Positions 1 to 64,000 of a DNA stretch of 64,000 bases are shown piece after piece (positions within the stretch are counted from its first letter, which is position 1; every line of letters starts with the position of its first letter). Both the position numbers and the translations under genes were made by a program. Source of the stretch: Nocardia sp. NBC_00565 (GTDB taxonomy: Bacteria; Actinomycetota; Actinomycetes; Mycobacteriales; Mycobacteriaceae); assembly GCF_036345915.1 (NCBI RefSeq), contig NZ_CP107785.1:4836001-4900000 (forward strand), read 5' to 3'. Below the pieces are notes generated by a model. It searched no databases. It saw only the letters and a program-made list of their open reading frames with translations, and was not told where the DNA came from.

Positions 1-800
1 TACGCCTGCTCGGCGCGCTCCGCCAACGCCTGCTCCAACTGCTCGACACAGTCGCGGCCCGGTTCGGTGCGCAGCACAGTCGCGGCGGGCAGCGCCGCGG
101 CGACGTCGGCGGTCGGGTCGTAGCCCGGATCACCCGACACCGGATTGACCAGCAGGACCAGCCCTTTGCCATCGACGAGCGCGGGCACCTCACGCACCAG
201 GCGAGCTGCCGCCTCGTCGGACTCGCGCACCGGCCACCAGAGGCGCGTGGCCAGCGCCACACCGGCCCCGACCGCCGCGCCGACGACTATGTCCGAGGTC
301 CAGTGCACCCCGGTGTGCACGCGGGAGTAGGCGACCGTGGCGGCCAGCGGCGCCACGACCAACGCGGTGCGCGGGCTCTCCAGCGCCACCGCCGTCACGA
401 ACGCGGCGGCGCCGGCACTGTGGCCGGACGGAAAGGACGACGACGTCGGAGCCCGGATCAGCCGCCGATCCAAGGGCAACAACTCCGCAGCCGGCCGGCG
501 GCGCGCGATCAAACCTTTCAGCACCACATTCACCGCAACGCTTGCCCCCGCGACGGAAACGGCACCACGCAGCGCGGCCCTACGCGTCGCGCCCGGTCTA
601 GCGGCGAGCAGCACCGCGATCACCGACCACAGCGCGCCACGATCCGCTGCCCGCGTCAACCGCAACATGCCGCGATCGGCCCCCGACACCGGAATTCGCG
701 CCACCGCACCACTGACTGCCCGATCGAAATGCCCCACCCCATGCACCGTCCGGCCCAACCACTCGCTCACCCCGTCGAAACTACAGCGCCGGTCCCGCAT
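1..800 (-). CDS. PAP2 phosphatase / diacylglycerol kinase fusion, 5' part
   Basis: Only the first ~266 residues are in the window; the gene runs off the left edge. The PAP2 phosphatase signature is complete: KGLIARRRP at residues 95-103, PSGH at 124-127 and SRVHTGVHWTSD at 159-170, set among hydrophobic segments. LVLLVNPVSG follows at about 214-223, which is the start of a diacylglycerol/lipid-kinase catalytic domain. The protein is therefore a bifunctional membrane lipid phosphatase and lipid kinase of the type common in actinomycetes; its substrate cannot be told. ATG at 800 lies 10 nt after the stop of the preceding gene. A GTG at residue 11 is an alternative start. Confidence 0.88.
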   Translation of the reverse strand, partial: MRDRRCSFDGVSEWLGRTVHGVGHFDRAVSGAVARIPVSGADRGMLRLTRAADRGALWSVIAVLLAARPGATRRAALRGAVSVAGASVAVNVVLKGLIARRRPAAELLPLDRRLIRAPTSSSFPSGHSAGAAAFVTAVALESPRTALVVAPLAATVAYSRVHTGVHWTSDIVVGAAVGAGVALATRLWWPVRESDEAAARLVREVPALVDGKGLVLLVNPVSGDPGYDPTADVAAALPAATVLRTEPGRDCVEQLEQALAERAEQA

Positions 801-810
801 GGGTCGACCA

Positions 811-1776
811 TCATTCGCCCTGCCCACGCCCGCGATGAACGGCGACCCGGCGGACCATCGTGAGAACCGTCACCACCACGATCGTCACCAGTTCCAGGAG
901 ATTCCAGGCAATGGTATCCGCAGTGGTGGTGACCTGCTGTTGCGGCGGCCGGTGTGGTGCCGCGAGTACCGGTGCCGGCGGCTCGATCGCAGGCGCCGAC
1001 TGAATGGCCTCGGCTGGTGGAATGGCCGGCGCGGGAAGTGTCGGCGCGTTGGGCGCCGGCGGTTCGAGCTGCAGCGGGATCCAGGGTTCTCGCGGTGTCG
1101 GGCCCGGCAGCAACAGCAGGCAGGTCAGCAGCGCGCTGCCGGTCACCGCGCTGCCGACGACAACACTGCCGAGCCCGGATCCACTCGAGCCGGGACCGAT
1201 CAACCCGGGCCCGACCGAACCCGACCCGACCGAACCGACGCCGGACAGCCCGCTACCGCTCGCCAACCCGAGCAGAATTGTGGCACTGCCGATCACGGCG
1301 CTGCCGGTGCAGGCGGTCTGGACGCTGCCCGCATCGAGCCCCAGCGCGGCCCCCGATCCACTCGCCATTCCGGCGCCGGGCCCCGCGTCAGCGGCCTCGC
1401 CACTGTCCGGCCGGCCCGCGTCGTGCCAGCCGCCATCGACGCCCGTGCCACGACCACCGCTGCCGCTCGGCGAGCCCGATGACGAACTGCCGGAGGCAGG
1501 CAACCCACTGCCCACCGGACTGCCGGGCCCGAGGTCCAGACCATTCCAGGCGGAGCTGCTGCCGGTGTTCAGGAAATCCGCGGCGGCAGGCCCGGTTCCG
1601 GTTCCGGGAGACGCACTGCCGGTGCCGATATCACCGATGGGCGGCCACTCGGGCAGCACCGGATCGGCGGCCGCGGGACGACCCGCGAGTAGTACCGCCG
1701 CCAGCGGTACCGCCGTCATCAAGGCGAGTCCCATTGCAGCTCTTCGTGTTTGCGGAATATCTCGTTCGAACGCCAT
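811..1776 (-). CDS. secreted Gly/Ser/Pro-rich protein with C-terminal membrane anchor
   Basis: The 321-residue protein begins with a basic stretch and hydrophobic core ending in AGRPAAADP near residue 38, a good signal peptide. The middle is low complexity, dominated by Gly, Ser, Thr and Pro, with a short hydrophobic stretch (SALLTCLLLL). The C-terminus carries one membrane helix (about LELVTIVVVTVLTM) and a basic tail. No enzymatic motif is visible. It probably acts in the envelope. In-frame ATG codons at 1794 and 1776 both precede the signal peptide; 1776 was chosen, and the much longer upstream extension of this frame overlaps the neighbouring gene and is not credible. Confidence 0.6.
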   Translation of the reverse strand: MAFERDIPQTRRAAMGLALMTAVPLAAVLLAGRPAAADPVLPEWPPIGDIGTGSASPGTGTGPAAADFLNTGSSSAWNGLDLGPGSPVGSGLPASGSSSSGSPSGSGGRGTGVDGGWHDAGRPDSGEAADAGPGAGMASGSGAALGLDAGSVQTACTGSAVIGSATILLGLASGSGLSGVGSVGSGSVGPGLIGPGSSGSGLGSVVVGSAVTGSALLTCLLLLPGPTPREPWIPLQLEPPAPNAPTLPAPAIPPAEAIQSAPAIEPPAPVLAAPHRPPQQQVTTTADTIAWNLLELVTIVVVTVLTMVRRVAVHRGRGQGE

Positions 1777-1811
1777 AAACCGATACCCATCCATCGCGAT
1801 CCGTAGGCCGA

Positions 1812-2573
1812 TCAGTTGATGTGCTGATATCGCGACAGTGCGTACTCGAACGCATCTTTCGGAACGACATTCCCACCGGAGAACGGCCGGTCGAGGTTGT
1901 AGATCGCCAGAATCGTCGAGCCGACCACCACACCGAGCAGCGCGGTCATCAGCACACTGCGCCGAGTGACTTCGACACCGGACAGGACGGCGGTGCACAA
2001 CAGCAGAACCGTGCCGCACCACAGCGCGACGTAGAGGAATCCGGGTACCCGGTAGCCCGCGTCCAAAGCGCGATCCTGACGCGCCTCCGCGACCGCGTCC
2101 AGACTGGCCATGGCTGTGGTCCGCAGGTCGGCGACATCCGCGTCCGTCGACGGCACCGATGCCACGGCATCGCGCAGACTGTCGAACGTGTCCTGAGTGG
2201 ACGCACTGAGCCGACGTTGCTCGCGCATTACCGACCACTCTTCGGTGACCACCTGATCGGTGTAATCCCTTACCAGTCCTTCGATCTGGCGATGTTCGGG
2301 ATCCGGCATCGAGTGCGCCGCCGTGTAGGTGTCGACCAATGCCTTCGCCTCGGCAATGGTGTGGTTGTGCGCGTTGTCGTACTCCTGCCAGCAGATCACC
2401 ACCACGAACGCGACCACCGCCAGGAACAGCGTGTTGATCAGGTCGAGCACGAGGGTGCCGGAGGATTCGTCATCGGTCTGCCGCCACGACACCGGCCGCA
2501 GCCGATCCCCGACCACGAAGACCACGACCGCGAGGATCGCCGCTACAACCGGAACGATCAATACCAAAGCCAT
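1812..2573 (-). CDS. DUF4239-type bestrophin-like membrane protein
   Basis: The 253-residue protein has an N-terminal membrane helix (MALVLIVPVVAAILAVVVFV), a second helix near residues 40-60, a central soluble helical part of about 110 residues and two C-terminal helices. This layout, with the internal NHTIAEAKALVDTY region, fits the DUF4239 (bestrophin-like) family of poorly characterised actinobacterial membrane proteins. No function should be assumed. It lies 17-35 nt upstream of the Gly-rich secreted gene on the same strand, so the two may be co-transcribed. The start at MALV was chosen because the longer frame adds 34 basic residues before the first helix. Confidence 0.62.
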   Translation of the reverse strand: MALVLIVPVVAAILAVVVFVVGDRLRPVSWRQTDDESSGTLVLDLINTLFLAVVAFVVVICWQEYDNAHNHTIAEAKALVDTYTAAHSMPDPEHRQIEGLVRDYTDQVVTEEWSVMREQRRLSASTQDTFDSLRDAVASVPSTDADVADLRTTAMASLDAVAEARQDRALDAGYRVPGFLYVALWCGTVLLLCTAVLSGVEVTRRSVLMTALLGVVVGSTILAIYNLDRPFSGGNVVPKDAFEYALSRYQHIN

Positions 2574-2705
2574 ACAGCGACCCCATCTTTCGAGCGAACA
2601 GCCGAACCGGATCGCGGCTGTACGCACGGTGCGCTGAGGTCCACCTCGGCGATCGCGGGCAGCGTCGATCACCAATTATTCGAAGCAGAGGCCCGGTCGG
2701 ATGTC

Positions 2706-3596
2706 CTAGAACCCTTGTGGGGGAAGCGAAGCGGGCGCGTGCTGATCGGCTACTTCGGTGAGCGCCTGCGCCCACCCGTCCAACCGGTCGGCGGCGTGGC
2801 GCAGATCCGCCACGATGGCATCGAAATTGTGTCGCAGCACCGCGCTTTCGGGGACCGCGAGGATCTGCCCGGCGGCGGCGACCACCTGCTCGTATTCGGC
2901 GACCCCGCTATCGAGGCGCCCGAGCGCGAACTGCATATTCTCGGTCAATCCGACCGCGGCAACGGATTTCGATCGCCCCATGGCGCCGAGCGCCTGTTGC
3001 ATCGCGGTGATATCGGCGGCCAGCGCATGTAAGGCGGCCGCACCCGAATCCGCGGTCTCGAGCAGGTCGGCGAGTTCTTCCTCCGGCAGGCGGTTCGATC
3101 GCGCGATCTGCGTACCGAGCCCGTGCAATGCCTTCTCCGCCCGCACCAACCGCCCGATCGGCGCCCGCGCGGACGACCATGCCGGTGGTTGCTTGCGCGG
3201 GACGAAGGCCGCCTGCGGCAGCGGTGAGCTGCGCAACCGCAGATAACGGCGCGCGCTGAGTGCGGTACCGGTGACCAGGGCGACCGCACCACCACCGACG
3301 ACGACCACGGCCCAGACCGGTGCCGAAATCACAACCAGCCCTACGGTGCCCGCAGTGGTGAGACCGCCCACCGTCCCGAGCTGAAAGCTCCGGCGACGCA
3401 TCCGGCGACGCTTACGTAGTTCCCGTTCCCGCGGATCGGCCCACCGGCGCACCGCGACCAGTGCGTGCTCCCCCACCTCACGCAGACTGTCGGGCAGCGT
3501 TCCGGGCTGCGGGACGAGCGCCGACTGGGCCCGTACCAGCGCGGAGCCGCGGCGGCGGCTACCCTTCGACTGCTCGCGCGGTTCCTGCGGGCTCAT
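2706..3596 (-). CDS. pspM: phage-shock envelope-stress protein PspM
   Basis: The 296-residue protein has a basic N-terminus, two adjacent membrane helices at about residues 95-140, and a helical C-terminal half. It follows pspA and clgR on the same strand. In M. tuberculosis the clgR-pspA-Rv2743c operon encodes ClgR, PspA and the membrane partner PspM, and position, size and topology here match that protein. By homology it would anchor PspA at the membrane during envelope stress. The assignment rests mainly on synteny and topology, since the family has no diagnostic motif. A 156-nt spacer separates it from pspA. Confidence 0.75.
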   Translation of the reverse strand: MSPQEPREQSKGSRRRGSALVRAQSALVPQPGTLPDSLREVGEHALVAVRRWADPRERELRKRRRMRRRSFQLGTVGGLTTAGTVGLVVISAPVWAVVVVGGGAVALVTGTALSARRYLRLRSSPLPQAAFVPRKQPPAWSSARAPIGRLVRAEKALHGLGTQIARSNRLPEEELADLLETADSGAAALHALAADITAMQQALGAMGRSKSVAAVGLTENMQFALGRLDSGVAEYEQVVAAAGQILAVPESAVLRHNFDAIVADLRHAADRLDGWAQALTEVADQHAPASLPPQGF

Positions 3597-3752
3597 CGGT
3601 TTCCTTCCGACGGCGCGAAACCATTCGGCGCACCGTCCGGTGCCGAGACGGGCAGGGCCCGAGCATGACCGACGGCCGACCCGCCAGGTACCCGTGCCAT
3701 CTCTTCCACCGAACCAGTCCTCGCCGAGCTGTGCCTACTTCGAACGACGCGC

Positions 3753-4589
3753 CTACTGCTGCGCGGTCTGCCCCTTGTTCATCTGCGGCTGCGGCTGCGC
3801 CGGACTCGCCTGCGTCGCACCCGGATTGATCGCGGGCGCGGCCGCGCCACCGGCGGGCAGCGCATCGCCGCGCATGGAGGCGCGAATCTGCTCCAGCTTG
3901 CTGTGCCCGGCCATCTGGATGCTGGCCTGCTGCACCTCGAGCATCCGCCCCTGTACCGTGTTGCCCGCGAGTTCGGCGGCGCCGAGCGCATTGGCGTAGC
4001 GGCGCTCGATCTTCTCGCGCACCGCGTCCAGGCTGGGGGTGGTGCCCGGCGCGGACAGCGTCGAATCCATCCGCTGCAACGATGCGGAGACCTGTTCCTG
4101 CATCTTGGCCTGCTCCAGCTGGCTGAGCAGCTTGGTGCGCTCGGCGACCTTCTGCTGCAACAGCATCGCGTTCTGCTCGACCGCCTTCTTGGCTTGCGCG
4201 GCCGCCTGCAGCGACTGGTCGTGCAGCACCTTGAGATCCTCGACCGACTGCTCGGCGGTGACCAGCTGCGCGGCGAATGCCTCGGCGGCATTGGTGTACT
4301 GGATCGCCTTCTCGGTGTCACCGGCCGCGGCGGCCTGATCGGCCAGCATGACGGCCTGGCGTGCATTGGCGTTGAGCTTCTCGACATCGTCGAGCTGACG
4401 GTTCAGCTTCATCTCCAGCTGACGCTGGTTGCCGATGACCGATGCGGCCTGCTGCGAAAGGGCCTGATGCTGGCGCTGAGCTTCCTCGATAGCCTGCTGA
4501 ATCTGGACCTTCGGATCCGCGTGCTCCTCGATCTTCGAATCGAAGAGGGCCATCAGATATTTCCAGGCCTTGACGAACGGATTAGCCAT
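3753..4589 (-). CDS. pspA: PspA/IM30 family phage-shock protein
   Basis: The 278-residue protein starts [16 protein letters not shown], the amphipathic N-terminal helix of PspA/IM30/Vipp1 proteins, and continues as a long coiled coil rich in Gln, Ala and Glu. It ends in a Pro/Gly/Gln-rich tail. PspA binds stressed inner membranes and stabilises them. The start at 4589 is set by a strong ribosome binding site (GGAGGCGGG, ~8 nt upstream) and by homology; a longer frame to 4652 adds non-homologous sequence. It lies between clgR and pspM, the mycobacterial Psp arrangement (M. tuberculosis Rv2744c, the 35-kDa antigen). Confidence 0.93.
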
Positions 4590-4791
4590 CGATTGATCCC
4601 GCCTCCATAAGATGCGCCGCGCTTCACCGCGACTCCAGTGCGCGACCGTCACGCACCCGATATGTGCCTATCCTCCACCATGTGGCACCCGGGCCGGGCG
4701 AACCCGGCCCATCCGACGCCTAGTACAGAATCTATCCGCTTTCGGCACCGGTCCGCAGCGGTGGCCGCGGACGCCACCCCTTCTCGTGCGA

Positions 4792-5265
4792 TCAGTTGCT
4801 CTTCACCAGAACCAGCATGTCCGCCCTCGGGGCCGGAATGACGATCCGCGTGTCTTCGGCGATCTTGGGCCGGGCGACCGACATGGTGGCGGTCGCGGCC
4901 TCGGGAGCAGCTTCTGCTGTGTTGTCTCGAGCGACCTGCGAGCAGTCGCTAGCGGCGGCGGGCTCGGCCGCGGCGGTCCGATCCGATTCGGGCACATCGG
5001 CGGTCGGTGCGGGCGCTTCGGCGGGCAACGCGTCGGCACCGGCCATGATCGTGCTCACATCCCAGAGCACCCGCGACAGCGGCACATCCAGGGCCGCGCA
5101 GATGGCGGCGAGCAGTTCGCTGGAGGCTTCTTTGCGGCCCCGCTCGACTTCCGACAGATATCCCAGGCTCACGCGCGCCGAGGTGGAGACCTCACGCAAG
5201 GTCCGGCTCTGGGCGAGACGAGCACGCCGCAGACTGTCCCCGATCGCCTCTCGCAGCAGCGTCAT
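4792..5265 (-). CDS. clgR: ClgR-type transcriptional activator
   Basis: The 157-residue protein has an XRE/Cro helix-turn-helix at about residues 8-68, with [20 protein letters not shown] followed by [11 protein letters not shown], which is nearly diagnostic of actinobacterial ClgR. ClgR activates clp protease genes and the psp operon under envelope stress. The C-terminal ~85 residues are an Ala/Pro/Glu-rich tail, longer than I recall for the mycobacterial protein (roughly 110 residues). Residues 104-113 of that tail are encoded by a copy of the dispersed palindromic repeat. The start at 5265 gives the family N-terminus ([12 protein letters not shown]). pspA and pspM follow on the same strand and are expected targets. 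Confidence 0.88.
4928..4954. repeat. dispersed palindromic repeat, copy 1, inside clgR
   Basis: The sequence CGAGCGACCTGC-GA-GCAGTCGCT-AGCG matches the six-copy family in this window. The arms AGCGAC(C)TGC and GCAGTCGCT pair with one unpaired C. It lies wholly within the clgR tail-coding part and keeps the reading frame open. Confidence 0.8.
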
Positions 5266-5373
5266 GTCGTTCTCCTTAGCTCCAGTAACCGGGTCCGCGG
5301 GCACCTGCCAGCGCTGCGCACGCCGTCCTTTCTGGCACAACGTCGAGCACTGGCCGATTGGTTCCCGCAGCCG

Positions 5374-5868
5374 CTAGTGGTCGCCTCCCACGATACGACG
5401 CAACTCCCGTACCGCGCTGTGCGTAGCACCGATTCTGATCGCCCATCGGTCACCGGTCAGCGTCCACCGCATCACCTCGGTATGTCCCGGACCGGCCAGT
5501 CCGAGGAAGACCGTCCCGACCGCGTGGCCATCCTGGGAATCGGGTCCGGCCACCCCGGTCAGACCGACACCCCAGTCCGCACCGCAGCGCACGCGCGCGC
5601 CCACGGCCAGCTGTTGCGCGGTGCTCGCGGCGACCGGACCTTCCGTCGCCAGTACTTCGTCACTGACACCGGCGAGGCTGTGCTTGAGATCGGTGGCGTA
5701 CACCACAAGGCCGCCACGCAGCACCGCACTGGCGCCCGGCACCCCGGCGATGGTCGCCGCGAGCAGGCCCGCGGTCAGCGATTCCGCGGTCGCCACCGTC
5801 TGCCCCGCCGCACCCAGCGCGTGCACCAATTCGACGACCGGGGCACCGGTGGTCAGCGGATCACTCAT
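5374..5868 (-). CDS. cinA: CinA C-terminal domain amidohydrolase (PncC-like)
   Basis: The 164-residue protein is a stand-alone CinA C-terminal domain. It contains TVATAESLTAGLLAATIAGV near the N-terminus, YATDLKHSLAGV in the middle and GLTGVAGPDSQDGHAVGTVF after it, the family signature. This domain deamidates nicotinamide mononucleotide in the pyridine-nucleotide salvage cycle. The N-terminal molybdopterin-binding-like domain of full CinA is absent, as is usual for the short form. ATG at 5868 overlaps the pgsA stop (ATGA), so the two genes are translationally coupled. Confidence 0.9.
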   Translation of the reverse strand: MSDPLTTGAPVVELVHALGAAGQTVATAESLTAGLLAATIAGVPGASAVLRGGLVVYATDLKHSLAGVSDEVLATEGPVAASTAQQLAVGARVRCGADWGVGLTGVAGPDSQDGHAVGTVFLGLAGPGHTEVMRWTLTGDRWAIRIGATHSAVRELRRIVGGDH

Positions 5869-6524
5869 GCGCCCCGGGTCCGGCCCGGAACTCCCGCCAG
5901 CCACACCCGCGCCGCCTGCCCCACATAATCGAGCCCGGTGAGGACTGTCAGCGCGACCGCGATATACATCAAAACCATTCCCGCGGTGGCGAACCCACCG
6001 TGCAACGGCAGCAGCAGCACCGCGATCGCGACGGACTGCACCAGCGTCTTCACCTTGCCGCCGCGCCCGGCCGGGATCACCCCGCGCCGCACCACCACCA
6101 GCCGCAACAGCGTCACCCCGATCTCCCGACCACAGATGACCAGGGTGATCCACCACGCCAGATCCCCGAGCACCGAGAGCCCGATCACCGCCGAACCGAT
6201 CAGCGCCTTATCCGCAATCGGATCGGCGAGTTTTCCGAAATCGGTGACGAGACCGTATTTACGCGCCAATTGCCCATCGAAGCGATCGGTGATCGCGGCG
6301 ATGCCGAACAGCGCGGCGGCCGCGATCCGCCAGCCGGTCTGGTGCCCGCCACCGGCGAACAGCGCGAGCACGAACAGCGGCACCAGCGCGATGCGCAGCA
6401 TGGTGAGGATATTCGCGATATTCATCAGCGGAACGACCGGTTCGGCCTGGGTCGGCACGAATCCGGTCCGAACCGGGGACGGCTCGACCCAGCCTCGATC
6501 GATCTCTTCGGGCCGCACGCTCAT
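5865..6524 (-). CDS. pgsA: CDP-diacylglycerol-glycerol-3-phosphate phosphatidyltransferase
   Basis: The 219-residue membrane protein carries the CDP-alcohol phosphatidyltransferase motif D-G-x2-A-R-x8-G-x3-D-x3-D, seen as DRFDGQLARKYG followed by DFGKLADPIADK. About five to six membrane helices surround it. It makes phosphatidylglycerophosphate, the precursor of phosphatidylglycerol and cardiolipin. The start was placed at MSVRPEEID, which precedes a ~35-residue soluble leader; the longer frame to 6611 is not supported. It overlaps cinA by 4 nt and faces the divergent argA gene, the same pgsA3/Rv2747 arrangement as in M. tuberculosis. Confidence 0.92.
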   Translation of the reverse strand: MSVRPEEIDRGWVEPSPVRTGFVPTQAEPVVPLMNIANILTMLRIALVPLFVLALFAGGGHQTGWRIAAAALFGIAAITDRFDGQLARKYGLVTDFGKLADPIADKALIGSAVIGLSVLGDLAWWITLVICGREIGVTLLRLVVVRRGVIPAGRGGKVKTLVQSVAIAVLLLPLHGGFATAGMVLMYIAVALTVLTGLDYVGQAARVWLAGVPGRTRGA

Positions 6525-6727
6525 GCCTCCGCCTTGCGCGTGGACGGCTGTGTCATGACTCGCTCGCTGCGCTCCCGAATCGCCTCCGTCTCGCTGGCGG
6601 AATTCCCGCACACCAGTACCCCCGCGCCAAGGCTCGGATGCATGCCTACGCGATGCGGGGAGCGGAGCGGGTGGATGTGCGACACACGTTCAGAGTATCG
6701 GTAACCGGGCCGACTAATGTGCACCCC

Positions 6728-7294
6728 ATGACCTCTCGGGGACCAGTAGGTGGTTCGACCAGCGACGCGTATCAAGGCGCGGCACCCGCCGCGAACAACT
6801 CTGTCCCGCTCGTGCGACGCGCCCGAACCTCCGATGTATCCCAGATCAAGAGCCTCGTCGATGTCTACGCCGGTCGGATCCTGCTGGAGAAGAACCTGGT
6901 CACGCTGTACGAGGCGGTGCAGGAATTCTGGGTGGCCGAACTCGACGGCCGGGTGGTCGGCTGCGGCGCGCTGCATGTGCTCTGGGCCGATCTCGGCGAG
7001 GTCCGCACGGTCGCGGTGCATCCCGATGTCAAGGGGCACGGCGTCGGCCGGCTCGTCGTGGAGCGCCTGATCACGGTGGCCAGGGAACTCGAACTCGGCC
7101 GGCTGTTCGTCCTCACCTTCGAGGTGGACTTCTTCGGCAGGCACGGATTCGTCGAGATCGATGGCACCCCGGTGACCGCGGAGGTGTACGCCGAGATGTG
7201 CCGGACCTTCGATCCCGGCGTCGCGGAATTCCTCGACCTCAGCTATGTGAAGCCGAACACCCTCGGCAATACTCGAATGCTGCTCAACCTCTGA
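6728..7294 (+). CDS. argA: amino-acid N-acetyltransferase, GNAT family
   Basis: The 188-residue GNAT protein contains the acetyl-CoA loop VAVHPDVKGHGVGRLVVERL at about residues 98-117 and EVDFFGRHGFVEIDGTPV near the C-terminus. It corresponds to M. tuberculosis Rv2747, a short ArgA-type glutamate N-acetyltransferase that starts arginine synthesis. Position supports this: it sits between pgsA and ftsK and is divergent from pgsA, as in mycobacteria. The start MTSRGPVGG at 6728 gives a family-like length; an upstream in-frame ATG at 6638 overlaps the pgsA promoter region. The YciI-like gene follows 16 nt downstream. Confidence 0.85.
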   Translation: MTSRGPVGGSTSDAYQGAAPAANNSVPLVRRARTSDVSQIKSLVDVYAGRILLEKNLVTLYEAVQEFWVAELDGRVVGCGALHVLWADLGEVRTVAVHPDVKGHGVGRLVVERLITVARELELGRLFVLTFEVDFFGRHGFVEIDGTPVTAEVYAEMCRTFDPGVAEFLDLSYVKPNTLGNTRMLLNL

Positions 7295-7310
7295 CAAGAA
7301 CGGATCGACC

Positions 7311-7595
7311 GTGTCCATCTTCGCCGTGCACTACACCTACTCCGAGGCCACCGTGGCAGGCCGCGATACCCATCGTCCCGAGCATCGGGCCTGGCTGTCG
7401 GGTCTGATCGAGGCCGGTTCGCTGTTGTCCAGCGGGCCGTACGCGGATGGCTCCGGCGCCTTGCTGCTGTTCCAGGCCGCGGACGAGGGGGCACTCGAGG
7501 AGTTGCTGGCCCAGGATCCGTTCGCCCGCGAGAAGCTCATCGACGCGGTGCGCGCGGTGGAGTGGCTGCCGGTGATGGGCACGTTCTCGGCCTGA
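7311..7595 (+). CDS. YciI family protein
   Basis: The 94-residue protein has a ferredoxin-like fold pattern: MSIFAVHYTY at the N-terminus, the RPEHRAWLSGLIEAGSLLSS region with the conserved His, then AVEWLPVMGTF at the end. This is the YciI-like domain, a dimeric alpha/beta-barrel family with largely unknown biochemical roles. It starts with GTG only 16 nt after argA, so it is probably co-transcribed with it. Length is normal for the family. Confidence 0.87.
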   Translation: MSIFAVHYTYSEATVAGRDTHRPEHRAWLSGLIEAGSLLSSGPYADGSGALLLFQAADEGALEELLAQDPFAREKLIDAVRAVEWLPVMGTFSA

Positions 7596-7711
7596 TCGAA
7601 TCCGCCTGAGCGCCGCGTGTCGTCACCCGACACCCGGCGCTTGGCAAACTTCTGGCGACACACCGTCCGAGGTGCGGACGAACGGGAGCCTGGCGACGCA
7701 GACTCCCCCGT

Positions 7712-8263
7712 ATGCGCATATCCACCATGGTTTTCGCGTCGACATCGGCTGCGTTTCTCGCGCTCACCGCATGTTCCGGATTCGACCGGACCATCAATTC
7801 CGATGATGTGGCAAACATGGCCGCTCACCCGGCCCTTCGCCCAGGTGTGGTCGACCGACTGACGTACCGCGCCGAGGACGGCTACTACTTCCAGACGGCC
7901 GACCACAGCATCACCTGCGGTTTCCTCGATCAGCCCCTCGGGCAGCCGAGGCGACCGGTGGGCTGTCAGGGTGTCACCTGGCCCGCGCCGCCGGAGATGC
8001 AGGCCTGCTGGAGTATCGACCCCAGCGCGGCCGCTGTCGCCGTCGGCGACAGCGCCGGATATCTGTGCGTGAACCGGGGTTACTTCGCCGGGTCGCCGAT
8101 GGAATCCGGCGCGGACACCAGTGGCGGGCCGGTATTGCCGGTCGGATCCAGCCTGAGCATGCAGGGATTCACCTGCCTGGCCCAGCCCGACGGCGTGACC
8201 TGTCGCAATGATGTGAACGGGCGTGGTTTCGAGATGACGCCCGAACGCAACCGGGTGTTCTGA
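7712..8263 (+). CDS. putative secreted lipoprotein
   Basis: The 183-residue protein begins with a signal peptide ending in a lipobox, FLALTACSG, with Cys21 as the probable lipidated residue. The mature part has five to six cysteines and no recognised enzyme motif; similar small exported proteins of unknown role are frequent in Nocardia and Mycobacterium. It would be anchored on the outer face of the cytoplasmic membrane. Its end abuts the end of the convergent TerC gene (one base between the stops), so little or no separate terminator fits between them. Confidence 0.7.
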   Translation: MRISTMVFASTSAAFLALTACSGFDRTINSDDVANMAAHPALRPGVVDRLTYRAEDGYYFQTADHSITCGFLDQPLGQPRRPVGCQGVTWPAPPEMQACWSIDPSAAAVAVGDSAGYLCVNRGYFAGSPMESGADTSGGPVLPVGSSLSMQGFTCLAQPDGVTCRNDVNGRGFEMTPERNRVF

Positions 8264-8264
8264 G

Positions 8265-9266
8265 TCAGTCACCCAGTGCGCTGTCCGCGTGGCGGGACGC
8301 GCCGCGGGTTTTGATCAAGCTGGCCACCGTCGCGACGATCAGAATGCCGAGAATGACGCCCAGCGACACCGGCGTCGAGATCTCCGGTACCTTGACGTGC
8401 TCACCACCGTTGATGAAAGGCAGGGTGTTCTCGTGCAATGCGTGCAGCACCAGTTTGACGCCGATGAACGCGAGGATCGCCGACAGGCCGTAGGACAGGT
8501 AGACCAGGCGATCGAGCAAACCGCCGATGAGGAAGAACAGCTGCCGTAAACCCATGAGTGCGAAGGCGTTCGCGGTGAAGACGATATAGGGCTGCTCGGT
8601 GAGACCGTAGATCGCGGGGATGGAATCCAACGCGAACAGCAGGTCCGCGAAGCCGATCGCCAACAGCGCCAACAGCAATGGGGTGACCACGCGCCGACCA
8701 TCGATCCTGGTGAGCAGTTTGTCGCCGTCGTACTCGTCGGTGGTCGGGAGTACCCGCTTGGCCAGCGCCACGATCCGGCTATCGCGCTTCTCCTCCTGCT
8801 CGACCTCGTGCCCGCTCTCACGCAACAGCTTGACGGCCGTGTAGACCAGGAACGCGCCGAACAGATAGAACACCCAACTGAACGCGCTGATGGCGGCCGC
8901 GCCGACGGCGATGAACACCCCGCGCATGACCAAGGCGAGCACGATGCCGATCAGCAGCACCTTTTGCTGGTAGATCCGCGGTACCGCGAAGGTCGACATG
9001 ATGATGACGAAGATGAACAGGTTGTCGACCGAGAGCGCCTTCTCGGTGACGAAGCCCGCGTAGTACTCCCCCGCGAAGGTCGAGCCCCACTTCCAGGCGA
9101 CGAAGCCGCCGAACACCAGCGCCAGGGTGATGTAGATCGCCGACCAGATGCCCGATTCCTTGAAGGTCGGATCGTGTGGCGTGCGGACGTGGGCGAAGAA
9201 GTCGAAGACGAACAGGCCCAGGATCACCACGATCGTGAGCGTCCATTCGAGTGCGGTTACGTGCAT
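8265..9266 (-). CDS. TerC family integral membrane protein
   Basis: The 333-residue protein has about nine membrane helices and the two TerC signatures: ALSVDNLFIF at about residues 74-83 and FALDSIPAIYG at about 209-219, whose acidic residues are thought to bind metal. TerC proteins are linked to tellurite resistance and, in several bacteria, to manganese export during metalation of secreted proteins. The start MHVTALEW at 9266 places the first helix correctly; the longer frame to 9353 is unlikely. I looked for a manganese-type (yybP-ykoY) leader upstream and did not see one. Confidence 0.88.
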   Translation of the reverse strand: MHVTALEWTLTIVVILGLFVFDFFAHVRTPHDPTFKESGIWSAIYITLALVFGGFVAWKWGSTFAGEYYAGFVTEKALSVDNLFIFVIIMSTFAVPRIYQQKVLLIGIVLALVMRGVFIAVGAAAISAFSWVFYLFGAFLVYTAVKLLRESGHEVEQEEKRDSRIVALAKRVLPTTDEYDGDKLLTRIDGRRVVTPLLLALLAIGFADLLFALDSIPAIYGLTEQPYIVFTANAFALMGLRQLFFLIGGLLDRLVYLSYGLSAILAFIGVKLVLHALHENTLPFINGGEHVKVPEISTPVSLGVILGILIVATVASLIKTRGASRHADSALGD

Positions 9267-9390
9267 GCGAGATCCGAAAATGTCATAACAACCATGATGC
9301 CCGATTTGTCCGTTCTGACGAGCTTGCGGGTCAGTTGCTGACCATAATTTCACATGCGATCACAGTGCGCGTCGTGCCACAGTCGCGAAC

Positions 9391-10266
9391 ATGACCGACG
9401 ACTATCGCGTCCTCAACAAGGCGAAGTGGGATGAACGCGCGCCAGCACACGCCGCCTCGCCGGACTACGCAGTGACCCGCTTCGTCTCCGATCCGGAATT
9501 CCTCTCCGAGGTGGTCCGGTTCGATCAGCCGCTACTCGGCGATATCCGTGGACTGCGCGGCGTGCACCTGCAATGCCATATCGGCACCGACACCATCTCG
9601 CTGGCGCGGCTCGGGGCGCGGATGACCGGGCTGGACTTCTCCTCCGCAGCACTGACCCAGGCGCGCACGCTGACCGAAAAGACCAGGACTCCGGTCGATT
9701 TCGTCGAATCGGATGTCTACGACGCGGTATCAGCGCTGGGCGCAGCACAATTCGATCTCGTGTTCACCGGAATCGGCGCGCTGTGCTGGATTCCGAGCAT
9801 CGATCACTGGGCACAGACCGTCGCGGGACTGCTCCGGCCCGGCGGGCGGCTGTTTCTGCGCGAGGGACACCCCATGCTGGCCGTTTCGAGCGACCTGCAA
9901 GCAGTCGCTAGCGGGCGGGCGATAGACGAAACACGCACCGACCGGCCAACTGTCGGCTATCCCTACTTCGAAATACCTGAGCCCATGGTGTTTTCGGATG
10001 GAACCACTTATGTCGAGACCGATACCGAATTCACCCAGCTCGTCACCCACGAGTGGAATCACGGACTAGGCGAAGTGGTGACCGCGCTGCTCGACCACGG
10101 TATGACGATCACCGGACTGGTGGAGCACCGGAGCGTTCCCTGGGAAGCGTTGCCCGGCCAGATGACGCGCGAGGCGAATGGCGAATGGCGACTCACCGAA
10201 CATCCGGAGCGGCTTCCGTTGAGTTACACCTTGCAGGCGCGCCGACAACTCGCCGGTGGGGAATAA
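9391..10266 (+). CDS. class I SAM-dependent methyltransferase carrying an in-frame repeat
   Basis: The 291-residue protein has a class I methyltransferase core: GVHLQCHIGTDTISLARLG (SAM-binding region, about residues 57-75), the acidic position in GLDFS, and LRPGGRLFLREGHPML before strand 5. The C-terminal part (YPYFE, THEWNH) matches an actinobacterial methyltransferase subfamily with unknown substrates. After HPML, residues 165-175 are encoded by a copy of the dispersed palindromic repeat, an apparent in-frame insertion between strand 5 and the DETRTD segment. The gene stands alone and diverges from terC. Confidence 0.85.
   Translation: MTDDYRVLNKAKWDERAPAHAASPDYAVTRFVSDPEFLSEVVRFDQPLLGDIRGLRGVHLQCHIGTDTISLARLGARMTGLDFSSAALTQARTLTEKTRTPVDFVESDVYDAVSALGAAQFDLVFTGIGALCWIPSIDHWAQTVAGLLRPGGRLFLREGHPMLAVSSDLQAVASGRAIDETRTDRPTVGYPYFEIPEPMVFSDGTTYVETDTEFTQLVTHEWNHGLGEVVTALLDHGMTITGLVEHRSVPWEALPGQMTREANGEWRLTEHPERLPLSYTLQARRQLAGGE
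9884..9913. repeat. dispersed palindromic repeat, copy 2, inside the methyltransferase gene
   Basis: TTTCGAGCGACCTGC-AA-GCAGTCGCTAGCG is a full-length copy, identical in its arms to the family consensus. It is read through as SSDLQAVAS in the methyltransferase. Confidence 0.85.
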
Positions 10267-10352
10267 ATGGGTTCCTCACGGCGTCTATCGGTGTTAGCGT
10301 TATCTAGAACGTAATCAGCAGCCCGTAATCGGAACCACGAAAGGCGAAGGCA

Positions 10353-10499
10353 ATGACCAGCACCCAGGACCAGGGACTACGCTCCCTCGCCGGTGTCTGG
10401 CAATTGCGTGCCGGCACCCAGCTGTCGATGTCGCAGCTGCGCCTGACCTGGCTGCGGATGTCGCAGCGGCGACAGGCGAACGTCCGGAGCCGCCCCTGA
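10353..10499 (+). CDS. small ORF (48 aa) upstream of a terminator and the tRNA cluster
   Basis: The 48-codon frame starts MTSTQDQGLRSLAGVWQ after a good ribosome binding site (AAGGCGAAGG). It is rich in Gln, Arg, Leu and Ser and contains two Trp codons. It ends 27 nt before a strong intrinsic terminator that is followed 8 nt later by the first tRNA, tRNA-Trp. I do not recognise the peptide. It could be a genuine small protein or a leader peptide; the placement is suggestive, but the two Trp codons are not adjacent as in classical attenuators. Confidence 0.45.
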   Translation: MTSTQDQGLRSLAGVWQLRAGTQLSMSQLRLTWLRMSQRRQANVRSRP

Positions 10500-10526
10500 A
10501 GGTCTCGATTCGAAAAGGCCTGAGCA

Positions 10527-10570
10527 GGGGCCGCTCCCGGCGAATTACTCGCCACGGAGCGGCCCCTTTT
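10527..10570 (+). terminator. intrinsic terminator
   Basis: GGGGCCGCTCC (10527-10537) pairs perfectly with GGAGCGGCCCC (10556-10566), with a smaller GGCG/CGCC hairpin inside the loop and TTTT directly after. It ends transcription of the 48-aa ORF just before tRNA-Trp. Confidence 0.85.
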
Positions 10571-10577
10571 CTGTCCG

Positions 10578-10651
10578 GCGGATGTAGCTCAACTGGAAGA
10601 GCAACGATCTCCAAAGTCGTGCTGTTGGGGGTTCGAGTCCCTCCATCCGTG
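10578..10651 (+). tRNA. tRNA-Trp (CCA)
   Basis: The 74-nt cloverleaf has acceptor arms GCGGATG/CATCCGT (with a G1-U72 wobble), D-stem GCTC/GAGC, anticodon stem ACGAT/GTCGT with loop CTCCAAA, and T-arm GGGGG-TTCGAGT-CCCTC. The anticodon is CCA. No CCA tail is encoded. It differs clearly from the usual actinobacterial tRNA-Trp and is the first gene of the cluster. Confidence 0.85.
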
Positions 10652-10733
10652 CTAGATAACTTCACAGCGAATATACGGCAGTAGGTAATTCGTCATACCG
10701 ATAATGAATAACCTTGCTGTCACCCGGTTTTGA

Positions 10734-10806
10734 GCCCGTGTAGCTCAGTGGAAAGAGTGGCGCCCTCCGATGGCGCAGGTCGGTGGTTCGATCCCACCCA
10801 CGGGTA
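10734..10806 (+). tRNA. tRNA-Arg (CCG)
   Basis: Acceptor arms GCCCGTG/CACGGGT, anticodon stem GCGCC/GGCGC with loop CTCCGAT, and T-arm GGTGG-TTCGATC-CCACC give a regular cloverleaf. The anticodon CCG reads CGG. A CCA tail is encoded at 10807-10809. Confidence 0.85.
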
Positions 10807-10816
10807 CCAAAACCAC

Positions 10817-10890
10817 TCCCTCGTAGCCCAATTGGCAGAGGCACTGGACTTAGAATCCAGACGGTGCGAGTTCGAATCTCGCCGAGGGAA
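10817..10890 (+). tRNA. tRNA with anticodon TAG and short variable arm (nominal tRNA-Leu)
   Basis: Acceptor arms TCCCTCG/CGAGGGA pair perfectly, the anticodon stem CTGGA/TCCAG holds loop CTTAGAA, and the T-arm is GCGAG-TTCGAAT-CTCGC. The anticodon UAG would read the leucine codon CUA. The variable region is only 5 nt (ACGGT), whereas bacterial tRNA-Leu is class II with a long variable arm that LeuRS uses for recognition. The RNA fold is convincing; the amino acid it carries is uncertain. Confidence 0.7.
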
Positions 10891-10894
10891 CGAT

Positions 10895-10914
10895 CCGGGT
10901 TCAAGCCCGGACCA
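10895..10914 (+). other. tRNA T-arm-like remnant
   Basis: CCGGG-TTCAAG-CCCGG followed by ACCA looks like a T-arm and 3' end without the rest of a tRNA. It lies between two tRNA genes and may be a leftover of a deleted array member. Confidence 0.35.
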
Positions 10915-10987
10915 GCGCTCGTAGCTCAACGGATGGAGCACCTGTTTACGAAGCAGGCGGATGAAGGTTCGAATCCTTCCGGGCGCG
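10915..10987 (+). tRNA. tRNA-Arg (ACG)
   Basis: Acceptor arms GCGCTCG/CGGGCGC (one G-U pair), D-stem GCTC/GAGC, anticodon stem CCTGT/GCAGG with loop TTACGAA, and T-arm GAAGG-TTCGAAT-CCTTC form a complete cloverleaf. The anticodon is ACG, expected to be deaminated to ICG. Discriminator G73; no CCA encoded. Confidence 0.85.
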
Positions 10988-10991
10988 CCGA

Positions 10992-11062
10992 TGGAGTGTG
11001 GTGTAACGGCAGCATGATAGGCCCTGACCCCGTCGATCCAGGTTCGAATCCTGGCACTCCAG
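10992..11062 (+). tRNA. tRNA-Gln-like (CTG) with a defective anticodon arm
   Basis: Acceptor TGGAGTG/CACTCCA and T-arm CCAGG-TTCGAAT-CCTGG are perfect and Gln-like. The anticodon loop reads CCCTGAC, giving anticodon CTG but with C instead of the near-invariant U at position 33. The anticodon stem ATAGG/CCCGT has a mismatch. It may be a decaying copy of the next gene. Confidence 0.65.
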
Positions 11063-11091
11063 CTGAGTTTCCCGGCGCTCGCCGAGAACGG

Positions 11092-11162
11092 TGGAGTGTG
11101 GTGTAAGGGCAGCATGACGGACTTTGAATTCGCCGGTCCAGGTTCGAATCCTGGCACTCCAG
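11092..11162 (+). tRNA. tRNA-Gln (TTG)
   Basis: Acceptor TGGAGTG/CACTCCA and T-arm CCAGG-TTCGAAT-CCTGG are identical to the tRNA that starts exactly 100 nt earlier. The anticodon loop CTTTGAA is normal with U33 and anticodon TTG; the stem ACGGA/TTCGC has one terminal mismatch. The pair looks like a tandem duplication of ~100 nt. Confidence 0.75.
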
Positions 11163-11167
11163 CGCAT

Positions 11168-11235
11168 GGCTCATGCAGGTTGGCCCCGGGGCTCTCATAA
11201 GGCCCTGCCGCGTGGTTCGACTCCACGATGAGCTA
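11168..11235 (+). tRNA. tRNA with anticodon CAT and shortened D-arm
   Basis: Acceptor GGCTCAT/ATGAGCT, anticodon stem GGGCT/GGCCC with loop CTCATAA, and T-arm CGTGG-TTCGACT-CCACG are well formed, and CCA is encoded at 11236-11238. The D region is only ~11 nt (AGGTTGGCCCC) instead of ~17, so the gene is 68 nt long. The anticodon CAU could mean Met or, after lysidine modification, Ile. A normal role is doubtful. Confidence 0.6.
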
Positions 11236-11263
11236 CCACCGAAGAGGCTGGTTGGATGGTGCG

Positions 11264-12172
11264 GTGCGGATACTCGTCACCGGCGCGAACGGCTACCTCG
11301 GTAGTGCGGTCGCGCGGACCCTGTGCGCCGACGGGCACGATGTCATCGGGCTGGTGCATCGTGGGCGCGACGGTGTCCCGGACGGGATTGTGGTCCGAAC
11401 CGCCCATCTCGGCGACCGGGACGCGCTCGGCGCGGCACTGCACGGTATCGAGTTGGTCTGCCATCTCGCCGCATTGACCCGCGTTCGCGAATCGTTTGCC
11501 AGCCCACTCGATTACTTCGAGGTCAACGCGGGCGGAACCGTGACGCTGTTACAGGCCATGGCGACCGCCGGGGTGCGCAAGATCGTATTCGCGTCCACCG
11601 CGTCGATCTACGGTGCCCCGCGGCGGCAACCCATGGCCGAGGACCTCGCAGACGATCCGCCGCACCCGTACGCCGCCAGCAAGCAGGCCGCCGAGTCGGC
11701 GATCGCCGCACAGGCCGCGACCGGTCTGCTCGACGCAACGGTGTTACGGCTGTTCAACCTTGCCGGTGGACCGGATCCGGATGAGACCCAGATCATTTCG
11801 CGAATCCTCGCGGTGGCCGCGGGCGAGAATCCGACGCTGATCGTCAACGGCGACGGCAGCGCGGTGCGTGATTATCTGCATCGTGACGATGCCGCGCGCG
11901 CTTTCGACGCGGCGATGGCCGGTCTCTCCCAACCAGGTCGGTACCGTCGCTACAACATCGGCACCGGCGTCGGCACCAGCATCAACGACCTCGTCGCAGC
12001 GGCAACGCGGGTGACCAGATGTCACATCCCGGTCGAATACCGCGCCGCGGCAACAGAACCGGACCGGCTCATCAGCGACAGCAGCCGCGCGCACACCGAG
12101 TTGGGTTGGTCGCCGAACTCCGATATCGACGCGATCATCGAGGACGCGTGGTCGGCTCGGAGGCCGCGATAG
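11264..12172 (+). CDS. NAD-dependent epimerase/dehydratase (extended SDR)
   Basis: The 302-residue protein starts MRILVTGANGYLG, the G-x-x-G-x-x-G Rossmann motif of extended SDR enzymes. It has the catalytic Ser in FASTASIYG and the YxxxK pair in HPYAASKQAAE. The family includes UDP-glucose 4-epimerases and related sugar-nucleotide enzymes; the exact substrate cannot be read from the sequence. The GTG at 11264 was chosen because the upstream in-frame ATG at 11228 lies inside the preceding tRNA. It is convergent with ftsK. Confidence 0.85.
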   Translation: MRILVTGANGYLGSAVARTLCADGHDVIGLVHRGRDGVPDGIVVRTAHLGDRDALGAALHGIELVCHLAALTRVRESFASPLDYFEVNAGGTVTLLQAMATAGVRKIVFASTASIYGAPRRQPMAEDLADDPPHPYAASKQAAESAIAAQAATGLLDATVLRLFNLAGGPDPDETQIISRILAVAAGENPTLIVNGDGSAVRDYLHRDDAARAFDAAMAGLSQPGRYRRYNIGTGVGTSINDLVAAATRVTRCHIPVEYRAAATEPDRLISDSSRAHTELGWSPNSDIDAIIEDAWSARRPR

Positions 12173-12238
12173 CCCTGGTCGTCGGCACCCGCTCGATAAC
12201 CCTGTGGTGCCACCCCATCGGCCGCCGAAGCGTTTTCG

Positions 12239-14824
12239 CTACTCCTCCGGGCTATCGGATGCCTCGCCGCCGCCGCCGCGGATCGTCCACAGCAGTCCCT
12301 CGAGTTCGTCGGGCTTGATGAGCACATCGCGCGCCTTCGAACCCTCGCTGGGTCCGACGACGCCGCGGGTCTCCATCAGGTCCATCAGCCGTCCGGCCTT
12401 GGCGAAGCCGACGCGCAGCTTGCGCTGCAGCATGGACGTCGAGCCGAACTGTGAAGTGACGACCAACTCTACGGCTTGCACGAAGACATCCAGATCGTCG
12501 CCGATATCCGGATCGACGTCCTTCTTCTCGCCCGCCTTGGCAGCGGTGACGCCCTCCTGGTACTCCGGTTCGGCCTGGTTCTTGGCGAAATCGACGACCC
12601 CGTGGATCTCCTCGTCGGAGATGAACGCGCCCTGCAGACGGGTGGGCTTGTTCGCGCCCATGGGCAGGAACAGCCCGTCGCCCATGCCGATCAGCTTCTC
12701 CGCGCCCGGCTGGTCCAGGATGACTCGCGAATCCGTCAACGACGAAGTGGCGAAGGCCAATCGGGACGGCACGTTGGTCTTGATCAGACCGGTGACCACG
12801 TCCACCGAGGGCCGCTGCGTCGCGAGCACCAGGTGAATGCCCGCGGCGCGGGCCTTTTGGGTGATCCGCACGATGGCGTCCTCGACATCACGCGGTGCGG
12901 TCATCATGAGGTCGGCGAGTTCGTCGACGATGGCGAGGATGTACGGGTAGGGCCGGTACACCCGTTCGCTGCCCAGCGGCGCGGTGATGGCACCCGACTT
13001 GACCTTCTTGTTGAAGTCGTCGATGTGGCGCACCTTGTTGGCCTGCATGTCCTGGTAGCGCTGCTCCATCTCCTCCACCAGCCAGGTCAACGCGGCGGCG
13101 GCCTTCTTCGGCTGGGTGATGATGGGCGTGATGAGATGCGGAATGCCCTCGTACGGCGTGAGTTCCACCATCTTGGGGTCGATGAGGATCATCCGGACCT
13201 CATCCGGTGTCGAGCGCGCCAACAGCGACACCAGCATCGAGTTCACGAAGCTCGACTTACCGGAACCGGTGGAACCGGCGACCAGCAGATGCGGCATCTT
13301 CGCCAGATTCGCCGAGACGAAGTCGCCCTCGATGTTCTTGCCGAGGCCGATCACCAACGGGTGGTGGTCGTTTCGGGTCGATGGCGCCTTGAGCACATCG
13401 GCCAGGCGCACCAGTTCGCGGTCGGAGTTGGGCACCTCGATGCCGACCGCGGATTTGCCCGGAATCGGGGCGAGCAGCCGAACGTTCTCGGTGGCAACGG
13501 CATAGGCGATATTGCGGGCCAGCGCGGTGATCTTCTCGACCTTCACGCCGGGGCCGAGTTCCACCTCGTACCGGGTAACCGTCGGGCCGCGCACGAAGCC
13601 GGTGACCGCCGCGTCGATCTTGAACTGCACCAGTACCTCGGTGATCGCCTCGATCATCGATTCGTTGGCGGCACTGCGCTTCTTGGGCGGATCGCCGTCG
13701 GTCAGCAGCGTCAGCGGTGGCAGCGTGTAATCGCCCTCGACCTCGCGGTCGGTGATGAATTCGAGCTGCTTGGGCGGCGGCGGAGTCTGGTCCTCGACCT
13801 TGACCGGAGCGCGCTTCTTCGGCTTGGGCTTATCTTCGGGAACCTCGGGCGCAATGGGTTTCGCATCGCGTAGCGGCGGCTCGCCGATCACCTCGGTCAC
13901 CGCGTCCGGCCCGCCGAATTCGTCGGGCGGGTAGTTCTCCTCGGGTGTGCGGCCGCGTCGCTTCGACTTGGTACCGCGATGCAGCGGGAAGCCATCGGCG
14001 TCGTAGTTGGCCGGATCGAAATCGGATCCGCCGTCGTAGTCACCGTATTCGTCGCCACCGCTGCCGGTGCCGAAGTACTCGCTCAGCCGTTGCGGCACCT
14101 CGCGCACGGTAGTGCCGGTCACCAGCAGCACACCGAAGATGATGGCCAGCAACAGAATCGGCACCGACAACCAGGCGGTGAGTCCGTTGGTCAGCGGCCC
14201 GCCCATCACGAAACCGACGAAACCCGCTGCACGCGAACGCCCGTGCGCGTCGGTCGGCGACCCGGCCGCAATATGCCACAGACCGAGGATCGGCAATCCG
14301 ATCAGCAACCCGCCCAGCACCAGCCGCGGCCGGATCTCCGGATGCGCCTCGGTCCGCATCAACACGACGGCAATCCCGGTGGCCACGAACGGCAGTCCGG
14401 CCGATGCCGATCCGGAGACCGCGCGGATCGCCTCTTCGACCCAATGCCCGATCGGGCCGCCCGCCGAAAGCCATACGGCGGCCGCGATCACCGCACTGAG
14501 CGCGATGAGGGCCAGCGCGATGCCGTCGCGGCGGTGACCGTGTTCGATCTCGCCCGCCCGGCTGATGGTGCGGGTGGTGGCGCCGAGTCCGCGCGCGAGC
14601 ATATTCCAGCCGCCGCTGATGGTGCGGCTGATCACCGCGAGCGGCGCGGTATTCGACTTGCGCCGGACGGGGCGGCGCGCCGGTGTGGTGCGGCCGCGCG
14701 CCGCGGGCGTACGGCGCTGCGTACCGGCGCGAGCCTGGCCCGAACGAGATGCCGCCGCGGTCCTCCCCCGGGCCGATCCCGCCCGCGCACGAGTGGTCGT
14801 GGAGCTGCGGGGCTTACCTGCCAT
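12239..14824 (-). CDS. ftsK: DNA translocase FtsK/SpoIIIE
   Basis: The 861-residue protein begins with a basic Ala/Arg-rich stretch, followed by four membrane helices at about residues 120-260. An acidic/proline linker comes next, then the RecA-like motor with Walker A GSTGSGKS near residue 520 and Walker B ILAIVDELADLMM. The C-terminal winged-helix gamma domain (LQRKLRVGFAKAGRLMDLM) recognises the KOPS/SRS DNA orientation signals. It pumps chromosome ends through the division septum. Length is typical for mycolata. Its start codon lies 9 nt after the stop of a TnpB remnant, so that insertion sits in its upstream region. Confidence 0.96.
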   Translation of the reverse strand: MAGKPRSSTTTRARAGSARGRTAAASRSGQARAGTQRRTPAARGRTTPARRPVRRKSNTAPLAVISRTISGGWNMLARGLGATTRTISRAGEIEHGHRRDGIALALIALSAVIAAAVWLSAGGPIGHWVEEAIRAVSGSASAGLPFVATGIAVVLMRTEAHPEIRPRLVLGGLLIGLPILGLWHIAAGSPTDAHGRSRAAGFVGFVMGGPLTNGLTAWLSVPILLLAIIFGVLLVTGTTVREVPQRLSEYFGTGSGGDEYGDYDGGSDFDPANYDADGFPLHRGTKSKRRGRTPEENYPPDEFGGPDAVTEVIGEPPLRDAKPIAPEVPEDKPKPKKRAPVKVEDQTPPPPKQLEFITDREVEGDYTLPPLTLLTDGDPPKKRSAANESMIEAITEVLVQFKIDAAVTGFVRGPTVTRYEVELGPGVKVEKITALARNIAYAVATENVRLLAPIPGKSAVGIEVPNSDRELVRLADVLKAPSTRNDHHPLVIGLGKNIEGDFVSANLAKMPHLLVAGSTGSGKSSFVNSMLVSLLARSTPDEVRMILIDPKMVELTPYEGIPHLITPIITQPKKAAAALTWLVEEMEQRYQDMQANKVRHIDDFNKKVKSGAITAPLGSERVYRPYPYILAIVDELADLMMTAPRDVEDAIVRITQKARAAGIHLVLATQRPSVDVVTGLIKTNVPSRLAFATSSLTDSRVILDQPGAEKLIGMGDGLFLPMGANKPTRLQGAFISDEEIHGVVDFAKNQAEPEYQEGVTAAKAGEKKDVDPDIGDDLDVFVQAVELVVTSQFGSTSMLQRKLRVGFAKAGRLMDLMETRGVVGPSEGSKARDVLIKPDELEGLLWTIRGGGGEASDSPEE

Positions 14825-14833
14825 TGCCTCAGG

Positions 14834-15917
14834 CTACAGCGTGGATCCCATCCGGTGAGGTAGGGAAGCACCGTCCTTCTCGGACGTCCTCGACTCATAG
14901 CTGAGTGTCGGTTTCCGCTTCATCCGGATCGGTTTCACCCACACAGGCGTGTAGGCCAGCGCCTTCCCGTCGGCGGACATTGATGACCGGGGCTCGTGCT
15001 TCGGGCTCCCGAGCCTGGAAAAATCACGGTGATATTGCTCGCCCCAGGCGGCGAGGTTGACCGCGGCGTTGCGGTCGCGGTCGAGTCGATGACCACACCC
15101 ACAGGCAAAGATCCGGTCGGCCAGGGTCAGTTCGGTGGTGCGGATACCGCAGCGCGAACAAATCCGACTCGACGGAAACCAGCGATCAGCGAGCACAACC
15201 GTGCCACTGCGCCAGCCCTGCTTGTAGGTGATCATGCGCGCGAACTCGGCCCACCCGGCATCGCTGATCGCCCGCGCCAAACGGCGATTGCGTAGCATGC
15301 CAGCGGTATTCAGATCTTCCAGAACGAGCCGGTCGTGGATTTTGACCAACCCGGTGGTGATCTCATGCAGGAAATGACGACGAATATTGGCAACACGGGC
15401 ATGGTGCCGCCCCAGTTGGGCAGCTGCCTTCCGCCTGTTGTTGGAACCCTTCAGTTTTCGCGTAACCGACATGGCGAGGCGGCGCTGCTTACGCATTCCA
15501 CCAACCAGCGGTTTCGGAGGATCGCTGACACGGGTGACTTCAGCACCGTCACTGGTTGCCGCGACCAGGAACGCAGACAACCCACGATCAACCCCTACCC
15601 AGCCGCTGCCGTCGGAATTCGCTCGCGGTTGGTGGCGGAGGCGTGCATCCAGGTCGGCAGCTTCTCGTTGTATCGACGATGAACACCCGACCGGCCTGCT
15701 CGGATTTCTTCCACCGGTTGAAATCATTGATCAGATCGAATCCCGACCACGGCACCGGTACCGATCGATCGGTTCGGCGGGCAGTCAACGCCGTCTTCAC
15801 CGTGTGCAAACACTGATTGAATGCGAACCGCGCAGCACCAACATGGCGTGACAGCGTCATTTCCTGCTCGACCGTGGGGTCCAAGCAGAACCGGAATGAT
15901 GTGTGCCGCACCACCAT
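14834..15917 (-). pseudogene. tnpB: TnpB (IS605/IS607 OrfB-type) gene, deleted and frameshifted
   Basis: Two frames carry TnpB. The N-terminal ~79 residues (MVVRHTSFRFCLDPTVEQEM to SEQAGRVFIV) read from 15917. The C-terminal part reads in another frame from about 15680 and has the RuvC residues in WVGVDRGL, LVLEDLN and DRDRNAAVNL, plus a zinc ribbon CSRCG...CGCG. Compared with intact actinobacterial TnpB, roughly 100-130 residues of the middle are missing at the frame change near 15680-15690. No tnpA is nearby. The RNA-guided nuclease is therefore probably dead, although the RuvC and zinc-ribbon parts are intact in frame. Confidence 0.85.
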
Positions 15918-16084
15918 CGCAGCATGCCACAGGCCACCGACAAGAAAATCGTGCCCTGCATCAGTAAGGGGCGACGGGATAGCCGCAACGCGACTGACAG
16001 AGCGTCCGCTCACCACGAATCACGCGGAAGGTCGGTCGGGACTGCCAGCGTCGAGTCAGTCCTCCTTCGGCAACCCGAAGCGTG

Positions 16085-16705
16085 TTATATCGAGCGATCC
16101 AGGTTAAGTACAGCCCGTACCGCGTCGCCGTCGCCCGTGGATTCGATCCGGACCTCGTCGCGGCCGAACGCGTGCAGCACCAGTTCGGAGGGCTTGCCGG
16201 TCAGAGTCACGGTCGCGGTTCCCGATTTCGTGCGCGCGATCGCGCGCCTGCCGTCCAGCGTGACCAACTCGACGGTGACCGGCGATTTACGGTAGGCCAT
16301 CTTGCCCATTCGGCGCAGCGTCGTCCACAGCTTGTCCTCGTCGGCGGCGGACAGCTCACGCGGCTCCCAACCGGGCGCGGCGCGGCGCACATCCTCGTGA
16401 TGGACGAACATCTCGGTCATGTTGGCGGCTGCGTCGAACGGTTTGAGCGGCGACCACCACGGCGGGCCGGAGCGCACATCTTCCAGCAGATCGGGGAACG
16501 GGCGTTGGGCCGCCTTGGCCTGCACCGACTCCAAGTATCCGGCGAGCGGCTTCAACATGATGCCGGGAGATGCATCCGGCCGCCGCTCGCGAACGACCAA
16601 GTGCGCCGCCAAGTCGCGCACCGTCCAGTCACCGCAGAGGGTCGGCGCGTCCGGCCCGACGGCGGACATCGTATCCACCAGTGCCCGGCGTTCCCGTTGT
16701 GCCAT
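16085..16705 (-). CDS. TIGR03085 family metal-binding protein (DinB/MDMPI-like)
   Basis: The 206-residue protein begins MAQRERRALVDTMSAVGPDAPTLCGDWTVRDLAAHL, the start of the TIGR03085 family, related to mycothiol-dependent maleylpyruvate isomerase/DinB-like four-helix proteins. The GDWTVRDLAAH His and HHEDVRRAAPGW are the putative metal-binding positions. Its function is unknown. Upstream in-frame starts (GTG 16711, ATG 16723) are possible; 16705 fits the family best. It lies between the TnpB remnant and the RNase J terminator. Confidence 0.8.
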   Translation of the reverse strand: MAQRERRALVDTMSAVGPDAPTLCGDWTVRDLAAHLVVRERRPDASPGIMLKPLAGYLESVQAKAAQRPFPDLLEDVRSGPPWWSPLKPFDAAANMTEMFVHHEDVRRAAPGWEPRELSAADEDKLWTTLRRMGKMAYRKSPVTVELVTLDGRRAIARTKSGTATVTLTGKPSELVLHAFGRDEVRIESTGDGDAVRAVLNLDRSI

Positions 16706-16784
16706 GCTCACACTGTCGAACATAGCCCAGCCGCGCGCGTCCGAAAAGCGCCCTCCGGCTCGAGCAATAGCCCATGAGACACGA

Positions 16785-16817
16785 AAACCGCCGGACGACA
16801 ACGTTATCCGGCGGTTT
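16785..16817 (-). terminator. terminator of the dapA-rnj operon
   Basis: AAACCGCCGGA pairs perfectly with TCCGGCGGTTT across an 11-nt loop, 11 nt beyond the rnj stop. On the minus strand it runs into TTTTCG. Confidence 0.8.
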
Positions 16818-16827
16818 CGCGTTGCTC

Positions 16828-19814
<2,987 letters not shown>

Positions 19815-19935
19815 TCATGGTCAGAAAGGCTACCCGCTCCAGGGAACGGCCTCGACACCCTGACCGCCGATCGGCCTGCCATAGCAAGTGATTCGCCTCG
19901 CATCCGATGAGCATGATGTCAAACTCGTCCTTGTA

Positions 19936-19966
19936 TGACATCAGCGATGGCGTCACACTGATGTCA
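19936..19966. promoter_or_regulatory. inverted-repeat operator at the HicB-like gene
   Basis: TGACATCAG (19936-19944) and CTGATGTCA (19958-19966) are a perfect inverted repeat, the second arm reaching the A of the start codon. A third TGATGTCA half-site lies just upstream near 19911. The arrangement suggests autorepression by the downstream ribbon-helix-helix-type protein. Confidence 0.6.
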
Positions 19967-20412
19967 TGGATTTGAACAAATACACCGCCCGACTACGCGA
20001 GGACCTGATCGCGGCAGCCGCCCTCGGTGACGAAAAGACCCAGGCCACCGCCGCCGCATTGGCCGCGGCGACGGAGAGTTCGGCGCGGCTGGCGCTGCTC
20101 GCGGCGCTATCGGATCTCGCCGCGGAAGTCAGCGCCGAGCTCGGCGACCGGACCGTGCACGTCTCGGTGGACGGCACCGATGCGACCGTCGATGTCCGCA
20201 AGAACCCGACCGCCGATAGCGAGCATCCGACCTTCGAGGAAATGACCGGCGATATCAGCCGGGTCACCCTGCGATTGGTCGAGCAGATGAAGGCGAAAGC
20301 CGAGGAAGCGGCTGCCGCGAGTGGGGTCTCGCTGAACTCGTGGCTGTCGAATGCCGTCAGCGGCGCGTTGCGCGATCAAATGCGCGGATACGGACCCAAG
20401 CGCGATATCTGA
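19966..20412 (+). CDS. HicB-like antitoxin-type DNA-binding protein
   Basis: The 148-residue protein starts MDLNKYTARLREDLIAAAAL and is helical through residue ~60. It then has a short acidic/beta region and ends with a ribbon-helix-helix-like segment: DISRVTLRLVEQMKAKAEEA followed by GVSLNSWLSNAVSGAL. This matches proteins annotated as HicB-family antitoxins in mycolata. No HicA toxin frame is present on either side, so it may act alone as a regulator. It is divergent from dapA, with an inverted-repeat operator at its start codon. Confidence 0.65.
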   Translation: MDLNKYTARLREDLIAAAALGDEKTQATAAALAAATESSARLALLAALSDLAAEVSAELGDRTVHVSVDGTDATVDVRKNPTADSEHPTFEEMTGDISRVTLRLVEQMKAKAEEAAAASGVSLNSWLSNAVSGALRDQMRGYGPKRDI

Positions 20413-20598
20413 CCGGCGGCCCGGCTGCCAACTCGCGCTCGGGCTGTGTGCGACTGCGTGAACCCGGGCTCGCACAATCGAAGGCGGTCGGGGTTCTCGG
20501 CGTTGGTCGATTCGATATGGACGCCGGCGCAGGAGCGCGAACCGCTGGTCGACGACGCCTTCATGCGAGTGCGGGCGGCGCGCGAGTTGACCTGAGCG

Positions 20599-21804
20599 CT
20601 ATAGCAGCGGCGCGAGATCGCCGCGTTCGCCGGTCACCACCTCGTCGAGTTCGAGCCAGTCCGCCATCTCGCGCAACGCATCGGTGAGCGCTCGCGCGGT
20701 TTCGGGAGTGCCGTGGCCGGGCTCGGCGAACGCACCCGGCACCAGCAGTCGTCCCGACGCGCGCTCGGCACGTAGGTCGACGCGGCCGACGAGCTCGCCG
20801 TTCAACAGGAACGGAAATACGTAATAGCCGTGCACCCGTTTGGGTTCCGGTGTGTAGATCTCGATCCGGTAGTGGAAGTCGAAGATCCGATCGGTGCGGG
20901 CGCGGAAGAAGATCAGCGGATCGAAGGGACACAGCAGTGCGGAACCTTCGATCCGGCGCGGCGTCACGGCACCGGCCCGCAAATACGCCGGTTTGTCCCA
21001 GCCCGCGACCTCGACCGGTTCGAACTCCCCCGCGTCGACCAGATCGGCGATCGCCGGTTCGGTCTGTGATCGATGCAGCCGGTAGTAGTCGCGCAGGTCG
21101 GTCTCGGTCGCGACGCCGAGTGCGGTGCCCGCGCGCAGCACCAACTCCCGGATCGCCTCGTCCTCGGATACGGTGCGCGCCAAGATCTCCGGCGGAATCA
21201 CTCGCTCGGCCAGGTCGTAATGCCTGGTGAAACCGACCCGCTTATCGACCGATAGTTCACCCGCGGCGAAGAGTTGCTCGCAGATCATCTTGGTATCGCT
21301 GAGATTCCACCAGGAACCTTTCGGGCGCGGCTTGTCCAGCTCGAGATGGCGCTCCACCTCACCGGCGGTCGACGCGCCGACCTCGGTGATCACGTCGAGG
21401 ATGTCCTTGCCGAGGGTGGGATTGCGTTCCTTGACCCGGCGCATGCCGTCCCAGCGTCCGTGCTCGTATTTGCGCATCCGCCAGCGCATCAGCGGCCAGT
21501 CCTCGACCGGGATCAGCGCGGCCTCGTGCGCCCAGTACTCGACCAGTCGCCGTGGCCGCCGCACACCATTGCTCCAGGCCGATTCATCCAGCACAGTGCG
21601 GTCGTAACCACCGATCCGGCTGAATACCGGCGCATAATGCGCGCGCACCACCGCCGACACCGAATCCAGTTGCAGTAGTTGCGTTCTCGCCAGTACACCC
21701 AGCACCGACTTGCGCGTCGTGGCGGTCGGCCGCCGCGCCGCGAATCCCTGCGCGGCCAACGCCGTCCGACGCGCCGCGGCCGCACTCATCTTCCGCATGA
21801 TCAC
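20599..21804 (-). CDS. AlkZ/YcaQ family DNA glycosylase-like winged-helix protein
   Basis: The 401-residue protein matches the YcaQ/AlkZ (HTH_42) family: an N-terminal helical part with LARTQLLQLDSVSAVVRAHY, whose Q-x-D is the proposed catalytic motif. Tandem winged-helix repeats and the C-terminal VHGYYVFPFLLNGELVGRVD beta region follow. Characterised members excise bulky or cross-linked alkylated bases. Starts at 21804, 21798 and 21789 are all possible. It is convergent with the HicB-like gene across a 186-nt spacer. Confidence 0.83.
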   Translation of the reverse strand: MIMRKMSAAAARRTALAAQGFAARRPTATTRKSVLGVLARTQLLQLDSVSAVVRAHYAPVFSRIGGYDRTVLDESAWSNGVRRPRRLVEYWAHEAALIPVEDWPLMRWRMRKYEHGRWDGMRRVKERNPTLGKDILDVITEVGASTAGEVERHLELDKPRPKGSWWNLSDTKMICEQLFAAGELSVDKRVGFTRHYDLAERVIPPEILARTVSEDEAIRELVLRAGTALGVATETDLRDYYRLHRSQTEPAIADLVDAGEFEPVEVAGWDKPAYLRAGAVTPRRIEGSALLCPFDPLIFFRARTDRIFDFHYRIEIYTPEPKRVHGYYVFPFLLNGELVGRVDLRAERASGRLLVPGAFAEPGHGTPETARALTDALREMADWLELDEVVTGERGDLAPLL

Positions 21805-21829
21805 GACAATGCCATGGGGGTACGACAGA

Positions 21830-22849
21830 TCAGGTCGAGACCGAGACCTCGCCCGCGGTATCGATCTCGGTGCGCCGATCCCGATCCGGCGCGTTCGCGA
21901 GGACCGTCGCCAGCACCCGGCGGCCCATCGGCAGCACCCGGACGGTCACCGAACCGGCATTGGCCGCATCCAATTCCCTGGTCGCGGACTCGATCACCTG
22001 CTGGCGCACCCACTTCGGCACCCCGGCGAAACCGCCGTCATCGAGCAGCACCACCTCGACCCCACGCGAACGTGCGCCGCGCGCGGCACTGCTCAACTCG
22101 TCGGTCACCAACTGTGGCGCGCGCAATCCGTCGCGCAACTCGGCCTCGAGCAGCCTGCACTCTTCGCGCTCGCCCGCGGAGAGCTCGGCACCGTCGGCAA
22201 TGCGTTCCAGAATCGGCCGGGCCACCTTGTCGAGCCGGGCCAACTGCCGGTCCCGCTCGCCGTTCTGCGCGGCCATGGTCGCCTCGGCGGCCGCACGCAT
22301 GGTCGCCTCTTCCCGCAATAGCCGCAGCGAGCGCTGCATCGGGCGCATCACGGCCGCGCCGATCGAGACCCCGGCCACCGTGGCGATCGGCACGATGGAT
22401 CCGACGACCACGCGCAGCCCGGTCGTCGCGCCGACCACCGCGATCACCGCCGCGATCCCGGCGACACCGCACCAGGCCGCGCCCAATCGGCCGCGCAGCA
22501 CCAATACCGCCAGGACATAGGAGGAGGCGAATGCGGTCCACACCTGTTTGGACATGCCGTAGTCGATAGCGACAGTGGTCAGCGCGGTCGCGATCGGTCC
22601 GGCCGCGGCCACCGCGACAGCGGCGGGCAGGGGCAGCGGATCGACCGGAACCACCAGGACCACCACCCCGGCCCCGACCAGCAATATCAGCGCGGTCGTG
22701 GCCAGAAGCACCGGCGATTCAGCGAAGTTGCGCATCATGTACAGCACGATCGTCACTTCGAAAATAACCAGGAACAGCCAGGCGGAGCGGTCGCGCAGCC
22801 CGAGCAGATCCCGCAGCCCGAACTCATTGCCGGTGTCAGCCATCGCCAC
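21830..22849 (-). CDS. membrane protein with degenerate histidine-kinase-like C-terminus
   Basis: The 339-residue protein has about six N-terminal membrane helices (to residue ~165), a charged helical linker (RLLREEATMRAAAEATMAAQ) and a C-terminal region laid out like a histidine-kinase ATPase domain. The catalytic boxes are missing: there is no D-x-G-x-G, and the position is occupied by LLDDGGFAGV. It may be a pseudo-kinase partner of the next kinase. It overlaps that kinase gene's stop by 8-14 nt. Its end lies 25 nt from the YcaQ gene. Confidence 0.65.
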   Translation of the reverse strand: MAMADTGNEFGLRDLLGLRDRSAWLFLVIFEVTIVLYMMRNFAESPVLLATTALILLVGAGVVVLVVPVDPLPLPAAVAVAAAGPIATALTTVAIDYGMSKQVWTAFASSYVLAVLVLRGRLGAAWCGVAGIAAVIAVVGATTGLRVVVGSIVPIATVAGVSIGAAVMRPMQRSLRLLREEATMRAAAEATMAAQNGERDRQLARLDKVARPILERIADGAELSAGEREECRLLEAELRDGLRAPQLVTDELSSAARGARSRGVEVVLLDDGGFAGVPKWVRQQVIESATRELDAANAGSVTVRVLPMGRRVLATVLANAPDRDRRTEIDTAGEVSVST

Positions 22850-24122
22850 CCCAGACCAAGGTCACTGTCGTTCCCTCCCCCGGTTGGGACTCCACGAATC
22901 CGGCCCCACCCGCGAGCTGGCGCATCCGGCCGAGGATGCTCACCGAGACGCCCAGCCGGTCGGCGGAAACCCGGTCCAGATCGAAACCCGCTCCGTCATC
23001 ACGGAATACGACTCGGATACCACCCGCGCTGATCGTCACTGTGACGGTGCGCTGCACGGCGCGGCCCGGAACAGTGGCGTGGCGCAGGCTGTTTCGCGCC
23101 GCCTCGGCGAGTGCGGCGGCGATGGTGCCCGCCGCGTGCACCGGCAGCCGCAGATCATCGAGTCCGGCCCAGCGCCGGGCGGTGAACCGGATACCCGGAT
23201 TCACCTCGTATACCGCCGAGCGCAGAAAACCGATCGCCGACTGCGCGTCCAGCCGGTCGGGTTCGGTATTGGCGCCGCGGCATTCGTCGAGTTGTTCCAG
23301 CGTGCGTTCGGCCTGATGGCGCAGCACCGGTGACTCGGCGCCGGCGCGCGAGGCGTCGAGCAGCGTCGACAGCACCGCATCGTGGATCAGCGCGGCGAAA
23401 CGGGCACGTTCCCGATCCCGGGCCGCCGCACCGGCCACCGCGGCCGCGCGCCTGCTCGCGATCACCGACTCCCGGTCCACCCGCGCCGCCGCGGCGAGTG
23501 CGTAGATGCAACACCACAGGAACAGCGCGCACAAACCCGCGGCCCTGGCGAAGTCACCGACCAGCGACCAGGCCGTCGGGTCGGACATCACATACCGATT
23601 CGCCAGCGCGCCCGTCGCCGTGGCGACCAGCAGATAGGTGACGGCCAGCGACGCACGCCAAGCCAGCACCGCCGCGAGCACACCGAGCGCGAGCACCCGA
23701 TACATCCAGACCGACGAGGTGTCGGTCGGTGGCACGGCGTAGATGAACGGCATGGTGGCCAGTGCCGCGAGGTAACTCACCGCGGCCGCGCCCGCGACCA
23801 TCCGAATCACCTTGGGGCCCATCGTGATCGACACGACCGCGAGCACCGGGAACCACCCCAGCGCCACCCCGACCACCAGGATGGACCACGGGCCGGAGAT
23901 GAATTTGGCCTGGTCGGCGATATCGGGCAATTCGACGATCGCGACGATCACGCCGGCGATGCCGATCGCCAGACCCAGCCGCCGCAGAATGCGATCCGAG
24001 GCGGCCTCGACAATCTTTTGCCTGGACATGGCCAGCGCACGGCGCCAGCGACTCACCCGGAATGGGTCGAGCGAGGCGGAGCCCGCTGTGGGTGGGGTGT
24101 CCAGCATGCTGGACGCGGTCAT
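22836..24122 (-). CDS. sensor histidine kinase (DesK/NarX-like)
   Basis: The 428-residue protein has an N-terminal set of about six membrane helices, then FAALIHDAVLSTLLDASRAG with the likely phospho-acceptor His near residue 247. The C-terminal HATPase domain has LAEAARNSLRHA (N box) and FRDDGAGFD (G1 box). It should phosphorylate the response regulator encoded just upstream. ATG at 24122 overlaps the regulator's stop (ATGA), which decides the start over the longer frame to 24155. The signal sensed is not evident. Confidence 0.85.
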   Translation of the reverse strand: MTASSMLDTPPTAGSASLDPFRVSRWRRALAMSRQKIVEAASDRILRRLGLAIGIAGVIVAIVELPDIADQAKFISGPWSILVVGVALGWFPVLAVVSITMGPKVIRMVAGAAAVSYLAALATMPFIYAVPPTDTSSVWMYRVLALGVLAAVLAWRASLAVTYLLVATATGALANRYVMSDPTAWSLVGDFARAAGLCALFLWCCIYALAAAARVDRESVIASRRAAAVAGAAARDRERARFAALIHDAVLSTLLDASRAGAESPVLRHQAERTLEQLDECRGANTEPDRLDAQSAIGFLRSAVYEVNPGIRFTARRWAGLDDLRLPVHAAGTIAAALAEAARNSLRHATVPGRAVQRTVTVTISAGGIRVVFRDDGAGFDLDRVSADRLGVSVSILGRMRQLAGGAGFVESQPGEGTTVTLVWGGDG

Positions 24123-24871
24123 CCGCGGGGATGCCGCTCGGGAACCGGTAACCATCCGTCCTCTACCGCCCGCTTGTAGAGGTCGGTCTTGGTGGGAGCC
24201 GGACGACCCGCATCGGCGTATTTCTGCCGGATGCGCCCCAGATAGTCGTTGACGGTCTGCTCGGAGAGTCCGGTCAAGCGCGCGACGCGCGAGGCCTTCT
24301 CACCGGATGCGTAGAGCGTGAGTACCTCTTCCTGACGCGGGCTCAGGCCCACGTCGGACAGCTGCGGATCGCCGTCGATGGCGGCGGCCCAGTCGGTGGT
24401 CACGACCTGCTCGCCCGAGGCCGCGCGGCGCACCGCGGCGACCACTGTCGGCACATCCTCGGATTTGCGCACCACCCCGAGCACACCGGCCTTCGCGGCG
24501 GCGCGCACCAGGAACGCGTTATCCGCGCCGGTGAACACCAGGACTTCGATTCCCCGGTTGCGCAGCGCGCGCACGTTGTCCTCCGGCGAGGACCCATCGG
24601 CCAGCCGCAGATCGAGGACGACCAGATCCAGCCGTGTGTCGAGCGAGCTGCCAGTGGTCGCCGGCGACGGGCTGTTCGCCGCCGCCGCGAGCAGTTCCGG
24701 CACGGTCCCCGCGGTCAGCACCAGATCGAGATCGGGTTCCGGCGCCAGCATCGCGGCAAGCCCGATCGCCACCGATTCGTGGTCTTCGACCAGCCCGATC
24801 CGGCGCGGTGCTGTTTCGCCCCCTTCGGCCCACATCACCTCGATACTCCGTTCCCGAGCAAACTCGTCCAC
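24119..24871 (-). CDS. NarL/LuxR-type response regulator
   Basis: The 250-residue protein has a receiver domain with the phosphorylation site LVVLDLRLAD (Asp87) and the KSEDVP segment. The C-terminal LuxR helix-turn-helix is LSPRQEEVLTLYASGEKASR followed by VARLTGLSEQTVNDYLGRI. It is the first gene of a three-gene operon with the kinase and the pseudo-kinase-like membrane protein. The first ATG (24871) was kept; an internal ATG at 24835 is possible. Confidence 0.88.
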   Translation of the reverse strand: MDEFARERSIEVMWAEGGETAPRRIGLVEDHESVAIGLAAMLAPEPDLDLVLTAGTVPELLAAAANSPSPATTGSSLDTRLDLVVLDLRLADGSSPEDNVRALRNRGIEVLVFTGADNAFLVRAAAKAGVLGVVRKSEDVPTVVAAVRRAASGEQVVTTDWAAAIDGDPQLSDVGLSPRQEEVLTLYASGEKASRVARLTGLSEQTVNDYLGRIRQKYADAGRPAPTKTDLYKRAVEDGWLPVPERHPRG

Positions 24872-24954
24872 ATCCCCACCGCTACAACGTCACCTCGTAG
24901 TATGCCCGTCGCCCCCGATGACCAGTCAGACACCAAAAATCGGGGGCCGGTCGA

Positions 24955-25407
24955 TTACCCCATGAGCTGCGCCGCGACAGTTGCTCCGAGCTCCCAGCAA
25001 CGCTGAATATCGTCCTTGGACGGCGGGCCCATCACGATGACCGGCGCGGCCACTTTCGCCCAGCCGAGGCCGGTGGTCACGCTGACCACGCCGCGCTCCG
25101 CGCCCTCGGTGCCCTCATTGCCGTGCAGATAGAAACCGAACGGACGACCGCTTGTCGAGTCCAGACACGGGTAGTAGAAGGTGTCGAACGCATGCTTGAG
25201 CGCACCGGACATATAGCCCAGGTTCGCCGGGCTGCCGAGCAGATAACCATCGGCATCCAGCACATCACTCGCGGTGACCGCCAATGCGGCGCGGCGCTCG
25301 ACCTCGACACCTTCGATCTCCGGATCGGTCGCCCCGGCGACAACCGCCTCGAACATCGCCTGCATATGTGGCGATGGAGTGTGGTGAATGATCAGCAGCC
25401 GAGGCAC
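24955..25407 (-). CDS. flavodoxin-like NAD(P)H-dependent FMN reductase family protein
   Basis: The 150-residue protein begins PRLLIIHHTPSPHMQAMFEA, an FMN-phosphate-loop start. It contains GYLLGSPANLGYMSGALKHA followed by FDTFY, the typical flavodoxin-fold region of the NADPH-dependent FMN reductase group. It likely binds FMN and transfers electrons from a nicotinamide cofactor; the acceptor is unknown. It stands alone upstream of a low-GC spacer. Confidence 0.8.
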   Translation of the reverse strand: MPRLLIIHHTPSPHMQAMFEAVVAGATDPEIEGVEVERRAALAVTASDVLDADGYLLGSPANLGYMSGALKHAFDTFYYPCLDSTSGRPFGFYLHGNEGTEGAERGVVSVTTGLGWAKVAAPVIVMGPPSKDDIQRCWELGATVAAQLMG

Positions 25408-25734
25408 ATCGAGCAGCGTACTGCGGCACCCGAGTTAGCGGTGGGACGGTTGCACGCCATTGGGGTCGAAACAGCCATATTCAGGAGCGCGTGGCTATTG
25501 ACTGGCGACAAATACGGAGGAGAATTAACTGAACACCAGAACACCGGAAAGCGCCGAACTGTCGGAGGAGACGTCCGACGATATCGGAGACACTTTTTAG
25601 GATCTGGCCAGGCCCCCGGCAAGCCAGTTGAATATCGGAGTTGTCAGCGACGGTTGTGACTCATGGATTCGATGGAGACTACCGGGGACTGTTCTGTGTA
25701 TGGGGGAGTTTCGATTCTGCGGCTCGCGTAGCCG
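25408..25734. other. 327-bp spacer, lower GC, with micro-ORFs
   Basis: No conventional gene is evident. A strong GGAGGAG Shine-Dalgarno at 25517-25523 precedes a CTG-started 23-codon frame (25529-25600). A 22-codon ATG frame (25662-25730; MDSMETTGDC...) ends just before the adenosine-specific kinase stop. Neither is recognised. A run of T's (TTTTT) follows the first. Confidence 0.4.
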
Positions 25735-26211
25735 CTACAGCTTGTAGCCGATCTGGCGCAGCAGCTGTCGACGATCTGCCTGGTCGTCGGCGTTCTCGAC
25801 GCCCAGCGGCGCACCCCCGTCGACCACGCCGACGATTCCTCTGCCCAACTCCGTCTCGGCAATCAACACATCGACGGGATTGGCCGTCGCACAGAAGATT
25901 CCGCAGACTTCCGGAACCTGCTTCACCGCATTGAGCACATTGACCGGATATCCCTCGCGCAGAAAAACGATGAACGAATGCCCGGCCCCGACCGCAACCG
26001 CGCTCTTCGTGGCAAGTTCGACCAGATCATCGTCATTGCCGGAGCAGCGGACCAGGCGCGGACCGGACGCCTCGCAAAACGCCAGCCCGAATCTCAGATG
26101 CGAACTGGTCCCAACCAGCGCCTCATGCAGGTCCTCGACGGTCTTGATGAAATGGGCCTGCCCGATGATGACATTCAGATCGTCTGGTTTGTCGATGCGC
26201 ACAGCTGTCAT
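25735..26211 (-). CDS. adenosine-specific kinase (DUF355 family)
   Basis: The 158-residue protein is conserved end to end with the adenosine-specific kinase family: VIIGQAHFIKTVEDLHEALV, then LRFGLAFCEASGPRLVRCSG, NDDDLVEL, GAGHSFIVFL, PEVCGIFCATANPVDVLIAE and the terminal RQLLRQIGYKL. The family was defined in archaea and thermophiles and is scattered in bacteria. It is proposed to bind or phosphorylate adenosine nucleosides; cellular roles are poorly known. MTAVRIDKP at 26211 is the family start. It stands alone between AT-richer spacers. Confidence 0.85.
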   Translation of the reverse strand: MTAVRIDKPDDLNVIIGQAHFIKTVEDLHEALVGTSSHLRFGLAFCEASGPRLVRCSGNDDDLVELATKSAVAVGAGHSFIVFLREGYPVNVLNAVKQVPEVCGIFCATANPVDVLIAETELGRGIVGVVDGGAPLGVENADDQADRRQLLRQIGYKL

Positions 26212-26346
26212 CTCCACAGCACCATACTGCGCCTCATCGAAGAGGATGCACAGCATATCCAGCCAACGAGAATGTGCTGGTGCCGGTCACTTCTCGACGT
26301 TTGCCCGGACCAGCGCATGGTGATCGGTTGTCCAGATTCTCTGTGG

Positions 26347-27608
<1,262 letters not shown>

Positions 27609-27787
27609 CTATGTCCCCGCAAGCCTATCGACCCTGCTCGCGGCACAGTCCGCTGACCTAGAGTGATTCACATTGCTATATGCGCATGTTTGCGTATGGA
27701 AAGTTTTTCCCTACCGTAGGAGCGTGCGGCAGCCTTCCTCCGCGACCACGACGTTTACCAGTACCGGCCTCTACGGCCCACCGGCGG

Positions 27788-28210
27788 CTAGTCCGAAGGG
27801 CCGGCGCCAGACATGTTGGCGGCCATCTTTTCCAGTAGCCGGACGGTCTCGATGTATTGCTCGTCGGTGATGCCGTCGAGCATTGCGCGGCGGCGCTTGC
27901 CGATCAGGCCGAAGGCTTGCTGATGGGTGGTGTGACCCGTTTCGGTCAGGGCGAGGGTGCCGGAGTCGTCGGCGATATCGCCGCGATCCACCAGGTGGGC
28001 GAGCTGAATATCCCACTCCGACGAGTCGTTCCAGAACGGTGCGAGACCGTCGCGGACCTCGGCGGCCGGGCGCGGGCCTTCGGCCAGCGAGTTCAGCATC
28101 TGCCAGTGCCGACGGGACAGACCGGCGGCGGCGAGATCGTCTTCGAATCGTGCGTTGATCAGGCGATCGAGTTCCTTGAGCCAGTAACCGATCGGGCGGT
28201 GGCCTGCCAT
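27788..28210 (-). CDS. MarR-like winged-helix regulator
   Basis: The 140-residue protein starts MAGHRPIGYWLKELDRLINA. It has a winged-helix core with LSRRHWQMLNSLAEGP, IQLAHLVDRGDIADDSG and LALTETG, typical of a divergent MarR subgroup annotated widely in actinomycetes. No ligand-binding clues are visible. It is divergent from a second MarR gene, with an AT-rich 44-bp shared promoter region. Confidence 0.78.
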   Translation of the reverse strand: MAGHRPIGYWLKELDRLINARFEDDLAAAGLSRRHWQMLNSLAEGPRPAAEVRDGLAPFWNDSSEWDIQLAHLVDRGDIADDSGTLALTETGHTTHQQAFGLIGKRRRAMLDGITDEQYIETVRLLEKMAANMSGAGPSD

Positions 28211-28225
28211 CGTTCCTCCAAAGCA

Positions 28226-28256
28226 TGTAGAATTACAACTATATGTAATATGACAT
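28226..28256. promoter_or_regulatory. AT-rich palindromic elements between two marR genes
   Basis: TGTAGAATTACA (28226-28237, TGTA-N4-TACA) and ATGTAATATGACAT (28243-28256, ATGT-N6-ACAT) lie side by side in the 44-bp spacer between the divergent MarR genes, where MarR operators are expected. Confidence 0.45.
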
Positions 28257-28722
28257 GAAAGTGGAGAGAATGGAAGAGCACGATGCGGTCACCAAGGCCG
28301 TCGAAGCGGCGATGGTCCGGATTCGGCGGCGGCAGACTCGCGGCGCACTGGGCAAGGACTCACCGGTTCCCATCGCCGTCTTCAGAGTGCTCGACGCGGT
28401 AGCCGATTCCGGTGCGGCGACCGTCGGAACCCTCGCTCCCACACTGGGTGTCGACCAGCCACGCGCGAGTCGCCTTGTCGCCCAGGCAGTGTCATCCGGC
28501 CATCTGGAACGGGTGGCCGATCAGCACGACGGCAGACGAACCGTTCTGCGCCTCACCCCCGCCGGACAGGACGTAGTCGCAGCGGCACGCGATGGGCGTC
28601 GCACCGCAATGGCGGCGGCGATGTCGGATTGGACCGACCGCGAACGCAAGGAATTCGCGCGACTGCTGGCACGATTCGTCGACGCACTCGACGATCGCGA
28701 CTACTCGAAGACGATCACCTGA
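28255..28722 (+). CDS. MarR family transcriptional regulator
   Basis: The 155-residue protein has a classical MarR core: FRVLDAVADSGAATVGTLAP, then TLGVDQPRASRLVAQAVSSG as recognition helix and LERVADQHDGRRTVLRLTPA as wing. A C-terminal dimerisation helix follows. The first ATG (28255) overlaps the palindromic element; an internal ATG at 28270 with GGAG just upstream is a possible alternative. The 3' end overlaps the convergent alcohol dehydrogenase gene by 22 nt. Confidence 0.87.
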   Translation: MKVERMEEHDAVTKAVEAAMVRIRRRQTRGALGKDSPVPIAVFRVLDAVADSGAATVGTLAPTLGVDQPRASRLVAQAVSSGHLERVADQHDGRRTVLRLTPAGQDVVAAARDGRRTAMAAAMSDWTDRERKEFARLLARFVDALDDRDYSKTIT

Positions 28723-29807
28723 CGCAGCGCATGCCCTGCGGCGAGTTCGTCCATCGCGTGGTTGATTTCATCCAACCCGACATGCGACGACACCAGCTTC
28801 TCGATGGGCAGACGCCCCTCGCGCCACATGCGAACGTACTCCGGGATATCCCGGGACGGCACCGCCGAGCCGAGGTAGCTGCCGATGATGGTGCGCCCCT
28901 GGGCAACCAGAGCCAACGGCGAGATACTCGCGCGGGCATCGGGGGCGGGCAGACCGACAGTGACGGTCGTGCCGCCCGGACCTGTTGCGGCGACGGCGGT
29001 TTCGAAGGCCCGGATATTGCCCGCGGCCTCGACCACCACCTCCGCGAGGACGCCCTGCTCGGCGAGTTCGGCCGGAGTATAGGCGGCGCTTGCACCGAGT
29101 TCCCTTGCCAGAGCGAGCTTTTCCGGAACCGTGTCGACGGCGATCACCTCGTGCTCCCCCAGTGACAGCGCGACGAGCACCGCCGCCATACCGACACCGC
29201 CGAGCCCGACGACCATGATCCGATCCGCCGGACCGGGTTTCGCGGAATTGAGCAGCGCACCCCCACCGGTGAGCACGGCGCATCCGAGCACCGCCGCGAC
29301 CTCGGGCGGCACATCGGCATCGACCGGAACCACCGATCGGCGATCGACGACGGCGTACGTGGCGAACGCGGATACACCGAGGTGATGGTGCACCTGCGCG
29401 CCGTCGCGGTGCAGCCGCCGCCCACCGTTCAACAGCTCACCGGCATTGTTGGCGACGCTGCCGGGCCCACACGGCGTCCGCCCTTCGCTAGCGCAGCCCG
29501 CGCACTCCCCGCAGCGCGGCAGGAAGGTCATCACGACGCGCTGCCCCACCGCGAGATCACTGCCGCCGGGCCCCACCGCCTCGACGATGCCCGCTGCCTC
29601 GTGTCCGAGCAGCATCGGCACCGGTCGCACGCGGTTTCCGTCCACCACCGACAGGTCCGAATGACACAGCCCGGCCGCCTCGATCCGGACCAGCAGCTCA
29701 CCCGGGCCGGGTTCGCCGAGGTCCAACTCGCAGACGGTGATCGGCGCCGACTCGGCGAACGGCACGGGCGCTGCGATCCGCTCCAGGACCGCCCCTCGAA
29801 TCTTCAT
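28701..29807 (-). CDS. zinc-dependent alcohol dehydrogenase
   Basis: The 368-residue medium-chain dehydrogenase has catalytic zinc ligands Cys48 (GLCHSD), His69-Glu70 (GHEAAG) and a downstream Cys. Structural zinc ligands are Cys99, 102, 105 and 113 (CGECAGC...C). The NAD-binding loop is VVGLGGVGMAAV. It oxidises an alcohol to an aldehyde with NAD(P), in the class III-like/aryl alcohol dehydrogenase group; substrate unknown. The start MKIRGAV at 29807 is preferred over 29834. It is convergent with, and overlaps, the MarR gene. Confidence 0.92.
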   Translation of the reverse strand: MKIRGAVLERIAAPVPFAESAPITVCELDLGEPGPGELLVRIEAAGLCHSDLSVVDGNRVRPVPMLLGHEAAGIVEAVGPGGSDLAVGQRVVMTFLPRCGECAGCASEGRTPCGPGSVANNAGELLNGGRRLHRDGAQVHHHLGVSAFATYAVVDRRSVVPVDADVPPEVAAVLGCAVLTGGGALLNSAKPGPADRIMVVGLGGVGMAAVLVALSLGEHEVIAVDTVPEKLALARELGASAAYTPAELAEQGVLAEVVVEAAGNIRAFETAVAATGPGGTTVTVGLPAPDARASISPLALVAQGRTIIGSYLGSAVPSRDIPEYVRMWREGRLPIEKLVSSHVGLDEINHAMDELAAGHALRQVIVFE

Positions 29808-29925
29808 TCCACCGACGCTACCGCGCGCCGTCACAGACAGCGAAGCGGGTCACAGCCTGCGACACGGTCGAGGAAATATGGTCCCGATCACGCCGGGGTG
29901 GCACGGTAGAAAGTGATTCGCTAAC

Positions 29926-29990
29926 CTCGGTGCCCGTGACGGTGCTCCCGTAGGCCGCCTTGTACCGAGCCCGGGGTCGGGACCGTCACG
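29926..29990 (+). promoter_or_regulatory. structured leader with pseudoknot-like pairing
   Basis: CGTGACGGT (29935-29943) pairs perfectly with ACCGTCACG (29982-29990), extended by CCCG/CGGG inside. CTCGGT (29926-29931) pairs with ACCGAG (29964-29969), which lies in the loop of the first helix. The order a-b-a'-b' is an H-type pseudoknot or a pair of competing helices. A good AAGGAG follows at 29995-30000. I do not recognise it as a known riboswitch class. Confidence 0.5.
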
Positions 29991-30055
29991 ACACAAGGAG
30001 AAATCCCCTGGCCCACCCGCCGCCCGACCACCACCCCTCACGGAATCGCTACGCG

Positions 30056-30454
30056 ATGCGCTCTGTACAGTTCAATCACACCATTGTCGCCTGTCACGAC
30101 AATCGGGTGACCGCCGAATTCTGGGCGGACATCCTGGGTTTGGAAATCGGAACGGAATGGGGTCCGTTCATCCCCCTTCCCACGGATAATGGCGCGACCT
30201 TCGACTTCGCGAAGGCCCCGCCGCCGGTCACCGAAATCCAACCGCAGCATTACGCCTTTCTGATCTCCGAGCCGGAGTTCGACGAGGCGTACGCCAAGAT
30301 CCAGCGCTACAAACTGGATCACTGGGCCGACCCCCAGCAACGCGGGGTCAACGTGATCAACCACAACGACGGCGGCCGCGGCGTCTACTTCAAAGACCCC
30401 AACGGCCACTTCATGGAGCTGATCACCGTCCCCTACGGCGGCTGGCCGACATAA
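30056..30454 (+). CDS. VOC (glyoxalase/dioxygenase fold) protein
   Basis: The 132-residue protein has the paired beta-alpha-beta-beta-beta modules of the vicinal oxygen chelate fold: QFNHTIVACHDNRVTAEFWA then DILGLEIG, and YFKDPNGHFMELITVPYGGW at the end with the metal Glu in FMEL. It belongs to the large glyoxalase/bleomycin-resistance/dioxygenase group; substrate unknown. ATG at 30056 matches the domain start but lacks a ribosome binding site. The AAGGAG at 29995-30000 instead fits an in-frame CTG at 30008, which would add 16 residues. Confidence 0.85.
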   Translation: MRSVQFNHTIVACHDNRVTAEFWADILGLEIGTEWGPFIPLPTDNGATFDFAKAPPPVTEIQPQHYAFLISEPEFDEAYAKIQRYKLDHWADPQQRGVNVINHNDGGRGVYFKDPNGHFMELITVPYGGWPT

Positions 30455-30459
30455 CACCC

Positions 30460-30493
30460 GTCGGGGCGACGTCCATCGGGACGTCGCCCCGAC
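30460..30493. terminator. perfect 15-bp hairpin terminator between convergent genes
   Basis: GTCGGGGCGACGTCC pairs with GGACGTCGCCCCGAC around a 4-nt loop, 5 nt after the VOC stop. There is no U-tract, as is common in actinomycetes. It may serve the convergent pentapeptide gene as well. Confidence 0.75.
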
Positions 30494-30607
30494 CTCGTTC
30501 CACCGCGCGATCCTCGCCCGCTACAACGACGGCGAGAACTGGACCGACTACCTGGTCGAATGGACGGGCGCCGAGAAACGGCCCTATGCGAAGGTGCGCG
30601 TCTGATA

Positions 30608-32023
30608 TCAGACCGGCGGCGTCGGGCTCGTGGGGGCGGGCGGCCACGGATTGGGTTTGACGCTGGTCGGTTTGCGGGTCGGCGCGTCATCCCAGTCGAA
30701 GTGGGTGCCCACCCAGGCCCTCGGGCGATCGAAATGGATCTCCTGGGCGGCGAAGCGGGTCCCGAGGAAGGAGATATCACCGAAGAAGTCGACCTCGGTG
30801 AAATCAACGGTACGACCGCCCAGGACCGCGCGCGGAAAGCGGACGCCGCCATGCAGTTCGGCGTGCGAGAAGTCTGTTTCCCGAGTGCCCCTGTTCCGCA
30901 GTCGATTCGATGCGCCCAGCCGCGCCTCGTCGAATGCGGTGAGCGTGGCCAAGAACTGTGCACCCGTGAATGTGATACGGGGGCCGACGAATTCGGCGCG
31001 GTCGAAGGCGATGTGTTCGCCGTCCAGTACCGCGCGCTCGAACGAGGTCAGCTCCGCACGGAACTCTGCCTCCTGGAACGAGGTTCGCGCGCCGAGGAAG
31101 CGGGCACCGCTGAAGTTGGTGCGCGGGCCATGGAACGCCGCACTCTCGAACGACACCGAACTTTCGAAAGTGACATCGGCGAAGGTGGTGCCAATGCCTG
31201 CCGGTTCCCGCTTTTCGATGCGGCTGGTATCGAACGTCGCGTGGTCGAACAGCGCCGGGCCGTCCCGGAAGGTCGCGCCGCGGAAGGTGAGATGGTGTCC
31301 GTCGAACCGCGCGCGCTCGAAAGTCGACGGCCCGATGAACGTCGCCCCGGCGAACGATGTGTGCCGCCCCGAGAACGCCGCGTCCCGGAAATCGACCTTC
31401 TCCAGCACCGCGCCGTTGAAGGTGATGTTGCACGCCGACCACGAGATGTCCACGGACGGTCTCAGGTGCTGGGCGATCACGCGGACGATGGCGCGGCGCA
31501 CCTCCCGATCGTTCTGCCGGAACTGGTAGACCCGCTCGACCTTGGTCCCGGCTTCCTCCGCCGACTCGGCCCGCGAGACAAGGTGATTCGCGCCTGCGAC
31601 CGGGTCGTACGGCAGCTGCAGGTACCCGCACAGCACGTCGATGCACTGCTGTCGCCGACTCGGCGCGGAGAACTCATCGGCCACCCCCGCCATCGCATAG
31701 ACCCCGGCGATCCGCACCGCCGCATCCGCATCCCCCAACTGCCGCGCCGCAGCCCCGAACAGCTCCGCGAATCGTCCCCGCTCCAGATCCCGCTGCCGCC
31801 GGTATGCCACCACCAACGCGACCGCGCCACCCACCCCGGCCGCCACCGACAGCGCGATCTTGGTGAGGTCCAACTGATTCGGCGTCTCGGACTTCGCGCC
31901 GAGGAACCACCACAACAACCACCAGGTCAGCCCGGCAATCGCCAACCCACCAACCACCGCAGCCAATACCGCGAGCAACAATGCCGCGCGGTGTAGTCGG
32001 TCGCCCAACCGCCCCCATCGCAT
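30608..32023 (-). CDS. membrane-anchored pentapeptide-repeat protein
   Basis: The protein (471 residues from ATG 32023) has two N-terminal membrane helices (ALLLAVLAAVVGGLAIAGL; IALSAGV region) and a charged ERGRFAELFGAAARQLGDAD segment. The C-terminal ~250 residues are built of A(D/N)xx-type repeats with F at the centre, such as AAFSGRHTSFAGATFIG and ATFRDGPALFDHATFD. Such right-handed beta-helices act as protein-binding surfaces; no effector domain is seen. It ends in a Pro-rich tail. The longer frame to 32110 would overlap the acetyltransferase remnant, so 32023 is preferred. Confidence 0.75.
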   Translation of the reverse strand: MRWGRLGDRLHRAALLLAVLAAVVGGLAIAGLTWWLLWWFLGAKSETPNQLDLTKIALSVAAGVGGAVALVVAYRRQRDLERGRFAELFGAAARQLGDADAAVRIAGVYAMAGVADEFSAPSRRQQCIDVLCGYLQLPYDPVAGANHLVSRAESAEEAGTKVERVYQFRQNDREVRRAIVRVIAQHLRPSVDISWSACNITFNGAVLEKVDFRDAAFSGRHTSFAGATFIGPSTFERARFDGHHLTFRGATFRDGPALFDHATFDTSRIEKREPAGIGTTFADVTFESSVSFESAAFHGPRTNFSGARFLGARTSFQEAEFRAELTSFERAVLDGEHIAFDRAEFVGPRITFTGAQFLATLTAFDEARLGASNRLRNRGTRETDFSHAELHGGVRFPRAVLGGRTVDFTEVDFFGDISFLGTRFAAQEIHFDRPRAWVGTHFDWDDAPTRKPTSVKPNPWPPAPTSPTPPV

Positions 32024-32072
32024 TAGCGCATGGTAGCCGGGTTGTCGCTCGCGGACTACCGGACAAGATCGG

Positions 32073-32354
32073 CTAGATCTGCGCCCCTTGCGTTTTCGAC
32101 TGCCCGCCATCCGCGCCGAGCCCGACCACCATCTCGACTTCGATCAGCGACGCATCCCGCGGTATCACCTGCCGCCGACCGGTCCGCCGGAATCCGTGCC
32201 GACGATAGAGGTTGTCCCGCCAATCCGCTTCGGAGCGCCGCGCGGCCTCGTCGTAGGTGAGCCACGCCGCGTCCGGCGCATCGGTCAATGACGCCAGTTG
32301 CAGGTCACGGTAGATCCGCCAATCCGAATCGCCCAGTCGGCGCACGCTGATCAC
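32073..32354 (-). pseudogene. GNAT acetyltransferase with internal deletion
   Basis: The 93-residue open frame joins a GNAT N-terminus (MISVRRLGDSDWRIYRDLQL then ASLTDAPDAAW, SEADWRDNL) directly to a GNAT C-terminus (YRRHGFRRTGRRQ, IEVEMV). The acetyl-CoA loop (R/Q-x-x-G-x-G/A) and about 70 residues that should lie between them are absent. The frame stays open across the junction near 32210. It is therefore a catalytically dead remnant, or at most a small derived protein. Confidence 0.7.
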
Positions 32355-32420
32355 CCATGCATACTCGATCGAAGTCGCTCGCGCAGCAACGGATTAACGC
32401 CCGGCGGGACGCACCGCCGA

Positions 32421-33638
32421 TCACGCGCCCTGTGGAGCCGCTTCCCGATTCCGGCGCAGCCCGAGCCCGGCCGCGGCCAAGCAGGCCAGCGCGACAACGC
32501 CGACGAACCACGGGAACACCTCGCTCAGTCCCCACTCGGTGGCCGCCCAACCGGCCAGAATGGTCGGCAGCGCCATAGCCGTGTAGGCGAGCAGGTAGTA
32601 CGCCGACATGGTCTCGCCCCGCTTGTGTTGCGGCACAACCTCGGACAGATGCCGCAGCGAACCACCGAACCCGAGCCCGAAGGTCGCACCGAGCAGCACG
32701 CCGGCCAGCAGCACCACCACCCAGTTGCCGGTGTGCAGCGCAGGCACCGTGAGCACCAGCGCCACCGCCATACCGGTGTCACCGCCGATCGCCGCGCGCC
32801 GCGCCGGAATTCCGGTCGCGAACAGCTGGGCCGCGGCACCGGCCACCGCAGTCGAGGCGACCACCGCGCCACCGAAGACCAGATTGTGGATGCCGGTCTC
32901 CGCCGAGGCGAGCGATGGATACAGCGACAGCAGCACGCCGAGCACCGACCAGGCCGCCATCACGCCCAGCGCCGAGAACCAGAAGTCACTGCGAATCTCC
33001 TGCGGCACAGCCGGTTTCGCGATCCTGATGCGACCGGCGATCCGGGCGGTGTGCGGTTCGCGCAGCGCGACGACACCGAGGCCGATGAGCAGGCACACCA
33101 CGGTGATGACCACATAGGGCATGCGCAGTGGATGCGGCGCGTACTGCGCCAGCACGGCCGAACCCAGAATCGCCACGGCCATACCGACATTGAACGCGAC
33201 TCCGCTGAGCTGACCGGATCGCGCACCGCGTTCGGGCCGCAGATCCAGCAGCGCCGCGGCACCGGCGACCACCGTCGAGCCGACCGCCAAACCGTGCAGC
33301 GCCCGCGCCACCAGCAGCATCGCGACGTTATCGGCCAGCAGGAACACCACGAGGCCGATGATCATTGTCGCGAACGCACCGAGCAGCACCGGTTTGCGGC
33401 CGACCACATCGGAGATCCGCCCGGAAACCAGCACCGCGGCCAGCGCCGCGAACGCGTAGACCGCGAAGACGAATGTCGTCGTCAGCGGCGAGAAATGCCA
33501 TTGCTTCTGATACATGCCGTAGAGCGGCGCAGGTACGCCGGAGACGCCGAGCGCCACTCCGCTGGCCGCCAGAATCAGCGCATAGGCCCAGCGCTGAGAG
33601 GTGTGCTGGTCGGCCGCCACTGTCATTGTCGCTGCCAT
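32421..33638 (-). CDS. major facilitator superfamily transporter
   Basis: The 405-residue protein has 12 predicted membrane helices and the MFS motif GRISDVVGRKPVLLG after helix 2. Composition and length fit a drug/metabolite exporter of the DHA1 type; the substrate is not evident. It diverges from an ArsR-type regulator across a 91-bp spacer with a perfect inverted repeat, a typical repressor-exporter pair. An internal ATG four codons in (33626) is an equally possible start. Confidence 0.88.
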   Translation of the reverse strand: MAATMTVAADQHTSQRWAYALILAASGVALGVSGVPAPLYGMYQKQWHFSPLTTTFVFAVYAFAALAAVLVSGRISDVVGRKPVLLGAFATMIIGLVVFLLADNVAMLLVARALHGLAVGSTVVAGAAALLDLRPERGARSGQLSGVAFNVGMAVAILGSAVLAQYAPHPLRMPYVVITVVCLLIGLGVVALREPHTARIAGRIRIAKPAVPQEIRSDFWFSALGVMAAWSVLGVLLSLYPSLASAETGIHNLVFGGAVVASTAVAGAAAQLFATGIPARRAAIGGDTGMAVALVLTVPALHTGNWVVVLLAGVLLGATFGLGFGGSLRHLSEVVPQHKRGETMSAYYLLAYTAMALPTILAGWAATEWGLSEVFPWFVGVVALACLAAAGLGLRRNREAAPQGA

Positions 33639-33657
33639 CGGATCCCCGATCAGGTAA

Positions 33658-33713
33658 GTTTGATGATTATCGAACCGATAGAGACGATACAGCCGGTATG
33701 ATGGTCATCAAAC
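33658..33713. promoter_or_regulatory. inverted-repeat operators between exporter and ArsR-type gene
   Basis: GTTTGATGA (33658-33666) and TCATCAAAC (33705-33713) are a perfect, widely spaced inverted repeat that brackets TATCG-AAC-CGATA (33668-33680), a second palindrome. Both lie in the divergent promoter region and are the probable binding sites of the ArsR-type repressor. Confidence 0.6.
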
Positions 33714-33729
33714 CACTGTGAGGTAGATC

Positions 33730-34059
33730 ATGACCGAAACCAAGGAATCGGCCACCGAGGCGCCGCCGGTGGCGTCGTTACCCGCCGTACTCGGCGCACT
33801 CCAGGATCCGGTCCGGCTGGAGATGGTGCGCCGACTGAGCAATGCGGGCACCGCGATGCGCTGCGCCGCGCTCTACGAGGTGATCAACAAGTCGACCGCC
33901 ACGCACCACTTCAAGATTCTGCGCGAAGCCGGTGTCATCGAGCGACTGATTATCGACGGCCAGACCTGTCAGCGCCTGCGCGCCGAGGATCTCGACAACG
34001 CCCTGCCCGGCCTGCTGCCCTCGATCGTCGAGGCCGCCAACCGCGCCCGCAACGACTGA
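33730..34059 (+). CDS. ArsR-type winged-helix regulator
   Basis: The 109-residue protein has an ArsR/SmtB-like winged helix: LPAVLGALQDPVRLEMVRRL at the start, then ALYEVINKSTATHHFKILRE with the recognition helix and AGVIERLIIDGQTCQRLRAE as wing. There are no paired Cys/His metal-binding motifs, so it probably senses an organic ligand or another cue. It is divergent from the MFS exporter and likely represses it and itself. Confidence 0.85.
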   Translation: MTETKESATEAPPVASLPAVLGALQDPVRLEMVRRLSNAGTAMRCAALYEVINKSTATHHFKILREAGVIERLIIDGQTCQRLRAEDLDNALPGLLPSIVEAANRARND

Positions 34060-34088
34060 TAGGCGGCAGATCAATGGCCGAAGCACAG

Positions 34089-34110
34089 AGCTCCGGCCAC
34101 CGCCGGAGCT
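34089..34110. terminator. hairpin between convergent genes
   Basis: AGCTCCGGC (34089-34097) pairs with GCCGGAGCT (34102-34110) around a 4-nt loop, between the stops of the ArsR-type gene and the M16 peptidase. It can act in both directions. Confidence 0.65.
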
Positions 34111-34113
34111 ACC

Positions 34114-35493
34114 TCAGCTCGCCACCAAGCGCCGCACCGCGGCGGGCAATTCCCGAGTCCGGCGATAGGGCCCGGCCACCGAAGCCGCGAACGGACGCGC
34201 GAGCAGCGTGCGCGCGATCGCCGAAACCTCATCGGTGGTCACCGCATCGATGCGGGTCAACGTCTCGGAGACGCTGCGGTGATTGCCGTAACTCAGTTCG
34301 CTGCGGCCGATCCGGTTCATCCGCGAGGCCGAATCCTCCAGCCCCAGTACCAGCCCGCCGCGCAACGAACCCTTGGCCCGCGCGCATTCCGCGTCGGTGA
34401 TCCCATTGGCCGCGACCTCTTCCAGCACGCCGTGCGCCAGTGTCGCCACCTTGCCGAGATTTTCCGGCTGGCACCCGATGTACACCGAGAACGCGCCGGT
34501 ATCGGCGAAGGTGTCCACGCTGGAGTACACCGAGTACGCCAGTCCGCGTTCTTCCCGAATGCGCTGGAACAGACGCGAACTCAGGCCGCCGCCGACAACA
34601 GTGTTGAGCACCGACAGTGGCCAGCGCCGCTCCCCCTCGTGCCGCCCGAAGGCCCGCACGCCGAAGGCCAGATGCGCCTGTTCGCTTTCGCGGTGGTTCC
34701 AGTGCAGCTCGGGTGTGCTGTGCGGCCGGAACCGGCCCTCGCGCCGTCGCGCGGGCTCGGCGCCCGGGTCGAGCCGGTTCTCGAAGGCGCGGTACACCAG
34801 TTCCACGGTGTGGTCGTGCTCCACGTTGCCCGCGACCGCGACCACCATCCGGTCCGGCCGGTAGCGCCGCAGATGAAAACCGCGCAGCTGCGCGGCATTC
34901 ATCGCCTCGATGGTTTCGATCGAACCGATCACCGGGCGTCCGATCGGATGGTCGCCGAAGAGTGCGGACAGGAACGCGTCGCCGACCAGATCCTCGGGGT
35001 CGTCGTCGCGCATGGCGATCTCCTCGAGCACCACCTGCCGCTCGACATCCACATCCTCGGCCCGGCACAGACCGTTGAGCACCACATCGGAGACCATGTC
35101 AACGGCCAGCGGCAGATCCTCGTCGAGGACATGGGCGTAGTAGCAGGTCTGCTCCTTCGCGGTGAACGCGTTGAGCTCACCGCCGACCGCGTCCATCGCC
35201 TGAGCGATATCCAGCGCCGAACGCGTCGGAGTCGCCTTGAACAGCAGATGTTCCAGGAAGTGCGCGGCGCCCGCGACCGTAGGTCCCTCGTCGCGTGAGC
35301 CGACGCCGACCCAGACGCCGATCGATGCCGAGCGCACACCGGGCACGTGTTCGGTGACCACGCGCAGTCCGCCGGGTAGCACGGTCCGCCTTACACCGGC
35401 GTCGGTGCCCCGCATCTGATCCATCCGCAGCTCCAGAGACGAACCCCCCTGCTCGCCGCGGAGCAGAGGGGTTGCCGTCTTCTTCTTCGTCAC
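34114..35493 (-). CDS. pepR: M16 family zinc metallopeptidase (PepR)
   Basis: The 459-residue protein has the inverted zinc motif HFLEH (His78, Glu81, His82), with the third ligand in the VERQVVLEEIAM helix. The C-terminal half has the typical GGGLSSRLFQRIREERGLAY segment. It is a cytoplasmic processing peptidase of the mitochondrial-processing-peptidase-like group. It follows pnp by 11 nt, the Rv2783c-Rv2782c arrangement. The GTG at 35493 adds ~30 residues before the domain; starts at 35424 or 35412 are possible. Confidence 0.93.
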   Translation of the reverse strand: MTKKKTATPLLRGEQGGSSLELRMDQMRGTDAGVRRTVLPGGLRVVTEHVPGVRSASIGVWVGVGSRDEGPTVAGAAHFLEHLLFKATPTRSALDIAQAMDAVGGELNAFTAKEQTCYYAHVLDEDLPLAVDMVSDVVLNGLCRAEDVDVERQVVLEEIAMRDDDPEDLVGDAFLSALFGDHPIGRPVIGSIETIEAMNAAQLRGFHLRRYRPDRMVVAVAGNVEHDHTVELVYRAFENRLDPGAEPARRREGRFRPHSTPELHWNHRESEQAHLAFGVRAFGRHEGERRWPLSVLNTVVGGGLSSRLFQRIREERGLAYSVYSSVDTFADTGAFSVYIGCQPENLGKVATLAHGVLEEVAANGITDAECARAKGSLRGGLVLGLEDSASRMNRIGRSELSYGNHRSVSETLTRIDAVTTDEVSAIARTLLARPFAASVAGPYRRTRELPAAVRRLVAS

Positions 35494-35504
35494 AGAGACA
35501 AGTA

Positions 35505-37778
35505 CTACTCGGTCTCCGCCGTGCCCGCATCAACGGTCTCGGCCGCCGCGGGCTCGTCGGCGTTCTCGTCGACCGGAACCAGCGAAATCTTGCCGCGGTT
35601 GTCGATATCGGCGATCTCCACGCGCAGCTTGTCGCCGACGTTCACCACGTCCTCGACCTTGGCCACACGCTTGCCGTTGCCCAGCTTGGAGATGTGCACC
35701 AGGCCGTCACGGCCCGGCAGCAGCGAGACGAACGCGCCGAAGGCGGTGGTCTTGACGACCGTGCCCAGGAAGCGCTCGCCGACCTTCGGCAGCTGCGGGT
35801 TCGCGATGGCGTTGATCTGATCGATCGCCGCCTGAGCCGCAGGGCCATTGGTCGCACCGACGTACACGGTGCCGTCATCCTCGATGGAGATGTTGGCGCC
35901 GGTCTCCTCGGTGATCTGGTTGATCACCTTGCCCTTCGGGCCGATGACCTCACCGATCTTGTCGACCGGGATCTTGATCGCGGTGACGCGCGGTGCGTAC
36001 GGGCTCATCTCGTCCGGGGTGGCGATGGCCTCGGCCATGACCTCCAGGATGGTGGTGCGGGCGTCGTGCGCCTGGCTCAGCGCACCGGCCAGCACCTGCG
36101 AGGGGATGCCGTCCAGCTTGGTGTCCAGCTGCAGCGCGGTGACGAAGTCCGGCGTACCCGCGACCTTGAAGTCCATATCGCCGAAGGCATCCTCGGCGCC
36201 GAGGATGTCGGTCAGGGCGACGTAGCGGACCTCGGCCTCACCCTTGTCGTTGGTGATGGTGTCCGACACCAGGCCCATGGCGATACCGGCGACCGGCGCC
36301 TTGAGCGGCACACCGGCGTTCAGCAGCGACAGGGTAGAGGCGCAGACCGACCCCATCGAGGTGGAACCGTTGGAGCTCAACGCCTCCGAAACCTGACGGA
36401 TGGCGTACGGGAACTCTTCCTGGCTGGGCAGCACCGGAATCAGCGCCCGCTCGGCCAGTGCGCCGTGGCCGATCTCGCGCCGCTTCGGCGAACCGACGCG
36501 ACCGGTCTCACCGGTGGAGAACGGCGGGAAGTTGTAGTGGTGCATGTAGCGCTTGCTGGTCTCCGGGCCGAGCGAGTCGACCTGCTGGGCCATCTTGACC
36601 ATGTCGAGGGTGGTGACGCCCATGATCTGGGTCTCGCCACGCTCGAACAGCGCCGAACCGTGCGCCCGCGGGACCACCGCGACCTCGGCCGACAGCGCGC
36701 GGATATCGGCCAGACCGCGACCGTCGATGCGGAAGCCGTCGGTCAGAATGCGCTGGCGCACCAGCTTTTTGGTGACCGAGCGGAAGGCGGCGCCCAGTTC
36801 CTTCTCGCGGCCCTCGAAATCGTCGCCGAGGCGGGCGAGCACATCGGCCTTGATCTCGTCGATCTTGGCCTCGCGCTCCTGCTTGTCGGCGATGCTCAGC
36901 GCCTCGCCCAGCTCACGCTTGGCGGTGCCCTCGACGGCCTCGTAGACATCGGCCGCGTACGGCGGGAAGAGCGGGAACTCTTCGGTCGGCTTGGCGGCCA
37001 GCGAGGCCAGATCCTGCTGCGCCTTGCACAGGCGGGCAATGAACGGCTTGGCGGCCTCGAGGCCCTGTGCCACCACGGCTTCGGTCGGCGCTTGCGCACC
37101 GTCCGCGACCAACGCGATGACCTTATCGGTGGCCTCCGCCTCGACCATCATGATCGCGACATCACCGGACTCGACAACGCGGCCGGCGACCACCATGTCG
37201 AAGACCGCGCCTTCGAGCTGCTCGACGGTCGGGAAAGCGACCCACTGACCGTCGATCAGCGCGACGCGTACGCCGCCGACGGGGCCGGAGAACGGCAGGC
37301 CCGAGATCTGGGTGGACGCGGACGCGGCGTTGATGGCCACTACGTCGTACAGATCGTTCGGGTCCAGGCTCAGCACCGTGACCACGACCTGGATCTCGTT
37401 GCGCAGGCCGTCGACGAACGACGGGCGCAGCGGGCGGTCGATCAGGCGGCAGGTCAGGATCGCGTCGGTGGAGGGGCGGCCCTCACGACGGAAGAACGAA
37501 CCCGGGATGCGGCCCGCGGCGTACATGCGCTCTTCGACGTCGACCGTCAGCGGGAAGAAGTCGAACTGATCCTTGGGGTGCTTGCCCGCGGTGGTGGCGG
37601 ACAGCAGCATGGTCTCGTCGTCCAGGTAGGCGACGACCGAACCAGCGGCCTGACGGGCCAGGCGGCCGGTCTCGAAGCGGACGGTGCGGGTGCCATAGCT
37701 GCCGTTGTCGATCAGCGCGACGGACTCGAACACACCGGGTTCGACCTCGATGGCCGAAGATGTAGTTGTTTCGGACAT
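35505..37778 (-). CDS. pnp: polynucleotide phosphorylase / guanosine pentaphosphate synthetase
   Basis: The 757-residue protein has two RNase PH-like domains separated by a helical linker. A KH domain follows ([22 protein letters not shown] loop), then a C-terminal S1 domain ([20 protein letters not shown]) and a short acidic tail. It degrades RNA 3' to 5' using phosphate and, in actinomycetes, is also described as GpsI. It lies downstream of rpsO, a near-universal order, but the spacer is unusually long (631 bp) and packed with repeats. Confidence 0.97.
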
Positions 37779-37958
37779 TTTTCTTCTCTCAACCTCTCGT
37801 CTTCGCTGGGTCCAGCGCCATCGGGCGCGACCCAGCTATCGTCAGCCGTACCGGATACGGACGCGCGGCAACCCTCCTGGCTGCGACGCGCACACCCGGC
37901 CGATTCCCCTTGGAAACGGCGACGCGGAGGCGGTCATCGATCGAAGCCCGCCGGTACT

Positions 37959-37990
37959 GACCATTTCGAGCGACCTGCAAACAGTCGCTA
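37959..37990. repeat. dispersed palindromic repeat, copy 3
   Basis: GACCATTTCGAGCGACCTGC-AA-ACAGTCGCTA; one change in the right arm (A for G). Located upstream of pnp. Confidence 0.8.
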
Positions 37991-38072
37991 CGGCCACCGG
38001 GGGGCCACTACCGAAGACCGACGCCACGCGACGGGTGCATACGGCTGTCTTGTTGTCGTGCAAACCGGAGCC

Positions 38073-38104
38073 GACCATTTCGAGCGACCTGCCAGCAGGC
38101 GCTA
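38073..38104. repeat. dispersed palindromic repeat, copy 4
   Basis: GACCATTTCGAGCGACCTGC-CA-GCAGGCGCTA; the right arm has G for T. Same orientation as copy 3, 114 bp away. Confidence 0.8.
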
Positions 38105-38130
38105 CGACCAAACCCCTCATACACAAATAG

Positions 38131-38161
38131 CCAACGGGGAGATTGTACGTCTCCCCGTTGG
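38131..38161 (-). terminator. hairpin terminator downstream of rpsO
   Basis: CCAACGGGGAGA and TCTCCCCGTTGG form a perfect 12-bp stem with a 7-nt loop. On the minus strand it is followed by CTATTTG. It lies 250 nt beyond the rpsO stop, so the rpsO transcript would carry repeat copy 5. Confidence 0.7.
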
Positions 38162-38312
38162 CCGGGTGATCTACCGCCTCGGCTAAGCAGCGTGTCGAGC
38201 GCTGCCCGCCCAACCGGCCACCACAGAGCGAGTCCTACGAGCGACGTTCGCGGCCCGTCTCGCGTCCGAGCCGTCGAAGCGCATGCGACGTAGTCGCGAG
38301 TCTCGACGGCAC

Positions 38313-38347
38313 CGCTAGCGACTGCTCGCAGGTCGCTCGAAAGGGTC
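38313..38347. repeat. dispersed palindromic repeat, copy 5 (inverted)
   Basis: CGCTAGCGACTGC-TC-GCAGGTCGCTCGAAAGGGTC, the reverse complement of the consensus with a changed flank. It lies between rpsO and its terminator. Confidence 0.8.
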
Positions 38348-38409
38348 GGACGCGAGACATCGGGGGGCCGCGAACACGCAGCGCCGCAGGCGCTGCAAAT
38401 CAAACACAG

Positions 38410-38679
38410 TTACCGACGCAGACCCAGGCGCTCGATCAGCGAACGGTAACGCGCAATGTCGCTCTTCTGCAGGTACTTCGAGAGCCGACGACGGCGGCCG
38501 ATCAGCGCGAGCAGACCGTGGCGGGTGTGGTGATCGTGCTTGTGCACCTTCAGGTGCTCGGTGAGGTCGGCGATCCGCTTGGACAGCATCGCGATCTGGG
38601 CTTCCGGCGAACCGGTGTCCTTCTCGTGCAGGCCGTACTCGGCGAGAATTGCCGACTTCTGCTCGGTGGTCAGTGCCAT
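38410..38679 (-). CDS. rpsO: 30S ribosomal protein S15
   Basis: The 89-residue protein starts [20 protein letters not shown] and has the S15 signatures [20 protein letters not shown] and [12 protein letters not shown]. It binds the central domain of 16S rRNA early in 30S assembly. Length is exactly that of the family. It is preceded by ribF and followed, after a long spacer, by pnp. Confidence 0.98.
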
Positions 38680-38847
38680 GGGGCATCCACTCCTATTTCT
38701 CAGTACCGCGCTCGGAATTCCGGATACCCGGATCGGGTGCCGCCGCGGACCGCAGCAAACCCGAGGATCCACCCTACCGGATCGATATTCCGGATCGAAT
38801 TCGGTATGTCGTATCGAATCGCGCGAGCGAATCCGCCGTCGGGAACA

Positions 38848-39813
38848 TCAGTCGGCGGCGGCGAGCACCTTGCGGGTGTTCTCCACATCGCGGCCCATGG
38901 CCTCGAGGAGTTCAGCGATGGAGTCGAACTTGCGCATACCGCGTAGGTGCTCGACGAAATCCACGGCGACGTGCTGGCCGTACAGATCGGCCTCGCCGTC
39001 GAGCACATACGCCTCAACGGTGCGGGCACGCCCGGAGAAGGTGGGGTTGGTGCCGATCGAGACCGCGGCCATCGCCCGCTCCCCCGGTGTCACGGTACCG
39101 ATGGTCGGGCCAGGTCCGAGCACGGTGAACCAGCCCGCGTACACCCCGTCGGCCGGAATCGCGGCATACATCGGCGGCGCGATATTCGCGGTCGGAAAGC
39201 CGAGCTCACGGCCGCGGCCGTCGCCGTGCACGACCACGCCCTCGACGCGATGCGGGCGACCGAGCGCCTCGGCCGCCGCGGCCATATCACCCGCGTCGAC
39301 GCAGGCCCGGATATAGGTAGAGGAGAAGGTGACCGCGTGCTCGCCGAGCAGCTTGACCCCGTCGACCTCGAAGCCGAACCGCTCCCCTAGCTCGCGCATG
39401 GTGTCGATGGTGCCCGCGGCCTTCTTACCGAAGGTGAAGTTGTCGCCGACCACGACCTCGGCCACATGAAGCCGCTCGACCAGCAGATCGTGCACATAGC
39501 GCGCGGGGGGCAGCTTCATGAATTCTTGGGTGAAGGGCATTACGCAGAACACGTCGACGCCGAGTTCCTCGGCCAATTCCGCGCGTCGGGTCAGTGTGGT
39601 CAGCTGCGCGGGATGCGAGCCGGGACGCACCACTTCCATCGGGTGCGGATCGAAGGTCATCAACACCGCCGGAACACCGCGCGCGGCAGCGGACTTCACG
39701 GCCCTGCTGATCAGCTGCGCGTGGCCGCGATGCACACCGTCGAATACGCCGATCGTGAGTACACACCGCCCCCAGTCCGCGGGCACATCGTCGAGACTTC
39801 GCCATCTCTGCAC
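38848..39813 (-). CDS. ribF: bifunctional riboflavin kinase / FAD synthetase
   Basis: The 321-residue protein has the FAD synthetase nucleotidyltransferase motif GVFDGVHRGHAQL near residue 22, with the FSSTYIRACVDAGDM loop. The C-terminal flavokinase domain has GFPTANI and the metal-site Asn/Thr. It converts riboflavin to FMN and FAD. The GTG at 39813 gives the family start (MQRWRSLDDVP); the longer frame to 39936 adds unrelated sequence. The next gene on this strand is rpsO. Confidence 0.96.
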   Translation of the reverse strand: MQRWRSLDDVPADWGRCVLTIGVFDGVHRGHAQLISRAVKSAAARGVPAVLMTFDPHPMEVVRPGSHPAQLTTLTRRAELAEELGVDVFCVMPFTQEFMKLPPARYVHDLLVERLHVAEVVVGDNFTFGKKAAGTIDTMRELGERFGFEVDGVKLLGEHAVTFSSTYIRACVDAGDMAAAAEALGRPHRVEGVVVHGDGRGRELGFPTANIAPPMYAAIPADGVYAGWFTVLGPGPTIGTVTPGERAMAAVSIGTNPTFSGRARTVEAYVLDGEADLYGQHVAVDFVEHLRGMRKFDSIAELLEAMGRDVENTRKVLAAAD

Positions 39814-40154
39814 AGTGCGCAGCCTACGCAAAACGGGTGGCGAACAGTATTCGGAGGTGCCGATCCGCACTCCGGCCCCGAGCCCGTTGTGTACAGGAGG
39901 TGAACTGCGGGTCCGGCTCCGATCGCCTCCCGGCAATTGCGGAGTAACAACGATCCATGATTTTCCCTGCTGGCAACGCTCGAGATGGGATCCTGAAGCT
40001 TCGGACGCGCTCGGCGCGGCACGGGCCGTCGGAACACCGGCGAACCTGATCTTGGTCCGACCAGCCGAAACTACGGATCGGCGGGACGGATCGACAGCTG
40101 TCGGACAACGGCATCGCGATGTTCATGTGTCTGAATGTGTGAACCGGGAGTCAT
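39814..40154. other. 341-bp divergent spacer between ribF and the SirR/MntR-like gene
   Basis: No recognised gene. It contains a near-perfect AGGAGGTG at 39895-39902 without an ATG/GTG at useful spacing, and the promoters of the two divergent genes. A CTG-started frame from 39905 runs to the next gene's start, but no family is recognised. Confidence 0.4.
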
Positions 40155-40937
40155 GTGCATAAGCTCGAAGATGTGCCCGGTAAACGAGATATCGCCACCC
40201 GACGGGAGCTGGCCGACACCGCAGCGCAGCCGACCGAGACCACAGGCCCGCACGGCAGCACCACGACGATCGCGCCGGAGCTCACCTCGGTCGCCCAGGA
40301 CTATTTGAAGGTGATCTGGACCGCCCAGGAGTGGTCACAGGAGAAGGTGTCGACGAAGCTGCTCGCCGAGCGGATCGGCGTCTCGGCCTCCACTGTCTCC
40401 GAGGCCGTTCGCAAGCTCGCCGACCAGGGGTTGGTCGAGCACGCCCGGTACGGTGCCATCACCCTCACCGAACATGGCCGCCGCGCCGCGATCGCCATGG
40501 TGCGACGGCACCGCCTGCTCGAGACCTTCCTGGTCAATGAACTCGGCTATGGCTGGGACGAGGTGCACGACGAGGCCGAGGTGCTCGAGCACGCGGTCTC
40601 CGAACTGCTGATGGCGCGCATCGACGCGAAACTCGGCTATCCGGACCGGGATCCGCACGGCGATCCCATTCCATCGGTCGACGGCGCGGTGCCCACCCCA
40701 CCGGCCCGCCAGCTCAGCGGTTTCCGCGCCGGTGAATCCGGCCATGTCGCACGGATTTCCGATGCCGATCCGGATATGCTGCGATACTTCGATTCCGTCG
40801 GCATCGCGCTGGATACCCCGATCGTGGTGGTGGAACGCCGAGACTTCGCGGGCACCATCGCGATTCGCATCGGCGAGCGGACCATCGATCTCGGCAGCCC
40901 TGCGGCCGAAGCCATTTGGCTCGGCACTCGCGACTAG
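40155..40937 (+). CDS. DtxR/MntR-family metal-dependent regulator (SirR-like)
   Basis: The 260-residue protein has a DtxR-type helix-turn-helix (LAERIGVSASTVSEAVRKLA). The metal-sensing dimerisation domain has RHRLLETFLVNELGYGWDEV, EAEVLEHAVSELLMARIDAK and the family's GDPIP segment. The C-terminal FeoA/SH3-like domain is about residues 185-258. It corresponds in position to M. tuberculosis sirR/mntR, which represses manganese uptake. A ~40-residue N-terminal extension precedes the HTH. The start is GTG with GGGAG upstream. Confidence 0.87.
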   Translation: MHKLEDVPGKRDIATRRELADTAAQPTETTGPHGSTTTIAPELTSVAQDYLKVIWTAQEWSQEKVSTKLLAERIGVSASTVSEAVRKLADQGLVEHARYGAITLTEHGRRAAIAMVRRHRLLETFLVNELGYGWDEVHDEAEVLEHAVSELLMARIDAKLGYPDRDPHGDPIPSVDGAVPTPPARQLSGFRAGESGHVARISDADPDMLRYFDSVGIALDTPIVVVERRDFAGTIAIRIGERTIDLGSPAAEAIWLGTRD

Positions 40938-41299
40938 CGGCTGGTGAAGTAGTGGCGCAGGTCGGCGGGGACGCCGTCGGCGGCGGCATTCGACCAGCAG
41001 ACATTGTGCGGGAAGTTGACGTAGGTGGTCCACTTCGTGCCGACGTAGCGCACCAGGCGCTGACTGTCACCTGGCACGTCCCAGACCATGATTGCCCAGT
41101 GGCCGTCACATGAGGTCGAAGTCGGTGTGGCGGCCAGGAGTTGGCCGGACAGGTCCAGATCGGCTGCGATGGCTTCGGCGGAACACGTGGTGCCATCGCG
41201 TGCCGGTGGTGACGATTCGTTGTCACCACCGCACGCTGCCGCGGCCACCGCAACCGCGGCGAGTACGAACACCCGCTGGATAATCCCCCGCATTCCCAT
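40934..41299 (-). CDS. putative lipoprotein
   Basis: The 121-residue protein has a signal peptide ending AAVAVAAAACGG, a lipobox-like end with Cys about 22 residues in. A small mature domain follows with CSAEAIAADLDLSGQLLAAT, SCDGHWAIMVWDVP and NVCWSNAAADGVP. Family unknown; related short exported proteins occur in Nocardia. ATG at 41299 follows GGAAAGG at suitable spacing. It is convergent with the SirR-like gene, overlapping by 4 nt. Confidence 0.65.
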   Translation of the reverse strand: MGMRGIIQRVFVLAAVAVAAAACGGDNESSPPARDGTTCSAEAIAADLDLSGQLLAATPTSTSCDGHWAIMVWDVPGDSQRLVRYVGTKWTTYVNFPHNVCWSNAAADGVPADLRHYFTSR

Positions 41300-41450
41300 C
41301 GCCGTCGGCCTTTCCATCGCTCCCACCCGATATCCAGGTATCGCCGCCGGCCGCACCGGAGTTAACACACGTCAACCCCCATAGAACGACGAGTGGCACA
41401 CCTTGAAGTGGCCTTCTCGCACTCCGCCTGTGCCACTCGCGGTGGAGCCG

Positions 41451-41675
41451 TCAGCTGGAGAGAGCGTCCAGCAGGGCCCGGAATTCCGCGGGCGAAAGGT
41501 AGCCGTCGGCGTCTTGGTCGGCGGCGGCGAGGAGGGTCTCGGCGGTTTCGTCGATCAGGCCCGCGCCGACGTGGCTGGCTGACGTTCGTCCGCGTGCTCT
41601 CGGTCGACTGGCTCGAACACCAGACCTGCTCGCGCACCGAACTCCGCGGTATCTGTGTCGGTGCGCTGGAACCAC
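41451..41675 (-). CDS. EF-hand-containing small protein or fragment
   Basis: The last ~38 of 74 residues form a canonical calcium-binding EF-hand: TAETLLAAADQDADGYLSPA then EFRALLDAL, with D-x-D-x-D-G and a final Glu. The first ~35 residues are Arg-rich and look non-genuine, so the real start may be internal or the gene may be a 3' remnant of a longer EF-hand protein. It ends 10 nt... from nothing recognisable upstream and lies just before truB on the opposite side of the lipoprotein gene. Confidence 0.45.
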   Translation of the reverse strand: MVPAHRHRYRGVRCASRSGVRASRPRARGRTSASHVGAGLIDETAETLLAAADQDADGYLSPAEFRALLDALSS

Positions 41676-41684
41676 TTGGCGCGG

Positions 41685-42587
41685 TTAAAGATTCGAAGGA
41701 CGCACGACCATGACCGAGGCCGCGCGCTTGCCGCTCTCCTGCAGCAGCGCGATCGCGCGACCGGACGGGTCGATGGCGGCGCAGACGCCGGGAATGCCGA
41801 CCGGCTCCAGCCAGCGTCCGTTGCGCAGATCCTCGGCCTGCTCGTCGTCGATATCGCGGTGCGGGAACGCGGTTCGAACGGCGGCGTCGATGTCCAGGCT
41901 CAGCAGCGAGTCATCGGATTCGGCGGCAACAGCCAATTCGTCCAGGGTTCTGGCGTGTTCGAGGGTGAACGGACCGACCCTGGTGCGGCGCAACGCGGTC
42001 AGATGCCCGCCGACGCCGAGCGCGGCGCCCAGATCGCGGGCCAGCGCACGAACGTAGGTGCCGGAGGAACATTCGACGACCACATCGAGATCGACGAACT
42101 CCGAAACATCCTGGCGGGCCAGGATATCGAAGCGGGAGACGGTGACGGGGCGGGCGGCCAGCCGCACCTCCTCACCGGACCGGTGGCGGGCATAGGCGCG
42201 CTCGCCGTTCACCTTGATGGCGCTGACGGTGGCCGGTACCTGTTCGATATCACCGGTCAGTTTCGCGGTATGCGCCGCGATTTCGGCATCGGCGAGATGG
42301 GTCGCCGACGTGGTCGAGAGCACCTCACCCTCGGCGTCGTCGGTGGTGGTGGCCTGTCCGAGTCGGATGGTCGCGGTGTAGGCCTTGGTGGTGAGGGTGA
42401 GCAGGCCGAGCAATTTGGTGGCACGCTCCACACCGAGCACCAGCACGCCGGTCGCCATCGGATCGAGTGTCCCGGCGTGCCCGACCTTCTTGGTGCGCAA
42501 CAGCTTCCGGCATTTCGCGACGACATCGTGGCTGGTCCAGCCGCCGTCCTTGTCGACGATCAGCAGACCGCCCAGTGCGTCGACCAT
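41685..42587 (-). CDS. truB: tRNA pseudouridine(55) synthase
   Basis: The 300-residue protein starts GGLLIVDKDGGWTSHDVVAK and carries the catalytic motif GHAGTLDPMATGVLVLG with Asp42. The C-terminal PUA-like domain includes PVGIPGVCAAIDPSGRAIAL. It makes pseudouridine 55 in the T-loop of tRNAs. It overlaps the pptT stop by one base (TGATG), showing translational coupling, as in the mycobacterial truB-pptT pair. Confidence 0.96.
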   Translation of the reverse strand: MVDALGGLLIVDKDGGWTSHDVVAKCRKLLRTKKVGHAGTLDPMATGVLVLGVERATKLLGLLTLTTKAYTATIRLGQATTTDDAEGEVLSTTSATHLADAEIAAHTAKLTGDIEQVPATVSAIKVNGERAYARHRSGEEVRLAARPVTVSRFDILARQDVSEFVDLDVVVECSSGTYVRALARDLGAALGVGGHLTALRRTRVGPFTLEHARTLDELAVAAESDDSLLSLDIDAAVRTAFPHRDIDDEQAEDLRNGRWLEPVGIPGVCAAIDPSGRAIALLQESGKRAASVMVVRPSNL

Positions 42588-43258
42588 CAGCCGTGCACGA
42601 TCGCGGTGATGATGAGACCGTCACCGATCATCCAGCGGCCGTCGAACGAAATCAGTGGCGCACCACCGTCATTGACCTGACCCGGCACCAGGATCTGGCT
42701 GTGGAAGCTGCCCGAGCCCGCACCGTCGGAACTCTCATCGATGGTGAAGGTGATGTGGGCGTCCTCGAAGCCGAGCCAGCGTGCGGTCAGCGGCCACCAC
42801 GCCTTGTAGGTGGCCTCCTTCGCGCAGAACAGCAAGCGGTCCAGGTGCAGCCCGGAGCCACCGACGGTCGTCAGCCACTCCCGCTCGGGCGGCAGGCTGA
42901 CCGAATCGAGCACGCCCTCGGGCAGGGTGCCGTGCGGTTCGGCGTCGATGCCAATCGAGCGGAACCGCAGCTTATGCGCCAGCGCCGCGGCGCGATAGCC
43001 GTCACAGTGGGTCAGGCTGCCGACGATCCCGCGCGGCCACACCGGCGCGCCCCGCTCGCCCTTGCCGATCGCGACCGCGGGCTCACCCAGCTCCCGCAGT
43101 GCCAGCCGGGCACAGTGCCGAGCACCGATGAAGTCGCGGCGACGCTTCTCCACCGACTTCTCGATGAGGTGCGCCTCCGCCGGATGCGGCCGCAAATCCT
43201 CCGGGTACTCCAGCAGCTCAGCCGAGGCCACGCCAGCGGGAAGAATTTTCTCGATCAT
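42587..43258 (-). CDS. pptT: 4'-phosphopantetheinyl transferase (Sfp type)
   Basis: The 223-residue enzyme has the Sfp/PptT signatures: GVVASL-like GIVGSLTHCDGYRAAAL, RFRSIGIDAEPHG with the metal Asp and Glu, and LLFCAKEATYKAWWPL with the catalytic Glu and Lys. It transfers phosphopantetheine from CoA to acyl and peptidyl carrier proteins, including those for mycolic acids and siderophores. MIEKILPAGV is the family start; an upstream ATG at 43375 is possible but adds 39 unrelated residues. Its usual partner pptH is ~8.4 kb away here. Confidence 0.95.
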   Translation of the reverse strand: MIEKILPAGVASAELLEYPEDLRPHPAEAHLIEKSVEKRRRDFIGARHCARLALRELGEPAVAIGKGERGAPVWPRGIVGSLTHCDGYRAAALAHKLRFRSIGIDAEPHGTLPEGVLDSVSLPPEREWLTTVGGSGLHLDRLLFCAKEATYKAWWPLTARWLGFEDAHITFTIDESSDGAGSGSFHSQILVPGQVNDGGAPLISFDGRWMIGDGLIITAIVHG

Positions 43259-43558
43259 CACCGACGAGCCTAGTCGAGCCGCCCCTGCCTCAAACGCCGC
43301 GGGAGGGGTGGACTGAGTGCCCATTCTGTCGGAGACCGCACCCGTGGCGGTCGTCGCCGCGGTGCAGTACTTCATCACGGTCAATTCCCCTTCCGAGGAG
43401 ATAAGACGAGGGTTCGACGCGCCCGCCGGCCGGGTACCCGGCTGCCTGATGTGGCCTGAATCACGTCGGGGAACGGTCACGTGGCAGGGAGTTGTCCCGT
43501 CCTGTAGCTGCACATCGGGCCAACAGGCTCGAGCTCCCCGCAACTCGAGGTGAACACC
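43259..43558. other. 300-bp divergent spacer between pptT and lipase gene
   Basis: No gene recognised. It holds the promoters of the two divergent genes and marks the left edge of the accessory island. Short GC-rich inverted repeats (GCCGGCCGGGTACCCGGC at ~43424) are visible. Confidence 0.45.
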
Positions 43559-44803
43559 ATGCGTTTTCTGAGCTATTCGGCCATGGCGCTGGCTGCCGCC
43601 GGCGCGGTACTGACCGGCCCGGTCGCACCAGCCCAGGCCGACCCCGTCCCCTGCGACCAGGCCTGCCAGGCCGCGTGGGCACACCAGCACCGAAATGGGT
43701 TGCCACGCACCGGTTTCTACGATGCACCCGACCCACTCGAGTGGGCTTCGACCGGCACATTGATCCGTCAGGAGGCCACCACGGATTATGTGGTGGACGG
43801 CAAGCAGACCCCGGCCACTCGGATCCTCTACCACTCCCGCACCTCCGGCGGACGCGACATCGCGGTGTCCGGGGTGGTGCTGGTGCCGCAGGGCGCCCCG
43901 CCCGAGGGCGGCTGGCCGGTGGTGGCCGACACCCACGGCGCCAGCGGTGGCGGTGTGGACTGTGCGCCGTCGCTGATGCGAGATCTCTACCACGGCAACC
44001 AGATGGCACGGTTCGTCGCCCGGGGCTACGCGGTGGTTGCGCCGGACTACGCCGGGTTGGGCACGACCGGCGAGTCCGAGTTGGGCAACAAGACCGCCGA
44101 GGCCGACGACCTGATCGGCGCGGTGCGCTCGGCGAGGCAGGCGCTGCCGAACCTGTCGGACCAGTGGGTGTTATGGGGACACTCTCAGGGCGGCGGAGCC
44201 GCGCTCGGCGTCGCCGAACGCCAAGCTGTCCATCCGGAACCGGGTTATCTCGGTGCGGTGGTCACCTCACCGGCCGCCGACCTGACCGCGCTGATCACCC
44301 ACACGGCCGAAACGCCGTCTCTGGGTGGGTTTTTGCCGCTGATTGCCCAGGGTGCCGAGGCCAGCGACCGGCGCGTCCAACTGGACCGAATCCTGACACC
44401 GCAGGCACTGGATCGTCTCGGCAGCACTCACAGCGGATGCCTGGACGTGGTCTCCGCCGTCTACAGCGGTCTGTCCGGTGCAGACCTGGTTCGACCGGAC
44501 TACCTGTCCGAGCCGAACTTCGCCCGCTTCCTCCACGAGAACAGCACCGGCAACCGCCCGATCGCAGGCCCGGTGTTGCTTCTGCAGGGCGGTGTCGATG
44601 CGTTGACCACGCAGCCGGTCACCGACAAGGTCGCCACCGCACTATGTGACACCGGCTCGCAGATCGACTACCGCACCTACCCGACCCTGGCGCATGACAC
44701 CTGGGGCGGGCAGACCGGCATCGACGACGGCGCAATGCCCGACATCCTGTCTTGGACCGCGGATCGCTTCGCCGGCAAGCCTGCCGCGTCGACCTGCTCC
44801 TGA
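43559..44803 (+). CDS. secreted lipase/esterase (secretory lipase family)
   Basis: The 414-residue protein has a signal peptide ending AQADP near residue 29, then an alpha/beta-hydrolase of the secretory lipase (LIP) family: VVADTHGASGG, VAPDYAGLGT and the nucleophile elbow VLWGHSQGGGAAL. The acid and His are in LLLQGGVDALTT and TLAHDTW. Paired cysteines (DCAPSL, SGCLDVV, ALCDTG) suggest disulfides. It should hydrolyse extracellular esters or lipids. ATG at 43559 follows GAGGTGA by 5 nt, better than the GTG at 43550. Confidence 0.88.
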   Translation: MRFLSYSAMALAAAGAVLTGPVAPAQADPVPCDQACQAAWAHQHRNGLPRTGFYDAPDPLEWASTGTLIRQEATTDYVVDGKQTPATRILYHSRTSGGRDIAVSGVVLVPQGAPPEGGWPVVADTHGASGGGVDCAPSLMRDLYHGNQMARFVARGYAVVAPDYAGLGTTGESELGNKTAEADDLIGAVRSARQALPNLSDQWVLWGHSQGGGAALGVAERQAVHPEPGYLGAVVTSPAADLTALITHTAETPSLGGFLPLIAQGAEASDRRVQLDRILTPQALDRLGSTHSGCLDVVSAVYSGLSGADLVRPDYLSEPNFARFLHENSTGNRPIAGPVLLLQGGVDALTTQPVTDKVATALCDTGSQIDYRTYPTLAHDTWGGQTGIDDGAMPDILSWTADRFAGKPAASTCS

Positions 44804-44808
44804 ACCGC

Positions 44809-44837
44809 GGCGGGCGGGTACCCGGTACCCGCCCGCC
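44809..44837 (+). terminator. strong hairpin after the lipase gene
   Basis: GGCGGGCGGGTAC pairs perfectly with GTACCCGCCCGCC around CCG, starting 6 nt after the lipase stop. There is no U-tract, as often in actinomycetes. Confidence 0.75.
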
Positions 44838-44920
44838 CGGACCTCATCCCACATCACAACCAACAGCCTGTGCTCGCCGGGCTGCGGCCTCGGCGACATG
44901 ACCCAGATCACATCAAGAAT

Positions 44921-44947
44921 TGTCACGCGGGTGATCGCTGGCCCGTC
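44921..44947 (+). promoter_or_regulatory. predicted ECF41 sigma promoter
   Basis: TGTCACG, a 16-nt spacer and CGTC match the ECF41 target promoter as I recall it (TGTCACA-N16/17-CGTC). It lies 58 nt upstream of the epimerase-sigma pair, consistent with autoregulation by the downstream sigma factor. Confidence 0.65.
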
Positions 44948-45004
44948 CTACCTTCGCCAATCATCAGTACCCGGTTCCCACCGGGCAGATTCATAGGAGT
45001 CATC

Positions 45005-45949
45005 ATGCGAGTCCTCGTCGCTGGAGCCACAGGCGTCATCGGCCGCCAGATTCTCCCGCTGCTGTCAGCGGTCGGCCACGACGTCATCGCACTGTCGCGT
45101 CCGGGCGACCGCGCCCTGGCGCTACAGCGATCAGGGGTGCAGGTCGCCGCGGCCGACGCGCTCGACCCCACCGCGCTGAGCAGGGCGATGCGAGACACCG
45201 CACCCAACGCCGTCGTCAACATGCTGACGGCCATCCCAGGCACGATCAACCCGAGAAAGATGACACGCGACTTCGCTGCGACCAACCGGCTGCGCACCGA
45301 GGGAACCCGCAATCTCGTCGACGCTGCCCAGGAGGTCGGAGTCGGGCGGATCATCAGCCAGGGCCTCGCCTACGCCTACCAGCCGGGCGCGGGCCCGGCG
45401 GCCGAGGACACCCCACTGTGGCAGCACCCGCCCAAGCAGTTCGCACCTGTACTGGACGCGCTGATCGAACTGGAGCGGCTGACCACCGAAGCGGACGGCC
45501 TGGTCCTGAGGTTCGGCCACCTGTACGGACCCGGCTCGATCTTCGCCGCCGACGGATCCTTGGTGCGACAAGTCCAGGCCGGCAAAATGCCCATCGTGGG
45601 GGAAGGGGCGGCGGTGTTCTCCTTCACCCACGCCCACGACGCCGCCACCGCGGTTGCCGCGGCACTGGACAAGAAGACCGACGGGTTTCTCAACGTGGTC
45701 GACGACACCCCGGCACCGCTACACGAGTGGCTGCCCGCCCTGGCGAAGACCCTGGGTGCCCCCGCCCCCAAACAGGTGCCCGCGGCGCTGGCGCGGCTGG
45801 ATGTCGGTAGCTGGGGCGTGGCGTACATGAACGAGCTGCGCGGCGCGGACAACACCCGGGCCCGGCTGCAATTGGACTGGCGGCCCCGATACGCCTCCTA
45901 CGTTGACGGTTTCGCCGAATTGGACACGGCCGGTCGCCGGGCCGCATGA
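45005..45949 (+). CDS. NAD-dependent epimerase/SDR linked to an ECF41 sigma factor
   Basis: The 314-residue protein starts MRVLVAGATGVIGRQILPLL, an atypical/extended SDR Rossmann motif, and continues with LVLRFGHLYGPGS and a C-terminal NVVDDTPAPLHEWLPALA segment. Oxidoreductases and epimerases of this sort are the recurrent partners of ECF41 sigma factors; their substrate is unknown. AGGAG lies 6 nt before the ATG. It is transcribed from a predicted ECF41 promoter and precedes the sigma gene by 34 nt. Confidence 0.85.
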   Translation: MRVLVAGATGVIGRQILPLLSAVGHDVIALSRPGDRALALQRSGVQVAAADALDPTALSRAMRDTAPNAVVNMLTAIPGTINPRKMTRDFAATNRLRTEGTRNLVDAAQEVGVGRIISQGLAYAYQPGAGPAAEDTPLWQHPPKQFAPVLDALIELERLTTEADGLVLRFGHLYGPGSIFAADGSLVRQVQAGKMPIVGEGAAVFSFTHAHDAATAVAAALDKKTDGFLNVVDDTPAPLHEWLPALAKTLGAPAPKQVPAALARLDVGSWGVAYMNELRGADNTRARLQLDWRPRYASYVDGFAELDTAGRRAA

Positions 45950-45983
45950 TCGCGGCCACCGACTCGTGGAAAGGGAAGGTGCC

Positions 45984-46841
45984 ATGCAGGATCCGACCGA
46001 GGTGTTCGAGGAGTACCGCCCGTTACTGCTGGGGCTGGGCTACCGGCTGCTCGGCAGCATGTGGAATGCCGAGGACATCGTGCAGGACGCCTATCTGAGG
46101 TGGCTGGGCACCGACCGCACCGAGATCAAGGAGCCGAGGGCCTTCCTGGTGACGGTGGTGACCCGGCTGGCCCTCGACCAGCTCCGCTCGGCCCGGGTCA
46201 CCCGTGAGGCATACGTCGGCCCATGGCTGCCAGAACCGGTGTCCGGCACCGAGTTCGGGCCGCAGGAGACGGCCGAGCTTCGCGATACCTTGTCGTATGC
46301 GACCCTGCACCTGATGGAGCGGCTGTCCCCGCCGGAGCGGGCCGCGTTCGTGCTGCGCGAGGCGTTCGAGCTGCCCTACGACGACATTGCCGAGATCGTC
46401 GGCTCCCCCGCCGCGACCTGCCGTCAGCTGCACCACCGCGCGGCCAAGCGGCTAGCTGACGGACGCGACCGGTTCGAGCCGTCGACCGCCGACCACACCG
46501 CGCTGCTGACCCGCTTCCTAGACGCCGCCGAGGATGGTGACCTGGCCACCCTCACCGAACTGCTCAGCGAGGACGTCGTCGCTTGGAACGACGGCGGCGG
46601 CAAGGTCCGCGCGGCTCGGGTTCCGATCATCGGGCGCGTCCACGTGTTGGCATTCGTCACCGGTCTGACCTCGCGCTACCCGATGGGCGATGTTCGCGTG
46701 GTCGAGTCCAACGGTGCGCCCGCCATCTGGATGGCCATGGGTGGGCAGCAGCAACTCGTCGCCTTCGACATCCGCGACGGCCGCATCCACAACATCTTCG
46801 GCATCCTCAACCCCGACAAGCTCTCCCACATCCGCCCCTGA
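45984..46841 (+). CDS. sigJ: ECF41-type sigma factor with C-terminal regulatory domain (SigJ-like)
   Basis: The 285-residue protein has sigma-2 (YRPLLLGLGYRLLGSMWNAE then DIVQDAYLRW) and sigma-4 (LSPPERAAFVLREAFELPYD) regions plus a SnoaL-like C-terminal domain. All three ECF41 signatures are present: WLPEP at residues 81-85, DGGGK at 203-207 and NPDKL at 276-280. In this group the fused C-terminal domain controls activity in place of an anti-sigma factor. GGGAAGG precedes the ATG at 45984. The upstream epimerase and promoter complete a textbook ECF41 locus. Confidence 0.92.
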   Translation: MQDPTEVFEEYRPLLLGLGYRLLGSMWNAEDIVQDAYLRWLGTDRTEIKEPRAFLVTVVTRLALDQLRSARVTREAYVGPWLPEPVSGTEFGPQETAELRDTLSYATLHLMERLSPPERAAFVLREAFELPYDDIAEIVGSPAATCRQLHHRAAKRLADGRDRFEPSTADHTALLTRFLDAAEDGDLATLTELLSEDVVAWNDGGGKVRAARVPIIGRVHVLAFVTGLTSRYPMGDVRVVESNGAPAIWMAMGGQQQLVAFDIRDGRIHNIFGILNPDKLSHIRP

Positions 46842-46919
46842 ACCGACCCGCCGGCACCGTCCGCACCGACGCCGACCTACGCGGCTGCACCAGTGCCCTC
46901 CTGGTGACGCAGCGGCCGG

Positions 46920-47819
46920 TCAGGGTTCAGGTGTGAGAAGTGCTCGGTAGGAACCGAATTCGATATCGTCGGTGACGCTGGGACGGTCGGGCAGCCAGCC
47001 GAGCAGTTCATGGGTTCGGCGGGCGTCGATTTGCTGATGCGCGGTCAACCAGTCCGGGAACGGCACGACTCCCTCGGCCTGATTGCGTGGCAAACCCTCA
47101 GTGGCACTGGGCTTTTCGATGAGTCTGCCGATCGCCACCGCCACTGCCCGCGGTGTCGATACACCGGAGACGGCATGCAGGATCGTGCTCGGCGGTGCTT
47201 TCTCCAGGGCGAGCGCGAAGGCGTCACCGAGATCGTCGACGTGCACATTGGGCCAGGCGTTATCGCCAGGCGTCACGTAGCGGGACGCTCCGGCCGCGAT
47301 CGCCGCTGCGATGAGGCCGGTCAGCACCAGACCGCCTGCCCTGCCGTAGACCAGCGGAGGGCGCACCACGATGCCGTGCCCGGCGGCCAGCGTGTCGAGT
47401 TCCAATTGCCGCCGCCACGCCATACCCGGTGCCGGGTCGACCGGATCGTCCTCGGCGACCGCACGGCCCTTGGTCTCGCCGACCACACCGATCCCGCTGG
47501 TGTAGATGACCGGCCGTCCCGCTGCCGCCGCCAATATGGCGTGCACCGCGGCGGTTTCGACTGTCCCGGCTTCGGCCATGTCGTCGATGCCGTAACGGGC
47601 GAATGCCGCGTGCGCGACCGCGTCCACCTCCTGAGTGATTCGCCGCAGAACGTCCAGGGTGGCCAACGAGCCCAACACCGGCTCCACTGCTGCGGCACGC
47701 AAATGCTCGGCGGACTCCGGGGTACGAGCGAGTCCGACGACGTCGTGCCCGCGCGATCGCAGCGCGCGTGCGACGGCCGAACCGATGTAGCCGGTCGCAC
47801 CGGTGACCAACACCCTCAT
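46920..47819 (-). CDS. NAD-dependent epimerase/dehydratase
   Basis: The 299-residue protein starts MRVLVTGATGYIGSAVARAL with the Rossmann motif. It has VIYTSGIGVVGETKG at the catalytic Ser, a WRRQLE stretch where YxxxK is usually found, and a C-terminal substrate region (WPNVHVDDLGDAFALAL). The absence of a clear YxxxK suggests an atypical SDR, possibly an NmrA- or ketoreductase-like member. ATG 47819 lies 37 nt after the stop of the hydrolase gene on the same strand; the two may be co-transcribed. Confidence 0.8.
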   Translation of the reverse strand: MRVLVTGATGYIGSAVARALRSRGHDVVGLARTPESAEHLRAAAVEPVLGSLATLDVLRRITQEVDAVAHAAFARYGIDDMAEAGTVETAAVHAILAAAAGRPVIYTSGIGVVGETKGRAVAEDDPVDPAPGMAWRRQLELDTLAAGHGIVVRPPLVYGRAGGLVLTGLIAAAIAAGASRYVTPGDNAWPNVHVDDLGDAFALALEKAPPSTILHAVSGVSTPRAVAVAIGRLIEKPSATEGLPRNQAEGVVPFPDWLTAHQQIDARRTHELLGWLPDRPSVTDDIEFGSYRALLTPEP

Positions 47820-47856
47820 GCGCGCGACCCCGGCAACGCGTTCCGTCCATTCCACA

Positions 47857-48747
47857 TCAGATGCTCCCGTCGAAGAATGCGACGGCACGGTCTACAGCCG
47901 GCCGTACATAGGTGTCGTCGTCGTAGAGGTCGATATGGTTGGTGGTGTCCAAGACCACAAATTCCTTTGGTTCGGGTGCGGCTACGAACGCCGCTTCGGC
48001 GTCGGCGAGCGGAATTGCCTGGTCTCCGCGACCGTGCACGATCAACAGCGGAGCGGTGACCAGCGGCAGATAGGCGTTCACATCCAGGGTCAGCTCCTGC
48101 AGCACCGATAACGCGGTGCAGCGATTCTCCCAGCCGGGACGCGCGCCCCGATCGGTTCCGTAGTATTCGAACGGCTCCGGACCAGGGTTTCCCGCGGGCA
48201 TGCCGGCAGGGTTGACCGCTGGCCAGTACTCGATCTCACCGGTGTCGAACTGCTGTTGCGCGATCTGCGCGAACTGGCCGACCAGCGCCGCGAAGTTGTC
48301 CTCGCCGAACCGGTTTCGGATCAACGTCGGATTGTTGTAGGCGGCCGCGATGAGCGCGACGGACTTGACCCGCGGGTCGTACGCGGCCAGCTGCACCGCG
48401 TAGATTCCGCCCAGACACACCCCGCACGCGGCGATCTTGTCGACGTCCACCTCGGGGCGGGCGGCCAGAAAGCTGACCGCGTGCCGCAGGTCCGACACCT
48501 TGGCCGTAGCGTCCTCGTGCTGGCGTGGTGTTCCCTCGCTGTCACCCCAGTGGCGGTGGTCGAACGACAAAGCGACATACCCGCGCTCAGCGAACCGCTG
48601 CGCGTAGAAACCCGTCACCTGTTCACGCACACCGGAAAACGGCCCGGTGAACACCACTGCGCCGCGCTCGGTGCCGGGCTCGGGCAGGTGGAGGTCGCCA
48701 ACCAGCCGATGGCCGTCGCTGGAGAACTCGATCTTCTCGATCCGCAT
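47857..48747 (-). CDS. alpha/beta hydrolase with cysteine nucleophile
   Basis: The 296-residue protein is an alpha/beta-hydrolase with the oxyanion region VVFTGPFSGVREQVT and DHRHWGDSEG. The nucleophile elbow is AACGVCLGGIYAVQ, so Cys sits at the catalytic position as in dienelactone hydrolases. The acid lies in IVHGRGDQAIPL and the His in TTNHIDLYD. Members of this set are annotated as DLH-like or acetylxylan-esterase-like hydrolases; the substrate is unknown. It is upstream of an epimerase gene on the same strand. Confidence 0.82.
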   Translation of the reverse strand: MRIEKIEFSSDGHRLVGDLHLPEPGTERGAVVFTGPFSGVREQVTGFYAQRFAERGYVALSFDHRHWGDSEGTPRQHEDATAKVSDLRHAVSFLAARPEVDVDKIAACGVCLGGIYAVQLAAYDPRVKSVALIAAAYNNPTLIRNRFGEDNFAALVGQFAQIAQQQFDTGEIEYWPAVNPAGMPAGNPGPEPFEYYGTDRGARPGWENRCTALSVLQELTLDVNAYLPLVTAPLLIVHGRGDQAIPLADAEAAFVAAPEPKEFVVLDTTNHIDLYDDDTYVRPAVDRAVAFFDGSI

Positions 48748-49004
48748 CTATCTACCGTTCCTTAGTTTCTCTACTGGTCACAGCGTCGTATGAAGACACC
48801 GCCGTGAAGAGGCTTCCTGCCTGTGGCGCACACTGCTCGGCCGGCCTGGTCCGTTCCTGCGTTCTGCTCACTGCGAGGTTCGGCCCCGCGATATGGCGTC
48901 GTGAAAGTCGACTGATAGCCGTCGTCCAGCAATCCGGCCACGCACACCCGATCCAGCTTCAGCAGCGGGGAATCGTCCGGACGCGCTGTCGGCATCCCAC
49001 GCCC

Positions 49005-50486
49005 TCATGAGCCGAGGACCAGTGCGGTGAGCGAGTACGGCGCGACGGTGACGGGCTGGGCGAGATCGACTGTTCTGGTAGTGCTTTCGACATCCACGCT
49101 GTGCTCGCCGTAGGTGAACACCGTCGCATCACGGTTACGGGGCCCCGGCAACTCGATACTCACGGCGTGGTCGGCGTTCGGGTCCTCGTTGATGAGCAGC
49201 ACGGCGAACCGCCCGTCTGGGCGGCGCGCGGCATGCACGACGATCTGCCCATTGTTCGAGGTCGCCGGGAGCAGCTCCGCGCCGGCGAGGGTCAACTGCT
49301 GGAGCAGTTTCAGACCGTAGTAGGCCGGAAACGGAGTGGTTGCGGGCGGCTGGCAGTAGTCCGACGGCTCGGCCCACGGGTTCTCGGTGGCGCACAACCC
49401 GCTCGAGAGCAGGCCCACATCGCCGTACCCGGCAGCGACAGTGCCCATGATTTGGCCGAGGAGGGCGTACCAGTGCACCTGGCTCGCGCCGCCCTCGAGC
49501 AGGGTCAGGTAGTGGTCGGCGAGGAACAGTGCGGAGACCGTGCTCACCTGCTGACCGGTCGCGTTCGCGACAGACGCGGCCTCACCGATGATGATCTCGA
49601 CGCGGTGACCGGGACCAGCGTGCTGGTCGATCAGATCGCGGAACCGGCCGATGAGGTCGCCGTTGGCGCGGGGCCGGGCCAGCAGATCCGCATCGCTCAT
49701 CGGTTGCCAGCCGGATCCGAAGACGAACAGATCGACGAAGTCGATGTCGCGCCCGACGATCTCCAATACCGTTCTGTTCCAGTCCATCAGCTCGGCATCG
49801 GTATCGCGGCTGCTGAGGCCGACACCGACCCGGATCGTCGGATCTACCGCCTTCATCGCGCGGGCGAACTCCAGTACGTTGCGCGCGTAGGCCTGCGGGG
49901 ATTTGTCCACGTGCCCGTCGGGCTCGATGTTCTCCTGGGTTGGTGACCAGCCGTTGAAATGCATGCTTTCGCCGATCTCCCAGTACTTCACCCCGTAATG
50001 CTTCTCGTTGTTCGCGTACCGCACCCAAGCGGCAGCCTCTGCCGGGGTGCCGGTGCCGTAGTTGACATGGACCAGCTTGTGCTCGACACCCCCGTCCCGG
50101 GCGAGCTCGGCGAACTGGTCGAAGGTGAACTTCGGCCGCAGCATCGTGTAGTCGTACGGGTGCGCGGCCTTGCCCGGATCAGGCCGGAGTGTGTTGGTCT
50201 GCCAGTCGTACATGTCGACCGGCATGCCGGCATCCCAGTCGAGCGTCTGCACGCCTGCCGCGTGCAGCAATCCAGGAACCTCCGGCTCAACGGTGTTCTC
50301 ATTCCAGAATTGAGCATCCACGCCGACCGCGCCGGACCCTAGGACCGCCGCGGCAGGGCCGGGTTCGACACGAACGGTGGCATCGGCCCGGACGGGTCCA
50401 TCCGCGTGCCCCGGAACCGATCGGGCAAGCGCGAGAAGGAGCGCGACAACCACGACTGCGGACAGCTTTCCATTTCCGTGCATCAA
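49005..50486 (-). CDS. secreted GH39/GH51-like glycoside hydrolase
   Basis: The 493-residue protein has a signal peptide (ALLLALARSVPGHADG) followed by an (alpha/beta)8-type domain with VGVDAQFWNEN, KYWEIGESMHFNGW (the acid/base Glu region), FVDLFVFGSGW and RVEIIIGEAASVAN (candidate nucleophile). It ends in a beta-sandwich domain (residues ~400-493). The layout is that of clan A arabinofuranosidase/xylosidase-like enzymes, though the usual EIGNE reads EIGES. It probably acts on external or envelope polysaccharide. The twin palindromic operator at 50540-50570 is 54 bp upstream. Confidence 0.75.
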   Translation of the reverse strand: MMHGNGKLSAVVVVALLLALARSVPGHADGPVRADATVRVEPGPAAAVLGSGAVGVDAQFWNENTVEPEVPGLLHAAGVQTLDWDAGMPVDMYDWQTNTLRPDPGKAAHPYDYTMLRPKFTFDQFAELARDGGVEHKLVHVNYGTGTPAEAAAWVRYANNEKHYGVKYWEIGESMHFNGWSPTQENIEPDGHVDKSPQAYARNVLEFARAMKAVDPTIRVGVGLSSRDTDAELMDWNRTVLEIVGRDIDFVDLFVFGSGWQPMSDADLLARPRANGDLIGRFRDLIDQHAGPGHRVEIIIGEAASVANATGQQVSTVSALFLADHYLTLLEGGASQVHWYALLGQIMGTVAAGYGDVGLLSSGLCATENPWAEPSDYCQPPATTPFPAYYGLKLLQQLTLAGAELLPATSNNGQIVVHAARRPDGRFAVLLINEDPNADHAVSIELPGPRNRDATVFTYGEHSVDVESTTRTVDLAQPVTVAPYSLTALVLGS

Positions 50487-50539
50487 TCACACCCTGACTA
50501 CCGGCCCGGCTGATGCAAACCTCGACACCAACCGATGTA

Positions 50540-50570
50540 TCTACATCGTAGATTTAATCTACATCGTAGA
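50540..50570. promoter_or_regulatory. twin palindromic operator upstream of the glycoside hydrolase gene
   Basis: TCTACATCGTAGA occurs twice (50540-50552 and 50558-50570) separated by TTTAA. The same 13-5-13 design recurs at 51652-51682, upstream of the TetR gene. This is the probable TetR-family binding site, here positioned to repress the glycoside hydrolase gene. Confidence 0.7.
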
Positions 50571-50766
50571 CATATGGATGATCAATACCGCCGGCAGCGC
50601 GAAATCCTCGCTACCTTCCCCGCGGTAACCGCCCGAGTGAGCATGGAGACTCGGAGCGCGTCCATGTCCTATCGATTCATTCCGGCCGCACATCCCGGCA
50701 AATGTCGTAATCCGTTGTGCCACAGGATATTCGACGAAGGTTCACATCCGCTAGAGGACCTGGAAC

Positions 50767-51408
50767 CTAGCCGACGTTGCGACCGAATCCGTCGAACATG
50801 GCAGTAAGCCCGATGTCGAAGTAGTCGCCGGACGCAGCGTCGGCGGCGGCGGCGAGTCCGTTGTAATCGGGCGAATCGGGCGCCGGTTTTCGGCTACGCT
50901 CTCCGGCGGCCGCGCCGGTCGTCCGGCTCAGGATGTGGCCTATCGCGAATTCGCGCAGACAGCGGGACAATTGCAGCGCAGTCGCGGGCGCGAAGCCGGA
51001 GGCGGTCAGCTGCGTGATCATCCGATTACCGATGTCGATGGCCGTGATGCTGCGCGCGGGGCGGGTAGCGAAGATGGATACCGCGTGCGGGTGCCGGGTC
51101 AAGATGGAGCGCAACCGGTGTGCGTAGGTCCGCATCATCTCGCGCCAATCCGCTTGCCACGGTAGGTTTTCCAGCTCCAACTCATCGAACATCACTGCGG
51201 CTATACCGTCGAAAAGGTCCTGTTGGTCGGCGTAGTGCCGGTATGCCGCCATGGGGTCCGCACCCAGCGCGGCACCCAGTTTGCGCATCGAGAACCCGTT
51301 CAGGCCGGTCTCATCGATCACCGCCAGTGCGATCGCCGCGATGTATTCACGGTTCAGCACCACCCGGGTCGGCGCGGCCGGCCGCTCGCGCGAACTGCCC
51401 GCACTCAC
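50767..51408 (-). CDS. TetR family transcriptional regulator
   Basis: The 213-residue protein has an N-terminal TetR HTH (REYIAAIALAVIDETGLNGF then SMRKLGAALGADPMAAYRHY) and a C-terminal TetR_C-like dimerisation domain. It starts with GTG, overlapping by 4 nt the stop of a truncated hydrolase frame. The twin operator 245 bp upstream, repeated before the glycoside hydrolase gene, suggests it controls itself and that gene. Confidence 0.88.
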   Translation of the reverse strand: MSAGSSRERPAAPTRVVLNREYIAAIALAVIDETGLNGFSMRKLGAALGADPMAAYRHYADQQDLFDGIAAVMFDELELENLPWQADWREMMRTYAHRLRSILTRHPHAVSIFATRPARSITAIDIGNRMITQLTASGFAPATALQLSRCLREFAIGHILSRTTGAAAGERSRKPAPDSPDYNGLAAAADAASGDYFDIGLTAMFDGFGRNVG

Positions 51409-51647
51409 GACGTCATCTCATCGAACAGCTTGGGCACGTTCGGCGCCGTCATCACGCCGAACGCGACATAGGCCCGCATCGGGCTCTGCTCCACGGCGAG
51501 CCGACCGATGTTCACGATCTCCTGCCGTGCGGGACTGTCCTCGGACAGCAGCCCCATCACCGGTGGTTCGTGCACGATCGCGGCCACCAGTCGATCACTG
51601 TGCCCGGCAATCACTTCCAGCGCGATGATGCCCGCTCCTTCCCCCAT
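51405..51647 (-). pseudogene. alpha/beta-hydrolase internal fragment
   Basis: The 80-residue frame reads MGEGAGIIALEVIAGHSDRL to AVEQSPMRAYVAFGVMTAPN, which is the segment after the nucleophile elbow of a common actinobacterial alpha/beta-hydrolase. The normal GHSAGG has become MGEGAG, and both the N-terminal strands and the C-terminal acid/His part are missing. It is translationally coupled to the TetR gene and lies right behind the operator, so it may persist as a leader frame. Confidence 0.7.
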
Positions 51648-51651
51648 GTTC

Positions 51652-51682
51652 GCTACGTCGTAGACTAAATCTACAGCGTAGC
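51652..51682. promoter_or_regulatory. twin palindromic operator upstream of the TetR gene
   Basis: GCTACGTCGTAGA (51652-51664), CTAAA, TCTACAGCGTAGC (51670-51682) repeats the 13-5-13 architecture of the site at 50540-50570 with variant outer bases. It sits 4 nt before the truncated hydrolase/TetR transcription unit. Confidence 0.7.
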
Positions 51683-51697
51683 CGACATGGAAACGGC

Positions 51698-52654
<957 letters not shown>

Positions 52655-52720
52655 CACACCTACATTGGCACATCCACGCCGATTGCCGCCGTTCGGCTCG
52701 ATGATCATGCGACGCTGCGG

Positions 52721-53536
52721 CTAACGCCCCCGCTCGTACGGCCGGTCCGGCGCCTCGATCCGCTGGTAGTCGGTGACGACGAAGGTCGGTGTGAGATCCG
52801 GATCCCGCTGGGCACTACCCGTTTCGACAATGCCACGAACCTGCAGCCAGGCATCGTCCTCGATCACCTCGGGCAGCCCCGCGAGGTGCACCAGCACATA
52901 TCGGGCGTCGGCGACACAGCACGTGATGACCACCCGCGCTAGATCGGCGTCGGGGCTATCGGGATGCTGTTGCTCGAGATCCTTGGGCCGAATGATGAAC
53001 CCGCTGATGGTGACCTCGCGACCGTCCAGCGAATGGCTCGAGTCCTGTACCGCCCGATTCACCAGATCCACGATCGGGAGGCTCGGCGCGGGCTCGGACG
53101 GCAATGGCGCAAACGCCCACACCTTCGGCTGCTCCGCAGCTACATCCCGCGGCACGACTTGAACGGACGAACTCGTCACCGCCGCCCCGGCCCCCAACGC
53201 GGGCGGAGCGATGAGCAGCAGCGCGGCAACCGGCGCAAGCAACAGCCACTGCACCCGCCCACTACCGTGCTCATGCGCGTGCTCGCCACCACTACCGTGC
53301 TCATGCCCGGCGGCAGGATCGAGGCCGGGACGGTGCCCGGAGCCGGGGGATGCTGTGCCGCTGCGGATGTCGCGTGTGATTGCGACCAGGGCCAGTAGGA
53401 CGAAACCGATGCCGCTGATCAGTAGGAACGGGTAGAGGCTTGGTTTTACGTAGCGCAGGTAGGTGCCGTCGAGGGTGATCCAGAGGACGGCGGTACCGAT
53501 CAGCAGCAACAGCAGGTTCTGTGTCTCCCGTTTCAT
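52721..53536 (-). CDS. TIGR03943 family membrane protein, His-rich
   Basis: The 271-residue protein has two membrane helices at the N-terminus, a His/Gly-rich cytoplasmic loop (GHEHGSGGEHAHEHGSG at about residues 77-93) and a third helix (LLLAPVAALLLIAPP). A C-terminal soluble domain with FIIRPKDLEQQH, TCCVADARY and the WLQVRG beta strand follows. It overlaps the permease gene by 4 nt, the conserved TIGR03943-DUF318 permease pair (as in Bacillus ycgQ-ycgR). The His-rich loop hints at metal handling. Confidence 0.85.
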   Translation of the reverse strand: MKRETQNLLLLLIGTAVLWITLDGTYLRYVKPSLYPFLLISGIGFVLLALVAITRDIRSGTASPGSGHRPGLDPAAGHEHGSGGEHAHEHGSGRVQWLLLAPVAALLLIAPPALGAGAAVTSSSVQVVPRDVAAEQPKVWAFAPLPSEPAPSLPIVDLVNRAVQDSSHSLDGREVTISGFIIRPKDLEQQHPDSPDADLARVVITCCVADARYVLVHLAGLPEVIEDDAWLQVRGIVETGSAQRDPDLTPTFVVTDYQRIEAPDRPYERGR

Positions 53537-54537
53537 CGGGCACCTCCCAGGAAGATGTATCCGGCGACCGTGCCGCAGACCACGGCGACCGCAAAGGTCA
53601 ACGGTGCGAACCGCATTGCGAACCGGCGGCCGAAACTGCCCGCCTGCATCGCGAAGAGCTTCACATCGACCGCCGGGCCGACAACCAGGAACACCAATCG
53701 CGGCAGCAACGGCAGCGTCGACATGCTGGCCGCGACGAACGCGTCGGCCTCCGAGCACAGTGCGAGCACGATCGCCAGCACCGCCAGTACCAGGATCGCG
53801 ATCACCATCTGGCCGGCCAGCCGCTCGTACCAACCCGGCGGCACCAGCACGTGCAGCGCGGCGGCGGCCGCGGCACCGAGTACGAGGAATGCGCTGGCTT
53901 GCAAGAGATCATGCCGCGCGGCTTCGGTGAAGACCTCCCACCGTGTGCGCCCGGTCACGCAGTGGTCGCGTCCACCGCCACGCGGCAGCATCCACTCCGG
54001 ACGCCCGATCCGCGACCAGATCAGCCCCATCACCACAGCGGTGGCCAGTGAACCGGTGAACCGCGCCGCCACCATTCCCGGCTCGCCCGGAAACGCCACC
54101 GCCGTCGCGATCAGCACCACCGGGTTGATCGCGGGCGCCGAGAGCATGAAGGCCAGCGCCACCGACCCCGGCGCACCCTGCTCGGTCAACCGACGAGCCA
54201 CCGGTACGACACCGCACTCGCATCCGGGCAGCGCCATCCCCGCCAGCCCCGCCACACCGATCGCCGCGGACTCATTGCGCGGCAACACCTTTCGCAGCAC
54301 CGCAGGCGAGACGAAGGCCGCGATACCGCCGCTCACCAGCACTCCGAGCGCAAGAAACGGCACCGCCTGAACGAACACCCCCGCGAAGATCGTCACCCCG
54401 GTCTGCAGCCGCGCCGACGCCCCCACCGCACGCACCAGCGGCGCCTGCAGAACCAGACCGAGCACGATCAGCGCCGCGAGCACATACGTCGAGGACACCC
54501 GCGTCCGTACCGAGTTCACAGTGTTGAGTGCGAGCAT
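53533..54537 (-). CDS. DUF318/ArsP-like permease
   Basis: The 334-residue protein has about eight to ten membrane helices with FVQAVPFLALGVLVSGGIAAF and the conserved MALPGCECGVVPVARRL and FMLSAPAINPVVLIATA motifs of DUF318 permeases. The cysteine pair in the conserved motif is thought important for transport of metal or metalloid species. It is first in a two-gene operon with the His-rich TIGR03943 protein. Confidence 0.88.
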   Translation of the reverse strand: MLALNTVNSVRTRVSSTYVLAALIVLGLVLQAPLVRAVGASARLQTGVTIFAGVFVQAVPFLALGVLVSGGIAAFVSPAVLRKVLPRNESAAIGVAGLAGMALPGCECGVVPVARRLTEQGAPGSVALAFMLSAPAINPVVLIATAVAFPGEPGMVAARFTGSLATAVVMGLIWSRIGRPEWMLPRGGGRDHCVTGRTRWEVFTEAARHDLLQASAFLVLGAAAAAALHVLVPPGWYERLAGQMVIAILVLAVLAIVLALCSEADAFVAASMSTLPLLPRLVFLVVGPAVDVKLFAMQAGSFGRRFAMRFAPLTFAVAVVCGTVAGYIFLGGAR

Positions 54538-54833
54538 GGTCCCATCTTGCCAAGTGAGGGCGGCAAATCCCGCTTGTCAGCCCCGACCCGCGTTGCGCCG
54601 CCCGCCGGATGCATCGCCGCGCCCTCTTCGCCGCGCAACAGCCCTCGCATCGCAAGCCGTGCCAATGCTCCCAGCACAGACCTGCCGACGCGAATCGACG
54701 CTTCACGACTCAATGCGCCGCCGCCCCACCCCGACAGTCGAGTCTCCAACGCCCCGGCACAGACCTGGAAGTCCTGCCGGAGCGTGGACTCAGTGCTGCG
54801 CCCAACATCGATGACGGCGCCGTGCTTCCCGGG
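54538..54833. other. 296-bp spacer upstream of the permease pair
   Basis: No gene recognised. It should hold the permease promoter and the terminator of the chaperone operon. I looked for a Zur- or Fur-like palindrome near the permease start and did not see a convincing one. Confidence 0.4.
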
Positions 54834-56948
54834 CTATCCGGACCAGCGGATTCGGGCGGTCGAAGCGAAACTGGCTGCGACAGTGAGGTTTCCGTTCGGC
54901 TCGCGGCGGCAGGACGCGATGGCGATGTGACAGGGGCGCGGGAGGTCGGGCGGGATTCGGACGCCGCCGTCGAGTTCGTAGCGCATATTGGTGACCTTCC
55001 AGGAGCGGGCCTGGGGGTCGTCCGGGCTGGTCGGGGGCTGGTCGGGGCGGACGACGGCCATGACTTCGGTGATACCGACGGGCCAGGTGAAGACCAGCAG
55101 ACCCGCGTGTTCGGCAAGTCCGCTGACGGTCGGGATACCGCTCGGCGCGGGGTCATCTTGTGGCGATTGCTCTGGTCTGCCTCGGGGTTTTGCGGCAGGG
55201 CCAGTATCGGATCGGGTGACCTCGGAGTATCTGCCCGCGACGGCGGCGGCCACCGCGTACACCGGCTGCCCGACGGCGGGTGCGCCACCGTCCTCTAGTT
55301 CGGTGGCCTGCGTGCGGCCCACCACGCGCCACGAGCCGTCCGGCTGGAGTCTGGTCACCCGGTAGTCGACGTCATTCGTCGGCGACGGCGACCAGGCGAC
55401 GAGCACCGACCCATTCGCCAACCGGGTGGCATCGACCCGCAGCGGTGCCTGGACCGGCGTCTCCGCGAGTGCGGCCGCCGCACCGGCGTGATCGGCGCAC
55501 ACCGCCACCGCGGCGAGCAGCGCACGCATGCGCGCGTCGGCCGGTCCGGCTTGTGCCGCGGCGACGAGCCGATCCGCTTCGGCGATGGCCTGTCCGGCTT
55601 CGGCGAGCAGCTGTTCGATGCTCGGCGTCTGATTCGGTGGCAGCAGATCGGATGCGGTGCGCCGCAGTTGCTCCAGATGTGGGAGCGCCGCTACGTACCG
55701 CTTGCCCGCGCAGGCGGTCGTCGCACTGCGCCAGCGCCCGTCCGCCTCGGCCAATATCCGCTGCACCTCATCGGATACCGAGCGGATCGACGTGAGCCCC
55801 GTGCCGTCGGAGCCGACGAGCCTGCGCGCCTCTTCGACGTGACGTGCGGCTTCACGGGGACGACCGCCGCGCAGGGCCGCCCGAGCGGCCTTCAACGGTG
55901 CCTCCCAGAGCCTGGGCGCCGCGTGACCCGAGTGCGATGTCGGCTCGGCCGGTTGCACCGGCGCCGCATGCGGCGAACTCTCCACTCGCGCACCGAGTTC
56001 CGTAGCGATCTCGGTCAGCACCCGCGTGGCGTCGTTCCGGTCCAAACCCAACCGCATCGCCTCATCGAGCAGGTACTGGAAGTCCTCGCCGACGAGTTGA
56101 TCCTCGACCAGCACCGCGGCCCTGACCTTCGGCCGCAATTCCTTCGCGACGTCCTCGGCGATCGCCCGCAGATACTCCTGCAGCGTCGCCTCGCCCGATT
56201 CGAGCACATCGTGGATATGAATGAGCAACTCGTCCAACACGACTCGGACCCGCCCGGGAGGCAACTCCCGCGAGCGAGCGCGCAACGCCTCGGCGCGCAA
56301 CCGAATCTCCTGTGCCTGACCGACTTTCGAGGGATCCACCCGCAGCAGCGCGAACAGCGTCGGCGTCGGTTCGCCGTCGATCAGCCGCTCCCATTCGCTG
56401 AGCAACTGCCGGATCTGTTGTCTGCGTTGGTCGGTCAGCACACCGACGGGCGCGGGCGCATCCTCGATAACCCGATGCCGACGCAACCGGGTCGCGACCT
56501 CTGCGGCACTGAGCCCGCCCATCGCGCCGATCTCCTCCAGCCCGGGAACCTTCCCGGCCGGTACCCCGCCGTGGCGCTGCACCAATCGCGAAATCGCCGC
56601 GTCGAGCATCTCGTAGCGGTCCGCGTCGCGCCGCGCGCGCATCTCCCGCACCCGCACTGCCTCCGCGCGACGCGCCGCCGCGTCCAACAGCAACCGCGAC
56701 AGTGCGGGGTGTGCGTCGACCAGTAGCCCCACCAGCACCCGATATTTCGGATGGTCGCGCTGTCGCTGCCAGAAGCCCCAGACCTCCTCGACCCGCGCCG
56801 CAACCTCCGCATCGCTCAGCGTCTCGGCCTCGTCCAGCGGAATATCGTAGAGCTCGAACGGATCCGACTCCTCGAGCCCGCCGCGCCGCTCGACATCGGC
56901 AAGCACCCGCTTGCGGTAGTCGTTCGGGTTGAACGCCTGCATGGCCAC
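54834..56948 (-). CDS. 704-aa partner of a divergent Hsp70, with J-like N-terminus and Fn3-like domains
   Basis: Residues ~25-90 read ESDPFELYDIPLDE...VWGFWQRQRDHPKYRVLVGL, laid out like a J-domain (DPxELL start, a charged helix, then HP at the turn) but with HPKY at 66-69 where J-domains have HPD. A long helical region follows (~100-480). At about 500-585 comes a fibronectin-type-III-like domain (VLVAWSPSPTNDVDYRVTRL), then another beta-rich domain to the end. The gene begins 3 nt after the Hsp70 stop, so both are one operon. It probably recruits clients for that Hsp70; I do not recognise a named family. Confidence 0.65.
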   Translation of the reverse strand: MAMQAFNPNDYRKRVLADVERRGGLEESDPFELYDIPLDEAETLSDAEVAARVEEVWGFWQRQRDHPKYRVLVGLLVDAHPALSRLLLDAAARRAEAVRVREMRARRDADRYEMLDAAISRLVQRHGGVPAGKVPGLEEIGAMGGLSAAEVATRLRRHRVIEDAPAPVGVLTDQRRQQIRQLLSEWERLIDGEPTPTLFALLRVDPSKVGQAQEIRLRAEALRARSRELPPGRVRVVLDELLIHIHDVLESGEATLQEYLRAIAEDVAKELRPKVRAAVLVEDQLVGEDFQYLLDEAMRLGLDRNDATRVLTEIATELGARVESSPHAAPVQPAEPTSHSGHAAPRLWEAPLKAARAALRGGRPREAARHVEEARRLVGSDGTGLTSIRSVSDEVQRILAEADGRWRSATTACAGKRYVAALPHLEQLRRTASDLLPPNQTPSIEQLLAEAGQAIAEADRLVAAAQAGPADARMRALLAAVAVCADHAGAAAALAETPVQAPLRVDATRLANGSVLVAWSPSPTNDVDYRVTRLQPDGSWRVVGRTQATELEDGGAPAVGQPVYAVAAAVAGRYSEVTRSDTGPAAKPRGRPEQSPQDDPAPSGIPTVSGLAEHAGLLVFTWPVGITEVMAVVRPDQPPTSPDDPQARSWKVTNMRYELDGGVRIPPDLPRPCHIAIASCRREPNGNLTVAASFASTARIRWSG

Positions 56949-56951
56949 CGC

Positions 56952-58634
56952 TCAGCTGTCGCGGCGGCGCGTGCGCTGGACCTGATCCAGTTCGCGCACC
57001 ACATCCGCCTGCGACAGGGTCGCCCCGGTCTGCGTGGTCAGGATCAGCGGTATATCCGCGTCGACGTGATGGCAGGTGACGCGCAGGACGCCGTCGAAGC
57101 CCATCTCGAAGGTCACCCGCACTTCGCTGCCCTCGGGATATCCGGCGGGAATACCGCGAATTCTCCCCTCCACCAGCACTTTTGTATCCTCGGGCCGCAT
57201 CGAGGCGGCTTGGCCCTGCTGTTCGACGATGGTCAACGCGATCTCGTCCTGGTCCGCGCGCACGGTGCCGAAGGACCGGCGCACCTTCACCGGCAGGGTC
57301 GCGTTGCGATGGACCAGCCAGGTCGCCGCCAGCCCGTACTGGTAGTCGAGCGCGAGCACACCGAAACCGCGCGAAACGACGGTGTCCACTTGGATTTCGA
57401 GCATCCGGCGGACCAAGCCGACCGGCTGCCCGAAGGATGCGGCGACCCGTGCGATCGACTGCTCCAGATCGGCGGGTGCGGCGTCGTGAATATCCGCGCC
57501 GTCGCGCAGCCGGCCGCGCGTGGTCAGATCCGCCAGGATCAGCCGTTCCATCTCGAGCTTCTCGCCATAGAGCGCCGCGCCGCGCGCCACCGAAAGGTCG
57601 GGATCGCGCAGTTCGCCCGCGAGGCCGAGTTCCGCGCGTAGTTCGCGCTCCACCATCGGCATTCGGGAAGAGCCGCCGACCAGCAGCAGTCGGTCGACCG
57701 GGGTGACGCCGCGTTTACTCGCCGCGGCCAGGCAGTCGCGAGTGAGATCGATGGTGCGACGCATCAGTGAGGACGTCATCGCGTCGAGTTCGTCGCGCGT
57801 CAACGGGATCACCGCGCGGGCGCCGTCGTGTGCGATCACCACATCGGTGTGCTCGGCATCGGTCAACTCACGTTTGGCGCGCTCGGCGGCGAGCACCAGC
57901 ATCTGGGAGCCCGCCGAATCGTCCAGTGGATCTTCGGCGTCGGGATTGGCCTCGCAGAACTTCTGCGAGAGGTACAGCGCGATGCGCTCGTCCCAGTCGG
58001 CACCACCGAGTTGGTGATCGCCCTCGACCGCGAGCACCGAAATGCGACGGTCGGCCAGTTCGATGACGGTGGCGTCGAAAGTGCCGCCACCCAGGTCGTA
58101 GACGAGCACCGTTTCCCGTGGCCGGTCCTTGCCGACATCCACGCCACCGTCGAGCCTGCCGAAACCGTAGGACAGCGCGGCCGCGATCGGCTCGGAGAGC
58201 ACACCGGCGACATCGAAGCCCGCATAGGCGCCGGCCTGGATGGTGGCGCGGCGCTCCTCGTCACCGAAATAGGCGGGCACCGTGATGACCACGCGTTTCA
58301 CCGCCTCGCCACCGCCGAATTCCGCGTCCGCGGCAAGGCTTTTCAGGATCAGTGCCGAGACCGCAGGCGCGGACCAGGTCTGCCCGTGCGCGGCGAAGCG
58401 CCACTCCGAATCGCCCATCCGCCGTTTGACCAGCGCGCACACATGTTCCGGATCGAGGCGGGCCTGCCGCCGGGCGCCCTCGCCCACCAGATGATCGAAA
58501 GCGGACGCGAACAATACGACCGAGGGCACGGTCGCCTCGCCGTTCAACCCGATCATTACTTCAGGCCGACCGTCGGCATCGATGCGCGCGATTGCCGAGT
58601 TCGTTGTGCCCAGGTCGATGCCGTAGACCCCCAT
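56952..58634 (-). CDS. divergent Hsp70 (DnaK-like) lacking a lid
   Basis: The 560-residue protein starts MGVYGIDLGTTNSAIARIDA and has the nucleotide-binding motifs VYDLGGGTFDATVIEL (about residue 172-187) and LLLVGGSSRMPMVE (about 311). The substrate-binding part is atypical: the DVTPLSLG-type linker is replaced by a divergent sequence ending VVSRGFGVLAL, a short beta region follows, and the C-terminal helical lid is missing. It is distinct from housekeeping DnaK. It is followed by the 704-aa partner and is divergent from a GrpE-like gene. Upstream extension of the frame to 59105 is antisense to that gene and rejected. Confidence 0.88.
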   Translation of the reverse strand: MGVYGIDLGTTNSAIARIDADGRPEVMIGLNGEATVPSVVLFASAFDHLVGEGARRQARLDPEHVCALVKRRMGDSEWRFAAHGQTWSAPAVSALILKSLAADAEFGGGEAVKRVVITVPAYFGDEERRATIQAGAYAGFDVAGVLSEPIAAALSYGFGRLDGGVDVGKDRPRETVLVYDLGGGTFDATVIELADRRISVLAVEGDHQLGGADWDERIALYLSQKFCEANPDAEDPLDDSAGSQMLVLAAERAKRELTDAEHTDVVIAHDGARAVIPLTRDELDAMTSSLMRRTIDLTRDCLAAASKRGVTPVDRLLLVGGSSRMPMVERELRAELGLAGELRDPDLSVARGAALYGEKLEMERLILADLTTRGRLRDGADIHDAAPADLEQSIARVAASFGQPVGLVRRMLEIQVDTVVSRGFGVLALDYQYGLAATWLVHRNATLPVKVRRSFGTVRADQDEIALTIVEQQGQAASMRPEDTKVLVEGRIRGIPAGYPEGSEVRVTFEMGFDGVLRVTCHHVDADIPLILTTQTGATLSQADVVRELDQVQRTRRRDS

Positions 58635-58748
58635 GAGACGCGATGGTAGCAGCCGAATCCGACCCGAGCCCAAGTTCCCACCGGCGGATCCCGATGCCGC
58701 ACAGTTCATTCGATGTGCACCCGCACGGACGCAAGTTAAGGTGCGAAT

Positions 58749-59417
58749 ATGACCGACCCAGTCGCGCCGCAGGCCGAGGACCACACCAACCCCCTCGCAC
58801 CGCAGGCCGAGGACGGAACCGCCGCCGCACAGCACTCTGCCAACCGCACGAATCCCTGGGCTCAGCAGACCACGGACAGCCCCCGCACGCGGCAAGCCGA
58901 CGACAGCACCGTCCCCGTCGCCCAGCAGGCTGATGATCACACCGACCCACTCACCCAACTGGTCGAACGCGTCGAAGACCTCAGCCGAGTAATCGCCCGC
59001 CAAGCCGCCACCATCGAGCGTCTGGCCGACGAAGCCAAGGCCCGCGACCGACGCGACCGTGCGGGCGCGGACCTCCCTCTCGTCGTCGAGCTGTTCGCCC
59101 TCCACACCGATACCGCCGCGTGCGCGACAACCGCCGAATCCCCCCGTGAGCGCACGGCCTTCGAAGCCATCGCCGCCCGCATCGAGAGATTGATCGTCGC
59201 GCGCAACGGCACCCTGATCACTCCGCGCCCGAACGACGCGTTCGACTCACTCACCATGGAGGCCGCCGATGTCGCGAAGACAGACGACCCGGACTCGGAC
59301 CGCACGATCGAGTCTCTGGTCCAGACCGGCCTGACGGTCTCCGGCCGATCAGTGCGGCCTGCGAGCGTAGTCGTGCGCCGGTACCAGCCGTCGGCCGCAC
59401 GTGGCGTTCCCCGGTGA
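58749..59417 (+). CDS. GrpE-like nucleotide exchange factor, divergent
   Basis: The 222-residue protein has a low-complexity N-terminus with imperfect repeats (APQAED, NPLAPQAED, VAQQADDHTDP). A long coiled coil follows (about 67-105: LVERVEDLSRVIARQAATIE), then a helical bundle. The C-terminal beta domain reads TIESLVQTGLTVSGRSVRPA, closely paralleling the GrpE ending (GY..-RVLRPA-V-V). GrpE opens the Hsp70 nucleotide pocket. It is divergent from the Hsp70 gene with 114 bp between the starts, supporting a shared function. Overall identity to housekeeping GrpE looks low. Confidence 0.7.
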   Translation: MTDPVAPQAEDHTNPLAPQAEDGTAAAQHSANRTNPWAQQTTDSPRTRQADDSTVPVAQQADDHTDPLTQLVERVEDLSRVIARQAATIERLADEAKARDRRDRAGADLPLVVELFALHTDTAACATTAESPRERTAFEAIAARIERLIVARNGTLITPRPNDAFDSLTMEAADVAKTDDPDSDRTIESLVQTGLTVSGRSVRPASVVVRRYQPSAARGVPR

Positions 59418-59507
59418 ATCCGCCTAACAGCAGCGGTCAGACGACCGCCCCGCTCGAGACGCCGGATCCGATGGCCGCGCAAGAGCAGATCCTGAACTCG
59501 GATTCGA

Positions 59508-60911
59508 TCACGCGATCTGGCGCGGGACCTCGGTACCGATCTGTGCCCAGCGCCCGGACTCGGCCCGCCAGAGCACCGCGACCAACCGAAGCAGCATGAA
59601 TACGACCAAACCCGACCAAATTCCGGCGATGCCCCAGTCGAAGACCAGCGACAGCCAGATGGCGGGGAGAAAACCGAGCAGGGCCGCGCCGAGGGTGGTG
59701 TTGCGGAGATAGGCGGCATCGCCCGCGCCGAGCAGGACGCCGTCGAGGGCGAAGACGATGCCCGCGATCGGGATGATGGCCACGAAGAACCACCAGGCGA
59801 CATGGGTCCGGTCGAGGACGGCTGGGGCGTCGGTGAACAGCCCGGGAATGACGGTGGCGCCTGCCGCGAAAACGGCCGCGAGGATCAGCGCGAAGCCGCC
59901 CGACCAGCGAGTGATCCGCCGAGCCAGCCCACGCGCGCCCGATGCGTCGCCCGCGCCCAGCGCCGCGCCGACCAGGGTTTGGGCGGCGATCGCCAGCGAA
60001 TCCAGGGTCAACGCAAGGAAATTCCAGAGCTGCAGCACCAGTTGATGCGCGGCCACCGATGCCGCACCGAATCGGGCGGCAACGGCCGCCGCCGAGACGA
60101 AACTGGCTTGGAAGGCGAGGCTGCGGGCGATCAGATCACGACCGAGCACCAGTTGCGCCCGCATCACCGACCAGTGCGGTGCCAGCAAAACACGTTCGCG
60201 TACAAGCGCGCTCAGGAAGAGTCCGGCCGTCACCGACTGGCCCGCGACGTTGGCCACCGCCGACCCCGCCAGCTCGAGTCGCGGCGCACCCAACAACCCG
60301 TGCACCAGCGTCGGGCACAACAGTCCCGAAACCACGAGTCCCGAAACCACGAACAGCAGCGGCCTGCGCGTCTCCTGCACCCCGCGCAACCACCCGTTAC
60401 CCGCCATCGCGATCAGAATCAGCGGCACCCCGAACAATGCGATCCGCACCCAGACCAACGCTTCCCCCGCGATATCCCCGCCGCCCGCGATCACGTTCGT
60501 CAGCGCAACCGCAACCGCCTGCCCCACAACAAGTATCAGCGTCCCGACGATCACGGCGACCCACGTCGCCTGCACCCCTTCCCCGATAGCACCCCGCTCA
60601 TCCCCCGCACCATGCCGACGCGCTGCCCGTGCCGTTGTGCCGTAGGACAAGAACGTCAGCTGCGAACTCACCTGCGCCAGAATCAATCCGCCGACCGCGA
60701 GCCCAGCCAACGCCAGCGCCCCGAGCCGCCCCACCACCGCCAGATCGAACAGCAGGTAGATGGGCTCGGCCACCAGCACACCCAGCGTCGGCAGCGCCAA
60801 CCCGAGAATCCGCCGGGGTCCCGCGGTCGTCGGATCGGCCTTCGCCGCTCCCCCGCCGTCGCCATCGGGTGGCCCGGCCAGTTCGGCGTCATCCAAACCC
60901 TGTCGCGTCAC
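59508..60911 (-). CDS. dinF: MATE family efflux protein (DinF)
   Basis: The 467-residue protein has 12 membrane helices and the two-fold MATE layout. After a ~30-residue polar N-terminus come ILGLALPTLGVLVAEPIYLL and FDLAVVGRLGALALAGLAVG, and a second half starts near DLIARSLAFQASFVSAAAVA. MATE proteins export organic cations or drugs in exchange for Na+ or H+. It lies downstream of nrnA on the same strand, as dinF (Rv2836c) does in M. tuberculosis. Confidence 0.92.
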   Translation of the reverse strand: MTRQGLDDAELAGPPDGDGGGAAKADPTTAGPRRILGLALPTLGVLVAEPIYLLFDLAVVGRLGALALAGLAVGGLILAQVSSQLTFLSYGTTARAARRHGAGDERGAIGEGVQATWVAVIVGTLILVVGQAVAVALTNVIAGGGDIAGEALVWVRIALFGVPLILIAMAGNGWLRGVQETRRPLLFVVSGLVVSGLLCPTLVHGLLGAPRLELAGSAVANVAGQSVTAGLFLSALVRERVLLAPHWSVMRAQLVLGRDLIARSLAFQASFVSAAAVAARFGAASVAAHQLVLQLWNFLALTLDSLAIAAQTLVGAALGAGDASGARGLARRITRWSGGFALILAAVFAAGATVIPGLFTDAPAVLDRTHVAWWFFVAIIPIAGIVFALDGVLLGAGDAAYLRNTTLGAALLGFLPAIWLSLVFDWGIAGIWSGLVVFMLLRLVAVLWRAESGRWAQIGTEVPRQIA

Positions 60912-61031
60912 GAAAACTCCCTCGAGAACGCCGACACGCGTGAATCAGCTTCCCGCACATGGACCAACCATGCGATACGGCAACTCGTGCACCACACGGT
61001 CACTCCTCGCCAGACAGGGTTGGGCATCGGC

Positions 61032-62066
61032 TCAACCCAGCACGGTGAGCAGCGCTGAGACCACGTCCTCCAGCCGGCCATGGGTGGTGTAGCCCGCGGC
61101 GTAGCGGTGTCCGCCACCGCCGAGCGCGGTGGCCACCTCGGAAACGTCGACACCATCGCGCACGCCGGGCCCGGAGTCGCGCGAACGCAGCGATACCGTC
61201 CAGCGGTCATCGATGGTGCGGGATTCCTTGAATACCGCGGCAACGCCCGCCTCCGCGGTGGTGCGCACGATATCGATGACGCTCTCGACCTCCTCCGAGC
61301 GCACCCCCGCGACATCACCGCGCCGCACGAATACGTAGGCCAGCCCGACGCCGCCGTGCACCGCCGACTCCAGCCGAGCCGTCCCGAGCACCCGCGACAG
61401 CATCGGCAACCAGTCGAACGGATGCGTATCCATCAGCGAGCGCGTGATTTCGGCGCCGTCGATACCGGTGGCCAACAGCCGTTCGGCCAGTTGATGCGTA
61501 CCGGGTCGCACCCAACGGAACGACCCGGTATCGGTCACCAAACCGGCGTAGAGGCAATGCGCCACTTCGGCATCGATCGCCACTTGCCAGGCATCGAGCA
61601 GCCCCGCGACCAGACTCGTCGTCGATTCCGCGCTCGCATCGACCACATTGATCGCCCCGAACCGGGTATTGGAGCGGTGATGATCGAGCACCAGAGTCGT
61701 TCGCGCTCCGGCCAATCGATCGGCGAGCGCACCGAGCCGACCGACACTGCCGCAGTCCACCGTGATGAGTAGATCCACCTCGGCGGGCACATCGACGGGC
61801 CGCACCAGATGACGCACCCCCGGCAATGTCCGCATCGTGGCGGGCAGCTCGGCGGGTTCGGCGAACGACACCCACACCGGGATGCCGCGCCGATGCAACA
61901 CCAACGCCAACGCGAGCCCGCTGCCGATGGTGTCGGCATCGGGCTGTACGTGACACAGAATAGTGACAGATCGGGCCGCGTTCAGCGCGGCAAGTGCCGG
62001 TCCGAACGTTACCGCCGCGTCGAGATCGACCCCCGTCGTGCCCGGGTCGGCCGGCATTATCGTCAT
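61032..62066 (-). CDS. nrnA: DHH-family nanoRNase / pAp phosphatase
   Basis: The 344-residue protein has DHH/DHHA1 motifs: HVQPDADTIGSGLAL (Asp43, Asp45), DCGS, LVLDHHRSNTRFG near residue 130 and the C-terminal GGGGHRYAAG of DHHA1. It degrades oligoribonucleotides and/or 3'-phosphoadenosine 5'-phosphate, and cyclic dinucleotide products in mycobacteria (Rv2837c). It is coupled with rbfA upstream (13-nt gap). MTIMPADPG may start at Met1 or Met4. Confidence 0.95.
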   Translation of the reverse strand: MTIMPADPGTTGVDLDAAVTFGPALAALNAARSVTILCHVQPDADTIGSGLALALVLHRRGIPVWVSFAEPAELPATMRTLPGVRHLVRPVDVPAEVDLLITVDCGSVGRLGALADRLAGARTTLVLDHHRSNTRFGAINVVDASAESTTSLVAGLLDAWQVAIDAEVAHCLYAGLVTDTGSFRWVRPGTHQLAERLLATGIDGAEITRSLMDTHPFDWLPMLSRVLGTARLESAVHGGVGLAYVFVRRGDVAGVRSEEVESVIDIVRTTAEAGVAAVFKESRTIDDRWTVSLRSRDSGPGVRDGVDVSEVATALGGGGHRYAAGYTTHGRLEDVVSALLTVLG

Positions 62067-62079
62067 CGCCTACCGCACG

Positions 62080-62523
62080 TCACTCGTCGGTTTCCCGTTC
62101 GACCTTGTACGGGTCGGCTTCCCCGGCATGAGTGGCGTTGGCCGCCACCTTCGCCACCTCGTCGTCGGCGGCCCGCGCCCGAGCCAGCAGCTCTTCCATA
62201 TCCCGCGCCGCATCGGGCACCTTGTCGAGCACGAACGCAAGCGTCGGGGTGAACTTCACACCGGTACCCGCGCCCACCTTCGAGCGCAGCACACCCTTCG
62301 CCTTCTCCAGACCAAGGGCCGCAGCCGTGTAATCCGGTTCGACGTCCAGGCTTTCGCCCATCACCGTGTAGTACACCGTCGCCTCGCGCAGATCACCGGA
62401 GACCTTCGTATCGGTGACGGTCACGAAATTCAGACGCGGATCCTTCACCTCGTATTCGATCGCGGTCGCCACGATCGCGGAAATCCGCTTGGCGAGTCGG
62501 CGTGCCCTGGCTTGATCCACCAT
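62080..62523 (-). CDS. rbfA: 30S ribosome-binding factor RbfA
   Basis: The 147-residue protein starts [20 protein letters not shown] and has the KH-like fold segment [20 protein letters not shown], with DPRLNFVTV and [20 protein letters not shown]. An acidic tail ends it. RbfA helps mature the 5' end of 16S rRNA and is needed at low temperature. It lies in the infB-DUF503-rbfA-nrnA operon order typical of Nocardia/Rhodococcus. Confidence 0.96.
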
Positions 62524-62610
62524 GGCTGAACCCTCCTCACATATGCTCTGTTCAAATCTACGACGGGAACGGGGCCCTTCGTGTCACGCAAGCTACCGCC
62601 TCCGTGCCCA

Positions 62611-62646
62611 TCGCTGGCGACTGCCTGCAGGTCGCTCGAAATGGTC
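62611..62646. repeat. dispersed palindromic repeat, copy 6 (inverted)
   Basis: TCGCTGGCGACTGC-CT-GCAGGTCGCTCGAAATGGTC, reverse complement of the consensus with TGG for TAG. It lies in the 139-nt spacer between the rbfA start and the DUF503 stop, so it is transcribed within the operon. Confidence 0.8.
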
Positions 62647-62662
62647 CGCTCCCACCGCGGGG

Positions 62663-62953
62663 TCAGTCTTCGGGTCCGAAGATCCTGCGGCGTACTGCCA
62701 GCAACTCTAACTCCGGACGGGCCGCGACGTGTCGCTCACATTTGTCGAGCACCTCGGTCAGGTGCTCCATACCGGAACTGACCATGGCAACCCCCAGCAG
62801 CGAGCGACGGTGGCGGTCGTGTTCCCCACCCTCGGCGGCACTCACACCGAAGCGCTGCAATTCGGCCAGCACGGGCCGGATCACCGAACGCTTCTGCTTC
62901 AGCGAATGCACATCTCCGAGCAGGATGTCGAACTCCAGTGCACCCAGGTACAC
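62663..62953 (-). CDS. DUF503 family protein
   Basis: The 96-residue protein starts MYLGALEFDILLGDVHSLKQ then KRSVIRPVLAELQRFGVSAA, the DUF503 (YlxP-like) signature. These small dimeric ferredoxin-fold proteins are encoded between infB and rbfA in many bacteria and are thought to assist ribosome assembly. The GTG start at 62953 has an AGGAGG ribosome binding site 4-5 nt upstream. It lies between infB and rbfA. Confidence 0.93.
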   Translation of the reverse strand: MYLGALEFDILLGDVHSLKQKRSVIRPVLAELQRFGVSAAEGGEHDRHRRSLLGVAMVSSGMEHLTEVLDKCERHVAARPELELLAVRRRIFGPED

Positions 62954-63038
62954 CCAGCCTCCTGATTCGGTACCTACGAGATTGTCTCCGTGGGTCCGGC
63001 ACCGCGTTGACAGCGATGCCGGACCCCGCGGCGAACAA

Positions 63039-64000
63039 TCAGTCGCGCGGCTTCTCGCGCAGCTCGTAGGCCTCGATGACATCGCCTTCCTTGATGTCGT
63101 TGTAGGTCAGCGTCATACCGCATTCGAAGCCCTCGCGGACCTCGGTGACGTCGTCCTTCTCGCGCTTCAAGGTAGAGATCGTGACCGTCTCGGCGACCAC
63201 CACGTTGTCGCGGAGCAAGCGCGCCTTGGCGTTGCGCTTGACCGAACCCGAGGTGACCATGCAGCCGGCGATATTGCCGACCTTCGACGAACGGAAGATC
63301 GCGCGGATCTCCGCCCGGCCCAGCTCGACCTCTTCGTAGATCGGCTTGAGCATGCCCTTGAGGGCCTTCTCGATCTCGTCGATGGCCTGGTAGATCACCG
63401 AGTAGTACCGGATGTCCACACCTTCGCGGTTGGCCAGCTCGGTCGCCTTGCCCTCGGCCCGGACGTTGAACCCGATGATGATCGCGTTCGACGCCGACGC
63501 CAGGTTGACGTTGGTCTCGGTGACGCCACCGACACCGCGGTCGATGACCCGCAGGCGCACCTCGTCGTCGATCTGGATTCCGAGCAGTGCCTCTTCGAGG
63601 GCCTCGACGGTACCGGAGTTGTCGCCCTTGAGGATCAGATTGAGCTCCGAAGTCTCCTTCAGTGCGGCATCCAGATCTTCCAGGCTGATCCGCTTGCGGC
63701 TGCGTGCGGCCAGCGCGTTGCGCTTGCGCGCATTGCGGCGGTCGGCGATCTGGCGGGCGATGCGGTCCTCGTCGACAACCAGCAGGTTGTCACCGGCACC
63801 GGGCACCGACGTGAAGCCGATGACCTGAACCGGCCGCGAGGGCAGCGCCGCGACGACATCGTCGCCGTGCTCGTCGACCATGCGACGGACGCGACCGTAA
63901 GCGTCGCCCGCCACGATCGAGTCACCGACGCGCAGCGTGCCGCGCTGGATGAGCACGGTCGCCACCGGGCCACGGCCGCGGTCGAGGTGCGCCTCGATGG
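63039..64000 (-). CDS. infB: translation initiation factor IF-2, C-terminal part
   Basis: Only the last ~320 residues are in the window; the N-terminal and GTPase parts lie beyond the right edge. The visible part reads [20 protein letters not shown] (domain 2), [15 protein letters not shown] and [20 protein letters not shown] (domain 3). The C-terminal tRNA-binding domain has [20 protein letters not shown] and [22 protein letters not shown]-2 delivers initiator tRNA to the ribosome. DUF503 and rbfA follow downstream. Confidence 0.97.

Follow-up and report, generated by a model that had tools for sequence, protein, structure and literature searches.

Chaperones of the Hsp70 family encoded beside GrpE and a fibronectin type III (FNIII, Fn3) protein have been described in the neighbourhoods of GAP1-N2 GTPases. 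About 14% of GAP1-N2 neighbourhoods encode HSP70 together with GrpE and an FNIII-DnaJ/TPR fusion, and these GTPase-centric systems were proposed to be biological conflict systems (Kaur et al., 2020, eLife; PMC7159879). In DnaK, the residue acted on by the Asp of the HPD motif is R167 (PMC7289447; PMC8215388). Escherichia coli HscC is described as a protein without the GrpE-interacting residues whose partners DjlB and DjlC are J-domain proteins, and its loss leads to greater cadmium sensitivity (PMC8215388). For the Ter stress response, co-immunoprecipitation of TerD with GroEL and DnaK was reported in one species (PMC9111180).

In the 64,000-nucleotide stretch of Nocardia sp. NBC_00565 DNA analysed here (the window), three linked genes encode an Hsp70-like protein, a large partner protein located downstream of it, and a divergent GrpE family protein. 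Their linkage had been claimed previously, and it was borne out by the positions of the open reading frames, by the gap of only 3 nt between the Hsp70 stop and the partner (read from the sequence) and by recurrence of the trio in relatives. Since this gene order recurs in relatives, the arrangement is not due to chance. The features of the locus are the following.

54834..56948, minus strand: partner protein, 704 aa (314 homologues; AlphaFold mean pLDDT 89.9, pTM 0.42)
54837..55136, minus strand: second Fn3-like beta-sandwich, partner residues ~605-704 (tandem-Fn3 matches spanning 497-704)
55203..55460, minus strand: fibronectin type III domain, partner residues 497-582 (the same tandem-Fn3 matches)
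56184..56381, minus strand: putative degenerate J-like module, partner residues 190-255 (weak hhalign match; PPG at the HPD position)
56952..58634, minus strand: Hsp70-like protein, 560 aa (Pfam HSP70, E 2.5e-84; alignment; residue table)
57000..57335, minus strand: substrate-binding SBD-beta of the Hsp70, its last folded domain (second phmmer stretch, 434-556, to DnaK of known structure)
57552..58634, minus strand: nucleotide-binding domain (NBD) of the Hsp70 (D8, K70, E171, T199 and D201 equivalents present; R167 equivalent is Gly)
58635..58748, no strand: intergenic region of 114 bp between the divergent Hsp70 and GrpE genes (without a HAIR-like or sigma-70-like site)
58749..59417, plus strand: GrpE family protein, 222 aa, divergent from the Hsp70 gene (Pfam GrpE, 28.6 bits, cut-off 25.8)
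58947..59384, plus strand: GrpE core, residues 67-212, with a long helix, two more helices and a beta-rich end (AlphaFold)

The mechanical call of the Hsp70 reading frame was longer, extending to 59105 (717 aa). The shorter form of 560 aa starting at 58634 was adopted because homology to relatives starts at its residue 1. The protein is composed of an NBD (~1-361), a spacer of 57 residues, a degenerate linker and SBD-beta (~434-545), without a helical lid. In NCBIfam it matched DnaK and other Hsp70 models, all below their cut-offs. A residue table and a tree were built for the Hsp70 family, leaving out three loci in which the start was not recognised (L012, L061 and L186). The equivalents of D8, K70, E171, T199 and D201 were kept in all 56 rows of the table. 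The equivalent of R167 was Arg in none of the 56 rows, and was replaced by Gly, Asp, Ala or Asn. The VLLLD interdomain linker is not kept in the window protein, which reads QVDTVVSRG at that place. From the end of the NBD to the linker, the spacer measures 57 residues in all rows except the GAP1-linked ones (30-52), compared with 10 in DnaK. Only two of the 56 rows have Asp at the D393 column, a count that depends on the alignment, as the window clade has Asp one column off. Beyond the column of the SBD-beta/lid junction there are 19-22 residues in the window-type, Ter-clade and GAP1-linked Hsp70s, 126-136 in the two DnaKs of the host itself, and 38-155 in the first-clade Hsp70s of another family of the class (f19). 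Thus, the description of this protein as an ATPase-intact Hsp70 devoid of a lid was confirmed.

The 222-aa protein matched the GrpE profile above its cut-off, and its predicted structure has the GrpE fold; AlphaFold confidence over the core was high, with ten-residue means mostly of 95-98 and one block of 89. Its assignment in the original prediction, made from a coiled coil and a beta domain, is therefore upheld. A dedicated GrpE lineage was unsupported, as four GrpEs of canonical clusters scored 11-33 bits with the window-type profile, a range similar to that of second-clade GrpEs (20-34 bits) and GAP1-linked ones (29-45 bits). No HAIR-like site (up to three mismatches) was found anywhere in the window, with a chance expectation of 1.07, and no sigma-70-like promoter was found in 54500-59600.

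The partner had 314 homologues at E<=1e-3, the best 120 of which were listed. It gave no match above a cut-off in Pfam, which thus detected no canonical J-domain (DnaJ) in it, and no match in NCBIfam, where a single weak match was obtained for eight proteins from relatives taken together. According to the AlphaFold model, it is helical up to residue ~497 and ends in two Fn3 domains. When the whole model was compared by Foldseek and VIA-align, the Fn3 domains filled the matches listed, and the absence of a J-domain among these is no evidence against one. Partners of the second clade have a cysteine-rich insert, which in the one scanned resembled a double zinc ribbon (Pfam E 2e-4, below the cut-off). 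Among the listed homologues of the partner we also noted the source name 'SaeA fourth Fn3-like domain' with the precomputed domain PF25835, which is absent from the Pfam copy used for the scans; a literature search listed no paper on this family.

To compare the partner with J-domains we used a profile of 28 actinobacterial sequences (of 31 J loci, three were dropped because the extraction pattern did not match them). Residues 188-255 matched it weakly in hhalign (score 22.7, probability 32%, 29 columns), the matched columns spanning helix I to the HPD position. None of 200 shuffles reached this score (mean 8.7, maximum 15.3). When 38 sliding windows of the partner were compared with the profile, the best two (21.3 and 21.0) overlapped 188-255, and the best non-overlapping one scored 12.9; reversed profiles gave 7.5-8.0 and GrpE helices 10.9. 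The adjoining residues 256-325 scored 14.8, a value reached by 4 of 200 shuffles. For a more N-terminal module with a DHPK motif (22-100), similarity to J-domains was rejected, its score of 12.5 being reached by 31 of 200 shuffles. HPD was found in neither module (0/85 rows each), and it occurs elsewhere in the partner in 4 of 64 alignment rows. In the module 188-255 its position reads mostly PPG, but also RPD or PHD. Two losses coincide, that of HPD in the partner and that of R167 in the Hsp70, and from this we suggest that the module is a J-domain that has decayed or diverged and that its Hsp70 would no longer need HPD. The proposal that the partner is a J-protein analogue was thus partly sustained: the weak profile match speaks for it, while HPD is absent and the Hsp70 is devoid of the arginine on which HPD acts.

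A search of 197 genomes of the class detected GAP1-N2 in 14, and the 14 corresponding stretches were fetched. Five of them contained an Hsp70 with 37-42% identity to that of the window (a partial weak match in L150, 32% over 218 residues, was left out), and three of these five contained GrpE. None of the 14 stretches yielded a canonical J-domain. One of the loci (L148) also holds a TerD-domain protein. The profile of the five proteins encoded downstream of the GAP1-N2 Hsp70s proved to be homologous to the partner family over residues 5-635 (hhalign probability 99.3, E 1.9e-20). For the N-terminal part alone, the partner scored 101 against this FNIII profile, compared with at most 19.8 in 40 shuffles. 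These five FNIII proteins showed no clear similarity to J-domains (score 17.2, P 0.059). No match to a GAP1-N2 protein was found in the host genome. Given the homology of the partner to these FNIII proteins and the lack of a GAP1-N2 match in the host, the window trio looks, as far as its sequences can tell, like the chaperone part of the GAP1-N2 theme minus the GAP1 component. The original prediction knew of no named system with this composition; here it did not stand. The composition is not undescribed, as the theme of Kaur et al. (2020) combines HSP70, GrpE and FNIII-DnaJ/TPR, and FNIII proteins from loci of this type are homologues of the partner.

The host genome has a canonical dnaK-grpE-dnaJ cluster near 5.34 Mb and another near 8.20 Mb, as well as a third DnaJ-domain gene. 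Therefore the trio represents an extra, dedicated or specialised set. Pfam analysis of its neighbours revealed that it adjoins a MatE gene and that DHH, RbfA and IF-2 genes belong to the same run; the MatE gene adjoins the trio in both annotated Nocardia loci (L001, L003) as well. No GTPase family other than IF-2 was detected by Pfam among ten neighbouring open reading frames of the window.

To study the distribution of the trio, the fetched stretches were scored with the Hsp70 sequence of the window and with three profiles, one each for the partner, GrpE and TerD. The partner, the Hsp70 and the divergent GrpE were kept in each of the 20 window-type loci from the same taxonomic family for which upstream sequence was available: 13 of the genus of the window (11 of them named Nocardia), three of a second genus, L060, L181, L177 and the window itself (L012 and L014, cut loci missing the upstream region, were left out). 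This is the conserved neighbourhood that comparison across genomes had been suggested to look for. The original prediction would have been refuted by the lack of such a neighbourhood or of a GrpE fold, and neither outcome occurred. Across genomes the distribution of the trio is patchy. The partner was found in 11 of 151 genomes of its own family, in one of them (G387) by residues 647-699 only, and in 3 of the 10 genomes of the genus that were listed. It was found in 31 of 296 genomes of the class: 26 in family f19, two in its own family and three in which only an Fn3-range stretch matched weakly (E 3e-4 to 9e-4). All these counts come from single-sequence searches, in which only a few candidates were scored for each genome and some cases may have been missed.

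A second-clade copy is present in each of the 26 f19 genomes with a match, and about 23 of them have a first-clade copy too; wide stretches were fetched for 18 of the ~23 first-clade and 14 of the 26 second-clade copies, picked mostly for contig room. The first-clade loci of f19 encode the Hsp70 and the partner, but neither GrpE nor TerD was detected in them by profile (18/18). Pfam annotation of one such locus (L063) identified genes for DapB, peptidase M16, PNPase and ribosomal protein S15 around it. In second-clade loci, a GrpE-like domain was located on a longer upstream reading frame in 12 of the 14 fetched; the remaining two scored 20-21 bits with filters off. In the Hsp70 tree, which was rooted on the long DnaK branch and for which the program warned that long branches meet, the window-type, f19 first-clade and Ter-linked proteins grouped together (support 96/91), apart from the GAP1-linked Hsp70s and DnaK. 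The Ter-linked clade was sister to all first-clade copies. Within the lineage of the window, L011 with L177 (a weak pair, 86/54) and L060 with L181 branched off before its genus and the second genus.

Comparison of the relatives revealed a link with Ter genes that was missed by the original prediction. The stretches fetched for L011, L177, L060 and all 14 second-clade loci contained TerD; it adjoins GrpE in L177, and in L011, a Pseudonocardia contig without GrpE, the TerD-domain protein is encoded upstream of the Hsp70 and divergently from it. In L181 a TerD-like gene beside the partner scored 23.3 bits, with a Pfam cut-off of 25.3. The window-type trio of L060 is surrounded, according to Pfam, by TerD, TerC/DUF475, three AIM24 and one C-C_Bond_Lyase gene; the second-clade locus L075 by StiP-PELOTA_1, PRTase_2-TRSP, C-C_Bond_Lyase and TerC/DUF475 genes, and the TerD gene corresponding to that of L075 was confirmed in L074. 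As a measure of background, about 1.8% of the positions of the host genome lie within 9.5 kb of a TerD (computed for the host only). There is no Ter gene in the window, into which none of the 14 TerD matches of the host falls, and no TerD was detected by profile in the 13 loci of the same genus and the three of the second genus (flanks of 6-9 kb, some cut). The Ter cluster of the host (L129) encodes TerD, a C-C lyase, a PRTase_2-TRSP-StiP-PELOTA protein and AIM24, and contains no HSP70 match. The simplest reading is that Ter linkage was present early in the lineage of the window and was lost later. A literature search limited to titles and the starts of abstracts found no stated link between Hsp70/GrpE and Ter, which may be in print in Anantharaman et al. 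(2012).

The identity of the three parts and the kinship of the trio with the GAP1-N2 theme are well supported. As to the role, we consider the chances about even that the trio is a dedicated 'HSP70-GrpE-FNIII' machine without a GAP1-N2 protein and serves the Ter stress response; the possible Ter function is suggested by the linkage in relatives. The helical half of the partner may dock on the Hsp70 and act both as targeting factor and as ATPase trigger by a route bypassing the HPD-R167 contact, and the Fn3 domains would hold or recognise the client. Upon ATP hydrolysis the bound segment would be clamped only loosely, the lid being missing, and GrpE would reset the cycle through release of ADP. 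A Ter component, or an assembly formed by Ter proteins, would be the likely client, on which the Nocardia trio, located away from the Ter cluster, would have to act in trans. In its full form, this proposal implies a rewired J-trigger (HPD of the partner, arginine and lid of the Hsp70 gone; ATPase residues and GrpE kept) in a chaperone arm of the Ter response, and we put it forward tentatively, as a rather unlikely combination taken as a whole.

The partner could instead be a client or scaffold without any J-like trigger, the Hsp70 relying on GrpE and intrinsic hydrolysis to remodel an Fn3/helical assembly. The consistent absence of both HPD and R167 agrees with this possibility, which we place on the doubtful side, and so do the lack of J similarity in the first N-terminal module, the lack of a clear one in the FNIII proteins of GAP1-N2 loci and the better conservation of the Hsp70 than of the partner (94% and 85% identity to L003, respectively). 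However, the best J-like match of the partner stands out from all its non-overlapping windows, and Kaur et al. (PMC7159879) reported that FNIII proteins in systems of this kind can carry a fused DnaJ domain. The missing lid and replaced linker might suggest an Hsp70-like scaffold that is catalytically dead. This is very improbable: invariant ATPase residues and a co-kept GrpE argue for a working nucleotide cycle.

Homology of the partner and the Hsp70 to components of GAP1-N2 loci, the proposed conflict systems (PMC7159879), raises the question of whether the trio is a remnant of such an anti-invader system that is still defensive. We find this improbable, as the host has no GAP1-N2 match, the best PADLOC match had an E of 0.067, and no defence island is visible around the trio, which has MatE as a neighbour in the window, L001 and L003 and the DHH/RbfA/IF-2 run in the window. 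The same run brings IF-2 and RbfA close to the trio, and PNPase and ribosomal protein S15 genes lie at the f19 locus L063, as might be expected if the trio were an accessory, specific to this lineage, of translation or of ribosome assembly. Such a role is still less probable, since early-branching relatives lie beside Ter genes, and the occurrence of the partner in only a minority of the listed genomes of the genus is unlike that of core translation genes.

If the trio is indeed a dedicated machine with a rewired trigger, it would provide a natural test of how far an Hsp70 cycle depends on the HPD-R167 contact, on the linker and on the lid, all three of which are absent here from a machine that keeps the ATPase residues and the exchange factor. 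It would also connect the Ter response, which is poorly understood, with a chaperone module that has been proposed to belong to GTPase conflict systems, and the response would gain a testable ATP-driven component.

Among known systems, the trio shares with DnaK/DnaJ/GrpE an NBD with the ATPase residues and the GrpE fold, but differs by the missing lid, the replaced linker, the spacer of 57 instead of 10 residues, the loss of R167 and the absence of HPD. Like HscC with DjlB/DjlC, as described in PMC8215388, it represents a specialised second Hsp70 having its own partner; unlike that system, it has GrpE encoded beside the Hsp70 and a partner without HPD. With Ter systems (component set as summarised in PMC7824862 and in Pfam descriptions) it is connected through relatives located among TerD, TerC, StiP, PRTase_2, C-C lyase and AIM24 genes, although in the window and the other loci of the genus it is not beside Ter genes. 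It differs from GAP1-N2 systems in that the genome has no GAP1-N2 match and some relatives are Ter-linked, while it shares with their HSP70/GrpE theme the combination of HSP70, GrpE and an FNIII component, the latter in the form of a homologous partner. Thus, we regard the trio as a variant form of a chaperone module that is already known, here lacking GAP1-N2 and possibly serving the Ter response, and infer for it the mechanism proposed above.

The N-terminal extension of the GrpE protein (window 58749–58946) resembles, by eye, degenerate short repeats, and its length varies across relatives. Two further features were recorded, one in the window and one in L177, a window-type relative:

Window 37929–38022, minus strand: Actino-pnp RNA (Rfam RF01688)
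L177 11083–11463: extra 126-aa ORF between the Hsp70 and partner genes

In the Ter-linked paralogues of the partner (partner ORFs of L072–L079), a cysteine-rich, zinc-ribbon-like insert separates the helical part from the later parts, and the accompanying GrpE-like domain forms the end of a longer upstream ORF.

Additional weak HSP70-family matches were revealed elsewhere in the genome of the strain itself (G000:C1), at 3.23, 3.29, 8.16, 8.18, 8.91, 9.11 and 0.25–0.26 Mb. The Ter cluster of this genome (L129, 7967500–7987000) holds TerD, a C-C lyase, an AIM24 gene, a PRTase_2-TRSP-StiP-PELOTA protein and, as judged by eye, a TerC-like ORF; no HSP70 match was found within it.

A TerD-domain protein (L148 16688–17896) adjoins a GAP1-N2/Hsp70/GrpE/FNIII locus, bringing the Ter and GAP1-N2 contexts together.
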